A model generated the notes under the pieces. That model did not search any database and had not been told where the DNA came from. It was given only the letters and a program-made list of their open reading frames with translations. Of a stretch of 44,727 nucleotides of DNA, positions 1-44,727 are shown one piece after another. Positions within the stretch are counted from its first letter, which is position 1. Each line of letters begins with the position of its first letter. Location: NCBI GenBank assembly GCA_025449645.1, contig JANWIY010000056.1, positions 1-44,727 on the forward strand, read 5' to 3'. Position numbers and translations under genes: made by a program. This DNA comes from Chitinophagaceae bacterium (GTDB lineage: Bacteria; Bacteroidota; Bacteroidia; Chitinophagales; Chitinophagaceae).

Positions 1-91
1 TCTTATGGGCTGATAAGGAAACCATTCGGCTAATAACCGAACCACCCCTTTCCGGGTCGCAAAAGTAGATGGAATAGAACCGGGATGAAAG

Positions 92-112
92 CAAAAAACC
101 CGCGAAGCGGGC
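92..112 (-). terminator. Intrinsic terminator of the LytTR regulator gene
   Basis: Read on the minus strand, a GC-only 5-bp stem (CCCGC/GCGGG with a 3-nt loop) is followed by a run of six T. It sits about 30 nt beyond the stop codon of the response regulator gene, the right place to end the kinase/regulator transcript. Confidence 0.75.
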
Positions 113-140
113 AAAGCGGCAGGTGAATTGCTTCCCAAAA

Positions 141-893
141 TTATTGTTCCAGCCAGAGGAGGAATTGGGCGGATTTGGCCTTGCTTACCGTTATGTTTTC
201 TTTTACAGAAACGGAAAGCTTTACGGCAAGCTTTCTTGCAAAATATTGTTCTGCTTCCATGATAAAGCTCCGGTTTACGAGGTATTGTCTGTTGACCCGG
301 AAGAAAAGTTTTGGGTCCAGCATGTTTTCCAGCACTTCAAGAGAATATTGAACAGGGTACAGATTGCCATCAGTATAAAGCATCGTCGTTTCATTGGCAA
401 CATAGAAATAAGCGATCGATTCCACCTTGACGGGAAATATTTTGTCCCTGAAGCTGATCAGCAATGAATGCTTGCGGGGCTCGGCTAACTGCTCCAATAA
501 TTTTAAAAGTTTGCTTGTTTCATCTTCATTATAATTTCCCCTGAGCGTTTTAAATTTATTCAGGGAGGACGAAATCGATTCTTCATCAAAAGGTTTAAGG
601 ATATAATCAATGCCGTTTGAGCGGAAGGCCTCCAATGCATATTCATTGTATGCGGTGCAAAAAATCACTGGAGGATAAACCTTGAGTTCCTTAAATATCT
701 CAAAACTGAGTCCATCGGAGATCTGGATATCTGAGTAAATAAGATCGGGAGTTGGGTTATCCCTAAAATAAGCAATTCCGGATTCAACGGAATCAATAAG
801 CCTGATGACCTCTATATCGGGATCAGCCCTTTTCAGGCTCTGTTCCAGGTCCCGGGCCGTTTTAACTTCATCTTCAATAATAACGACTTTCAT
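141..893 (-). CDS. LytTR-family response regulator
   Basis: Two-domain response regulator of 250 aa. Residues 1 to about 120 form a receiver domain: the acidic pocket is in VVIIEDE, the phosphoacceptor is D55 (IYSDIQ), and the conserved lysine is K100 (ILKPFD). The C-terminal part (about 145-250) is a LytTR DNA-binding domain (KVESIAYFYV, FFRVNRQYLVN). Phosphorylation by the kinase encoded 36 nt upstream on the same strand should control DNA binding; the shared operon and the LytS/LytR pairing support this. Targets cannot be read from the window. Length and motifs are complete for the family. Confidence 0.93.
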   Translation of the reverse strand: MKVVIIEDEVKTARDLEQSLKRADPDIEVIRLIDSVESGIAYFRDNPTPDLIYSDIQISDGLSFEIFKELKVYPPVIFCTAYNEYALEAFRSNGIDYILKPFDEESISSSLNKFKTLRGNYNEDETSKLLKLLEQLAEPRKHSLLISFRDKIFPVKVESIAYFYVANETTMLYTDGNLYPVQYSLEVLENMLDPKLFFRVNRQYLVNRSFIMEAEQYFARKLAVKLSVSVKENITVSKAKSAQFLLWLEQ

Positions 894-929
894 TTCATTT
901 ATTTAAACAAGGCCAAACTTCAACTCCCT

Positions 930-1949
930 TTAGAAAAGGGGTAATTTAACGCTGAACTTTGCTTCGTCCTCCATTATTTCAATTGAGCGGCTTCCAATCA
1001 GCTTGTACCGCTTCTCAAGGTTTTTTAATCCAATCTTTGTACTTGCTTCCATCGACCGCCTTCTTTGAAGGGAATTTGCAACCGATATGGATTCGTTCCC
1101 TGACGAATAAACCGAAATGGTTAGTGGTTTCGAATTGGAAATAATATTATGTTTGATCGCATTTTCAATCAATAGCTGGATAGCGAACGGAGGGATTTTT
1201 TTATTCAGCAATTCAGCCGGTATCTCAATATTTACCAAAAGACCCTGTTCAAATCTTTGCTGCAGAATGAAAACAAAGGCATTGGCCACCTGCAATTCTT
1301 CTTTTAAGCTGACAAGGTCGGTGGTTTGGCTCTGCAGCAGGTAACGGTAAAGCTCAGCCGTCTTAATAATAAACTCCATGCTCTTCGGATTTGCCTCCTT
1401 GACCATTACTTTTAGCGTATTGAGTGAATTAAAAAGAAAGTGGGGATTGAGCTGGTTCCGGAGCTGGCCTAATTGTGCATCGAGGTTTTCCGTTTTTAAT
1501 TCCTGGTTTTCCAGTTCCGTAAACCGGTATCGCTTAAACAGGTTTAGGGAATAGACGACGATAAACATAAATAAATTGATAACGAAACCGCGATATACCA
1601 AAAATTCAGTACGGCTTAATTCCGAATCGGTTCTTATTCGCAGCAGGGAGGAGAGCGGGTACATCACCGCAAGCGCTATGATCGAGGTAAATAGCAATCG
1701 CAGAACAGGAAACGACTGATGACCACTCTTTTCACGCCTCCGGCGTTCCTCCCAGGCATTGAATAGAAAATTACAGTACCAAAGTAGGATGGTAAAAAGA
1801 TAAGTAAGGCTCGCATCCCTAAGCGTATCGAATAGATTAAAAAAAACATGATTAAAAATCCTGGGAATGATCATAAGAATGGATATACCGGCCGAGCTAA
1901 GCAAGGCAATCCGGATTTCTAATTTTCGAAATGCCAGTTGTCCTTTCAT
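930..1949 (-). CDS. LytS-type sensor histidine kinase
   Basis: Membrane sensor kinase of 339 aa. The first 140 residues contain about four hydrophobic segments in two pairs, with no recognisable extracellular sensor domain. A short coiled linker (TELENQELKTENLDAQL) leads to the His_kinase domain, with the phospho-acceptor H170 in NQLNPHFLFN. The ATPase N-box follows (PPFAIQLLIENAIKHN, near residue 255). It belongs to the LytS/YehU class that signals to LytTR regulators, and it is encoded directly upstream of one. The signal is unknown; the membrane-embedded input suggests cell-envelope sensing, which is inference. Confidence 0.92.
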   Translation of the reverse strand: MKGQLAFRKLEIRIALLSSAGISILMIIPRIFNHVFFNLFDTLRDASLTYLFTILLWYCNFLFNAWEERRRREKSGHQSFPVLRLLFTSIIALAVMYPLSSLLRIRTDSELSRTEFLVYRGFVINLFMFIVVYSLNLFKRYRFTELENQELKTENLDAQLGQLRNQLNPHFLFNSLNTLKVMVKEANPKSMEFIIKTAELYRYLLQSQTTDLVSLKEELQVANAFVFILQQRFEQGLLVNIEIPAELLNKKIPPFAIQLLIENAIKHNIISNSKPLTISVYSSGNESISVANSLQRRRSMEASTKIGLKNLEKRYKLIGSRSIEIMEDEAKFSVKLPLF

Positions 1950-2105
1950 ACATTCCCAATGATAATAAGGAAGAATCTAAATATCAACGATTTGCCTTCC
2001 TAAATTTACCTAGACAAAAGACAACAAACCGGATAATTGCCGGGAAACGGGCAAAATAAGCGGTGAAATATTCAAAGCATGACCATTTAAAGAGGCAGCT
2101 GATGT

Positions 2106-2777
2106 TCATCCGGCGCCAAGGTTTATGGCATTTACCAATGCCTCAAAATGCAATTGAAGAGCCTGCCAGTTTTTATCCCGGATAAACTTTCTGTTGAAGA
2201 GCCCGCTACCCATTCCAACCGCAGTTGCTCCTGCTTTCAGCCATGCAATTGCCATGACCATGTCAATTCCTCCGGTGGGCATTAACCTGATCTCGTTCAT
2301 AGGGCCTTTGAGATCCTTTATATATTGGGGCTGGAGCGCGGTTGCAGGAAATACCTTTACTAGGTCAGCGCCCGCTTTCCATGCTTTAAAAATTTCAGTA
2401 GGAGTAAATGCTCCCGGGAAAACAGGAATCCCGATCTCAACACAGCGGCCTATGATTTCCTCGTCGGTGACCGGAGTCACAATGAATTGGGACCCCGCTT
2501 TAAGGGCAATATCCAAATCGCGGAGTGAGCAGACTGTACCGGCGCCAATATTCAATTTATTTCCATATTCAGCAAAAGCATGGCGGAGGATATCTTCGGC
2601 TCCTGCAGAATTCATTGTTACTTCAATGCTGGTAAGTCCCGCGGCAAGGTACAACGGAAGGATCTGAGCCACCTCCTCCGGAGATATATTACGCAGGATC
2701 CCAACAACAGGCATTCTCAAAAATTCTTTCCAGGAGAATAAATTATTTTCTTTATTGGAAATTAGCTTACCGGCCAT
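2106..2777 (-). CDS. dgoA: 2-dehydro-3-deoxy-6-phosphogalactonate (KDPG/KDPGal) aldolase
   Basis: Class I aldolase of the KDPG family, 223 aa, cleaving 2-keto-3-deoxy-6-phospho sugar acids to pyruvate and glyceraldehyde 3-phosphate. Visible motifs are VGILRNIS, IEVTMNS (E52), IGAGTV, FIVTPV, PVFPGAFTPTE, the Schiff-base lysine K141 in DLVKVFPA, and the phosphate loop MPTGGI with GMGSGLF. The family does not itself separate KDPG from KDPGal specificity. The overlap (11 nt) with a 2-dehydro-3-deoxygalactonokinase gene upstream points to the galactonate (DeLey-Doudoroff) route. The ATG at 2777 gives a standard length. Confidence 0.88.
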   Translation of the reverse strand: MAGKLISNKENNLFSWKEFLRMPVVGILRNISPEEVAQILPLYLAAGLTSIEVTMNSAGAEDILRHAFAEYGNKLNIGAGTVCSLRDLDIALKAGSQFIVTPVTDEEIIGRCVEIGIPVFPGAFTPTEIFKAWKAGADLVKVFPATALQPQYIKDLKGPMNEIRLMPTGGIDMVMAIAWLKAGATAVGMGSGLFNRKFIRDKNWQALQLHFEALVNAINLGAG

Positions 2778-3756
2778 AATGATGCTGGAATATTTTTATT
2801 TGCCCTTCAACGGCAGATTTATCTATGATTCCGGGATCCACGAGGACGGACTTTGCGCGAAGATCTAAATTGTCCAGGGCAAGCACATAAAGAGAGAACA
2901 AATTACTTCCGCTGCACAATTGGATTCTACCGACACCATCCTGCTGTAAACCCTTCAATTCAGTCCCGATGAGCAAGCCACTCAGGAAAAAGAAATTCTG
3001 CTCTTTTGTACGCACTTTAAAAAGATGACTTACGCGCACCGAGAACAAACTGTTTAAAAGATTTGACATGCCGGATTCAATAATACCTGATCTGAACGCA
3101 TCCCTGGCGTCATTGTCGAGCGGGGGGGCGGATGCAGAAACTGCCTCCTTCAAAATGCTATGCCGGGTCAACAGGTCAAACAGTTCTCCGGTAATATAGG
3201 TTTTGAAATCCACCAGTTTACCTTTTTTTACTTTCACGTGTTTGGAATGGGTGCCGGGGAACAGGCATACCATCTCTCCATTAAAATCAATGCCGGGAAG
3301 GGCGGCCAGTCCGACCATCTGTGTTTCTTCTCCCCTGATCACGTCTTCCCGGGTTCTTATTCCGGATATCAGCATCACTTCATGATTAAAATCTGAGCGT
3401 GGTGCAATAATCTCAATCCTCATGTCCGCGCCGTCCAGTGAAAAGGGCAAGCCGGCATAAGGCAATTCCCGGATGCCAATAGATGAGGAAGCCATCCCTG
3501 AAATCAAAAGAGGGAGACCTGATAATGGAGTGGTTGTTTTTTTACCGAGGGCCTGAACCTGATTTTGCAATACCATCAAACCATAATCCTCGCGGGAAAT
3601 GGGACTTTGTTCCAGGCGGATTTTCCACCGGTTAAACGTTGAGGACATACCCTCTCCGGAAATAATCTCTTCCATAATCTGGCTGGTCCGGACGTCTACC
3701 AGACGCAGGCGAAAAGCGGAAGTTCCCCAATCACAGCTCAGAAAGAAATTGTGCAT
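2767..3756 (-). CDS. dgoK: 2-dehydro-3-deoxygalactonokinase
   Basis: Sugar-acid kinase of 329 aa that phosphorylates 2-keto-3-deoxygalactonate at O6, producing the substrate of the aldolase encoded by the overlapping next gene. The N-terminal ASKHA-type phosphate loop is visible (LSCDWGTSAFRLRL). The DgoK-typical segments are SGMASSSIGIRELPY (about 107-121) and the LFPGTHSKHVKV stretch before ITGELFDLL. I placed the start at the ATG at 3756; a TTG three codons further out is also open but less likely. No transporter or galactonate dehydratase is visible in the window. Confidence 0.86.
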   Translation of the reverse strand: MHNFFLSCDWGTSAFRLRLVDVRTSQIMEEIISGEGMSSTFNRWKIRLEQSPISREDYGLMVLQNQVQALGKKTTTPLSGLPLLISGMASSSIGIRELPYAGLPFSLDGADMRIEIIAPRSDFNHEVMLISGIRTREDVIRGEETQMVGLAALPGIDFNGEMVCLFPGTHSKHVKVKKGKLVDFKTYITGELFDLLTRHSILKEAVSASAPPLDNDARDAFRSGIIESGMSNLLNSLFSVRVSHLFKVRTKEQNFFFLSGLLIGTELKGLQQDGVGRIQLCSGSNLFSLYVLALDNLDLRAKSVLVDPGIIDKSAVEGQIKIFQHHYGR

Positions 3757-4114
3757 AGAAAGCAATTGCAGTTATTTCAGTAAGGCATTCTTCTCAATCT
3801 GCCGAAACGAATCCTGCCAGATGCCTTTCCCAATATGTGAACCTTCGCTTAAGCTTCTGCATGCGACGCGTTCAGCTTTAAGGGTTGAACGAAGATAAAC
3901 CAATAGTTCCTCGCCCGCATTTCAACAATGCCCATGCGTAAACCCGGCGAAAGGGCTGGTCAAATTATTTTATTTGAAGGGACAGGAAACGGGCCGGATC
4001 AATGAGTGGCTTGCTTGCCTTAACTAAGGCGGGTTAATAAGCGGTCTGCATTGCTTAACTCCGGCCAGCAGCAACAGTACTGCCAGAATGAACACGAAGC
4101 CTTATCATATCCGG
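3757..4114. other. Intergenic region between dgoK and ssrA
   Basis: About 360 bases without a credible gene. Open frames here are short, and one on the minus strand runs through the tmRNA itself. The dgoK promoter should lie in the left part, on the minus strand, but no convincing box was found. The right end holds the ssrA promoter. Confidence 0.5.
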
Positions 4115-4146
4115 TTCGTAAAACAGTAAAAAATAAATTAACTTTG
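4115..4146 (+). promoter_or_regulatory. ssrA promoter, Bacteroidota type
   Basis: A -7 element TAACTTTG (4139-4146) fits the Bacteroidota consensus TAnnTTTG. A TTCG at 4115-4118, 20 nt upstream, is a one-base departure from the -33 TTTG. Transcription would begin a few bases before the mature tmRNA 5' end at 4162. Confidence 0.6.
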
Positions 4147-4161
4147 CAGGTTCGATAATCC

Positions 4162-4530
4162 GGGGGTGCCTGGTTTTGACAGCGTAGATCTTTGAAAGAA
4201 TAAGCATGTCGTGCGTTGGATAATTAGCACGTAAATCTGAATATTCAAAATTCAAATGGCAATACTCAGTATGCCATGGCTGCCTAATCAGTGATTAAGT
4301 AGTCATTAGGGCCGCCGGGCAGGTTTTCCTTTTACCAAGCCTTGCCGCCGACTAAAAACAAATAGAGGATGCTGAAACGGAAGGCTGTGACCGTTGCTTA
4401 AGACCATCCAGCTAAGGAGATCATAGGTTTGTTGCGTTCCGGTGGTTTCCCGACAACCAATAAGCAAATAAGCATGTAGAAAGCTTTCGGAGAATATGTT
4501 TGGACAGGAGTTCGATTCTCCTCACCTCCA
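4162..4530 (+). ncRNA. ssrA: tmRNA (transfer-messenger RNA)
   Basis: The RNA rescues stalled ribosomes by trans-translation. The 5' end GGGGGTGCCTGGTTTTGACA is the conserved tmRNA start. Its first seven bases pair with CACCTCC near 4523-4529, with one G-U pair, closing the tRNA-like domain; the T-loop TTCGATTC is at 4511-4518. The tag frame runs 4258-4287 and encodes GNTQYAMAA then TAA, with the degradation signal ending in AA and the Y-A-x-A-A pattern seen in Bacteroidota. CCA is not encoded: the discriminator A is followed by CTT. The mature length of about 369 nt is usual. The 3' end doubles as the attachment site of the element to the right, which leaves the RNA intact. Confidence 0.95.
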
Positions 4531-4537
4531 CTTTTTA
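4510..4537 (+). other. Left attachment site (attL) in the 3' end of ssrA
   Basis: This 28-nt stretch (beginning GTTCGATTCTCCTCACC) is repeated exactly at 11948-11975, 7,438 bp away. It covers the T-loop and acceptor 3' strand of tmRNA, a favoured target of tyrosine integrases, and an integrase gene starts 243 nt further on. Confidence 0.9.
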
Positions 4538-4554
4538 GTGTATTGATTATGTTT

Positions 4555-4588
4555 GAAAGCTCGTGAAACGCAGTGTTTACGGGCTTTC
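4555..4588 (+). terminator. Hairpin terminator downstream of ssrA (element-borne copy)
   Basis: GAAAGCTCGTGAAA pairs imperfectly with TTTACGGGCTTTC across a short loop, and a T-rich stretch follows. A better-paired relative lies at 11993-12025, behind the right repeat. The copy next to ssrA therefore arrived with the element and now ends tmRNA transcription. Confidence 0.65.
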
Positions 4589-4646
4589 TGCGTTTTAGGA
4601 CCCGCCGGATTTCACCCAAAAATCGCCTTGTTGAGGTGTAAAATTC

Positions 4647-4680
4647 GGTGACACTAACTTTTTTTAGGTTTAGTGTCACC
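4647..4680 (+). repeat. Inverted repeat upstream of the integrase
   Basis: Eleven-bp perfect arms GGTGACACTAA / TTAGTGTCACC enclose 12 nt. The equivalent position behind the right repeat (12083-12114) also holds a perfect inverted repeat, but with different bases in the inner arm, so pairing is conserved while sequence is not. It could be an integrase arm site, an operator or an RNA hairpin. Confidence 0.75.
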
Positions 4681-4751
4681 AGAATCCTCTCAAGTGTTTG
4701 AAAGTCAACTTGTTCATCTATTGAACATCTTGATTTCAGATTGGTGAAAAT

Positions 4752-4778
4752 GTATTTTTAAACTTTAAATACACCGGA
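4752..4778 (+). promoter_or_regulatory. Palindromic leader just before the integrase start
   Basis: A 27-nt block containing GTATTT-N9-AAATAC ends two bases before the integrase ATG. It recurs without a mismatch at 12188-12214, before the start of a second, truncated integrase. Such conservation between otherwise diverged flanks suggests an operator or a translation-control site for integrase expression. Confidence 0.6.
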
Positions 4779-4780
4779 TC

Positions 4781-5998
4781 ATGGGAACAAATTTCGCTGT
4801 GCTATTTTATGCACGAAAAAATGTCAAAACCAGGAGAGGAAATCTTCCAATTTATTTAAGAGTAACCATCGATGGAGCACGATTCGATACGACCATTTCA
4901 CGGCAAATTGAATCTGAGAAATGGATTGCCAAAATAGGGCGAGCAAAAGGCTTGACCGAAGATGCGAAGCAGTTAAACAGTTACCTGGACAACGTTCGAA
5001 CCAAAGTTTTCAATTACCAACAGGAAATTTTTAAGGAAGGAAAGGAACTGAATGTCGAAACTTTTAAGGAGTAATGGCTGGGCATTAAAGAAAAGTCCGT
5101 GATGCTGGTCGACATTTTCCTGGAACATAACCGGAAAATGAAATTACTGGTTGGAAAGGAATATGCTCAATTGACCTATATCCGATACGAAACGACCCTT
5201 GCCCACACCAAAAAATTCCTTCTCTATAAATACGGGAAGGAAGACATAGATGTCAAAAAGCTTGACTACAGTTTCATTAACGAATTTACATTTTGGCTGA
5301 AAGCCATCCGGAACTGTAATCAGAATTCCACCATTAAATACCTAAGCAACTTTAAAAAGATTGTAAACTTCTGCATCCAAAGCGGATTCATTGTGCGAAA
5401 TCCATTTGTAGGATTTAAGCTGGTGAAAAAAGAAGTGGTCCGGGAAATCCTGTCAAAAGAAGATTTGGAAAAAATGGCCGCCGTTCGATTCCCAACAGAA
5501 CGAAGCGGTCAAGTCCGGGATATATTTCTTTTCTGTTGTTACACGGGTCTGGCATATGCAGATATTAAAAAGCTGAAAAGATCGGAGATAGTAATCGGCG
5601 TTGATGGCGAACGATGGATTTTTACTTCACGGCAAAAGACCGAGACTCCATCAAAAATTCCCTTACTGCCTGCGGCGCTGGAAATCTTAACCCGGTATGA
5701 AAACAATCCAATGTGCCTTAATAAAGATTTATTGATGCCAGTTTTAAGTAACCAGAAGATGAATGATTATTTAAAGCAAATTGCAGACATGTCAGGCATA
5801 GATAAGGTCTTAACCTTTCACATTGCCCGTCACACGTTTGCGACGACCATAACGCTCTCTAATGGGGTTCCAATTGAAACGGTTTCCAAGATGCTCGGGC
5901 ATAAAAGCCTCCGGACTACCCAGCATTATGCTAAGATTCTGGATTTGAAGGTGAGTCAAGATATGATGGTACTTAAAGGAAAACTTGAAATTAAATAA
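4781..5998 (+). pseudogene. Tyrosine integrase of the Bacteroidota transposon type, interrupted by an in-frame stop
   Basis: One reading frame of about 406 codons is cut by a TAA at 5072-5074. The first piece (4781-5074) carries the arm-binding N-terminal domain (LFYARKNVKTRRGNLPIYLR). The second runs in the same frame from WLGIKEK; its first usable starts are GTG 5099 or ATG 5102. It has the core-binding and catalytic domains: TGLAYADIKKLK where the first catalytic Arg normally stands (many Bacteroidota integrases vary here), HIARHTFAT (HxxR), the LGHKSL histidine and the tyrosine nucleophile in TTQHYAKI. A single-base nonsense change explains the break. Unless the stop is read through or the two pieces work together, this integrase is inactive. 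It is probably the enzyme that integrated the element at ssrA. Confidence 0.85.
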
Positions 5999-6031
5999 AT
6001 GCTCCTGAAATAAATTCTATTTTTATTCCTA

Positions 6032-7300
6032 ATGACGATACAAAGCCGGTTCAAAAGTTCAATAAAGCGGGGTACTGGGGAAGCTTATTTGATAATGAAA
6101 GAATTCCCTTCAATGGATTTTTCTAAGTTCATTACTTGGGCAGCCCTGAAAAATCTATCTTATGACAATCAGTCTGAAGGAAGTAGAGGCAAGTACATTT
6201 ATGAGTTATTCAAAATTTCAAAAAACAAGGAAAAAATAAGGGCTGCAATACTTAAAGGCCTGGCGACTGAAAGCGAGGACACCTGGGCACTTGTCCAGTT
6301 ATTCGATCTAGCAGGTTTTCTTGCTAAAGACGGTGATCTCCAGGCAAGAAAAGCCATTTACGATAGATTCTACAAAAAAACAATTCAGGGTTCCGAATCT
6401 GCCGGCCAGGAAACAATTATTGAACTCGATCGCCTGGAGGGTTTAAAGTATATCGCTGAAGCAACAGGTAAAGAACTTTTAAAGGACCCTAATGAGTGGA
6501 CAGATGGCTCCTTGGTTAGTTATTTCCAATCAAAAATTCCTGATATTGATGTTCTTAAAGAACTGAAGAAAGCCTCACGGACCAATCCATATATTAAAGC
6601 CTATACCAATGCGATATCGGTCAGTAATAAACCTGAAATAAAGAAAAAGGAGACCAGAAAAATTATCGAAATAATCTACGAGAGGATTGCGAAAAATTCC
6701 AAGTATCCTATATGGTCTTCGGAAGCCGAAAAACTGTCCAAGGAAGAGATAAAAAAACTTGCTACAGATTTCGTGAATTCGACCGATAAATTAAAGCAAG
6801 AAACTTACCTGCGTGTTTTCAGTAAGGTTAAATATCCATTTGATATCAAAACCATCTTTAAAATTGCCAAGGAACCAATTTCAAAAAAAAATAGACGAGT
6901 TGAGTTTGCGATTTACGTGCTCAGCTTTTTTAAATCGTCAGAATTAAGACGCTATGCCGTAAAGAAAATCCGCACTTCTTCTAAGCCGGATTATTACACT
7001 AATCTTTTGGCTTCAAATTATAAAATGGGTGATGGGAAATTACTCAAATCTTTGGTTGATAGAACTAATAATGAAACAAAAATCCACAATCTGGCCATTA
7101 GTTTTGTTGAAATTTATAGAGCTAACAGGACCAAGGATTGTAAGCTACCTTTATTAGCCTTATACGACAAATTGAATTGCGGAATCCATCGTGAGGACAT
7201 CATTAAGATTATGATTGAAAATCAAGTTCTGACTGAGAAGATCAAGCTTGAAATTCCTTATGATAGTGATTCCGGTATTCGGGAAATAGTCTTGAAATAG
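6032..7300 (+). CDS. Unknown 422-aa helical protein, element cargo
   Basis: I do not recognise this family. The protein is Lys/Ile/Glu-rich and soluble, with no signal peptide or membrane segment. It reads as a chain of amphipathic helices (EIKKLATDF, ETYLRVFSKV, RVEFAIYVLSFFKSSELRRYAVKKI) that may form HEAT-like repeats in the C-terminal two thirds. It lies 33 nt behind the integrase on the same strand and its bases are AT-rich like the rest of the cargo. The ATG at 6032 is the first in frame. A scaffold or sensor role in the element's cargo is only a guess. Confidence 0.7.
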   Translation: MTIQSRFKSSIKRGTGEAYLIMKEFPSMDFSKFITWAALKNLSYDNQSEGSRGKYIYELFKISKNKEKIRAAILKGLATESEDTWALVQLFDLAGFLAKDGDLQARKAIYDRFYKKTIQGSESAGQETIIELDRLEGLKYIAEATGKELLKDPNEWTDGSLVSYFQSKIPDIDVLKELKKASRTNPYIKAYTNAISVSNKPEIKKKETRKIIEIIYERIAKNSKYPIWSSEAEKLSKEEIKKLATDFVNSTDKLKQETYLRVFSKVKYPFDIKTIFKIAKEPISKKNRRVEFAIYVLSFFKSSELRRYAVKKIRTSSKPDYYTNLLASNYKMGDGKLLKSLVDRTNNETKIHNLAISFVEIYRANRTKDCKLPLLALYDKLNCGIHREDIIKIMIENQVLTEKIKLEIPYDSDSGIREIVLK

Positions 7301-7332
7301 GTTAAGGCAGATAAGATGCTTTTGATTTTGCA

Positions 7333-7635
7333 TCAATTAGCTGTAAATGATAACACAAGAATATGGACGAAGCTTCCAAAATAGGGATTGTACGACGGCA
7401 CGTAAGATATATATTTTCCTTTCACCAGTTCCTTTATGCATTTATGATAGGTTGCATTCGATGACACCTTTGACATGGACATTAATATAAGCCTTGAAAT
7501 GGGTACTGGATTAACGAATTTGTTTTGATGCCATAGCTCCAAAATTGCCCTATAGATACAGATATGTGAATGGGTAATCCAATCATGATTTTGGATAGTT
7601 TTAAAGAAATCAGAAAGTGTATTCTCATACATCAA
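7333..7635 (-). CDS. Conserved small protein of Bacteroidota mobile elements (winged-helix-like)
   Basis: A 100-aa protein whose pattern resembles small winged-helix regulators common beside integrases in this phylum: a helix with ICIYRAILELWHQN, then PVPISRLILMSMSKVSS as a helix-turn-helix, and a C-terminal strand pair with YVPSYNPYFGS. It ends near the convergent 422-aa gene and begins 8 nt after the stop of the helix-turn-helix gene upstream, so the two form a minus-strand operon. It may regulate excision or replication; this is inferred from context, not from a recognised family. Confidence 0.6.
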   Translation of the reverse strand: MMYENTLSDFFKTIQNHDWITHSHICIYRAILELWHQNKFVNPVPISRLILMSMSKVSSNATYHKCIKELVKGKYISYVPSYNPYFGSFVHILVLSFTAN

Positions 7636-7643
7636 AAGCTGTT

Positions 7644-7910
7644 TTACGATTTCTGATTATTGAGCATTCTTTCAATGTCTTCCAATTTATAGTAATGGAC
7701 TCCGCCTATCTTTGAGGAAACGAGTTTTCCGGTAATTCTTAGACTCTGAAGTTTACTGGTACCGATCTTCAAATAACTGCGCACTTCGCTGCTTTTTAAC
7801 CAGCCTTTTGGACTATCTTTTTTAGATTCTGAGATGACTCCTTTTAGGTCTGTTAACAACCTAATCCGGAACTGTTCAAGATCTTCCCTGGTGATGATTT
7901 CCGCTGACAT
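7644..7910 (-). CDS. Helix-turn-helix (excisionase/MerR-like) DNA-binding protein
   Basis: An 88-aa protein with an N-terminal helix (EIITREDLEQFRIRLL) and a C-terminal excisionase-like helix-turn-helix. The latter reads WLKSSEVRSYLKIGTSKLQSLRITGKL, wing SSKIGGVHYYKLEDIERML. Proteins of this form act as excision factors or regulators in Bacteroidota integrative elements. It heads a two-gene minus-strand operon. A perfect 12-bp inverted repeat 55 nt upstream of its ATG is a candidate operator. Confidence 0.78.
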   Translation of the reverse strand: MSAEIITREDLEQFRIRLLTDLKGVISESKKDSPKGWLKSSEVRSYLKIGTSKLQSLRITGKLVSSKIGGVHYYKLEDIERMLNNQKS

Positions 7911-7964
7911 AAAAATGTTTTATAGGTGGATTAATAATTGTTCAAAAATATATTTCTTTTTTCA

Positions 7965-8026
7965 GTTGATCCTATCTGAAAAATGGATAGGATCAACAAG
8001 ATTTCACCTAATCTGTAATAGTGAAA
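7965..8026. repeat. Two nested inverted repeats, candidate oriT or operator
   Basis: The 12-bp perfect arms GTTGATCCTATC (7965-7976) and GATAGGATCAAC (7986-7997) are separated by 9 nt. A second palindrome, TTTCAC (8002-8007) / GTGAAA (8021-8026), follows at once. The pair sits between the minus-strand helix-turn-helix operon and the plus-strand mobilization genes, where both an operator and a transfer origin would be expected. The rest of 7911-8332 shows no gene. Confidence 0.55.
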
Positions 8027-8332
8027 TGAAACTTTATTGCCTACTCAAAAATAAAATTTCTGATTCGGTTTGACCTCTTCCATTTTTGCAGGGGCTAATC
8101 CAAAATAAGTATCTGATTGTAGTTTTATGCCTTGGTTTGAGATGGAGGGAATTGAAGTGTTGGATCGAATATCTAAGCGGAAATGCAAAAATCACCGAGA
8201 GGTTTTTGTTCTACATTTAGTTTCCCGGACTGGAAACGGTGAAATGTACGTTTGGCTGCCAAACGGAATTTCGCCCGTTCACTCCGGAGTCGTTTTGGGG
8301 ATTTGTTAAAGAAATTAAAAGTGAAGGGTGAT

Positions 8333-8728
8333 ATGAAAAAGAAGGCAACGAGTAATTTGACGAAGCGGGTGACGGTTAGATTTTCACCAGAAGAATATTC
8401 TAAAATATTCCAGTCGTACAAGCGAACAACCAACCAACGACTAAGTGAATTTTTCCGGTTAGTTATGCTTGAAAAACCCGTTACAGTTAATACTAGAAAC
8501 CAATCGCTGGACGAAGTTCAGACGGAATTAATTGCCATTAAAAATGAGTTAAGAGCGATCGGAAATAACTTCAATCAATCGGTCAGAAAACCGCATTTGA
8601 TCGAGAATATTTCCGGGGCCAGAATCTGGATGGTTGACCAGGAATCAAGATGGCTTGACAACATGAAAAAACTGGACGAATTCTCTTTAAAAATTAGTAA
8701 AATTTCCAGGTCATGGTTGCCAGAATAA
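8333..8728 (+). CDS. MobC-like relaxosome accessory protein
   Basis: A 131-aa protein from the ATG at 8333, which has a GAAGGG-like purine stretch just upstream; a longer TTG-initiated frame is open but lacks homology-like features. The N-terminal third is ribbon-helix-helix-like (KRVTVRFSPEEYSKIFQSYK). The middle is a helix typical of plasmid mobilization MobC proteins (LIAIKNELRAIGNNFNQSVRK). MobC proteins bind oriT and help the relaxase nick. The gene overlaps the relaxase start by 16 nt, the usual mobC-relaxase arrangement in Bacteroidota elements. The partner relaxase is broken, so this gene may have no function left. Confidence 0.78.
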   Translation: MKKKATSNLTKRVTVRFSPEEYSKIFQSYKRTTNQRLSEFFRLVMLEKPVTVNTRNQSLDEVQTELIAIKNELRAIGNNFNQSVRKPHLIENISGARIWMVDQESRWLDNMKKLDEFSLKISKISRSWLPE

Positions 8729-9087
8729 ATACCGGAAAAAATATTGCGAATTCACTCAATTATAATGAACAAAAAGTGCATGCTGAAAGGGCTGAATTGA
8801 TTTCTGCTTCGGGATTTTTGCAGGAGCCGGGCAGTGATTTGGGTAAAGAATATAGTGCAAAGGGTATTTTAGAACGGCTTGAACTTGGCGAAAGACCGGT
8901 TCAAAACCCTGGTTTGAAACCACTAATAAGTAGTCAGTCGGCCGGTAATTGCGAAAATTCTAAATAGGGCGATAAAAATGACCTGTTGGATATTTTACTT
9001 CAGCCTGAAAATATGCCTGAAAATCTAGTGCCATATCCGTTCAAAAAGGATGTTAAAAAGAAGAAGAAAAGGGGGCTTTCTATTTAA
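8713..9087 (+). pseudogene. Relaxase remnant with the central region deleted
   Basis: The frame begins MVARINTGKNIANSLNYNEQ, the start of Bacteroidota MobB-type relaxases, and keeps about 75 relaxase-like residues. It meets a TAG at 8965-8967, then continues in the same frame with a lysine-rich tail (VKKKKKRGLSI) ending at 9087. Relaxases of this type are usually above 300 aa, so the catalytic histidine-triad core is missing. An internal deletion, rather than two unrelated ORFs, best explains one frame carrying both ends. Confidence 0.75.
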
Positions 9088-9098
9088 ACAACTATGTA

Positions 9099-9118
9099 TT
9101 TGTTTTTATTAAAACAAA
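9099..9118. repeat. Inverted repeat before higBA
   Basis: TTTGTTTT and AAAACAAA are separated by 4 nt, 34 bases before the toxin start. It could be the autoregulatory operator of the HigBA pair or the terminator of the relaxase remnant; the TTTG inside may also be a -33 element. Confidence 0.4.
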
Positions 9119-9151
9119 AACCTACCTTAGGCGTTAGTATGGTACAATCAG

Positions 9152-9433
9152 ATGGTAAAATCGTTTGGCTCAAAGGAGACGGAAAAAGTATGGAGCGGCA
9201 AGGGATCTGCAAAGCTACCTCGGCCTATCCAGAATAGGGCATTAGTTAAACTCAGAATTTTAAACAATACCAAGGTATTAGATCAATTAAAAATTCCTCC
9301 ATCCAATCATTTGGAAAAGCTTGGGAAAGACTTAAAAGGCTTCTATTCGATCAGAATTAACGAACAGTGGAGAATAATTTTTAAATGGATTGATGGAAAC
9401 AGTTTTGATGTTGAAATAGTCGACTACCATTAA
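9152..9433 (+). CDS. higB: HigB-type mRNA interferase toxin
   Basis: A 93-aa RelE-superfamily toxin that cleaves mRNA on the ribosome. The pattern KSFGSKETEKVWSG, then LRILNNTKVLDQLKIPPSNHLEKLG, then DLKGFYSIRINEQWRIIFKW and DVEIVDYH is characteristic of the HigB/plasmid-maintenance killer group. The toxin gene precedes the antitoxin gene, the usual HigBA order, with 4 nt between. As cargo of an integrative element it would favour retention of the element, and it may also limit phage growth (family knowledge, not shown here). Confidence 0.92.
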   Translation: MVKSFGSKETEKVWSGKGSAKLPRPIQNRALVKLRILNNTKVLDQLKIPPSNHLEKLGKDLKGFYSIRINEQWRIIFKWIDGNSFDVEIVDYH

Positions 9434-9437
9434 AGAA

Positions 9438-9821
9438 ATGCACATGAAAAATTTACACAACCCTCATCCAGGCGAAATACTGTTGACTGAGTTTATGGAG
9501 CCATTTGAATTGACCAATTACAGACTGGCAAAGGATCTGAATATACCGGAATCCCGAATCGGTAAAATTGTTAAAGGGGAAAGAAGAATAACGGCTGATA
9601 CCGCCCTCCGACTGGAAATGTATTTTGGAATGGACGCCTCTTTTTGGCTGGGTCTGCAAAATGATTACGATTTATTGGAGGAAAAGAGGGTAAAAGAAAA
9701 ACAACCTTTATTAATCAAATTGTATGAAAAGATGACCTCCGGTAGAATTTCTCCTAACCAGCGGATAAAAAGCACCGTAGAAAAATCGGAATTCAAACAC
9801 AAACGATTACATAAGGTTTAA
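9438..9821 (+). CDS. higA: HigA-type antitoxin
   Basis: Xre-type helix-turn-helix antitoxin, 127 aa from ATG 9438 (a second ATG at 9444 is equally plausible). The HigA signature is clear: HPGEILLTEFMEP, then LAKDLNIPESRIGKIVKGERRIT as the helix-turn-helix, then TALRLEMYFGMDASFWLGLQNDYDL. After the domain a basic tail of about 35 residues extends beyond the usual length of around 95-100 aa; it could alter toxin or DNA binding. It should neutralise the upstream HigB and repress the pair. Confidence 0.92.
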   Translation: MHMKNLHNPHPGEILLTEFMEPFELTNYRLAKDLNIPESRIGKIVKGERRITADTALRLEMYFGMDASFWLGLQNDYDLLEEKRVKEKQPLLIKLYEKMTSGRISPNQRIKSTVEKSEFKHKRLHKV

Positions 9822-9865
9822 AATACGGTGACAGTTGTTTCCCGTACGCCACTCACTTGAAGAAA

Positions 9866-10351
9866 ATGACATATCAAGAGTTCACTAAACGTTTTAAACT
9901 TCAAACCGAATCGCTTTCTTATCATAAGCAAGTTGATTTGGCTATTTCAGTTTGCAAGAGGCTTTTCTTTGATTATCAAAAATTCGCAGAGGACAATAGC
10001 TGGGGAAATCCAGACTTAATTTTTGACACAATTAAATTTATTGAAGACTTCAAAGAATTAGGGGCTGAGAAGAATCTACTTAGAGAACAAATTAATAAAA
10101 TTGTTACTATTACACCGGATACCGATGATTTCGGTGACGCTAGCTATGCATTGAACTCTTGTGTTGCAGTTTGTGAAACCTTGGACTTTTTGACTGATCA
10201 TAAAGCAGAACATATTTATGCAATTGGAACATGCTTAACTGATATCATTGATTTTAAGATACATGAAAACAATGTTCTGGTTGAGAATGAAATCGATAAG
10301 AATCCTGAAATGATTGCAGCGAGAAAATATTTGCTCGAATTGTCACGATAG
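9866..10351 (+). CDS. DUF416 (YjaG-like) family protein
   Basis: A 161-aa soluble helical protein from the ATG at 9866 (the longest open frame would start at TTG 9857). It follows the DUF416 pattern known from E. coli YjaG: LAISVCKRLFFDYQKFAED near the start, then the DDFGDASYALNSCVAVCETLDFL block (DDF-x-Y-A-x-D/N-x-C-V-A), and a C-terminal KNPEMIAARKYLLEL. The biochemical role of DUF416 is unknown to me. It stands alone between HigBA and the DUF2971 gene within the element. Confidence 0.75.
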   Translation: MTYQEFTKRFKLQTESLSYHKQVDLAISVCKRLFFDYQKFAEDNSWGNPDLIFDTIKFIEDFKELGAEKNLLREQINKIVTITPDTDDFGDASYALNSCVAVCETLDFLTDHKAEHIYAIGTCLTDIIDFKIHENNVLVENEIDKNPEMIAARKYLLELSR

Positions 10352-10498
10352 CGGCGTACAACTTTGGGTCTCTGCTATGCCAGCTTTAGAATTGATTCTA
10401 TTGAACTTTGGTACATCGGCCGTAGGGTAAAATCAAACAGTCCTATAATGACGACTAATCTTAATTGACTAAATAGTAAATTTAGCAAACAATTGTTT

Positions 10499-11284
10499 AT
10501 GCCAATATTATCACCAGACCCGCCAAATGCTCCAGTTTTTTACCCCAAACAGGAATACAATCTTTCCAAGTACATGGACATAACCAAGTTCGTTTCTATG
10601 TTATTTAAGCAATCATTATTTTTTTGCAGAGTAGACAAATTGGAAGATAGATTTGAAGGCACATCACATAAAACAAATTTTGAAGCAAGGGTACGGAAAG
10701 TAAAGCAAATGCAAAATTCAGGTCGCCTTCAAACCAACTGGGATGATGCCAAAATAAGGGAAGAAGAAAAATACATGGAGACATTTGAAGAGCAACTAAG
10801 AAGCTTACATTGTATTGATTGTTGGAACATCAGCAACGGCGAATCTGCCGCCTTATGGAAGATATATTCAGATTTTAATAAAGGAATTATGATTCAGTCG
10901 ACTATACCTAAATTAATCGACGCTTTTCTAGACACAGAGCAAGCCTTGGGTATGAGTGAAGTTCAGTATAAGCTTTTTAAGGAAACAACTTTGCCGTATG
11001 GCAACAGCAATTATGCTTTTCTGTATAAGCAAAAAGCTTACAATTATGAGGAAGAAATCAGATTGCTTTATTCACTGACTGAAAAAGCAAAAAATTGGCA
11101 ATTTGACTGGACAAAGGAAGAAGTTGCAGAAGGAGTTTATATAAAAGTTGATTTGGGTAAACTTATTGATAAAATTGTTTTGAGTCCTTATTCACCAAAG
11201 TGGTTTTTTGAGTTGGTTACAGATATTACTAAACGATACGGATTAAATAAACCAATTGAGAAATCTGAATTTAGTATTTATTAA
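10499..11284 (+). CDS. DUF2971-family protein
   Basis: A 261-aa protein from ATG 10499. DUF2971 features are LFFCRVDKLEDRFEGT (family core: an aromatic segment, then D-x-F/L-D-x-F-E), CWNISNGESAALWKIYSDFNKGIMIQST (the C-x-S-x-x-x-x-S-x-x-M/L-W-x-x-Y motif followed by the G-hydrophobic strand), then YKQKAYNYEEEIRLLY and KIVLSP. The enzyme activity of this family is unassigned; members occur often in mobile and variable regions. It sits among other accessory genes here, so a defence-related role is possible but unproven. Confidence 0.8.
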   Translation: MPILSPDPPNAPVFYPKQEYNLSKYMDITKFVSMLFKQSLFFCRVDKLEDRFEGTSHKTNFEARVRKVKQMQNSGRLQTNWDDAKIREEEKYMETFEEQLRSLHCIDCWNISNGESAALWKIYSDFNKGIMIQSTIPKLIDAFLDTEQALGMSEVQYKLFKETTLPYGNSNYAFLYKQKAYNYEEEIRLLYSLTEKAKNWQFDWTKEEVAEGVYIKVDLGKLIDKIVLSPYSPKWFFELVTDITKRYGLNKPIEKSEFSIY

Positions 11285-11407
11285 AGACGATTTGAAATCT
11301 CAGCTTCAGTTCCAAATGTAAAATATCAATAGATCGAGATAAGGAACCCACGAAACAAACTATTTAGATTAGGTTATGCGAATTCTAGCCACATTATTTA
11401 TGTTACT

Positions 11408-11737
11408 ATGAAAAAATACAAATCAGAAATCACTGGACATTTGGACATATTTATTGCAGATAACGAAGATGAATTTGAGGGTGAAACAGAAAAATGGCAG
11501 GATATATTAATTCATGGAGACAAAGAAGGCCTTAAATCTTTTGCAAGACTGTTGATAAGGCTGGCTGACTTAAACCAAGATAATGTTAAGGGCCTTCCAG
11601 TTGGGGCAAGGGAACACGTTCATTTGCGGCCTAATATTGACATAAGTAAAAGTTCGGTAGAAGTAATTGTCGGAAGAATAGATGCGAGAGGGACAAGTGT
11701 TTTTTACGATCGATACGTTGCAAAAGACGGGAAATAG
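11408..11737 (+). CDS. Imm32-like small protein
   Basis: A 109-aa acidic protein. The core ILIHGDKEGLKSFARLLIRLADL followed by PVGAREHVHLRPN resembles the Imm32 type of predicted immunity proteins (gly-x-x-glu-gly-leu helix, then a polar HVHL strand). No toxin with a polymorphic C-terminal domain is visible nearby, so if the family call is right this is an orphan immunity gene carried as cargo. The assignment rests on a short motif and is tentative. Confidence 0.55.
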   Translation: MKKYKSEITGHLDIFIADNEDEFEGETEKWQDILIHGDKEGLKSFARLLIRLADLNQDNVKGLPVGAREHVHLRPNIDISKSSVEVIVGRIDARGTSVFYDRYVAKDGK

Positions 11738-11815
11738 AAGTTATTGAACAAAAACTGTGTCAATAATACTCTTGTATAATCATCAAGGTATACAATTGTA
11801 AAACCCCACATAACT

Positions 11816-11839
11816 TCAATAAAGTTTCACCTTTATTGA
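11816..11839 (+). terminator. Hairpin downstream of the last cargo gene
   Basis: The 9-bp perfect arms TCAATAAAG / CTTTATTGA have a 6-nt loop. It lies 79 nt behind the last cargo stop codon and 108 nt before the right repeat, so it may end cargo transcription or serve as a recombination arm site. No strong T-run follows. A copy of GGTGTAAAATTCGGTGACAC lies near 11878. Confidence 0.4.
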
Positions 11840-11947
11840 TCCGAATTTGAGATTTTATGTAATTTGCCTTGATATCGGGTGTAAAATTCGGTGACACTCA
11901 ATTTCGATAGCTCTCAAATATAATACGGGTGCGGTTTATCAAACACC

Positions 11948-11975
11948 GTTCGATTCTCCTCACCTCCACTTTTTA
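11948..11975 (+). other. Right direct repeat of the ssrA 3' end (attR)
   Basis: Exact 28-nt copy of 4510-4537. It is followed by its own terminator hairpin, inverted repeat and integrase start, so it also works as the left junction of a second, decayed element. Confidence 0.9.
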
Positions 11976-11992
11976 AGGACTTGTATTGTATC

Positions 11993-12025
11993 AAAAGCTC
12001 GTAAAGACTGATTTTACGAGCTTTT
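11993..12025 (+). terminator. Terminator hairpin behind the right repeat
   Basis: AAAAGCTCGTAAA pairs perfectly with TTTACGAGCTTTT around a short loop, with a following T-rich run. It is the relative of 4555-4588 and probably resembles the original terminator at this att site before the latest insertion. Confidence 0.7.
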
Positions 12026-12082
12026 TGTTTTTTAGCCCCGCCGGATTTCACCCAAAAATCGCCTTGTTGGGGTGTAAAATTT

Positions 12083-12114
12083 GGTGTAATTGATTTTAGA
12101 ATATCAATTACACC
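12083..12114 (+). repeat. Second inverted repeat, co-varied relative of 4647-4680
   Basis: The 12-bp perfect arms GGTGTAATTGAT / ATCAATTACACC have an 8-nt loop, preceded by the same CCGCCGGATTTCACCCAAAA context seen near 4601. Both arms differ from the first copy in matching positions, so base pairing has been kept. Confidence 0.75.
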
Positions 12115-12187
12115 GAATTGACGTCAATATGTTGGGAATCAAGATGTTCAAAATCTAAACACGATGATTTCAGCTGTGGGTGAAGTA

Positions 12188-12214
12188 GTATTTTTAAACT
12201 TTAAATACACCGGA
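12188..12214 (+). promoter_or_regulatory. Palindromic integrase leader, second copy
   Basis: The block is identical over 27 nt to 4752-4778 and ends one base before the ATG of the integrase fragment at 12216. It marks the start of a second element of the same family. Confidence 0.65.
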
Positions 12215-12215
12215 A

Positions 12216-12290
12216 ATGGGAAACTCAATTCATCCTCTCTTTTTCCTGAGGAAAACAGCCAAAACATGCTCAGGATTACATAAAAAATAA
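12216..12290 (+). pseudogene. Truncated integrase N-terminus of a second element
   Basis: Twenty-four codons beginning MGNSIHPLFFLRKT resemble the arm-binding start of Bacteroidota tyrosine integrases (a LFF-x-R-K strand). They end at a TAA, and nothing integrase-like follows. With the shared leader and inverted repeat, this is the scar of an older element at the same ssrA site; its body was lost or replaced by the genes to the right. Confidence 0.65.
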
Positions 12291-12301
12291 TTGAATTAAA
12301 A

Positions 12302-12350
12302 TTTGTGTAACTCAAAAGTTACCTTTATATTTGCGTAACCTAAAAGTTAC
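12302..12350 (+). promoter_or_regulatory. Promoter with two palindromic operators of the SRPBCC/ArsR operon
   Basis: A TTTG at 12302-12305 and TATATTTG at 12326-12333 form a Bacteroidota promoter with a 20-nt spacer. Two palindromes overlap it: GTAAC-TCAAAA-GTTAC (12307-12322) lies between the elements, and GTAAC-CTAAAA-GTTAC (12335-12350) lies between the -7 box and the start codon. Their placement would block RNA polymerase, as expected for an ArsR-type repressor encoded in this operon. The same pair recurs at 16614-16657. Confidence 0.8.
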
Positions 12351-12355
12351 TTAAT

Positions 12356-12805
12356 ATGACAGACAACATCAAACACAAGTATTTCTTTTCCCATCCTCCC
12401 GAACAGGTCTGGGAATATCTGACCAGGGCCGAACTGTTGGAACTCTGGCTCATGCCGAATAATTTCCAGCCCATTCCGGGGCAGGATTTCCAGTTTAAAA
12501 TAAAGCCAATGCCTCAGCTCGATTTCGACGGCATCGTCTATTGCAAGGTGCTGGAAATAGTGCCTTATCAAACGCTTTCGTATTCCTGGAAATCCGGTCC
12601 GGGTAACGGAAAAATCGAACTGGATTCCATAGTGGTTTGGAAACTGATCCCGAAAGACAATGGCACAGAGCTAGTGCTGGAACATACCGGCTTCAGGGGA
12701 TTCGATAATCTTGGTATGTTCTCGGCAATGAATGAGGGATGGTTCAAAAATATACAAAAGATCGCTGAACTCTTAAAAGCTGCAAACCGTGAAACAAAGC
12801 TTTGA
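12356..12805 (+). CDS. SRPBCC (AHSA1-like) domain protein
   Basis: A 149-aa single-domain START/SRPBCC fold protein of the AHSA1 type: N-terminal strand IKHKYFFSHPPEQVWEYLT, then ELLELWLMP, the central YSWKS strand, TELVLEHTGF, and a C-terminal helix EGWFKNIQKIAELL. Such proteins bind hydrophobic ligands; the ligand here is unknown. It is the first gene of the operon and overlaps the ArsR-type regulator gene by 17 nt. That pairing (ArsR regulator with AHSA1 domain) is common in bacteria. The ATG follows the second operator by 5 nt. Confidence 0.88.
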   Translation: MTDNIKHKYFFSHPPEQVWEYLTRAELLELWLMPNNFQPIPGQDFQFKIKPMPQLDFDGIVYCKVLEIVPYQTLSYSWKSGPGNGKIELDSIVVWKLIPKDNGTELVLEHTGFRGFDNLGMFSAMNEGWFKNIQKIAELLKAANRETKL

Positions 12806-13109
12806 TGTATTCCAGGTGGTCGCCGACCCCAGCCGGAGACAGATATTGCGGCTGCTGTTAAAAGACAGCCTGACGATAAACTCATTGGCCGAACATTTTG
12901 ACATGAGCCGGCCTGCCGTTTCCAAACATATAAAAATACTGCATGGGGCCGGGTTTATCTCTATCCAGGACATCGGCAGAGAAAGACATTGCATACTCAA
13001 ACAGGAGGGGTTTGAAAAGTTGCAGGAATGGATAAACTACTTTGATAATTTCTGGCTGTCAAAACTGGAAAAATTAAAATTACTGTTAGCCAACAAACTT
13101 AAAAATTGA
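12789..13109 (+). CDS. ArsR-family transcriptional regulator
   Basis: A 106-aa winged-helix protein with a GTG start inside the end of the previous gene, so translation is probably coupled. The motifs are typical: FQVVADPSRRQILRLLL, then the helix-turn-helix INSLAEHFDMSRPAVSKHIKIL, then the wing with GRERHCIL. No cysteine-rich metal site of the ArsR/SmtB kind is visible, so it belongs to the metal-independent branch linked with SRPBCC genes. I infer that it binds the GTAAC-N6-GTTAC palindromes at 12307-12350 and 16614-16657. Confidence 0.9.
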   Translation: MKQSFDVFQVVADPSRRQILRLLLKDSLTINSLAEHFDMSRPAVSKHIKILHGAGFISIQDIGRERHCILKQEGFEKLQEWINYFDNFWLSKLEKLKLLLANKLKN

Positions 13110-13122
13110 AAATTAAAACAAA

Positions 13123-13590
13123 ATGAAAAAGCAAGACTACACAGCCAGCATCCTGGTCAAAGCCACTGCAAACAAGGCATTCAAAAGCATTAACCATGTT
13201 GCCGCATGGTGGACGGAAAATATAGAAGGCAGTTCCGAAAAACTGAATGATGTTTTTACCATCCAGTTCGGGGAAACCTTTGTAACTATGAAAATAGTCG
13301 AATCCGTTCAGGACAAAAAGGTCGTTTGGAATGTCACCGACTGTTGGCTCCCGTGGCTGTCTGACAAGAAAGAATGGAAGGGCACCCGGATCGTCTTTGA
13401 AATATCCGCTGAAGGGGATTCAACCAAGGTCCAATTTACGCATGTCGGATTAGAGCCCCAGGTAGAATGTTATGACACTTGTGTAAAAGGCTGGAACCAA
13501 TATTTTAAAGACAGTTTGGCCATGCTGATAAACGAAGGTAAAGGGCTCCCGCAAAGAAAAGTTATTGCGACCGCGGAAGCAGTTAAATAG
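13123..13590 (+). CDS. SRPBCC domain protein, paralogue
   Basis: A 155-aa START-fold protein: YTASILVKATANKAFKSI, then AAWWTENIEG, VVWNVTDCWLPWL, WKGTRIVFEI, VQFTHVGL, and the C-terminal helix KGWNQYFKDSLAMLI. The pattern (WW near 30, T-R-x-x-F-E, F-T-H-x-G-L, the C-x-x-G-W-N helix) matches the products of 15437-15856 and the second half of 15876-16589 better than that of the first gene of its own operon. These are paralogues of one subfamily. It is the third gene of the ArsR operon, 13 nt after the regulator. Confidence 0.87.
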   Translation: MKKQDYTASILVKATANKAFKSINHVAAWWTENIEGSSEKLNDVFTIQFGETFVTMKIVESVQDKKVVWNVTDCWLPWLSDKKEWKGTRIVFEISAEGDSTKVQFTHVGLEPQVECYDTCVKGWNQYFKDSLAMLINEGKGLPQRKVIATAEAVK

Positions 13591-13649
13591 GTCAGCGTGT
13601 CGGGCCGGAAAAGTCGCCAGGGTGACCTTTGAAATACGGATAGAAATAC

Positions 13650-14287
13650 TTACAGATCTTGTTTATAAAGGCTGCCCAGGTTCGTCAATTTTCGTCCCGT
13701 CCTGTTTTCCGCATCCGTTTTGGCCTGCGTCCTTTCAGCAGGCGTTAGTATCTTTTCAAGGTATTGAATCTCACCAATCATTTGTTGTTGGTCGGGGGAA
13801 AAAAAGTCTCTCTTACCCTCGTTATAAATCAGGAACCACATGTATGACTGTTCGTAATTTATCGGGATGATATCCCCATCCCGGTATATCCGTGCGAGAA
13901 TGGCCCAGGCGGAAGTGATTTTTCCTCTTAAAGTCAGATCATCCGGGTTCGGCATCCTAGCCAGCCGGATTGCCCATATCAGCATACTATCTATGTTCTT
14001 TCCGGTTCCGGTTCCATTCATATAGCAGGTGATCACATTGAAAATACAATCTTCGTCGGCTTGCTCCGCGCACTTTAGTGACCAATAAAATGCCATTTTA
14101 AGGACACTCCATAATTATATTCGGCTTCCGGATTTCCTTTTTCTGGGGCCAGCTTAATGAGTGAAATGGCTTTCTTGTAATCCTGTTTGTTAAGTGCTTC
14201 TTTGGATTGACGGTTGAGTTCATCGGCGGTTTGAGCAGGGAGAGAGTTAGAAAGCAATACCAGGGATAAAAGAAAAACCATTTTCAT
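13650..14287 (-). pseudogene. Secreted Sel1/TPR-repeat protein, frameshifted
   Basis: Two overlapping frames form one gene. From ATG 14287 comes a Sec-type signal (MKMVFLLSLVLLSNSLPAQ) and a TPR-like helix pair (SKEALNKQDYKKAISLIKLA, then GNPEAEYNYGVS). Near 14097 the frame shifts, and the rest continues as MAFYWSLKCAEQ, the second half of a Sel1 repeat, down to 13650. A Sel1 repeat normally has about 12 more residues between these parts, so a short deletion that also shifted the frame is likely. The end of the small frame upstream overlaps the start as ATGA. Confidence 0.65.
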
Positions 14288-14472
14288 ACAGGAAAGGTAT
14301 GCTGTTCATCAATTGTAATTACAATCTCCTCTTCAAGTGCCCTTTTCATCGCGCCGATTTCGTCCTCGGGAACAGCATATTTTTTGGCGATGGTCTTCCA
14401 TTTGGCGACCGGAAACCGGACCCTTTTAAGACGGCGCTGAGTCAGGCCTACCCCCAATGCCCTGCCATCCAC
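14284..14472 (-). pseudogene. Possible gene-end remnant (62 codons)
   Basis: The open frame overlaps the end of the WxxGxW gene and stops in an ATGA overlap with the Sel1 gene. The part RFPVAKWKTIAKKYAVPEDEI (written here with its flanks trimmed) looks like the last helices of a larger protein, in the style of HipA C-termini, with no matching upstream part. I do not recognise it with confidence; it may be the tail of a gene whose body was lost. Confidence 0.3.
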
Positions 14473-14741
14473 TTCCAGCCGTACTGGGTATTTTGCCAGT
14501 GGCCTTCATGCCATGAACGACCCTCCCGACGACGCTCCCAGTGGCCCTCGCGCCAGTGGTAACCGCCCCCTGACCAGATCCAGTCTCCGCTGATCCAGAT
14601 GTGTTGAGGACTAGGTGAAGCAGGCCTTACATAAACTACTTCCGCAGGTCGCTCTCTCACAACATATCTTTCACGCACCACACAGGATGCAAAGGACAGA
14701 AAAACAAAGAATGCAACGAAATAAGGTAAGCGATTTTTCAT
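14448..14741 (-). CDS. WxxGxW (YXWGXW) repeat lipoprotein
   Basis: A 97-aa exported protein. A signal sequence ends in the lipobox-like FASC at residues 17-20. Aromatic repeats of the WxxGxW type follow: WISGDWIW, YHWREGHWE, SWHEGHWQN and WKWMAGHWG. Proteins with these repeats are common in Bacteroidota and Proteobacteria envelopes; their role is unknown. It is complete, unlike the genes on both sides. Confidence 0.85.
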   Translation of the reverse strand: MKNRLPYFVAFFVFLSFASCVVRERYVVRERPAEVVYVRPASPSPQHIWISGDWIWSGGGYHWREGHWERRREGRSWHEGHWQNTQYGWKWMAGHWG

Positions 14742-14828
14742 GATGAGGACCTTTTGAATAATAAAGTAAGAAACGTTCTTCTTTGCCGGATATTATTCTT
14801 AAGTTCCTAAAAACTATAAGGTTTAGGG

Positions 14829-15125
14829 TCAATTAACCGGTGCATAACAAAACGAAGAGACATAGATATAGGGATGATGGATATTGATTGCGTTTAAATT
14901 TCCGTCCCCGCTTCCAATATAAACGTATCCCTTACGGATGAGGGGAGATGAAAATATTTTACCCTTAGTTTTAAATTTCATAAGCACGTTCCCAAAGGAA
15001 GCATAATTCTTTAACGTATAAATTCCTGTATGTTCTCCGCCCTGGTGAAAGGAATTCGCCGAATCCTCTTGGCAATAAACAGAACAACTAATCATAACTG
15101 CAATAAGAAAAAATGTTATTTTCAT
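14829..15125 (-). pseudogene. Fragment of a PQQ-type beta-propeller protein
   Basis: Starting at ATG 15125 there is a signal peptide (MKITFFLIAVMISCSVYCQ), about 40 residues, and a single propeller blade, KFKTKGKIFSSPLIRKGYVYIG followed by SGDGNLNAI. This is the strand-loop pattern of PQQ-like repeats, which normally come in seven or eight copies. The frame then ends, so this is either a severely truncated gene or a 5' remnant. It may still be expressed as a small secreted peptide. Confidence 0.55.
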
Positions 15126-15168
15126 AAATTCCATTTATTCATTTTAAGTTAGTACTTCTTTTTGAGTT

Positions 15169-15360
15169 TTATCGGTTGAATATAAGAGAAGAGGTAAAAC
15201 TAAATTTAGCAAATTGATCATAATGATGTCCCATGCCTGTTTCATGAAAAACAAGCTGACCGATCAACAGACTGAAACTAATGCCGATAGCCAGACAGAA
15301 AACATTGAATGCCGAAAAAATCTTAGGTCGGCTGAACTCCTGAAAGCGATGACGAGGTAG
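15169..15360 (-). pseudogene. Remnant of an FtsX/MacB-type permease N-terminus
   Basis: One frame without a start codon reads PKIFSAFNVFCLAIGISFSL, then LLIGQLVFHE. This matches the first membrane helix and following segment of the FtsX-like ABC permeases that Bacteroidota carry in many copies. It stops after 63 codons, and no more of the protein is present in any frame. It is most likely a decayed fragment. Apart from it, 15135-15436 shows nothing else. Confidence 0.45.
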
Positions 15361-15436
15361 TTTTTGAACATAGATCTTCCTGGTTCTCTATGCATAATTT
15401 CCGTGAAATAACAGGAAAACACTGTTCATTACCCTA

Positions 15437-15856
15437 TCAAAATTCCTCAATATTTAGCCTTGCTGCAAACATTTCCTTAAGCGTCATATCGCATATTTGA
15501 ACTAATTTTTCTACTTCATTTTCCAGAACAATGCCATCATAGGTAAATTCGATCAGTGTATTTTCTGCTTTCGGCGTTAACTCAAAAATGAACCTAGTGC
15601 CCGTCCAATCAAAGTTGTCCGCTTTGCGTATGCTTTCTGTTGTAAGCCAAACAAGTTTTTTACCTGGCTCAAATTCGACAACTTTGTTTTTTGAATAATG
15701 CCCTTCGCCGGTCTTAAATACAAACTCCGTATCAGGTCTTATGCCTTCCCCTATATATTCTTCCGGCCACCATGTAGTGAGATCAATTACCTGATTAAAA
15801 ACATAATTGGGAGAAAACGGAACTTCAATGCTTGTTGTGTAAATATGATTTTTCAT
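15437..15856 (-). CDS. SRPBCC domain protein, paralogue
   Basis: A 139-aa START-fold protein. I chose the ATG at 15856 because the strand YTTSIEVPFSPNYVFN begins right behind it; the longer open frame adds 17 residues and overlaps the gene upstream. Motifs shared with its paralogues are LTTWWPEEYIG, HYSKNKVVEFEPGKKLVW, WTGTRFIFEL and LIEFTYDGI. It lies 19 nt behind the YCII-SRPBCC gene and is probably cotranscribed under the duplicated-operator promoter. Confidence 0.85.
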   Translation of the reverse strand: MKNHIYTTSIEVPFSPNYVFNQVIDLTTWWPEEYIGEGIRPDTEFVFKTGEGHYSKNKVVEFEPGKKLVWLTTESIRKADNFDWTGTRFIFELTPKAENTLIEFTYDGIVLENEVEKLVQICDMTLKEMFAARLNIEEF

Positions 15857-15875
15857 CGCTATGATATAATCGCGG

Positions 15876-16589
15876 TTATAAATCAAAATGCGGCTTACCA
15901 TGAGCAATAAAGTTGAATAACCATTCTTTTATTACCAGATTCCATCCTTCTGAGCACATGGCATAACTCTCCTTTTCAGGCACAAGGCCTTCATGAGTAA
16001 AGTGAAGAATAGAAGAATACCCGGTGGGGACTATCTCAAAAATCATTCTTGTATTTGTCCATTCATTCTGAGTTTTTAGCCAGTTGAGTTTACTTTCCTC
16101 GACACACCAGACTATTTTTTTATTCTGAATAACTTCTGTTAATTTCTGTTTTGAATAGTGTGTACCCGGATGATTGATGATAAACTCATCATTCAAACTA
16201 AAACTTTGTCCGGTATAGTCTCTGCCGCCCCACCACTTTGGAACCTCTCGGGTAATGCCCCTGAAAACTTCTTCAGGCGATTTAGGTATTTCAATTGTAA
16301 CATTATAGCTTTTGTCTGTCATATACTCGGGTAGCAGGCTATCATTCCAGTCCCTGATAACAAATGACTTTACAAGACCCTCCAGTATGAATGGATCTTC
16401 CCTTACAAATTGTTCGGCTGTCACCCGGTTTTTGAAGATGGCCATGTTTCCCATGTCACCGAATGGCCCAATACCGATCACCTCATTTTTGGCGATATAT
16501 TTATCTACAATGGCTTTGTGTCTTGGATAGACATTCATAATGGCTTCCATGGTAGCACCTGAGGATTCTCCAATAACTACTGCTTTCAT
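15876..16589 (-). CDS. YCII-SRPBCC fusion protein
   Basis: A 237-aa two-domain protein. Residues 1 to about 88 form a YCII-like ferredoxin-fold domain (MKAVVIGESSGATMEAIM, IGIGPFGDMGNMAIF, AEQFVREDPFILEGLV). Residues 92-237 are an SRPBCC domain with PKWWGGRDYTG, HYSKQKLTEV, WTNTRMIFEI, LHFTHEGL and the CSEGWN helix. YCII domains carry a conserved His/Asp pair in many family members; the Asp of REDPF is present here. Its promoter carries the same palindromes as the ArsR operon, so the two units should share regulation. Confidence 0.85.
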   Translation of the reverse strand: MKAVVIGESSGATMEAIMNVYPRHKAIVDKYIAKNEVIGIGPFGDMGNMAIFKNRVTAEQFVREDPFILEGLVKSFVIRDWNDSLLPEYMTDKSYNVTIEIPKSPEEVFRGITREVPKWWGGRDYTGQSFSLNDEFIINHPGTHYSKQKLTEVIQNKKIVWCVEESKLNWLKTQNEWTNTRMIFEIVPTGYSSILHFTHEGLVPEKESYAMCSEGWNLVIKEWLFNFIAHGKPHFDL

Positions 16590-16613
16590 TTTTTTGACTT
16601 TTTATTTAAATAA

Positions 16614-16660
16614 GTAACTATTAGGTTACCCAAATGTATAAGTAACTTTTGAGTTACAAA
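16614..16660 (-). promoter_or_regulatory. Promoter with the same two palindromic operators
   Basis: The plus strand shows GTAAC-TATTAG-GTTAC (16614-16629) and GTAAC-TTTTGA-GTTAC (16642-16657). Read on the minus strand, a TTTG precedes one palindrome and a TACATTTG -7 box lies between the two, the same order as at 12302-12350. It drives the YCII-SRPBCC and SRPBCC genes. Confidence 0.8.
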
Positions 16661-16994
16661 AGTATTTTTTATTAAATACTGACAACCAAAATCCAAGGCA
16701 TTCGAACGCCAGTTTTCTGCATCTAGGAAATTGACCATAAAAATATTCTCAATGCCCGCAAGGCGGAGGAATTAAATGATCACATATTTTGGGGGTAACT
16801 TTAAAAGTATCTGTTTAAATTGGTGCATTGGGCATTGCAATGTCAAAAAGTCCAAGGAATACTATCAATTGGGTACAGTATATGTCATTAGCTGATAACG
16901 TTCTTTTTCATTAGATCAAAAACTATGATTAATATACGCGGACTACGTATTGATACCTATTGACAATGAATAGACATTTTTAGAGCTGCCTGAA
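16661..16994. other. Intergenic region, nothing recognised
   Basis: About 330 bases between the operator region and the PepSY-like gene. I see no credible coding frame, tRNA or strong hairpin. Confidence 0.4.
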
Positions 16995-17423
16995 TTACTC
17001 ATGTTTTACAAAATTCCCGTTCTGATCAAAAATAATATCCTTTCTTTGTACTTCCACTTCATAAGACAACTTACCCTGAGCGTCCGTTACTTTGCCAGCC
17101 TCCGTAATTTTGGCGCCTTTATAATTCTTATGCACATAATCAACAATTGATTTGGGCAATTCCGTTGCAGGAATGGCTTTTACAATCTCAATAAATTTCC
17201 CTGCGGGCGTAAACTGAACGGAATTATCTTCACCCGACTTCCCTCCCCAATTGGCTTCATAATTACCTTTTTCTTTTTCCCATCCCACATTTTTGGCCTG
17301 CGGATAATTCTTCTGAAGAGCCGCTTTAACCACACCCGGAACATCTTTGGTTTTCAGATCCTGTGCGATGCCCGTACGTACGAATAAAAAAGAAGCAATC
17401 GTAAATAAAAAATGTTTTCCCAT
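16995..17423 (-). CDS. Exported PepSY-like (DUF2874-type) protein
   Basis: A 142-aa protein with an N-terminal signal (MGKHFLFTIASFLFVRTGIAQ) and two PepSY-like units: VPGVVKAALQKNYPQAKNVGWE with NYEANW, and LPKSIVDYVHKNYKGAKITEA with KLSYEVEV. This beta-alpha-beta pattern defines the PepSY-like family that is abundant in Bacteroidota periplasms. Its function is unknown; it may bind peptides or metals. It is monocistronic. Confidence 0.85.
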   Translation of the reverse strand: MGKHFLFTIASFLFVRTGIAQDLKTKDVPGVVKAALQKNYPQAKNVGWEKEKGNYEANWGGKSGEDNSVQFTPAGKFIEIVKAIPATELPKSIVDYVHKNYKGAKITEAGKVTDAQGKLSYEVEVQRKDIIFDQNGNFVKHE

Positions 17424-17833
17424 AACGAATTATCTAATGAATACCAAAACTGTACCCCGAATCTGAAGAAATCCTGTGTAAAAACAAAGTTGGTAAAGGC
17501 ATATCAATGAAAGGGCATGGCGTATAAATAAATAGCCCATAATTTATCTGATGCTACCTCACCTGGCCCAAGGCCCATAAGGGTGATGGCGCTCCATCTC
17601 AATCACTGCCTGATATATCCACACCACTTGCTGTGGAAGATGAATTGATTTCCGCAGTTCATCCCAAACCCGTTCCTGACGATGTGTAATCCAATACTAA
17701 AAAAGATAATTTACTCGAATTGCCGGATTGCAAAACCATTCCACCGCCATATGGTTTCGGATAAGGCGCCAAAATGAATGCACGCCTGTTATTACACTGT
17801 AAAAGTGAGCGAGTCTTCTTGCTTGATATTTTA
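17424..17833. other. Intergenic region with a possible coding remnant
   Basis: About 410 bases without a full gene. Near 17555-17690 the minus strand has a short frame with protein-like composition (WITHRQERVWDELRKSIHLP) and no start codon. It may be the tail of a lost gene, which I could not identify. Confidence 0.3.
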
Positions 17834-18454
17834 TCATACTTCACGTCGCCTGAAAGAGCAGAAAATAAAATTTTGTTTTGTCTCAAAAGGAGTAATATGA
17901 TCCTCGGTAAAACAGCTTATTTTTTCAAATTCGCCGGAAAATTCTTCCGTCAGTAAATGCTCGCTGTATCTCTGCACGGGCAGGCCACTGCATTTTTCAG
18001 GACCCTGAATGGAAAAGGTTCCAATAATGATATACCCATTGACTTTCACACAAGCCTTCACAATTGAAATGTATTTACTGATCTCCTCTTTAGCTGTTAA
18101 GAAATGAAAAGTTGCCCGGTCATGCCAGAGGTCAAAGAGATTGTCGGGTTTATATTCTCTAATGTCCTGTTCAATCCATTTTACTTTATCCGCCCGGTTG
18201 CCAAGTCTTGCTCCGGCCCTTTCGAGGGCCTTTGCTGAAATATCCAGCACAGTGATATCTGTGTAACCCAGATCCACCAGAAAATCAACCAGCCTGCTAT
18301 CACCTCCTCCTACATCAATGATCCTGGCCGTTTTTGGCAATTTAAAATCATGAATGAAGTTCAGTGAAGTCTGGGGGAATTCCTGGGTCCAGCTGACTTC
18401 ACCGGGCTGTTTTGTCCGGTAAATATTTTCCCAATGATTTTTATCCTGTTTCAT
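17834..18454 (-). CDS. Class I SAM-dependent methyltransferase
   Basis: A 206-aa protein with a Rossmann-type methyltransferase core. Motif I is ARIIDVGGGDSRLVDFLVD (about 43-61). The acidic end of strand 2 is ITVLDISAKALE, motif post-II is WIEQDIREYKP, and motif IV is LFDLWHDRATFHFL. The family is close to small-molecule (thiol/TehB-like) methyltransferases; the substrate is not readable. It lies 12 nt downstream of the RND adaptor gene, so it is the last gene of that efflux operon and may modify a compound before or instead of export. Confidence 0.85.
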   Translation of the reverse strand: MKQDKNHWENIYRTKQPGEVSWTQEFPQTSLNFIHDFKLPKTARIIDVGGGDSRLVDFLVDLGYTDITVLDISAKALERAGARLGNRADKVKWIEQDIREYKPDNLFDLWHDRATFHFLTAKEEISKYISIVKACVKVNGYIIIGTFSIQGPEKCSGLPVQRYSEHLLTEEFSGEFEKISCFTEDHITPFETKQNFIFCSFRRREV

Positions 18455-18466
18455 GACAACTGAAAT

Positions 18467-19573
18467 TTACCGGACCTTCCAATAAGCTTCGCTGCCTGAT
18501 TTCCTCTCATCTGTGGCTTTTACCAGCAGGGTATCTCCTTTTTTAAGATTCCCGAATATTTCCACACCGCTATCAGTAGTCATTCCCTGGCGTACATCCA
18601 CCCACCCGGCTTTCCCTTGTGTTACTTTAATAACGAATTTTCGCTCAAGGGTTGTTGCAATTGCAGAAGATGGGATCACAAATGATGGGCCGCTGCGTGT
18701 TATGCTTATTTTTGCATAGGCAAAAACCCCGGCTTTCAATAAATGTTTGCTATTGTCAATCTCAAACTCCCAGAGTTCTGTGCGCGTAACAGGATCAATC
18801 GTACCTGTTTTCCGTGTGAGAATTCCGCTAAACTGCCGCTCAGGATATGCATCCACACTGAACAGAATTTTCCGGGCCTTACCTGCAGAGGCAATATACA
18901 TTTCAGGAACCGCAACCCTCAGCCGGAGCGTTTTGTTATTTTGAATGGTTAACAACATCGCATGAACTCCCACTAAAGCACCCGGATCTGCCATGCGGGC
19001 CGTTATCACACCTTCAAAAGGGGCGGTAATATTCAAATACGCCGATACTTCTTTATAAGCCTTTGCTTTTTGCCGGGCCGATTGATATGTAGCGCTGTCG
19101 GACTTCATCTGATCTAGACTGCGTTCCAGATCAACTGGAGCCACAATGCCCGGAGAAGAATTTCGTGATGCCCTGAACAAACGGTCATAATCATCTTTGC
19201 TGGCAGTCCATTTTGCTTTTGCGGCATGTATGGAAGACTCAGCTTCTTCAAATTGTGTATTTACTTCCGGCGCTTCCAGAATTGCCAGGGTTTGCCCTTT
19301 CCGTACTGGGTCCCCGATATCCACCTTCATGGTTTGCACGAAGCCGGATATTTTGGCGTACAGATCTGTCTGTTCATAAGGAAGCAACTCTCCTGGCAAT
19401 TCAATTGTCTTTTTAAGTGTATCGGCCCCTAATATAAATACCGGAACTGTATCTAAAACGGGTGCTTCACTATCAGTCGCTTTCGCGTCCTGTTTTCCAC
19501 TGTTACCACAACCAGCGCAAATGGAGACCACTGTATATAAGGTTAGCGATTTTATAATATTTAAATAGTACAT
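18467..19573 (-). CDS. RND efflux periplasmic adaptor (membrane fusion protein), lipoprotein
   Basis: A 368-aa adaptor of the HlyD/AcrA type. I place the start at ATG 19573, immediately after the stop of the pump gene with one base between; a longer frame is open but overlaps the pump. The lipobox VSICAGC gives a lipid-anchored N-terminus. Barrel-sandwich halves are visible as ISGFVQTMKVDIGDPVRKGQ and NITAPFEGVITARMADPGALV, with a short helical hairpin between. It links the inner-membrane pump (next gene upstream) with the TolC-like channel. Confidence 0.9.
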   Translation of the reverse strand: MYYLNIIKSLTLYTVVSICAGCGNSGKQDAKATDSEAPVLDTVPVFILGADTLKKTIELPGELLPYEQTDLYAKISGFVQTMKVDIGDPVRKGQTLAILEAPEVNTQFEEAESSIHAAKAKWTASKDDYDRLFRASRNSSPGIVAPVDLERSLDQMKSDSATYQSARQKAKAYKEVSAYLNITAPFEGVITARMADPGALVGVHAMLLTIQNNKTLRLRVAVPEMYIASAGKARKILFSVDAYPERQFSGILTRKTGTIDPVTRTELWEFEIDNSKHLLKAGVFAYAKISITRSGPSFVIPSSAIATTLERKFVIKVTQGKAGWVDVRQGMTTDSGVEIFGNLKKGDTLLVKATDERKSGSEAYWKVR

Positions 19574-19574
19574 A

Positions 19575-22500
19575 TTATCTGATATCATAATTTTTGCTGT
19601 TTTGATCATCCGGATCCAGGGATACGGGTGTATATTTCTTTCTGCCTATCAGCCATTGATATATATGGGGAAGAAAAAACAAAACGCTGAAAGCCGAAAA
19701 AATCATTCCACCGATCACCGCAATTCCCAGCGGCGCCGTCTGGTCGCCGCCTTCTGTGAGCCCGAGGGCCATTGGCAGCATACCAGCAATCATAGCGGCG
19801 CTGGTCATCAGGATGGGACGCAAGCGATTGGCAGCAGCTGCCAGATGCGGTGAAGAGTCTTGGGATTTCCTGGAATATTCTGCGCTTGTAATGAATAAGA
19901 CTGCATTCGCAATTGCTACCCCTACAGCCATGATCGTTCCCATATAGGATTGTATATTCATGGTTTGACCAGTAATAAACAGCATGAGCAGGGATCCTGC
20001 AATTACCGAAGGTATGATTGATAAAGCCACTACGGCTACCCGGAATGACTGAAAATAAATGGCCATAGCCAGAAAAATAACAAGGACGGCCACGAGTAAA
20101 CCGAACTGCAGGCTTTGCAGCGTCTGCTGAAGTAACTCCGGCTGACCACGCAATAATATTTTCGCACCGTTAGGCAGGCTGCCCATATCCGAAATGGCCT
20201 GACGCACTTCTTTGAAAACAGCTCCCCTGTCATTTTGCTGGATATTAGCGGTAATGGTTATATAGCGCTGTTGATTCAGGCGGTCATATTCCCCAGGAAT
20301 GGTCGTATGTTTCCAGCTGGCTACTTCGTTCAGATAATGCGTTCTTCCACCTGTGCCGGATGATACCGGGATCGCTTCCAATTGGGCTGTGCTGTTCATT
20401 TGGTATCCTGGATATGCCACCTGTACCTGGTAAGCAGTTCCTGAGGTTTTATCAAGCCAATAACTTGGAGTAGTAAACCTGCTGGAGGAGGTAGCAGCGA
20501 CAGTGGAATTTGCAATCTGTGTACCGGAAATGCCCAATTGGCCTGCCCGGACACGGTCGATATCAAGTTGGATCGCCGGGTAATCAAGCGGTGTTGCTAT
20601 CTGCAGATCCCTTAATGCTGATATGCCAGCTAATTTTTCCAATAATTTTTGTGCCGTTTTTTTCCCTTCCTCCAGATTCCTGTTTGCGACGGCTATTTCT
20701 ACCGGACTTGTACTTCCCAGGCTGAGCACCTGTTCTACGATATCCCCTGGTTCAAAAGACATTCTGATGCCGGGCATTTCCCTTGCAACAGCGGCCCTGA
20801 GCTGCTCTCGGAATTTTTGAATTGGAATTGTACCAGGCTTAAGCCTGATCTTGGTAACCGATTCATTCGGACCGCTGGTCCATAAGTAAATATAATTAAC
20901 AGGGTAACTCGAGGGCTGAGTTCCTACGAAAGCGGATGTTATTTCTACATTTCCTTTGCCTGCAATGCGTTCAGTAAGTGTTAATAATTTCCGCGTGGCA
21001 TCTTCGGTACGTTCAAACCGGGTACCCACGGGCAGGCGTAACCGAACCTGGGCCTGTCCGCTGTCAGTCTGCGGAAATAACTCAGTTCCGGTGTAGGTAA
21101 AAATCAATACTCCCAGGCCAACGGCAATAAGAATAAAAAGACTGCTGAGAACACGGTATTTTGCTTTGAACCGTTCTCCTCCTTTAATGTATCGAGTCCT
21201 GAACCGTTCAAACCGGCTTTGCGTTCCCGGATCCTTCCTAACAGTCAGGTGACGCATCAGCATCCAGTCGGAAACCACAGGTACAAAGGTTTGGGAGAGC
21301 AGAAAAGAGGAGATCATGGCAAACCCTACGGCGAGAGACAGGGGCATGAACATCGCCCGGGGTATTCCAGACATGAATATGGCGGGCACAAAAACAGCCA
21401 GAACACTAAGCAGGATAAGCAATTTTGCACCTGCAATTTCTTTGCAGGCATCAGAAATTGCACGCGCCCTGTTCTTGCCCATTTCCATATGTCTGTGTAT
21501 ATTTTCGATGGTAACCGTTGATTCATCCACAAGGATTCCAACGGACAACGCAAGACCACCCAGTGTCATAATATTAATAGTCTGACCGGTTAGATAAAGC
21601 AAGGTAGCCGCAGAAAGCAAAGCCAAAGGGATGGTCATTATTACAATCAAAGCGCTGCGTTTATCGCCGAGGAACAGGAGTACCATAAGGCCGGTAAGAA
21701 TTGCTCCTAAACCTCCTTCGAATAACAAGCTTTTGAGTGAATTGATTACATAGCCGGACTGGTCAAATTCATAAGTTACTTTTATGTCTGAAGGGATCGA
21801 TGCCTGCATATCCGGCAATGCGGCTTTCACTCTTTTTACCACATCCCAGGTGGAGGCATCTGCTCGCTTGGTTACCGGAATATATACAGATCGCTTTCCG
21901 TTTACCAGAGCATAGCTGGTCGTGATATCCGTTCCCATACTCACGGTTGCAATGTCCCTGATATAGACAACGGGGCCGCTTTTTAATTGCATAGGAATGT
22001 TCTGCAAATCCTGTAATGTTTCGATTACACTATTCTGAGGAGTTATAAAAGTAGTATCGCCAATGCTAACATTGCCGGCAGGCGAGATACTGTTGAACCT
22101 GACCATTGATTGAACCACCTGGTCCGGTGACAAATCATAACCGCGCAATTTTTCGGGGTCGACGGTTACAACGACTGTTTTTTGATTTCCACCGAAAGGA
22201 GGAGGCGCAGAAACACCTGGTAAGGTTGAGAACATCGGACGCACGCGGAACAAAGCAAGGTCAGAAATCTCTCCTAAAGAGCGGGTGTCTGATCTGAACA
22301 CTAACTGACCAACGGGAACACTGCCTGCATCAAAACGGGTGATGAATGGTGGTACGGTGCCGGGTGGCATGAAAGCCCTGGAGCGATTTACATACCCTAC
22401 CACTTCAGCCATCGCCTGGCTCATGTCGGTTCCTTCGTTGAATTCTATCTTGATCAGGGCGGCTCCCTGAATGTTCCTGGAATCTACATATTTGACTCCT

Positions 22501-22727
22501 GTGATGTAAAGGAAATGGTATTCGTAATAAGAAGTAACAAATCCTTCCATTTGTTCTGGCGACAAGCCTCCATATGGCTGGGCAACGTATACAGTAGGGA
22601 TTCCGAGGCGCGGAAAGATATCAATCTTTGAATTGCGGATGGCCATGTATGAAAAGAAAACAATGGCAATTACTGTTACCAGAATCGTTATCGGGTGCCG
22701 TAACGCCGCAACAATTAATTTTATCAT
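19575..22727 (-). CDS. RND multidrug-type efflux permease
   Basis: A full-length RND pump, 1050 aa, with 12 membrane segments and two periplasmic loops. It begins IKLIVAALRHPITILVTV and carries FPRLGIPTVYV, PGTVPPFI (porter domain), the TM4 proton-relay aspartate in ALSVGILVDESTVTIEN, and the second half with FLAMAIYFQSF and AVGVAIANAVLFI. The overall pattern is closer to drug/hydrophobic-compound pumps (HAE type) than to the metal pumps encoded at 29888-33135. It forms an operon tolC-like - pump - adaptor - methyltransferase. Confidence 0.93.
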   Translation of the reverse strand: MIKLIVAALRHPITILVTVIAIVFFSYMAIRNSKIDIFPRLGIPTVYVAQPYGGLSPEQMEGFVTSYYEYHFLYITGVKYVDSRNIQGAALIKIEFNEGTDMSQAMAEVVGYVNRSRAFMPPGTVPPFITRFDAGSVPVGQLVFRSDTRSLGEISDLALFRVRPMFSTLPGVSAPPPFGGNQKTVVVTVDPEKLRGYDLSPDQVVQSMVRFNSISPAGNVSIGDTTFITPQNSVIETLQDLQNIPMQLKSGPVVYIRDIATVSMGTDITTSYALVNGKRSVYIPVTKRADASTWDVVKRVKAALPDMQASIPSDIKVTYEFDQSGYVINSLKSLLFEGGLGAILTGLMVLLFLGDKRSALIVIMTIPLALLSAATLLYLTGQTINIMTLGGLALSVGILVDESTVTIENIHRHMEMGKNRARAISDACKEIAGAKLLILLSVLAVFVPAIFMSGIPRAMFMPLSLAVGFAMISSFLLSQTFVPVVSDWMLMRHLTVRKDPGTQSRFERFRTRYIKGGERFKAKYRVLSSLFILIAVGLGVLIFTYTGTELFPQTDSGQAQVRLRLPVGTRFERTEDATRKLLTLTERIAGKGNVEITSAFVGTQPSSYPVNYIYLWTSGPNESVTKIRLKPGTIPIQKFREQLRAAVAREMPGIRMSFEPGDIVEQVLSLGSTSPVEIAVANRNLEEGKKTAQKLLEKLAGISALRDLQIATPLDYPAIQLDIDRVRAGQLGISGTQIANSTVAATSSSRFTTPSYWLDKTSGTAYQVQVAYPGYQMNSTAQLEAIPVSSGTGGRTHYLNEVASWKHTTIPGEYDRLNQQRYITITANIQQNDRGAVFKEVRQAISDMGSLPNGAKILLRGQPELLQQTLQSLQFGLLVAVLVIFLAMAIYFQSFRVAVVALSIIPSVIAGSLLMLFITGQTMNIQSYMGTIMAVGVAIANAVLFITSAEYSRKSQDSSPHLAAAANRLRPILMTSAAMIAGMLPMALGLTEGGDQTAPLGIAVIGGMIFSAFSVLFFLPHIYQWLIGRKKYTPVSLDPDDQNSKNYDIR

Positions 22728-22737
22728 ACTATATTAA

Positions 22738-24135
22738 TTATCTCAATTGATTCGTAAAGACAGTCAGGTTACCCCTCGATACGCCAATTTCGAGTAAGGA
22801 TTTCCAAACCTGCAAAAAAGCATTAGCCTCCATCGCCTCTGCATTTAGCAGCTGATATTGCCCCTGGGTAAGCCGGGTAAAATCAACCAGTCCGCTCTCA
22901 TAACTTTGATTCAGCCCTTCATATGCATTCCTCGCTGCTTTCGATTGAACAGGCGCAAGTTCTGCGATCAGCAGATTCTGCCCGTACATAATCTGGGCAG
23001 TTTCTATCTGTTTTTGAATATCGATAGATACTTGTGATAGTCGCAATTCATCTGCTTTAAGAAGCGAACTATATTGTTTTTTTTGGATGTTTATCTTCGA
23101 AAATTGAAGAATAGGAAAACTGAGTTGAAAGCCAGCTCCAAAATTGTTCCTTGTTAAGGACCATCCACCTGCTTTATCAATCACTCCATTTGATTCTACC
23201 CCAGAACCACGGGCAAAAGCATTTGCCCAAATATCGAACCTTGGACGCCAGGACCGGTCTATCTCCTTTAAATTAGCAGCACTGACCACGACGAGCGCTT
23301 CATAATACTTATAATCCGGGTTTTGAGTGTAAAGACTCGTGGTGTCAGGAAGTTTGGGTAGTTGAACGGCCAGCAGCGTGTCTGACAATATCAGGTTATC
23401 CGGAGTATCCGAAAGGCCGGTCAACCGGAAAAGTTCTAAAGACTGTGACTGGTAAAGGCGCTGCGTGGTTAACCAGTCCATTTCTGCCTGTGCAAGTGTG
23501 GATTGGAATTGGACGGTATCAAGACCGGGACGTAATCCTTCTTTAGCCAGCACGAGGGATTGTTGCAAACCGGTCTGGGTACGATTTATATTTGATTGCT
23601 GACTGGCCAGAAGCTTTTTGAGATATACCAGGTCAAGGTAAACAGTAATCCCCACGTATTGCTGCCGGAATAAAGCGTTGTCATAATAACTTGCCGCCAG
23701 TTTGAATTGTGCAACCGCTTTTTCAATTGCCGCCTCCCGCTGCCCGAAAGTAAGCGGTGCCCATTGAAATAACCCGGTCAATGCCGTACCAGGAACAGGG
23801 TCATACCTGTTGGCGGCAGAAGAAGGGCCGGTAATCGGCATCATTAACCCCGGATAGCTCATGCCCGTAATATTGTTGTAGGTAGCGTAACCGGCCTGGT
23901 AGCCCGCTGTCAGGTTCGGCACCAAGGTATTTTTGACGAGATCGATATTATTGCCTGCTGCTTCTGTTTGCTTTTGAAATGACTGCAACTCAGGTTGCCC
24001 CGACTGCACAAGAATAAGCATCTCTTTAATTGACAATATGCGTTTTTGGGCGCTCGCAACCTGAGCAATTGCAAGCAAACCAAGAAAAACAAATCCCATC
24101 CTATGGTCAATATTGAGGCAGGTAAGCGATTTCAT
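22738..24135 (-). CDS. TolC-family outer-membrane channel
   Basis: A 465-aa outer-membrane efflux protein with an N-terminal signal peptide (LGLLAIAQVASAQ). Two repeated coiled helical pairs are typical: LSIKEMLILVQSGQPELQSF at the start and the duplicated segment near 340 (FSKINIQKKQYSSLLKADEL). A LNQSYESGLVDFTRLTQGQY motif marks the second coil. It is the first gene of the RND operon; the pump gene starts 10 nt after its stop. Confidence 0.92.
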   Translation of the reverse strand: MKSLTCLNIDHRMGFVFLGLLAIAQVASAQKRILSIKEMLILVQSGQPELQSFQKQTEAAGNNIDLVKNTLVPNLTAGYQAGYATYNNITGMSYPGLMMPITGPSSAANRYDPVPGTALTGLFQWAPLTFGQREAAIEKAVAQFKLAASYYDNALFRQQYVGITVYLDLVYLKKLLASQQSNINRTQTGLQQSLVLAKEGLRPGLDTVQFQSTLAQAEMDWLTTQRLYQSQSLELFRLTGLSDTPDNLILSDTLLAVQLPKLPDTTSLYTQNPDYKYYEALVVVSAANLKEIDRSWRPRFDIWANAFARGSGVESNGVIDKAGGWSLTRNNFGAGFQLSFPILQFSKINIQKKQYSSLLKADELRLSQVSIDIQKQIETAQIMYGQNLLIAELAPVQSKAARNAYEGLNQSYESGLVDFTRLTQGQYQLLNAEAMEANAFLQVWKSLLEIGVSRGNLTVFTNQLR

Positions 24136-24479
24136 AGATTTTACCGGTTATGATTGAAGGGTGGAGCAAGTGATTTATCTTCTTGCATCGATTATCTGTA
24201 CTAACGCATTTTTTCAGACAAGGCATTGCAACATCTTTGACTATGCCTGAGGTTGATTTCGATCTTCTATCTGAGATTGGATCGCCAAAAGGTTAAACAC
24301 CAGTCTATTTTCAAAATTACCATATTGACTAATAATAATTGGACATTCTTTGCTGGTTACCAGACGTTCCTGCAACGCTTTGAGGCCTGAGTTCCGAAGT
24401 CAAATAGAGGAAAAACGATTTGGTTGAGAGTAACTGAGAATGAAATGATGCCTGGGGATTTGACATCTGCAAAAAAAGC
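24136..24479. other. Intergenic region upstream of the RND operon
   Basis: About 340 bases without a credible gene. It must contain the promoter of the tolC-like operon on the minus strand; I could not single out a convincing TAnnTTTG box. Confidence 0.35.
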
Positions 24480-24815
24480 TTAATTAATCTGCTCAATACT
24501 ACTAATATCAACATAGTTGCCTCCGCACTTGGCATCAACCTGATAATTGAGTTTAACCCTTATTGGAAATTTTCCGTAATAATTGATATGGAACGAAGCT
24601 GGCAAAGTTCCTATATCATAGTAACCCGTTGAGGGGTTATTCGGGTTCGGGTGGCCATCGATCTGGATGAATGTTCCTCCATCGCACGGCCCCGTTCTGG
24701 GATCACCCCCGATAATTGAACCTGTATCAGCAAAGCTGATTGCTGTCTTTTTGCAGCTCCCTGAGAACAGCAGGCTGCAGGAGAAAACCAGAAAAAATAG
24801 AAGCGTCCGTGCCAT
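24480..24815 (-). CDS. Hypothetical lipoprotein
   Basis: A 111-aa protein from ATG 24815 (a TTG eight codons upstream is open but unlikely). A hydrophobic signal ends in a lipobox-like FSGSCKK. The mature part has no family I recognise; it is Gly/Asn-rich with three cysteines (two in the mature part, GPCDGG and AKCGG) that could form one disulfide. It stands alone between the two efflux operons. Confidence 0.6.
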   Translation of the reverse strand: MARTLLFFLVFSCSLLFSGSCKKTAISFADTGSIIGGDPRTGPCDGGTFIQIDGHPNPNNPSTGYYDIGTLPASFHINYYGKFPIRVKLNYQVDAKCGGNYVDISSIEQIN

Positions 24816-24910
24816 GATTCCAAGACGGTTAAAGTCCAAAAATAGTTGCTTTCAGGGAAAAGAGGTTTAAAAATAGTGGCTTCGTATGCATTTTGCCCAC
24901 GGACCTGAAT

Positions 24911-26065
24911 TCAATGATGGCTGTGTGGGACAACCCGCTCATTCCCCTTCTTTTTAATCAAAAAGAAATATAGCGAGATAACTCCAAACAGCACGTTTAA
25001 ATAGAAAGTATAATTTAATTTGAAACTCATTAATGCTTCCCGAACATTGATGTTTCGCTCCGGGATAAGATGGAAATAATTAAAAGGTACGGACATGATC
25101 AGTCCGGAAATAACCATAGTAGTAAAAAATACAATCAGAATATACCACATTAGTTTCCATCCATAATATTTCCGGTAAACATCAAGCAAAGGAATTACGA
25201 TAAGATCAGCGTACAGAAAGGAAAGCACTCCTGAGAAACCCATTCCCTGCGACCAGAATATAGCCGCCAATGGTACATTCCCAATAGAACATACAAAGGT
25301 AAGAATAGCTATGACGGGTCCGATGAGTGTGCTGACCACCTCCCTCACCATTACGGGGGAATTCTTCAAAAAAAGGATATCAAAAACGTGCTGAGGTACA
25401 AACACCCCGATCAAACCGGCAATTAAAAGACCGATCACAAGATCTTTCCAAAGCATGGACCATTCCATATAATAATTGCCGGCTATTTTTCGGCGTATCG
25501 CCGGGTCTGCCATTTTCCTGCGAAAAGAGATTTCCACTTTGTCCATGGTTTGATGATGCCTATTATGGCCGGAATGTTCATGACTGCACCCGGCTTGCTT
25601 TGATGGGCCTTCCTGCCCCCGGGCCGCTTCTACAATCGTTTTTGGATAAGTAAATTTTACAATCATGGACATGATCGAAATCAAAACAATACCCCCGATC
25701 CATTCAGCAACGGCAAATTGCCATCCCATTAACATCCAGAGAATAATTCCAAGTTCGATCACCAGGTTAGTGGAACTGAATAAAAAGGCCAGTGAAGAAA
25801 TCAACGATGCTCCTTTTTTAAAAAGAGACCGGCTCGTAGATGCGGCAGCGTAGGAACAACTTGAACTTATTGCCCCAAACAAAGTGGCAAGGGCAATTTC
25901 TTTAAACCCAGTTTTCCCAAACCGGCTTATTATTTTTTCCCTCGAAATGGCCACTTCAATCACAGATGTAATAGTAAATCCGAGTGCAAGGCTCCAGGCA
26001 ATCTGCCAAAACATACCAAGCGACATTCGTAAGGCCTCCAGTAGAGAGTTAAAAAAATGATTCAA
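24911..26065 (-). CDS. ArsP/UPF0718-type permease with His-rich loop
   Basis: An inner-membrane permease of 384 aa with about 8-10 membrane segments in two halves. It follows the ArsP_1 (DUF318) pattern: ALGFTITSVIEVAI, the Ser/Cys motif GAISSSCSYAAASTSRSLF, and the matching second-half motif FVCSIGNVPLAAIFWSQG. Family members export organoarsenicals or metals. A cytoplasmic loop holds CSHEHSGHNRHHQ and the C-terminus ends HSHH, both likely metal-binding. The start is a TTG; no ATG exists upstream in frame. It is the last gene in the minus-strand Cus series, 129 nt after the adaptor gene. Confidence 0.82.
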   Translation of the reverse strand: MNHFFNSLLEALRMSLGMFWQIAWSLALGFTITSVIEVAISREKIISRFGKTGFKEIALATLFGAISSSCSYAAASTSRSLFKKGASLISSLAFLFSSTNLVIELGIILWMLMGWQFAVAEWIGGIVLISIMSMIVKFTYPKTIVEAARGQEGPSKQAGCSHEHSGHNRHHQTMDKVEISFRRKMADPAIRRKIAGNYYMEWSMLWKDLVIGLLIAGLIGVFVPQHVFDILFLKNSPVMVREVVSTLIGPVIAILTFVCSIGNVPLAAIFWSQGMGFSGVLSFLYADLIVIPLLDVYRKYYGWKLMWYILIVFFTTMVISGLIMSVPFNYFHLIPERNINVREALMSFKLNYTFYLNVLFGVISLYFFLIKKKGNERVVPHSHH

Positions 26066-26194
26066 TGCTAAATGATTTTAAAGTAAAGTTCTTCATTAAT
26101 TATAGCAAATATCTTTAAAGTCCATGATTCGCGCCTGCTACTCTTTTTGAATACGAGTTATGGAATTCTAAAGTTGGATCAATTTAAGCCGCAT

Positions 26195-27469
26195 TTAATT
26201 TTTGCTCATATTCATACCTTCCATTGGCGTGCTCCCATTCTCAAAAAGATATTCGCTATTGATGAGATAAGCACCCTGGGTTACGACCATATCACCCTGC
26301 TTTAATCCGCTTTTTATTTCAATTGTATTTTCGTCGCTTAAACCTGTTTCGACCATATGAATCAAGTAAACACCGGGCCTTGTCTCGACCCAAACGACAG
26401 ATCCTTTGCTATCAGTCAATACTGCGCCGGCAGGAAGGGTTATGGAATGATGCTGAGTATTGCTGGCAATGATATAGACGGGCATTCCGGGATGTAACTT
26501 GTTATTTAGATTTGGAATGGTAGCACGCACGAGATTGATGCGGGTATCCGGATCAATCTCCGGGTTAACAAAATCAATGGTTCCCCGAATAATCTCATTG
26601 TTCAGGTCCGGAATCCGGACTGTGATCCGGCAATTTTTATCTAAAGAAGAAAGTTGCGTGGTAAATACCTGCGCTTCCGCCCAAAGCGTGGACAAATCAG
26701 CCAGTTGCAGAACAGCTGAACCTTCTTGCGCGAAAGCACCTTCCTGAATATTTATTGCAGTAACATAACCATCCTCCGGACTATAAAATGTCGTCGTTGT
26801 TGATTGCTGATTACTTCCGGCAAGCCGGGCAATCTGGGCTTCTGTGAGACCCCATAAAAGCAGCTTCGCTTTGGCACTTTCTACAATAGCTCCATAATTG
26901 ATAAGGGAATTACCGATAACTTTTTGCTGCTCCAGCGCATTCGCGTATTCCTGTCTTGCATTATTTAATTGTTCGCTATAAAGATCATACAGGGGTTCTC
27001 CTCTATGAACATAATCTCCGGTCTTCTTTAGGTATAATTTTTCTATTCTTCCTTCCACGCGTGTGCTTACAGAGGATAATTTCTGCTGATTAAAATTCAA
27101 TACTCCGGTAAAAACCATTTGGTCGCCAATAGTTCCATTCCTAATAGTATCCACATGAATACTACCCAACCTGATTTGCTCATCATTGAGATGTATTTCC
27201 CCTGCCTCTTTCATACTGCTTTTGGGAACAGCGATTAACTCCATCTGGCAAATAGGACATTTACCGGGATGCTCCTCCCTTATTTGCGGATGCATGCTGC
27301 AGGTGTAATAGACCTCTTTTACTGTCACTGTTTCGCCGGATTTTGTTGAGATATGCTTACAGGAGATTGCAAATATTGCCAGGCAGGCTAAACAGAGCAG
27401 AAAACTGCTTCTTAAGAAAGAATGAATATGTTTTTCAGCATATTCTGTCGTCAAATTAGATTTAGACAT
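26195..27469 (-). CDS. Heavy-metal RND adaptor with N-terminal metal-binding domain (CusB-like)
   Basis: A membrane-fusion adaptor of 424 aa with a signal/membrane segment near residues 20-37. A heavy-metal-binding domain follows (YYTCSMHPQIREEHPGKCPI then CQMELI, about 50-77; the Cys/His/Met pattern is of copper-binding type). A barrel-sandwich and beta-barrel adaptor core comes next (GRIEKLYLKKTGDYVHRGEP, YSPEDGYVTAINIQEGAFAQ). It is the second of two adaptor genes in the operon; the metal-binding domain suggests this one captures Cu(I)/Ag(I) or a similar ion. It lies 10 nt downstream of the first adaptor. Confidence 0.9.
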   Translation of the reverse strand: MSKSNLTTEYAEKHIHSFLRSSFLLCLACLAIFAISCKHISTKSGETVTVKEVYYTCSMHPQIREEHPGKCPICQMELIAVPKSSMKEAGEIHLNDEQIRLGSIHVDTIRNGTIGDQMVFTGVLNFNQQKLSSVSTRVEGRIEKLYLKKTGDYVHRGEPLYDLYSEQLNNARQEYANALEQQKVIGNSLINYGAIVESAKAKLLLWGLTEAQIARLAGSNQQSTTTTFYSPEDGYVTAINIQEGAFAQEGSAVLQLADLSTLWAEAQVFTTQLSSLDKNCRITVRIPDLNNEIIRGTIDFVNPEIDPDTRINLVRATIPNLNNKLHPGMPVYIIASNTQHHSITLPAGAVLTDSKGSVVWVETRPGVYLIHMVETGLSDENTIEIKSGLKQGDMVVTQGAYLINSEYLFENGSTPMEGMNMSKN

Positions 27470-27479
27470 ATCAATTTAA

Positions 27480-28631
27480 TTAGGGCGATTGAATAAAACT
27501 CTCGCTATCCATAAAATACTGTCCATTCACTGCTACACTATCCTTTTCATTCAGGCCGCTGATCACCTCAACATTTCCTTCCGAATGAATCCCGGCAGTT
27601 ATTTTGTGCGCCATGAATCCACCAATGGCTTTCTTAAATACAATATTGTTCATTCCAAGAGAAAGAACGGAGCTTTCCGGCAGCCATAAGCTGTTTTGTT
27701 TGATTGAATAAATAGTTGCCGAAACATGGGTTCCGACCGGCAACATGGCTTCATTGTGAAAATATACCCTCGCCGTAAGCGTTTTGCGTTCAGCCCGGAA
27801 AAATGGTTCAATAAAATCTATACGTCCTTCTATTATGGCCGATTCATCTGTTTCCGAAATAATACTGACCCTGCTACCCGCTTTAACCAGGGACTCATCA
27901 GAAGCAAAAATCTGCAAAGCAGCCCACACCATATGATGATCCATGATCATGAGCAAGGATTGGCCTTTTTGAACATACATACCTTCCTTAAGAGATAATT
28001 CCTGGGTTAGGGGTTCAGATCCAGGCATTGGGCCCGGCTGTTTCAAACCATCCTGAATCATTCCGGCTTCATGTACATGACCACTATAACTGCTATATAT
28101 GCTAACCGAATAATCAGGCTTACCGGTTTCGATTACCTGGCCAAGTTGTTCCCGGCTCATTCCTAATAAAAGCAATCTTTCCTTCGCGGCCTGAATAAAC
28201 GAGGTGTTTCCGGCATCGCTGCGTAAAAGGAATAATAAGTTTTGCTCCGCTGTTAATATTTCAGGGCTGTAGATATCCATAATTTTTTGCCCCTTTTTTA
28301 TCTCCTGATAGCGGTAACGGACATACATTTTTTCAATGCGTCCTGATATCCTTGTTGAAATAGTAAAGGCATACCTGGTATCGTATTCAATGGTTCCATA
28401 GGCTTGAACAAGTACGGCCATCTTCCTGCGCTCAGGACTGGTAACGGCCAGGAAGGATACGACCGCTTCATTGGTTGGTATCAATAAAGTTTCCAGTGCT
28501 ATATTGCTGGTGGTCACCGCCCCGGGGTTTTTCTTAACCAGTACCATGCCGCCTGCTTTCTTCTGCTCTCCATTGCAGCCTCCGAAAAATAAAATCACGG
28601 AAAATCCGTATAAGAATATTTTGATTTGCAT
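27480..28631 (-). CDS. cusB: CusB-like efflux adaptor, lipoprotein
   Basis: A 383-aa adaptor from ATG 28631 with lipobox FFGGC at residues 13-17. The CusB-like pattern is ISTRISGRIEKMYVRYRYQEI KKGQ (split here by a space), the Y-S-P-E-x-L-x-A-Q hairpin entry YSPEILTAEQNLLFLLRS, and LKEGMYVQKGQSL. Compared with the second adaptor it lacks the N-terminal metal domain. It sits directly between the CusC-like and second adaptor genes, with 6 and 10 nt spacing, all on one transcript. Confidence 0.88.
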   Translation of the reverse strand: MQIKIFLYGFSVILFFGGCNGEQKKAGGMVLVKKNPGAVTTSNIALETLLIPTNEAVVSFLAVTSPERRKMAVLVQAYGTIEYDTRYAFTISTRISGRIEKMYVRYRYQEIKKGQKIMDIYSPEILTAEQNLLFLLRSDAGNTSFIQAAKERLLLLGMSREQLGQVIETGKPDYSVSIYSSYSGHVHEAGMIQDGLKQPGPMPGSEPLTQELSLKEGMYVQKGQSLLMIMDHHMVWAALQIFASDESLVKAGSRVSIISETDESAIIEGRIDFIEPFFRAERKTLTARVYFHNEAMLPVGTHVSATIYSIKQNSLWLPESSVLSLGMNNIVFKKAIGGFMAHKITAGIHSEGNVEVISGLNEKDSVAVNGQYFMDSESFIQSP

Positions 28632-28637
28632 TGCCAA

Positions 28638-29891
28638 TTATTTAATCTCCAATATTTTTTCCAGGCCAACCTGGAACGCCAATAACTGACCCAACTGATC
28701 AAGGTATTCAAGCTGTATATTATTCAGTGCCTCCCATGCGTCATAAAGTGAAAATAATTCCTCAGTATTCTGCTCATAGGCCAAAAGCGTGCTTTGATAA
28801 TTTTTCCTTAAGGCTGGTATTATATTGTCCTCATACAGCAGCATTTCTTTCTTTTTTGCGGCAATATCCTGAATCAAACCATAAGCCATGCCTGCATATT
28901 CATTGGCCATTGATTGCCTTTGATTATCGAACGACACAGCCTTCCATTTAAGGCTCTCGATATTTGCTTTACTTTCCCTGGATGACCATTTTGCAAGCGG
29001 GATTTTTACTGTTCCCATAAGCGTGAATTGTTCAGGGAAACCTCCAAAACCGAACATATGTGCAAACTGCAGTCCAAATTGAGGATTGAGACTTTGCTTT
29101 TCTACATCCTGTTTCAGATAGGTCAATTGAATGTTTCTGTCAATGGCTCGTATGTCACTCCGGCTGGTATAAAAAAGCCCACTATCAAAAACGGAATTTG
29201 CATATTCCTTAATGGTAATGGAAGTATCAATCGAAAATTCACTGAGTTTATTCCGGCTCATCAGGGTATTCAGTGCAATGCGTTTCTGTAATGCTTCATT
29301 TTGCAACATGATGCGTATGTTAGCCAGGTTCGCCTGTGCAGCTTTTGCTTTGTAATAGGCACTGACTTTTCCCAGGCCGTTCTTATACCTGGTTTCTGCA
29401 TTGGTGATCATGAGTTCCAATAACTTTTCATTTTCATCAATGATGAGTAGCTTTTTTTCAATAATGATCCAGGCATCGTAATTATCCTTGGCCCTGGAAA
29501 AAAGCTCATTCAGGGTCGATTTTCTGTTTTCTGATTCCACAGATGACATGGCCTGCATATATTTTTCATTGGCAATATTGTATTTACCATTTGGAAACAT
29601 CTGTTCGGCTGAGATCATATATTGGCCCATGCCGGGTCCCGCCGAACCTTTATTGCTCCATAAGTTTACATTATAGGGGGTCATCCAGAATCCACTGGAT
29701 ACCTCCGGGGCCATCCAGCTGCGGGCGCCTTTGGCAGCTTCATCCAATGATTGAACTTCTGCTTCGTACATTTTGAGGACGGGATGAGAACTTTGAATAC
29801 TGTCCAGAATATCCGCCAGTTTCATTGTCTGGGCCACTATGTTTTCCTGATGAAAACAAATCAGGCTGATCAATATGAATATCTTTTTCAT
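28638..29891 (-). CDS. cusC: TolC/CusC-family outer-membrane protein
   Basis: A 417-aa outer-membrane efflux protein with signal peptide (MKKIFILISLICFHQENIVAQ) and helical pairs such as LADILDSIQSSHPVLKMYEA and YKNGLGKVSAYYKAKAAQANLA, then LRKNYQSTLLAYEQNTEELF. The start codon overlaps the stop of the pump's second half as ATGA (29888-29891), so translation is coupled. It serves as the exit duct of the heavy-metal pump. Confidence 0.9.
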   Translation of the reverse strand: MKKIFILISLICFHQENIVAQTMKLADILDSIQSSHPVLKMYEAEVQSLDEAAKGARSWMAPEVSSGFWMTPYNVNLWSNKGSAGPGMGQYMISAEQMFPNGKYNIANEKYMQAMSSVESENRKSTLNELFSRAKDNYDAWIIIEKKLLIIDENEKLLELMITNAETRYKNGLGKVSAYYKAKAAQANLANIRIMLQNEALQKRIALNTLMSRNKLSEFSIDTSITIKEYANSVFDSGLFYTSRSDIRAIDRNIQLTYLKQDVEKQSLNPQFGLQFAHMFGFGGFPEQFTLMGTVKIPLAKWSSRESKANIESLKWKAVSFDNQRQSMANEYAGMAYGLIQDIAAKKKEMLLYEDNIIPALRKNYQSTLLAYEQNTEELFSLYDAWEALNNIQLEYLDQLGQLLAFQVGLEKILEIK

Positions 29892-31852
29892 GCTGTGTAA
29901 TTTTTGACCTGGAGATTCGCTTCAGGGATCTCGATTTTTCCATATTTGTTCAGTTCGTATTCCTTTGCCATCAGAAAGATTAAGGGCGTGACCAATAAAA
30001 TATAAATGGCCGAAGTAATAACTCCTCCGATCATGGGAAGCACGATGGGTTTCATCACATCACTGCCAACCCCACTGCTCCTAAGGATCGGAATCAGAGC
30101 AAATAAGGATACACTCACCGTCATGATTTTTGGACGCAACCGTTTAGCTGCTCCGTAGATCACATATTCCAGCAAATCGGCCTTTGTAATCGTCTCTTTG
30201 GAATTGCCCTTTTTAAAGACCAGTTGTTGCATGGCATCATTTAAATAAATAACCATGACAATATTGGTTTCGACCGCAAGTCCGAACAGGGCAATGAAAC
30301 CTACAGCGACCGCAACGGATAAATTCACTCCCCAGAAATAGATCATGTATGCACCACCTATAAGTGCAAAAGGGATTGTGATTAAACTGAGTATGGCCTC
30401 CCGCGCAGAATGGAAAGCAAAATACATACTGATGAAAATGACAAGAAGCACAACAGGCAGAATCAATTTTAAAGTTTTTTCACTGCGGATCAGGTTTTCG
30501 AACTGACCACTCCATTCGAAAAAATATCCCTTTGGCATCCTGCCAATCATCTTATTTAGTCGCTGCTGTGCCTCAGATACGGTACTTCCCAGATCCCGGT
30601 CACGTACATTGAATAGTACGGTACCACGCAGCAAAGCATTTTCGGAATTGATCATGGGCGGACCTTCCGTGATATTTATATCAGCAATAGCCTGCAAAGG
30701 AATTGGCCCAAATCCAGGCGTTTGCAAAGGCAATCGTTTCAATGCCTCCAGATTGTTCCTGAAATCCTGACCAAACCGGGCGTTCACCGAAAAACGCTGA
30801 CGGCCTTCAATGGTATTCGTGATTTGCGCTCCCCCAAGCGCCCCTTCGATAACGGCGTTGACTTCGTCAACGCTCAGATTATACCTGTCAATCTGGTCGC
30901 GTTTAATCGTAATATCAATATATTTTCCGCCTGTGACAGGTTCCACATACAAGTCTTTGACGCCGTTGATACCTGCTAATTCCCTTTTTACAGATTGGGA
31001 CAAGGCATATATACTATCCAGATTCTGTCCATACACTTTTACACCAACATCGGTACGGATGCCGGTTGAAAGCATATTGATCCGGTTGATAATGGGCTGT
31101 GTCCACCCATTGGTTACCCCGGGAATTTGCAATTTACTATTCAGCTCATTTATAATTTCATTTTTTGTGATTCCTGTCCTCCATTCATTTTTTGGTTTAA
31201 GCAGAACGATGGTCTCTATCATATTAATCGGAGAATTATCCGTAGCCGTGGCCGCTCTTCCCGCTTTTCCCAATACCGATTTTACTTCCGGCAGGGAAGA
31301 AATGATCTTGTCCTGCACTTGCAAAATCCTTTTTACTTCACTATTAGAAACGTCGGGAAGTGTTACGGGCATGAATAGAATTGTTCCTTCGTCAAGCGGA
31401 GGCATAAACTCTGTTCCAAGGCTCATGATCAGGGGAATGCTGACAAGAAGGGCAAGGATATTGACAGCAATCGTCGTCTTCCGCCATTTAATACAGGCCC
31501 GGATGACCGGCTCATAAATTCTCTCGAGCAGCCGGTTAACCGGGTTGGCATTTTCCGGCCTGAACCGTCCCCGCATGAAAAATGAAATCAGCACCGGAGC
31601 CAGGGTGACCACCAGGATAGCGTCCACCACCATAATAAAAGTTTTGGTATAGGCCAGCGGATGAAACAACTTGCCTTCCTGGCCTGTGAGCAGGAATACA
31701 GGCAGGAATGAGGTAATAATGATGACCGTGGAAAAGAAAACGCCCCGGGAGACCTGTTTGCAGGCTCGCTCAATAATGCTTATGCGTTCTGCTTCCGGGA
31801 TTTTATAATAATCCGACCGCCACCATTTCTTTTTAGTTGATGTTGCACTCAT
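29888..31852 (-). CDS. cusA: CusA-type heavy-metal RND permease, C-terminal part (TM5 onward)
   Basis: A 654-aa ORF carrying everything after the TM4-TM5 loop of a heavy-metal RND pump: GVFFSTVIIITSFLPVFLL and GQEGKLFHPLAYTKTF, porter subdomains (INMLSTGIRTDVGVKVYG), FSGQFENL-like WSGQFENLIRSEK, and the TM10 region AVAVGFIALFGLAVETNIVM. Of the three periplasmic methionines of E. coli CusA, the first (NMLSTGI) and third (GPPMINSENA) have counterparts; the second position reads Gln (GGAQITNTIEG). It is in a different frame from the N-terminal part and starts at an ATG 5 nt behind that stop. Confidence 0.88.
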   Translation of the reverse strand: MSATSTKKKWWRSDYYKIPEAERISIIERACKQVSRGVFFSTVIIITSFLPVFLLTGQEGKLFHPLAYTKTFIMVVDAILVVTLAPVLISFFMRGRFRPENANPVNRLLERIYEPVIRACIKWRKTTIAVNILALLVSIPLIMSLGTEFMPPLDEGTILFMPVTLPDVSNSEVKRILQVQDKIISSLPEVKSVLGKAGRAATATDNSPINMIETIVLLKPKNEWRTGITKNEIINELNSKLQIPGVTNGWTQPIINRINMLSTGIRTDVGVKVYGQNLDSIYALSQSVKRELAGINGVKDLYVEPVTGGKYIDITIKRDQIDRYNLSVDEVNAVIEGALGGAQITNTIEGRQRFSVNARFGQDFRNNLEALKRLPLQTPGFGPIPLQAIADINITEGPPMINSENALLRGTVLFNVRDRDLGSTVSEAQQRLNKMIGRMPKGYFFEWSGQFENLIRSEKTLKLILPVVLLVIFISMYFAFHSAREAILSLITIPFALIGGAYMIYFWGVNLSVAVAVGFIALFGLAVETNIVMVIYLNDAMQQLVFKKGNSKETITKADLLEYVIYGAAKRLRPKIMTVSVSLFALIPILRSSGVGSDVMKPIVLPMIGGVITSAIYILLVTPLIFLMAKEYELNKYGKIEIPEANLQVKNYTA

Positions 31853-31857
31853 AATAA

Positions 31858-33135
31858 TTAATTAGTAGCGTGACTATTTTGCCATTCTGACAAATGGCGA
31901 TATGCATTTTCGCTCATGATAATGCCATTGTCAACTATGACCCCTATTGCCAGGGCAATCCCCGTCAATGACATGACGTTGGAAGAAAGACCAAATGCGT
32001 TAAGGAGGATAAAACTGATGGCAATCGTAATGGGTATTTGGATTATGATGCTCAATGCGCTCCGCCAATGCAGGAGGAAAAGGATCACAATCATGCAAAC
32101 GATACTGATCTCTTCCAGCAATTTTCCTTTAATATTTGCGATAGCGGCTTCAATCAGCTGACTCCGGTCATAATCTATTTTAAAGCTTACTCCCTCCGGT
32201 AATCCTTTCTGTACATCAGCCATCTTCTTTTTAATTTCGCCGATCAGGCGGTCAGCGTTCTCCCCGTAGCGCATGACAACTATTCCGCCAACCACCTCGC
32301 CTTGTCCGTTTGCATCAAATATCCCCAGCCTCAAATCGCCGCCCATTTGAACGGTGCCAATATCTTTTACGCGTATTGGAATTCCTCCGGACATACCCAG
32401 GCCAATATTCTCTATATCCTCTTTGTTTTTAATGTAACCCAGGCCACGGATGATATAGGCCATATCGCCCATTTCCAGTTTCCTTCCGCCTACATCATTA
32501 TTTCCCGCTTTTATCCTGTTCATCACATCCATCATGGAAAGATTATAAAACTGCAATCTGACCGGATCAACTACTACCTGATACTGCTTTTCAAATCCGC
32601 CGAAAGAAGCAACTTCGGCTACGCCTGGAACAGTTTGCAAGGCAAATTTGATATACCAGTCCTGCAGGGCTCTTTGCTCTCCCAGATCCATTTTCGGAGC
32701 GTTCAGGTGATACCAGAAAATATGTCCCACGCCCGTGCCGTCAGGACCGAGAGACGGCGTTATTCCCTGTGGTAACTGGCGCTGTGCATAATTTAATCTT
32801 TCCATCACGCGGGTCCGCGCCCAATAGATGTCTGCATCATCATCAAATACAACGTAAACAAAACTCATCCCGAACATGGAAGTGCCCCGGATGTTTTTCA
32901 CCTTCGGAATTCCCTGCAGGTTGCTCACCAGGGGATAGGTAATCTGATCTTCGATGATCTGCGGACTTCGCCCCGTCCATTCAGTAAACACAATGACCTG
33001 GTTTTCGCTCAGATCAGGAATTGCGTCGACCGGGTTCCGGTTTACCGAATAAAGCCCCCAAACCAACAGACCGGTTGCAGCCATAATTACGATCAGCCTG
33101 TTTCGTAAAGCGAGTTCAATTAATTTGTGAACCAT
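31858..33135 (-). CDS. cusA: CusA-type heavy-metal RND permease, N-terminal part (TM1-TM4)
   Basis: A 425-aa ORF with the first half of the pump: IELALRNRLIVIMAATGLLV (TM1), NPVDAIPDLSENQVIV, LQGIPKVKNIRGTSMFGMSF, and TM4 with the proton-relay aspartate in GIALAIGVIVDNGIIMSENA. It ends a few residues after TM4 (YRHLSEWQNSHATN), exactly at the cytoplasmic TM4-TM5 loop. A normal CusA continues here; the rest is encoded by the next ORF. The sum of both parts (1079 aa) equals a full-length pump. It heads the cus operon, behind a small metal-binding protein gene. Confidence 0.88.
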   Translation of the reverse strand: MVHKLIELALRNRLIVIMAATGLLVWGLYSVNRNPVDAIPDLSENQVIVFTEWTGRSPQIIEDQITYPLVSNLQGIPKVKNIRGTSMFGMSFVYVVFDDDADIYWARTRVMERLNYAQRQLPQGITPSLGPDGTGVGHIFWYHLNAPKMDLGEQRALQDWYIKFALQTVPGVAEVASFGGFEKQYQVVVDPVRLQFYNLSMMDVMNRIKAGNNDVGGRKLEMGDMAYIIRGLGYIKNKEDIENIGLGMSGGIPIRVKDIGTVQMGGDLRLGIFDANGQGEVVGGIVVMRYGENADRLIGEIKKKMADVQKGLPEGVSFKIDYDRSQLIEAAIANIKGKLLEEISIVCMIVILFLLHWRSALSIIIQIPITIAISFILLNAFGLSSNVMSLTGIALAIGVIVDNGIIMSENAYRHLSEWQNSHATN

Positions 33136-33190
33136 AATTATACTTTTATCCTGGTTTGATTCATTTACCAGTTTGCCGATTGAAAGCAGA

Positions 33191-33442
33191 CTAGTCTTTT
33201 TTGGCGCTTTCCTTCTTTTTTGCAGGCATCTTTTTCTCCACCAAATCCATCCCGCATTTGGGGCATTTACCCGGTTTATTACTGACTACATCCGGATCCA
33301 TCGGACAGGTGTAAACTCTTTTAATCGCCGTATCTGTTTTTGGCATTTTGCTCCTTGCGGTTTGCCCTAAAACGCTCACGCTGGGAGCAGTCGTTATCAT
33401 TAATGCAAACGCAATAACGAGTAATGCTTTAATCGCTTTCAT
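33191..33442 (-). CDS. Small exported heavy-metal-binding-domain protein
   Basis: An 83-aa protein with a signal peptide (ALLVIAFALMITTAPSVSVLG), one metal-binding unit YTCPMDPDVVSNKPGKCPKC followed by GMDL (about 44-68), and a Lys-rich tail. The unit is the same type as in the adaptor encoded at 26195-27469 (C-P/S-M-x-P, C-P-x-C-x-M). It probably binds Cu/Ag in the periplasm as a chaperone to the pump encoded just downstream, 55 nt away. Confidence 0.85.
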   Translation of the reverse strand: MKAIKALLVIAFALMITTAPSVSVLGQTARSKMPKTDTAIKRVYTCPMDPDVVSNKPGKCPKCGMDLVEKKMPAKKKESAKKD

Positions 33443-33555
33443 GCATTTAAAATTTTTAAAATCTTACAATAAAAAATGAGTAAGCCCAGACGCTTTGGTA
33501 AATGAAAAGCACCCTGGCCCAACAAAATGCCGGGTAATAAATGAAGACCAATAAA

Positions 33556-33972
33556 TCAGATACGAAAATTACGGTTGAGGAGAAATACTGCGACCTTACC
33601 CTTCAGAGGTGGTGCATGATTTACAGGATAGGCTATTACAAGTGAAGGAATACGAAAATCCGCCTGTCCCAGATGGCTATTAACGACAGACTGTGTGAAA
33701 ACATTTAATAGCTGCAAGCCGGAGCTGGAAATCTTCTGATCACCTCCTGTCTTTATCTGCCTGCTTTCATCTTTACAGCAGCCGTTTTTTGCTGAAAAAC
33801 AATGATTATTGTCAGCATTTTTGGGCATTCCGCAGAAATCGCAATCCTTGCTTTCGTGGGCAATGAAGCCCCAGGAAAGGAGTTTCCCCATGCAAAAATG
33901 AAGATGCACGGTAGCCCCAATGGATGTGGAGAGGTAAATAAGGGCTAATATGCTGACTAAAATCTTTTTCAT
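33556..33972 (-). CDS. HYC/CC/PP-type small exported protein
   Basis: A 138-aa protein from ATG 33972 (the open frame extends 21 codons further but the signal sequence MKKILVSILALIYLSTSIGA begins here). The recognisable marks are HLHFCMGKL (H-[FY]-C-M-G), CDFCGM, GCCKDE and NHAPPLKG, matching small Bacteroidota proteins noted for HYC, CC and PP motifs. They often lie beside copper-efflux genes; metal binding is plausible from the paired cysteines but not shown. Confidence 0.75.
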   Translation of the reverse strand: MKKILVSILALIYLSTSIGATVHLHFCMGKLLSWGFIAHESKDCDFCGMPKNADNNHCFSAKNGCCKDESRQIKTGGDQKISSSGLQLLNVFTQSVVNSHLGQADFRIPSLVIAYPVNHAPPLKGKVAVFLLNRNFRI

Positions 33973-34078
33973 TAGAAATCTACGTAAAAGTAAAATTATT
34001 TTACCCGTGGTCAAAACTAAAAATAGTTTATCCAATCAAACGCCAAACTCCTGACCATCGCGGTCTTCCTGTTTAAGC

Positions 34079-34162
34079 CTATTTGCAGCATTCTTTCTTA
34101 TGCACAAAAAGGGCTTTGAACACTTTAAGAAAAAACCGGCCTATGTTGGTAGCTATTACCAT
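34079..34162 (-). CDS. Possible 27-aa peptide with Cys-Cys end
   Basis: ATG 34162 opens a short frame, MVIATNIGRFFLKVFKALFV followed by HKKECCK. It is an amphipathic helix with a basic, two-cysteine end. It sits between the small metal-protein genes and the MgtA-type ATPase gene. It could be a real small membrane-associated peptide or a chance frame; the longer open frame to 34282 is not convincing. Confidence 0.25.
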   Translation of the reverse strand: MVIATNIGRFFLKVFKALFVHKKECCK

Positions 34163-34322
34163 ATTGTGCCACAAAGCTAACGCAAGAATCAGCCTGAATG
34201 TTATAAAATTTATAGAATTAGGCCATAATCTTCGGAATAAGTGCTTTTTTGAATCTGGCTGATAACGAATTGTGACCTGCATAACCTGATGAACATATTA
34301 GCTGTGAGCTATTTGATGGTGA

Positions 34323-36866
34323 TCAAGTCTGATTTTTTATTCTTCGGTAAAACCATTGTTTGGCCAGTTCAGCCGTAAACACATAGGCGCTCACAATAAG
34401 CGTCATCCAGGCATAAAACGACAATGGTAATCGAACAAATCCGAACAAGCCGGCAAAGGGTATAAAAGGAAGGGCCAGAACAACCAACACGATAATCGCA
34501 GTAGCTATGCTTAAATATTTGCCCGGTAAACTCTTAAAAAATGGCAGTCTGGTTCGCACGACCAAAACAATCAAGGTTGCAGAAACGACAGATTCAACAA
34601 ACCAGCCGGTTTGAAAAGTTCTCTCATTTGCTTTCATAAAAAATAATAACACGCCAAAAGTAAGGTAGTCGAATACGGAGCTCAATAAGCCAAATAAAAT
34701 CATAAAGCGCCGGATAAATCGGATATCCCAGCGATGAGGTTTATTAATTGCAACCGGATCTACCCGGTCAGTAGCAATTGTCATTTCCGGGAAATCGGTC
34801 AATAGATTGGTGAGAAGTATTTGTTTGGGCAGCAATGGAAGAAAAGGCAGGAACAGGGAAGCGCCTGCCATGCTGAACATATTCCCAAAGTTGGCACTCG
34901 TTGCCATAAAAATATATTTCATCGTATTGGAGAATGTCTTCCGTCCTTCCACAATACCCGAGATGAGTACATTTAAGTCCTGGGCCAACAAAACAATATC
35001 TGCGGCCTCTTTGGCAACATCAACTGCTGAATCCACAGATATGCCAACATCGGCTGCGTGTAATGCAGGGGCATCATTAATGCCATCTCCCATGAAACCT
35101 ACCACATTGCCGGATTTCTTCAAAAACATAATAATCCGCTCTTTTTGATTTGGTTCCACTTCGGCGAAAATATCGGTATGCGCGGCTTGTTGAAACAGAG
35201 CACTGTCACTGAGATTTGTCATTTGTAAACCTGTAAGGATAACCGGATTTTCAATGCCTACATCTTTGGCGAGACTTTCGGCCACCAGCGCATTATCTCC
35301 TGTAATTAATTTAAGTTGTACGCCTAAATTATTCAGGTTGATGATGGTTTGCCGAACATCCGTTTTGGGTGGATCAAATAAAGTTATAAAACCCAGAAAA
35401 ATCATATTTTTTTCGTCATCGCGGTTAAAATCATGATCATTTTTCCCATTTTTATAGGCAACGCCAAGTACCCGAAAGCCTGAAGCACTAAGCGTTTTAT
35501 ATTTCTCCTTAATACTATCCAGTTTATCTTTTATAGGAATCACCTGGCCTTCAGTTGTTTCGGCCTGTTCACAGATATCCAAGACGGAATTCAGGGCGCC
35601 TTTGGTGATGGCGAAATTCCGGGTCAGATTTTTAACCTGTATGGTAAGTCTTTTTCGGATAAAATCATAAGGTATTTCTGATTGAACAGTGAATTCGTTC
35701 GGATCCCCCGGAAAAGTTGAGCGAATCGTTTCATCAATCGGATTTTTAAACCCCAATTGCAGGTAAGCATTTAACCAGGCAAAATGAAGTGTTTTGGTGG
35801 AATGGTTGCCATCAATGTCCAGAGCATCCTTGAGTGTTACTTTCCCGGCTGTGATTGTACCGGTTTTGTCTGAACAAAGAATATTCATGCTGCCAAAATT
35901 CTCAATGGCAGAAAGTCGCTTGACGATTACCTGTTGTTTAGCCATCGCTCTTGCTCCAACAGACAGGTTGACAGAAATAATAGCAGGAAGCAACTGAGGA
36001 GTGAGTCCCACAGCCAAAGCAAGAGAAAACAAAAAAGAATCCAAAGCTGGTTTATGGAGCAATATATTAGTGGCAAAAATGATGAGAACGAGTATTAAAG
36101 TAATTTCCATGAGCAAATACCCAAAATGCCGAATTCCTTTTTCAAAATCCGTTTCAGGTGATTTTACCCGCAGTTTCTCAGATATTTTACCAAATTCTGT
36201 TTGTTTCCCGGTTTTTATAACAAGAACCCTGGCTGTACCACTTATTACATGAGAACCCATAAAGAGAGAATTGGTTCTTTTAGCCAGAGGCGTGTCAGCA
36301 GGAACCACTCCAACATTTTTTTCGACCGGAAAGGTCTCACCCGTAAAAGCCGCTTCATCTATAAATAATTCTTTGGATTCCAAAAGCAAACTGTCGGCAG
36401 GGATCACATCACCGGCCGATAAAAAAATGATGTCCCCGGGAACCACATTTTCAACAGGAAACTCAGTTTGCATATCGCCCCTTAATATTTGGCACTTAAT
36501 CTGAACCATCTTCAATAATTCGTCAACAGCATTCGCCGCTCCCCTTTCCTGCCAAAAACCAAGAAAGCTGCTTACAATAATAATGATTAGAATGATGGTC
36601 GCATCGGTAAAATCCCCGAGGCCCATGGATAACAAGGCAGCTACGATAAGTAAAATCGTAATGGGGCTTTTAAATTGCGAGAGAAACAAAAGAAGCGCTG
36701 AAGAACGTGATCCGGCTTTGAAAGTATTCGGGCCATAATGCTTTATCCGCAGGGCAGCTTCTTCGCCTGATAGTCCATTTTCAGTGCAGGATAAGCCTTT
36801 CAGGGCATCCATCTTCCGGAGATTCCAGAACTGATCTAATGGCTTTGTTAATGAAAGATCCTGCAT
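34323..36866 (-). CDS. mgtA: MgtA-type P-type ATPase (Mg2+-importing family)
   Basis: An 847-aa P-type ATPase. It has an N-terminal cation-ATPase domain (GLSGEEAALRIKHYGPNTF), the actuator loop FTGETFP (175-177 TGE), the phosphorylated aspartate D333 in CSDKTGTITAG, the GDGINDAP hinge (MGDGINDAPALHAADVGISV) and about ten membrane segments. The C-terminal part with PHRWDIRFIRRFMILFG is typical of class IIIB MgtA/MgtB enzymes. The family takes up Mg2+ (or Ni2+). The gene starts 26 nt after the VIT-family gene stop, so the two are probably cotranscribed. Confidence 0.88.
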   Translation of the reverse strand: MQDLSLTKPLDQFWNLRKMDALKGLSCTENGLSGEEAALRIKHYGPNTFKAGSRSSALLLFLSQFKSPITILLIVAALLSMGLGDFTDATIILIIIIVSSFLGFWQERGAANAVDELLKMVQIKCQILRGDMQTEFPVENVVPGDIIFLSAGDVIPADSLLLESKELFIDEAAFTGETFPVEKNVGVVPADTPLAKRTNSLFMGSHVISGTARVLVIKTGKQTEFGKISEKLRVKSPETDFEKGIRHFGYLLMEITLILVLIIFATNILLHKPALDSFLFSLALAVGLTPQLLPAIISVNLSVGARAMAKQQVIVKRLSAIENFGSMNILCSDKTGTITAGKVTLKDALDIDGNHSTKTLHFAWLNAYLQLGFKNPIDETIRSTFPGDPNEFTVQSEIPYDFIRKRLTIQVKNLTRNFAITKGALNSVLDICEQAETTEGQVIPIKDKLDSIKEKYKTLSASGFRVLGVAYKNGKNDHDFNRDDEKNMIFLGFITLFDPPKTDVRQTIINLNNLGVQLKLITGDNALVAESLAKDVGIENPVILTGLQMTNLSDSALFQQAAHTDIFAEVEPNQKERIIMFLKKSGNVVGFMGDGINDAPALHAADVGISVDSAVDVAKEAADIVLLAQDLNVLISGIVEGRKTFSNTMKYIFMATSANFGNMFSMAGASLFLPFLPLLPKQILLTNLLTDFPEMTIATDRVDPVAINKPHRWDIRFIRRFMILFGLLSSVFDYLTFGVLLFFMKANERTFQTGWFVESVVSATLIVLVVRTRLPFFKSLPGKYLSIATAIIVLVVLALPFIPFAGLFGFVRLPLSFYAWMTLIVSAYVFTAELAKQWFYRRIKNQT

Positions 36867-36892
36867 GGCAATATGTTGGCCAAATATGTTTA

Positions 36893-37576
36893 TTAACTGA
36901 CGGCTTTAGCCAATCCATAAGCCGCAGCAGCAGCAATTATTCCGGTTACAGCTACCTTAATCGTTCCTTTTACTATAGGTTGACCTGTAACCTTACTTTT
37001 AAAGTAACCAAATATAATTAATGCAATGATTGTAACTATACAGGAAACATACAGACCTGTTCTGCTGTCCTGGATGATAATATAAGGAAATAGCGGAATA
37101 AATCCTCCTACCATATAGGAAAGGGCAATCGTGCCTGCACTTTTAGAAGCTCTGTTCTTGGCCGGCTTTTCCAATTCGAGTTCAAGTTTCATCATAAAGT
37201 CAGCCCATCTGTTTTTGTCCCTGCTTATTTGCAATGCCACTTGCTTACTTAAACTCTTATCCACTCCCATATCGGAAAGTATATCTTCAACTTCTTTTAA
37301 CTCAAGCTTTGGCGTACTTTCAATCTCCCTATATTCCTCCTTCAACTCTTTGTCGTAATGCTCTACCTCTGACTGGCCTGCCAGATACCCTCCTAACCCC
37401 ATAGAGATACATCCTGCCGCTATTTCGGAAAGACCTGAAACAATAATCAAATGCGTGGTATTTAAAACACCGCTGAGCCCGGCGGTAAGGGCAAAAGGGA
37501 CAGTCAACCCGTCTGACATTCCAATGATGATGTCTCTGACTAAGCCCGAATTTGCATTTTTCTTTTCCCTGATCAC
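36893..37576 (-). CDS. VIT1/CCC1-family iron/manganese transporter
   Basis: A 227-aa membrane protein starting at GTG 37576. The family opening is clear: LVRDIIIGMSDGLTVPFALTAG, then GLSEIAAGCISMGLGGYLAGQSE. A cytoplasmic, acidic helical stretch with multiple Glu (about 75-140, ELKEVEDILSDMG) is the metal-collecting domain of this family. The C-terminal half has three membrane segments (SYMVGGFIPLFPYII and beyond). It exports Fe2+/Mn2+ from the cytoplasm or stores it in compartments, according to family knowledge. It is first in a unit with the MgtA-type ATPase. Confidence 0.9.
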   Translation of the reverse strand: MIREKKNANSGLVRDIIIGMSDGLTVPFALTAGLSGVLNTTHLIIVSGLSEIAAGCISMGLGGYLAGQSEVEHYDKELKEEYREIESTPKLELKEVEDILSDMGVDKSLSKQVALQISRDKNRWADFMMKLELELEKPAKNRASKSAGTIALSYMVGGFIPLFPYIIIQDSRTGLYVSCIVTIIALIIFGYFKSKVTGQPIVKGTIKVAVTGIIAAAAAYGLAKAVS

Positions 37577-37631
37577 GAATTACTGATTAATTGAAAATAA
37601 TCTTTGATGCCGCTGGAAGTTTAAAGAGGCC

Positions 37632-37760
37632 GTTCAATTCTCCCTGGCTCCGCCAATAAAATTAATGCCTTATAAATTAAATATTTTATAAGGCATTTTT
37701 ATTTGCAATTTATGCTAAAACGGGCTTCCCAAGATGACAAATTCGGTGACACCAATTTCA
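37632..37760 (+). other. Att-like relic: tRNA/tmRNA 3' end, hairpin and GGTGACACC motif
   Basis: GTTCAATTCTCCCTGGCTCC followed by GCCA (37632-37655) resembles a tRNA/tmRNA T-loop and acceptor end, but no complete tRNA precedes it. Behind it lie a 13-bp perfect hairpin (AATGCCTTATAAA / TTTATAAGGCATT, 37664-37697) and then ACAAATTCGGTGACACC (about 37738-37752). The order (acceptor end, terminator hairpin, TTCGGTGACAC) is the same as at 4510-4657 and 11948-12090. It may be an old attachment site; the rest of 37577-38049 holds no gene I can support. Confidence 0.5.
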
Positions 37761-38049
37761 TGATCCATACACTGCATTATTTCGTCCTCAAAATCCGATC
37801 GAGGCTTCTACCATAGTTCCCTTGAACCTTCCGCCGTTAAGTATATTATGAGCAGGGTAATGGAGGTAATCAACTGGTTTCTTTCTTCCGGTGAAAGGTC
37901 CAGTCCTGCGTTTGGCAGAATAATTCCTCACGGTGCACGGCATGCTCATTATCAATTAATGATTTTGCGCGTTCCGGACTTGGTCTGTCACACCGCTTGC
38001 ACTGATATCAAATACGTAAACTATGAATATTGGAATTAAAACGGGGCTT

Positions 38050-38874
38050 TTAAACATTATGTGCTATAAATACCGGAATGGAGCTTTTCGCAATTATCTG
38101 CTCAACAAAACTCGGCTTGAATACCATTGAAGTGCCTGACCTTGAAAAAGAGCCGGCTACCAGCAGCGTATTCTTTTTATTTTGCAGCCATTCTCTGAAG
38201 GCCTGGTCTGCATGAAAATGAAGTTTGTTAATATTGCCAGCGTCAAAATGGGCATTCGTATACTCTTTCAGCAACTGCATGTCGGGAATATCGTCCGTAT
38301 CATCATCTTTTACATAAACGAATTCAACAGGCAATTCGTCATACTGAGAAAAAAGATGACAGAACTGTTTCAGGGCAAATGCACTTTCTTTCTTGCCATC
38401 ATAGGCTACTACCACGCGCTCAACAGTTGAAAAACTTTCCGGAATGATCACTACAGGGCATTCCGTCATCCTCAAAGCTTCCTCCATGAATGAATTCGGC
38501 TGATCCCCGGGTATATCCCTACAAAACAATTGTTCACTGATCAGCGCCAGGTCAGCAAACCGGGTTTCCTTAATAAACTGGCGCAGATCCCAACCATCCT
38601 CATATTCTTCAATCCTTTGCCTTATACCATAGGATTTACATTCATGAATAAATCTGTCTCTGCTTTTAATAAGGGATTGTCTTTCTTCTTTTACCAAACT
38701 GATATATGGGGGAGCCAAAGAGCTATAGACCGGGGGACTCAATTGCCGGATAGCCATTCCTGTAAAAAACATCCCTTTCAGGGTTAAGGGTTCACTGGCC
38801 TGAAGAGACTTGATAAATTTAAATGCGCCTTCGGGAAAATGATCTCCATCGCAGGCAAAAAGTATCTTTTTCAT
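38050..38874 (-). CDS. Tandem universal stress protein
   Basis: A 274-aa protein with two UspA-like domains. The N-terminal one begins KKILFACDGDHFPEGAFKFI and ends near CPVVIIPESF. The second opens VERVVVAYDGKKESAFALKQF and closes with LLVAGSFSRSGTSMVFKPSF and IPVFIAHNV (S-x-x-x-F-x-x-S in the family's G-x-x-G-R-S position). Tandem Usp proteins respond to low oxygen and energy stress in many bacteria. It is cotranscribed with the alcohol dehydrogenase gene upstream (21 nt gap). Confidence 0.9.
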   Translation of the reverse strand: MKKILFACDGDHFPEGAFKFIKSLQASEPLTLKGMFFTGMAIRQLSPPVYSSLAPPYISLVKEERQSLIKSRDRFIHECKSYGIRQRIEEYEDGWDLRQFIKETRFADLALISEQLFCRDIPGDQPNSFMEEALRMTECPVVIIPESFSTVERVVVAYDGKKESAFALKQFCHLFSQYDELPVEFVYVKDDDTDDIPDMQLLKEYTNAHFDAGNINKLHFHADQAFREWLQNKKNTLLVAGSFSRSGTSMVFKPSFVEQIIAKSSIPVFIAHNV

Positions 38875-38895
38875 AAAATGTTTTTAAAAAATTAT

Positions 38896-39936
38896 TTATT
38901 CATTACTCAGGATAACCTTCAGGCTTTTTTCCTTTGCTGCATTCCCGAAGGTTTCATAGGCTTCAAGAATATTATTAAGCTTAAAATGATGGGTGATCAG
39001 CTTTTCCGGTTCGAGCTTCCCGGAATTTACGGTTCTGAGTAACATCGGCGTTGTCACTGTATCAACAAGCCTTGTAGTGATGGTGATATTCTGTGACCAT
39101 AATTTTTCCAGGTGAAGCTCCACGGATTTACCATGCACGCCGACATTGGCGATATGGCCGCCGGGTGCAATAATGGATTGACAAAGTTCGAAAGTGGCAG
39201 GTACGCCGACAGCTTCTACCGCAACATCCACTCCCTTGTTTTCGGTGAGAGCGAATACGGCTTTGACCGCATCATTCTTTTGGCTGTTAATTATGTTTGT
39301 AGCCCCAAATTTTTTGGCTGCCTCAAGACGGTTATCATCCACATCAATCATAATGATGCGGGCAGGGGTATAAAACTGAGCGGTTAGTAAAACGGCAAGG
39401 CCGATCGGACCAGATCCCACAATCGCCACCGTGTCCCCGGGTTTCACCTGCCCATTGAGTACGCCGCATTCAAAGCCGGTTGGAAGAATGTCACTTAACA
39501 TCACCATAGCGTCGTCACTTGAACCCGCCGTGATATGATAAAGACTATTATCAGCAAAAGGTATCCTCACATATTCAGCCTGGGTCCCATCAATGAGATG
39601 ACCAAGTATCCATCCGCCATTCATACAATGGGAATACATGCCTTTTTTACAATACTCGCATTTCCCGCAGGAGCTGATGCAGGAAATGAGCACCCGGTCG
39701 CCCTTTTTAAAAGCGCTCACAGAATTTCCCGCTTCTTCTATTATCCCAATCCCTTCATGCCCCAGTATCCGGCCTTCAGTTACTTCCGGCACATCTCCTT
39801 TGAGAATGTGCAGATCCGTGCCACAGATGGTGGTTTTGACGATCTTTACAATGGCATCGGTTGGTGCCTGTAAAATTGGCTTTGTCACTTCATCCCAGGA
39901 CTTTTTGCCAGGTCCGTGATATACGAGTGCTTTCAT
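38896..39936 (-). CDS. Zinc-dependent alcohol dehydrogenase
   Basis: A 346-aa medium-chain dehydrogenase from ATG 39936 (the open frame extends 16 codons further, without homology). Catalytic zinc ligands lie in TTICGTDLHILKG and GRILGHEGIG; the structural zinc lobe is CISSCGKCEYCKKGMYSHC; the NAD loop is VAIVGSGPIGLA, with an acidic MIDVDDNR after it. This matches the alcohol dehydrogenases that Bacteroidota use with ethanol or other short alcohols. A TGA-N6-TCA box lies 57 nt upstream of the start. It forms a unit with the universal stress protein gene. Confidence 0.92.
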   Translation of the reverse strand: MKALVYHGPGKKSWDEVTKPILQAPTDAIVKIVKTTICGTDLHILKGDVPEVTEGRILGHEGIGIIEEAGNSVSAFKKGDRVLISCISSCGKCEYCKKGMYSHCMNGGWILGHLIDGTQAEYVRIPFADNSLYHITAGSSDDAMVMLSDILPTGFECGVLNGQVKPGDTVAIVGSGPIGLAVLLTAQFYTPARIIMIDVDDNRLEAAKKFGATNIINSQKNDAVKAVFALTENKGVDVAVEAVGVPATFELCQSIIAPGGHIANVGVHGKSVELHLEKLWSQNITITTRLVDTVTTPMLLRTVNSGKLEPEKLITHHFKLNNILEAYETFGNAAKEKSLKVILSNE

Positions 39937-39992
39937 GTTGTAAAAGTAGTTTAGGAATAATGTGGAAATAGTAAGATGGCTCAACCGCCCTT

Positions 39993-40006
39993 ATGATTTT
40001 GATCAG
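39993..40006 (-). promoter_or_regulatory. CRP/FNR-like box before the alcohol dehydrogenase gene
   Basis: ATGATTTTGATCAG has the TGA-N6-TCA core of CRP/FNR-family operators and sits inside a weaker CCCT...AGGG dyad. It closely resembles ATGATTTTAGTCAT at 42542. The match is short, so the support is mainly its repetition in front of functionally related genes. Confidence 0.45.
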
Positions 40007-40051
40007 GGAAGAATATGGCACTGATAGGGACGTAAGAAGTAATAGCTGGAA

Positions 40052-41074
40052 TTAATCAGCCTGAAAAGAGCCCATTGCACCCATATCCGCATCAGCGAAA
40101 GAGTGATCCACGAAAGTGTATGTTCCTTTTTCCGGTATAACAAATTCCACGATGGCTCCACTGGCAGGGCCCAGGAAAACAGATTGCATGCCGACCAACT
40201 GGTTTCCTGGATTTCCGTCAAGCCACACCTTATCAAGGATGGTTCCGATCACATGAAAATTGGTCGCGTTGTTAGGGCCGTCGTTCATGATGTATAAACG
40301 GATCCGCTCCCCCGCTTTCACTTTAAGCGGATGCACAACATACTGGGCAACCTTCCCATTGAATGTTACAAAACTGGGTTGTTTAAGTCTTGCCTTGGCC
40401 GTATCAGGTTTATAGTAATCGCCTTTCTGAGTCAGGTAGTATTCATTTTGAATAATCGCAAATTCCCGGTCCGGTTTTCCGGGAAATCCATTCTTTGGCT
40501 CAACGATAACCATGCCGATCATTCCGTAGATCATATGCATGAGCACCATCGGTGTTCCGCAGTGATACATAAATACGCCGGGGTAATTGGCCGTCCAGGT
40601 GAACGATATTGTCTCGCCAGGTTGAACGCTCCTGTATTTGTCTTCCGGATTTACCATGGCCGCATGGAAGTCAATCGAATGCTGCATGGGTGCCATATTC
40701 ATATCCATCCCAACGCTATTCATCGTCTCATTCGAGCGGTCTGTCATTGAAAATTTAACGGTCTGGCCTACGCGCACTTTTAAAACAGGGCCCGGAACGG
40801 CATCTCCAAACATCCAGGCTGTGAAGCTTACGTTATTTGCAATCCTGAACATCCGGTGGTGCACATCCATCTTTACATCAATGGTATCCCCATCCAGCGT
40901 TTTTGGTACATCCGGTGCATAAGCCAGAGGCCCTCTTATACTTGTATCTTTATTCGGCTGGCTGCTGATCGCGGCTTTCGGGGAGCCGAGGACCAAATCC
41001 TGTTTAACATTATTATTTGTTTGGCATGCGCAAAATATTATCGCGATCACCGGTGCAAGGAAAATATACTTCAT
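40052..41074 (-). CDS. nirK: Copper-containing nitrite reductase (NO-forming), lipoprotein
   Basis: A 340-aa two-cupredoxin protein reducing nitrite to nitric oxide. The signal ends at the lipobox ICFAC-like IIFCAC (C17), so it is membrane-anchored. Ligands can be read: type 1 copper H132 (QHSIDF), C172, H180 and M185; type 2 copper H137 (DFHAA), H171 (YHCGTP) and H324 (FVDHS); catalytic D135 and H274 (NFHVIG). All are present, so the enzyme should be active. It is extra rich in Met near the active site (GMDMNMAPM). It is monocistronic on the minus strand, beside the nos genes. Confidence 0.93.
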   Translation of the reverse strand: MKYIFLAPVIAIIFCACQTNNNVKQDLVLGSPKAAISSQPNKDTSIRGPLAYAPDVPKTLDGDTIDVKMDVHHRMFRIANNVSFTAWMFGDAVPGPVLKVRVGQTVKFSMTDRSNETMNSVGMDMNMAPMQHSIDFHAAMVNPEDKYRSVQPGETISFTWTANYPGVFMYHCGTPMVLMHMIYGMIGMVIVEPKNGFPGKPDREFAIIQNEYYLTQKGDYYKPDTAKARLKQPSFVTFNGKVAQYVVHPLKVKAGERIRLYIMNDGPNNATNFHVIGTILDKVWLDGNPGNQLVGMQSVFLGPASGAIVEFVIPEKGTYTFVDHSFADADMGAMGSFQAD

Positions 41075-41206
41075 GTTTAAACGATTAAGCTATGGTCGGA
41101 TTGAAAGGTCTGCGGCGGTAAGAAAAAACGGATTTGCTGCAAAGGTTTATGTTTATACCAGGAAAATGTATGACCTGGCTCAGGCTCCGTTATGACTTGG
41201 AGTAAA

Positions 41207-42469
41207 TCACGCAGGAATGGCCATACCCGGTGAATTCCGGTATTTGATCTGTTGTGCCAGGAAAAGTGACAGGGCGACAAATATAGAGATCGCTGCACCC
41301 AGCAAATAACCACCTGAAGATTCCCAGGCTTTTCCGGCGAGCGCATAAACTGCCTGTAAGAGTAAAAAGATTTCATTTGCAAGAACACCCGTAATGAAAA
41401 TGAAGATGGCAATTCTGGAAATAGTCGTACGCACGGGCCGGAATAAGTTCTCTGATAAGAAAAAGCCCACCAGGAAAAAGCTGATAAAGCCAAGCAATAC
41501 GAGATGCAGGTAGCCGATAATAACAGGTCTGATACCAAAAGCATATTTTCCAAGGGCAGGGACCACGGACAAGCCCTGCAACAAAATTTTAATGCAAAAA
41601 GCAACCAGGGATAAAATCCAAAAAGTTTTGATATGGCCCGAAAATGAAGCATTCAGTCTTGGGCGGATGGTCCATAACAATTGTAAGAGCATCAGAACAG
41701 CAGTCCATTGGGCCAGCCCCGCAAATGCAGCCAGTATAAAAACCCATAAAGGCGGATTGGTCCACAGCACAGATAAGCAATAAGCCGGTATGCAGGCTGC
41801 AAAAAATAGCCAGAAAACCAACAGGGATTTTTTTTCGTCAACCGGGATTTGCGCGGAACGCAATGACTGGAAGAAAATAGCCAAAACGGCAAAGCTAAAA
41901 AAGCCATTGTATTGAAAATGAAGGAATAAATAAATGGAATTCTGATAAATATTGCTATCATAAATCCTGTTCGACAAGATATATCCAAGTAAATACGGAC
42001 CTATGGATGAAAGAACATAAAAGAACAAAGCCGCTCTGGCAAAATATTTTACAGGTAAGGACAATTTGCTTTTTTTCAGGTCTTTGCTGAATTGCCAGGC
42101 GAACCAATAGGAGAACAAAATGGATAGACAGGAGAAGCTGATAGAAACGGCTGCATAGCCCTGGAAGATGAAGCTGATCAACATACCAAAACTTGCTACT
42201 TGCCCGAGATTAAACTGGTAACGGTAGCTTTTGGGGATTGAGCCCATGTCATGCGACAGCTGGTAAACAAAAGCCGTAAATATAGCCAGGGACACCCAAC
42301 CTGCAAAGCCGAAATGGGAATGCGCATTCAGCAGGTACTTATAATTCAATACTGGGAGCGAGAACGCGATCTTATAACGGAGCAAAACCCCGGCCAGGGA
42401 GAGCAGGGTGAAATTCAGGAGGCTCAGGGTTGCCCAGCGCCTGCATTGGTGAAACCGGTCCTTTACCAT
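41207..42469 (-). CDS. Polytopic membrane protein with heme-copper-oxidase-like histidines, unknown role
   Basis: A 420-aa protein with about 12 membrane segments and no signal peptide. Histidines occur in a sparse, ordered way: H50/H52 in YLLNAHSHFGFAGWVSL, H184 in FLHFQYNGFFSF, and H322 in GYLHLVLLGF. The first resembles H-V-H-S-G-x-x-G-W in cbb3 oxidase subunit I, and the second resembles its G-H-N-A-V-G-F-F segment. The NnrS family also has H-x-H near its start. Too few histidines remain for a normal heme-copper oxidase or NorB active site. Its gene is divergent from cytochrome c-nosZ and follows nirK, so a role in NO or electron handling is inferred. Confidence 0.6.
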   Translation of the reverse strand: MVKDRFHQCRRWATLSLLNFTLLSLAGVLLRYKIAFSLPVLNYKYLLNAHSHFGFAGWVSLAIFTAFVYQLSHDMGSIPKSYRYQFNLGQVASFGMLISFIFQGYAAVSISFSCLSILFSYWFAWQFSKDLKKSKLSLPVKYFARAALFFYVLSSIGPYLLGYILSNRIYDSNIYQNSIYLFLHFQYNGFFSFAVLAIFFQSLRSAQIPVDEKKSLLVFWLFFAACIPAYCLSVLWTNPPLWVFILAAFAGLAQWTAVLMLLQLLWTIRPRLNASFSGHIKTFWILSLVAFCIKILLQGLSVVPALGKYAFGIRPVIIGYLHLVLLGFISFFLVGFFLSENLFRPVRTTISRIAIFIFITGVLANEIFLLLQAVYALAGKAWESSGGYLLGAAISIFVALSLFLAQQIKYRNSPGMAIPA

Positions 42470-42541
42470 GGGGTTTTTTGCAAAAATAAATTTCAGCCAT
42501 GATGAAAATTATGACCAAACATTCAAAACTCATATAAATCT

Positions 42542-42555
42542 ATGATTTTAGTCAT
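42542..42555 (+). promoter_or_regulatory. CRP/FNR-like box in the divergent denitrification promoter
   Basis: ATGATTTTAGTCAT is a TGA-N6-TCA dyad with matching outer bases (ATGA/TCAT), midway between the membrane-protein gene (73 nt) and the cytochrome c gene (61 nt). It could serve both directions under low oxygen or NO control. The alcohol dehydrogenase unit has a near copy at 39993. Confidence 0.5.
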
Positions 42556-42615
42556 ACAATAGATTTAAGGCCTTTCTTAATCTTGCCTTCCATTTTTAAC
42601 TCAACCATTTTATTT

Positions 42616-43080
42616 ATGAAAAAGATCCTTGTGATCGCCGCTTTGCTCGGGCTGACCTTCGCCTGTTCCAATAACCGTTCAGAAAAGAAGGAAAACCCGG
42701 AGGGCGATCAGGCTGCCATTGTTGATTCTGCTTCTTCCCCGGCTGAAGGCGTTGGCAAGTTCAAACATATTGATCTGGCAGCAAACCTGGATAAAAAAAT
42801 GGCTGATGGAGGCAAAACCATCTACGACCTGAAATGTTCCGGCTGTCATAAACTTACCACCGAAAAACTGGTAGGCCCGGGCTGGAAAGGGGTTACACAA
42901 AGAAGAAAACCCGAATGGATCATGAACTTCGTGACTAATACTGATGAAATGCTGAACAAAGATACTTCCGCCCAGGCGATGCTGGAAATATGCATGGTTA
43001 AAATGCCCAACCAGAACCTCTCGGATGAGGATGCCCGTAAGATGCTTGAATTCATGCGGGAAAACGATGGCATAAAATAA
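42616..43080 (+). CDS. Monoheme cytochrome c lipoprotein, electron donor to NosZ
   Basis: A 154-aa protein from ATG 42616 with a lipobox (GLTFAC, C17). The single heme site is CSGCH (C74-C77-H78), and the likely axial methionine is M130 in VKMPNQNLS. Clade II nos clusters of Bacteroidota commonly begin with such a small cytochrome directly before nosZ, and here the gap is 23 nt. It likely carries electrons from the quinol branch to nitrous oxide reductase. Confidence 0.9.
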   Translation: MKKILVIAALLGLTFACSNNRSEKKENPEGDQAAIVDSASSPAEGVGKFKHIDLAANLDKKMADGGKTIYDLKCSGCHKLTTEKLVGPGWKGVTQRRKPEWIMNFVTNTDEMLNKDTSAQAMLEICMVKMPNQNLSDEDARKMLEFMRENDGIK

Positions 43081-43103
43081 TAAAACTTAAATACAATTTA
43101 ATT

Positions 43104-44727
43104 ATGAAATCAGCTCACCAGCTTCTGGTATTGGCTGCAGGGATAACTGCGCTCTTATCCTTCAGCGCCTGCAGGCCAAAAAATGCAGCAACGGTAGTCT
43201 CTGCGGATGCGGCATCGAAAGTTTATGTGGCCCCCGGTAAATATGACGAGTTCTACAATTTTGTCTCCGGCGGGTTCAACGGTCAGGTAACGGTTTACGG
43301 AATACCTTCCGGCAGGGTTCTGAAAATTATTCCGGTGTTCTCCGTGTTTCCCGAAAACGGCTATGGCTATAGCGAAGAAACCAAACCCATGCTGAATACA
43401 ACGCATGGTTTTGTACCCTGGGACGACCAGCATCACCTGGAACTTTCCCAAACCAATGGAATAGCCGATGGACGCTGGTTGTTTGCAAATGCAAACAACA
43501 CACCGCGCGTGGCGAGGATTAACCTATCCACTTTCAGAACTGACGAAATACTTGAACTACCGAACAGCGCGGGCAATCACTCTTCTCCTTTCATTACGGA
43601 AAATACAGAATATGTGGTGGCAGGCACACGCTTCAGCGTTCCCATGGGAAATAACCTGGATGTGCCCATTAGTTCCTATAAAGAAAATTTTCACGGAACC
43701 GTCAGTTTCATCAGTATTGATCCTAAAACCGGTCGCATGAGCATCTCTTTTCAAATCATGCTGCCGCCCGTTGATTTCGACCTCAGCCATGCGGGGAAGG
43801 GTCCATCGCACGACTGGTTCTTTTTCTCATGTTATAATACAGAACAGGCACATACCCTGCTTGAAGTAAACGCTTCCCAACGGGACAAGGATTTTATTAT
43901 GGCGGTGAACTGGAAAAAAGCAGAAGAATATATCAGGCAGGGTAAGGGTGTGAAAACGAAAGCCGCATATATCCATAATATATACAATGAAAAAACCCAA
44001 ACGGCCAGCAGCACCATTGAAAATGATGTGCTGATGCTGGATCCGAAAGTACTTAAAGATTTCATTTACTTTATTCCCTGCCCCAAATCTCCCCACGGTT
44101 GCGATGTTGATCCCACCGGAGAATATATTGTAGGAAGCGGCAAACTGGCTGCGCTGATCCCTGTGTTTTCCTTCAGTAAAATAATAAAAGCGATAGCAGA
44201 TAAAAATTATGAAGGTGATTATAATGGTATCCCCGTGATTAAATATGAAGCAGCCCTGTATGGTGAAGTAAAGAAACCAGGCCTCGGACCGCTTCACACC
44301 GAATTTGACAGCCGGGGTAACGCATATACCTCATTCTTCGTTTCCTCTGAAGTGGTGAAATGGAGACTAAAAGACCTGAAAGTGCTGGACCGGGCGCCTA
44401 CTTATTATTCGGTAGGTCATTTAAGCATTCCTGGTGGCGATACCCGGAAGCCTTCCGATAAATATCTGATTGCGTATAATAAAATTACCAAGGACCGGTA
44501 CCTTCCTACAGGCCCCGAACTGGCGCAAAGCGCCCAGCTGTATGACATTTCCGGAGACAAGATGCAATTGCTGCTCGATTTTCCTACCATTGGTGAACCG
44601 CACTATGCACAGGCGATAGCAGCAGACCTGATCCGTCAGCAATCCGTGAAATTTTTCAAAATTGAAGACAACCAAAATCCTTATGCCACCAAAGGTGAAA
44701 AAGAAGCTAAAGTAGTGCGGCAGGGAA
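43104..44727 (+). CDS. nosZ: Nitrous oxide reductase, clade II type, truncated by the window edge
   Basis: The frame stays open from ATG 43104 to the last base, 541 codons. The start has a Sec/lipoprotein signal (LLSFSAC, C23), not a twin-arginine one, which is the clade II (Sec-type) arrangement. CuZ-site histidine segments of the seven-bladed propeller are visible: PWDDQHHLEL (H110/H111), LSHAGKGPSHDWFFFSCYNT, FIPCPKSPHGCDVDPTGEY, GPLHTEFDSRGNAY and TIGEPHYAQA. The C-terminal CuA domain lies beyond the window. It reduces N2O to N2 and is fed by the upstream cytochrome c. Confidence 0.95.
   Translation, partial: MKSAHQLLVLAAGITALLSFSACRPKNAATVVSADAASKVYVAPGKYDEFYNFVSGGFNGQVTVYGIPSGRVLKIIPVFSVFPENGYGYSEETKPMLNTTHGFVPWDDQHHLELSQTNGIADGRWLFANANNTPRVARINLSTFRTDEILELPNSAGNHSSPFITENTEYVVAGTRFSVPMGNNLDVPISSYKENFHGTVSFISIDPKTGRMSISFQIMLPPVDFDLSHAGKGPSHDWFFFSCYNTEQAHTLLEVNASQRDKDFIMAVNWKKAEEYIRQGKGVKTKAAYIHNIYNEKTQTASSTIENDVLMLDPKVLKDFIYFIPCPKSPHGCDVDPTGEYIVGSGKLAALIPVFSFSKIIKAIADKNYEGDYNGIPVIKYEAALYGEVKKPGLGPLHTEFDSRGNAYTSFFVSSEVVKWRLKDLKVLDRAPTYYSVGHLSIPGGDTRKPSDKYLIAYNKITKDRYLPTGPELAQSAQLYDISGDKMQLLLDFPTIGEPHYAQAIAADLIRQQSVKFFKIEDNQNPYATKGEKEAKVVRQG

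Follow-up and report, generated by a model that had tools for sequence, protein, structure and literature searches.

ArsR regulators next to AHSA1-type (SRPBCC, START-fold) proteins were predicted to form a two-gene module, ArsR-COG3832 (Aha1), by Makarova et al. 2009, whose survey counted 280 such neighbourhoods (PMC2701414); the pairing itself has thus been known since 2009. The locus described here resembles that module in combining an ArsR that lacks a metal motif with an adjoining gene for an AHSA1/START protein, and in occurring in several copies per genome. It differs in that the 2009 account, in its available text, gives no operator, regulon or recognition rule and describes strictly unique pairs, whereas operator-bearing units without ArsR also occur here. 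Rv2034, whose operon also holds a polyketide_cyc2 gene, is a self-repressing ArsR with a footprint at GTAAGT-N4-ACTTAC (PMC3338718). The Rv2034-Rv2036 operon shares the partner type and the 5-N6-5 layout, with C changed to G at base 5, but has a single palindrome and another promoter type and belongs to another phylum. Residue-base correlation studies of the MerR and IclR families (PMC5045206; PMC8222616) gave the same type of result for other families; neither their titles nor the beginnings of their abstracts mention ArsR. In this report, we describe twin operators in a 44,727-nucleotide stretch of Chitinophagaceae DNA (the window) and propose, with a probability of roughly 80%, that an ArsR repressor acts at these twin operators on one regulon and that four of its residues specify the operator address.

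Twin operators at two facing promoters

The sequence-only reading described two facing promoters, each with two palindromes spaced by 28 nt around a TAnnTTTG box, and the exact sites and coordinates bear this out. Four GTAAC-N6-GTTAC palindromes, all exact, start at 12307, 12335, 16614 and 16642; within each pair the starts are 28 bp apart, and TAtaTTTG (12326-12333) or TAcaTTTG (16638-16631, minus strand) lies between the palindromes. With one mismatch allowed, the window holds 4 palindromes against 0.63 expected, a count of 4 being reached in 1 of 100 shuffles, and the twin pattern is confirmed to lie well beyond chance.

12302..12305, plus strand: -33 TTTG element of promoter 1 (sequence reading)
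12307..12322, plus strand: operator O1 of promoter 1, GTAACTCAAAAGTTAC (palindrome search)
12326..12333, plus strand: -7 box of promoter 1, TATATTTG (sequence reading)
12335..12350, plus strand: operator O2 of promoter 1, GTAACCTAAAAGTTAC (palindrome search), with the predicted transcription start (~12338) inside it
16657..16660, minus strand: -33 TTTG element of promoter 2 (sequence reading); its G is the operator's first base
16642..16657, minus strand: operator O1 of promoter 2, GTAACTCAAAAGTTAC, identical in letters to 12307-12322
16631..16638, minus strand: -7 box of promoter 2, TACATTTG (sequence)
16614..16629, minus strand: operator O2 of promoter 2, GTAACCTAATAGTTAC (palindrome search)

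The start near 12338 was predicted from the position of TAnnTTTG, which is placed at -12 to -5 in PMC9723704. The genes of the two units are as follows.

12356..12805, plus strand: AHSA1/SRPBCC protein 1, 149 aa (PF08327, 67.7 bits); ATG 5 nt behind O2
12789..13109, plus strand: ArsR regulator, 106 aa, GTG start (PF01022, 54.4 bits)
12909..12926, plus strand: codons of recognition-helix residues R41 P42 A43 V44 S45 K46, of which R41, P42, A43 and K46 make up the proposed operator code
13123..13590, plus strand: AHSA1/SRPBCC protein 3, 155 aa (PF08327, 32.2 bits)
15876..16589, minus strand: YCII-like domain fused to AHSA1/SRPBCC, 237 aa (AHSA1, 24.5 bits; YCII, 21.5 bits, below cut-off)
15437..15856, minus strand: AHSA1/SRPBCC protein 4, 139 aa (AHSA1, 21.1 bits, just below cut-off)

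ATG 15856 is the most likely start of the 15437 gene. The products of the 12356, 13123 and 15876 genes exceed the AHSA1 (PF08327) gathering score of 22.1 bits, and that of the 15437 gene falls short of it; this protein 4 is 36% identical to the AHSA1 part of the fusion protein and 33% to protein 3. The claim of four START-fold proteins, three of them close paralogues, therefore holds as to the AHSA1 type, but the supposedly close trio is only 33-37% identical, and the 12356 protein gave no significant alignment with the other three in the window. Likewise, the YCII::SRPBCC fusion stands for its AHSA1 part but not for YCII by the Pfam cut-off of 24 bits; YCII (PF03795) reaches 29.4 bits in a stand-alone relative at locus L157.

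The double site in the genome and in relatives

In its own genome, the single palindrome was rejected as a regulon marker because it is not enriched: it occurs 7 times, and the reversed pattern 10 times. Six of these seven belong to three double sites, with 0 for the reversed double pattern, and the seventh lies within a coding frame (L009, position 3549, ORF 2927-4213). The third double site, on contig C76, precedes a second SRPBCC-ArsR operon, whose ArsR is 77% identical to that of the window and has the same operator. The genome-wide search for paired sites proposed in the sequence-only reading thus supports the idea that the double operator marks a regulon and that the window ArsR is a likely regulator of it; the refuting condition named in that reading, sites at unrelated genes, did not hold for the double site, although single palindromes occur at control frequency. 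The same search corrects that reading in giving three units instead of two and a second ArsR beside its "one regulator", and the arrangement that it found unfamiliar is widespread in Bacteroidota.

Across 58 genomes (own included), 24 double sites were found in 18, and the reversed pattern in none. Together with a species scan, this search gave, among the matches listed, 92 double sites for examination, 90 of which have AHSA1 (SRPBCC) or ArsR-AHSA1 genes downstream. Of 25 orthologous ArsRs (57-99% identical), 22 are preceded by the double site; among the remaining three, one has a worn pair and two have a single palindrome each. ArsR is missing from the operon at 8 of the 24 double sites, seven of them ahead of AHSA1 genes and one ahead of a SnoaL_5 gene; operons with the operator also hold further AHSA1, YCII, SnoaL, DinB and glyoxalase genes. 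For the geometry, 91 double sites were aligned, one of the 92 being dropped because it lies less than 45 nt from the locus end. An exact TTTG stands 1 nt ahead of operator 1 in 67 of them, the -7 box keeps TA in 88 and an exact TTTG in 71, and the two TTTG elements of the promoter are spaced exactly like the palindromes, by 28 bp.

The ArsR protein

The HTH_5 winged helix places the window regulator in the ArsR/SmtB family (PF01022, 54.4 bits versus 22; NF033788, 66.9 versus 55). It resembles the SdpR family autorepressors (NF033789) in being short, without a metal site and expected to repress itself, but membership was rejected at 56.8 bits versus a cut-off of 100. A role in defence was also discarded: its PADLOC matches are Csa3/CARF/CasR-type models and a few weak others, as expected from the shared HTH, and the four SRPBCC proteins have zero PADLOC matches. 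Classical ArsR/SmtB metal motifs are CxC in alpha3 and D-H/H-E in alpha5. On reading the 106-aa protein, we found none of these Cys/His motifs and one cysteine only, C68 in the wing, and classical metal sensing was therefore ruled out. Thiol sensing via C68 would be attractive: the equivalent position (alignment column 69) holds a cysteine in 73 of 74 distinct class A ArsRs (double site far upstream). In an unselected set of 165 ArsRs, this residue is C in 94 proteins but Y in 69, so that C68 is not essential to the family.

The regulon of NolR consists of nodulation genes. NolR (PDB 4omy) shares the winged-helix ArsR fold and ranks 31 among the fold matches of the window ArsR model (mean pLDDT 92.2), which include 3f6v and 3f6o; the recognition helix of the model spans residues 41-54, and the code residues are predicted to sit in its first turns. 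By the alignments, R41 corresponds to index 56 of the NolR chain, and Gln56 of NolR makes base-specific contacts, in an operator of different consensus, (A/T)TTAG-N9-A(T/A) (PMC8960804).

A proposed recognition code

We propose, from covariation, a rule in which base 1 is G with R41; base 2 is T with P42 and C with Q42; base 4 is A with A43 and G with T43; and base 5 is C with K46 or R46 (T if residue 43 is T) and G with Q46 or L46. For the window ArsR (R41, P42, A43, K46), it predicts the GTAAC half-site; the own genome also carries GCAAC, GCAAG and GTAGT versions of the operator. The 165 ArsRs were chosen independently of the operator. The first sample comprised the best 82 matches by rank below the orthologue group, minus two (stop codon; contig edge); the second omitted one match with a stop codon, own-genome matches and G243:C6, G145:C13, G164:C3, G148:C5 and G161:C8 (promoters fetched earlier by pattern, or duplicates). 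Removal of three identical proteins reduced 168 to 165, of which 115 have a recognisable operator pair and 50 lack one. In a scan of protein positions 5-100, the top covarying residues for bases 1, 2, 4 and 5 were 41, 42, 43 and 46.

When training proteins were less than 60% identical outside the helix, the half-site was predicted correctly in 91 of 97 cases, against 35 of 97 by the nearest neighbour. As the final rule was derived from these 165 proteins themselves, this leave-out test serves as its control; it scores only those proteins for which a training partner with the same residues remains, which are 97 of 115 at the 60% limit and 69 at 50%. At a relaxed limit of 90% identity, the gain is smaller (96 of 107 versus 80 of 107); in the 30 cases whose nearest neighbour has a different helix, prediction from the same helix gave the correct half-site in 16 and the neighbour in 6. 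The final rule is wrong in 7 of 109, with 6 of 115 outside it, and the errors comprise four ties (two GCAAC, two GAAAC half-sites), one GTAGC for GTAGT and two other registers. Of 4 testable R41 cases outside Bacteroidota, the code held in only 2, with three further loci not counted; GTAAC palindromes are present, as predicted, at two Streptomyces R-P-A-K/R proteins, and the predicted site was missing at the Mesorhizobium and Sandaracinus R41 ArsR loci.

Simpler codes had failed. One based on residue 46 alone worked where GTAAC or GTAAG was present, yet 28 of 36 K46 proteins have neither word; 23 of these 28 are Q42 (15 GCAAC, 1 GAAAC, 1 GCAGT, 6 none). A two-residue code was tested on 59 further ArsRs, 42 with an operator pair, a set meant as "not family f1" in which a few genomes from other genera do belong to f1 (G074, G147, G182, G206). 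Base 2 was right in 10 of 10 P42 proteins, all of them T43, with P42-A43 unrepresented; the 32 Q42 proteins with a pair have 24 C, 4 T (ATTTG three times and ATTTT once, another register) and 4 A (GAAAC three times, CAAAA once). Base 5 was G in 2 of 2 Q/L46 proteins, and with K/R46 it was C in 23, G in 3 (ATTTG), T in 13 (12 GTAGT/GCAGT in T43 proteins, one ATTTT) and A in 1. This first held-out prediction was thus wrong at base 5 for T43 proteins, and residue 43 was therefore added as a third code residue. Our literature search, in the available parts of the sources, found no paper describing this residue-base code or the present double operator, and the code appears to be new for ArsR/AHSA1 regulators.

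Proposed mechanism and alternative explanations

We propose that a dimer of the ArsR (12789-13109) would bind each palindrome as a repressor. Operator 1 takes up the stretch that separates the -33 TTTG from the -7 TAnnTTTG, and operator 2 lies over the predicted transcription start, so that two bound dimers would shut the promoter, including ArsR's own. Since O1 fills the spacer and O2 covers the predicted start, occlusion by an autoregulating ArsR is likely. The same double site precedes the YCII-SRPBCC operon 4.3 kb off and the second SRPBCC-ArsR operon, and this shared address at three units suggests one regulon, probably read by both ArsR paralogues. A small molecule or reactive compound would release ArsR and thereby turn on the hydrophobic-pocket proteins of the SRPBCC (AHSA1) type together with partner enzymes; in the sequence-only reading, the SRPBCC proteins would bind or buffer the ligand sensed by the regulator. 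Four residues that open the recognition helix would set the address, and the different addresses of other ArsR-AHSA1 pairs in the genome suggest that these are probably separate channels. The sequences themselves show the sites, their geometry and conservation, the gene content and the covariation, and from these patterns we infer binding, repression, cooperativity and insulation.

The sites whose operons lack ArsR would fit a different regulator that reads the palindromes, with the neighbouring ArsR as a passenger. We consider this very unlikely, as the operator letters track ArsR's own helix residues across paralogues even with training proteins below 60% identity, and ArsR lies within about 1.3 kb downstream in 27 of the 28 loci examined from a phylum sample of 34 double sites. 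Such a match might also reflect shared ancestry alone, ArsR clades carrying promoter clades with them, and the short protein, the weak tree and the few well-supported independent switches speak for this alternative, which is the least improbable of those considered, though still unlikely. Against it, the helix rule far outperforms the nearest neighbour at the 60% limit, and the Streptomyces proteins have the predicted palindromes. Moreover, on a tree built without helix columns, residue 42 changes at least 10 times and residue 46 at least 9 times, and the operator base agrees in 104 of 105 rows for residue 42 and, when C and T at base 5 are taken together, in 111 of 112 for residue 46; well-supported independent pairs on this weakly supported tree number 2, 1 and 2 for the three residues, all concordant.

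The second palindrome overlaps the predicted leader, and in 77 of the 91 aligned sites an ATG begins 4-6 nt behind it, as might be expected of an RNA hairpin in a short leader. However, the same letters recur in O1, ahead of the predicted start, the leaders of several orphan sites are longer and the letters vary along with the ArsR helix, which leaves the hairpin as the least probable of the explanations weighed here. A toxin-antitoxin-like mobile pair, both suggested and doubted for ArsR-COG3832 in PMC2701414, would agree with the patchy, multi-copy distribution seen there and in our analysis. It is highly improbable given the additional AHSA1, YCII, SnoaL, DinB and glyoxalase genes in the operons and the same operators at AHSA1 units without ArsR, and PMC2701414 itself favours stress or antibiotic resistance. 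Repression by ArsR from twin operators remains our preferred reading.

Implications

ArsR-AHSA1 pairs are common and, to our knowledge, their operators and ligands are mostly uncharacterised; a four-residue operator rule would make their regulons findable by computer. The 28-bp spacing would be explained by the twin-operator geometry of the promoter rather than by an unknown cooperative spacing. We hold it to be somewhat probable that the code is modular (residues 41, 42, 43 and 46 for bases 1, 2, 4 and 5) and used for many mutually insulated promoter-operator copies, so that for thousands of uncharacterised ArsRs both operator and regulon could be read from sequence. Such a code would show how paralogous repressors in one genome escape cross-talk, and would supply insulated repressor-operator pairs for biosensors. 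Because the DNA word follows for the most part from the four helix residues, several switches of this kind could operate in parallel within one genome.

A conserved double site and its probable regulon

The four GTAAC-N6-GTTAC palindromes noted by the sequence-only reading are all exact and lie where it placed them. They form two double sites, each consisting of two operators (O1 and O2) with TAnnTTTG between them and a 28-bp period. The features considered here are as follows.

Window, 12302-13590, forward: SRPBCC-ArsR-SRPBCC operon
Window, 12789-13109, forward: ArsR, 106 aa, recognition-helix residues R41, P42, A43 and K46
Window, 16660-15437, reverse: operon of YCII-like/SRPBCC and SRPBCC genes
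Window, 18467-22727, reverse: RND efflux pump and membrane-fusion genes close to the regulon (translations read)
Window, 9152-9433 and 9438-9821, forward: apparent pair of toxin (HigB/RelE type) and antitoxin (HigA type) genes (translations read only)
Contig C76, 4915-4958: third double site
Contig C76 (locus L008), 4574-4918: cut-short Crp/Fnr-like regulator frame, extending up to the third double site (by reading)

The genome-wide search for paired sites that the earlier reading had suggested supported it for the double site but not for its parts: the single palindrome showed no enrichment (7 places versus 10 for the reversed pattern), whereas the double site, its palindromes separated by 12 bases, occurred three times and its reversed pattern never. 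Two of the three are those of the window; the third, on C76, is followed by genes for an SRPBCC protein, an ArsR 77% identical to the window ArsR, an alpha/beta hydrolase and a dihydrofolate-reductase-like protein (the last identified by reading). The proposal of a two-unit regulon with one regulator therefore has to be replaced by three units and two regulators, as counted within an 86%-complete assembly.

Among 58 genomes (own included), 18 carried a total of 24 double sites, with none for the reversed pattern. The orthologous ArsR group comprises 25 proteins, 57-99% identical, and is separated by a clear gap from the next best at 47%. For 22 of these, a double site with 0-2 mismatches lies about 450-480 bp upstream of arsR, before the SRPBCC gene, with a period of 28 bp in 19 and 26 bp in 3; the other three have one worn pair and, in two cases, a single palindrome directly before arsR. 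An ArsR is present in the operon at 16/24 double sites and absent at 8: one at 16614 in the window, one each in the relatives G022, G005, G024 and G010, and three in G030 (the operon behind the G005 site, close to a contig end, is only partly visible). Downstream of these eight is an AHSA1-type gene in seven and a SnoaL_5 gene in one, relatives of which are the third gene in four downstream chains (one, at L103, confirmed as SnoaL_5).

A species scan, with one genome per species, matched at least 117 stretches; 80 of these were listed, 79 under Bacteroidota titles and one simply as 'uncultured bacterium'. Together with those of the relatives, these 80 made up 92 distinct double sites, and among the matches listed and the relatives an AHSA1 or ArsR match lay within the first two downstream genes in 81/92. 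Inspection of the remaining 11 found an AHSA1 frame first in nine (in one case broken, in two running off the locus), a SnoaL_5 gene in one, and one locus (L109) whose sequence stops 39 nt past the site. The double sites are thus not spread widely over unrelated genes; such a spread would have spoken against the original proposal. Behind intact double sites, the SRPBCC gene of L125 (near 362) is broken some 25 codons in, and at L152 (from about 4600) arsR reads in one frame with the beginning of the first SRPBCC gene, an apparent internal-deletion fusion.

In a phylum sample of 296 genomes (own included), allowing gaps of 4-34, we found 34 double GTAAC sites in 29 genomes and none reversed. 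An ArsR followed within about 1.3 kb in 27 of the 28 loci examined, the exception (L200) having an odd gap and no ArsR in that range; these loci are mostly ArsR-first with a 26-bp period. The GTAAG version of the double site occurred in 3/296 genomes.

Promoter geometry

We oriented 91 double sites by the boxes themselves, so that only near-100% values are meaningful. The consensus order is an A-rich stretch, TTTG, 1 base, O1, 3 bases, TAnnTTTG, 1 base, O2 and ATG. The -7 box has its TA in 88/91, exact TTTG stands ahead of O2 in 71/91 and ahead of O1 in 67/91, and ATG lies 4-6 bases past O2 in 77/91. Because TTTG precedes each operator, the 28-bp period is the spacing of the two TTTG elements, which gives the promoter the look of a repeat of 28 bp. 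Since the flavobacterial -7 box, TAnnTTTG, is placed at -12 to -5 in PMC9723704, transcription in the window is predicted to start near 12338, inside O2. An ArsR dimer would occupy the spacer when bound at O1 and cover the transcription start when bound at O2.

A recognition code in the ArsR helix

One recognition-helix column was K or R in 101/101 distinct ArsRs beside GTAAC pairs and Q in 4/4 beside GTAAG. With the prediction fixed beforehand, 80 more ArsR paralogues were picked with resemblance to the window ArsR as the sole criterion; the residue-46 rule was correct wherever a GTAAC or GTAAG word occurred, and 28/36 K proteins had neither word. A letter-free search, for two equal 5-N6-5 palindromes with no letters presupposed, found pairs in 60/80 paralogues (15/1600 shuffles), and a second residue emerged. 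Counting T or C words at base 2, P42 went with T in 14/14 and Q42 with C in 38/38, one Q42 GAAAC falling outside; among words with C or G at base 5, C accompanied K/R46 in 27/27 and G accompanied Q/L46 in 28/28, one K46 GCAGT and two V46 GCAAT falling outside.

The two-residue code was then applied, again with the prediction made in advance, to 59 further ArsRs that came largely from other families; base 2 was mostly as predicted (P42, T in 10/10; Q42, 24 C, 4 T and 4 A). The base 5 prediction was wrong for T43 proteins, and from these failures a third code residue was recognised, A43 to T43 accompanying GTAGT/GCAGT. Three ArsRs with helix SRPTISEH (L229, L258 and L259) had no recognisable 5-N6-5 pair, and may read another word through E46.

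For an unbiased test, 168 pooled loci yielded 165 distinct ArsRs, and protein positions 5-100 were scanned with sequence weighting (effective number 58). An operator pair was present in 115/165, against 17/1650 shuffles.

Top covarying protein position for each half-site base (next best in brackets)
Base 1: R41, 0.35 (0.18); weak, just three non-G cases
Base 2: P42, 0.63 (0.18)
Base 3: A in 114/115 pairs
Base 4: A43, 0.65 (0.20)
Base 5: K46, 0.49 (0.21)

Code residues and bases are collinear, and an AlphaFold model of the window ArsR (mean pLDDT 92.2, 17 sequences) has residues 41-54 as the recognition helix. With training restricted to proteins <60% identical outside the helix, helix residues gave the whole half-site in 91/97, compared with 35/97 for the nearest neighbour and 3/97 for the commonest word; the corresponding values for helix and neighbour were 64/69 versus 8/69 at <50% and 96/107 versus 80/107 at <90%. 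Where the nearest neighbour had a different helix, same-helix proteins were correct in 49/78 (neighbour 6) at 60% and 16/30 (neighbour 6) at 90%. The final rule accounts for 102/109 covered cases. When the helix columns were left out of the tree, minimum changes were 10, 9 and 3 for residues 42, 46 and 43, and 11, 10 and 3 for their bases, with 104/105, 111/112 (base 5 C and T pooled) and 110/110 rows concordant; well-supported branches were few, and the independent pairs starred on them (2, 1 and 2) agreed in every case.

Probable channels within one genome

Five ArsRs of this type are encoded in the window's genome, and their promoters all share the TTTG/TAnnTTTG frame.

ArsR channels (residues 41-42-43-46)
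R-P-A-K: two ArsRs; GTAAC at three promoters
R-Q-A-K: one ArsR; GCAAC and a variant GCTAC site
R-Q-A-L: one ArsR; GCAAG pair
R-P-T-K: one ArsR; GTAGT, one of two sites worn

AHSA1 genes also occur in the three non-GTAAC channels. The GCAAG pair is found once in the genome, exact single GTAGT palindromes twice (one elsewhere; reversed 7) and exact single GCAAC palindromes four times (three elsewhere; reversed 1). Given the extra GTAGT and GCAAC sites, insulation of the channels from each other is no more than likely; the two GTAAC regulators should cross-regulate. A GCAAC palindrome on C106 (16674-16689, L427), with the letters of operator 1 of the C77 ArsR, lies near a short-chain dehydrogenase gene and may be targeted in trans by the GCAAC channel. 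Directly upstream of the GCAAG promoter (C62, L422, 803-1261) is a protein-3-type AHSA1 gene, scoring 191 bits to that family.

Other phyla and known ArsRs

From 569 matching plasmid records, 23 loci were fetched; an SRPBCC gene was listed near the ArsR in 17, none in 2, and 4 were unannotated there. The helix comparison, which omitted L321, L327 and L331, found R41 with P42 or Q42 in five plasmid-locus ArsRs. For ArsRs of this class, the predicted GTAAC palindrome is present and perfect in two Streptomyces, a GMAAC pair accompanies one from Spirosoma (Bacteroidota), and the predicted site was not seen at the Mesorhizobium and Sandaracinus loci. TTAAC palindromes occur at three L41-P42-A43-K46 ArsRs (two Sinorhizobium, one Nostoc), which suggests that residue 41 sets base 1; no clear site was found at two Q41-P42 ArsRs (Rhizobium and Sulfitobacter plasmid loci). 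According to PMC8960804, NolR Gln56 contacts A or T; chain index 56 aligns with window R41 (derived from ungapped ranges), so that a base-contacting residue at this position fits the code. The Rv2034 footprint, GTAAGT-N4-ACTTAC (PMC3338718), shares the layout of the window half-site palindromes.

Function and novelty

The GTAAC double-site arrangement is real and conserved, and very probably marks a regulon. The module itself is of a known kind: a 2009 paper (PMC2701414) described the ArsR-AHSA1 pair as a candidate module for stress or resistance. As far as the literature searched shows, what is new is the twin-operator promoter, the ArsR-less AHSA1 units and, chiefly, the four-residue operator code. 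The neighbouring genes in the loci examined (AHSA1, YCII, SnoaL_5, DinB, glyoxalase and DoxX), together with GFA and glutathione S-transferase on plasmids of other phyla, suggest a module that handles hydrophobic or reactive small molecules.
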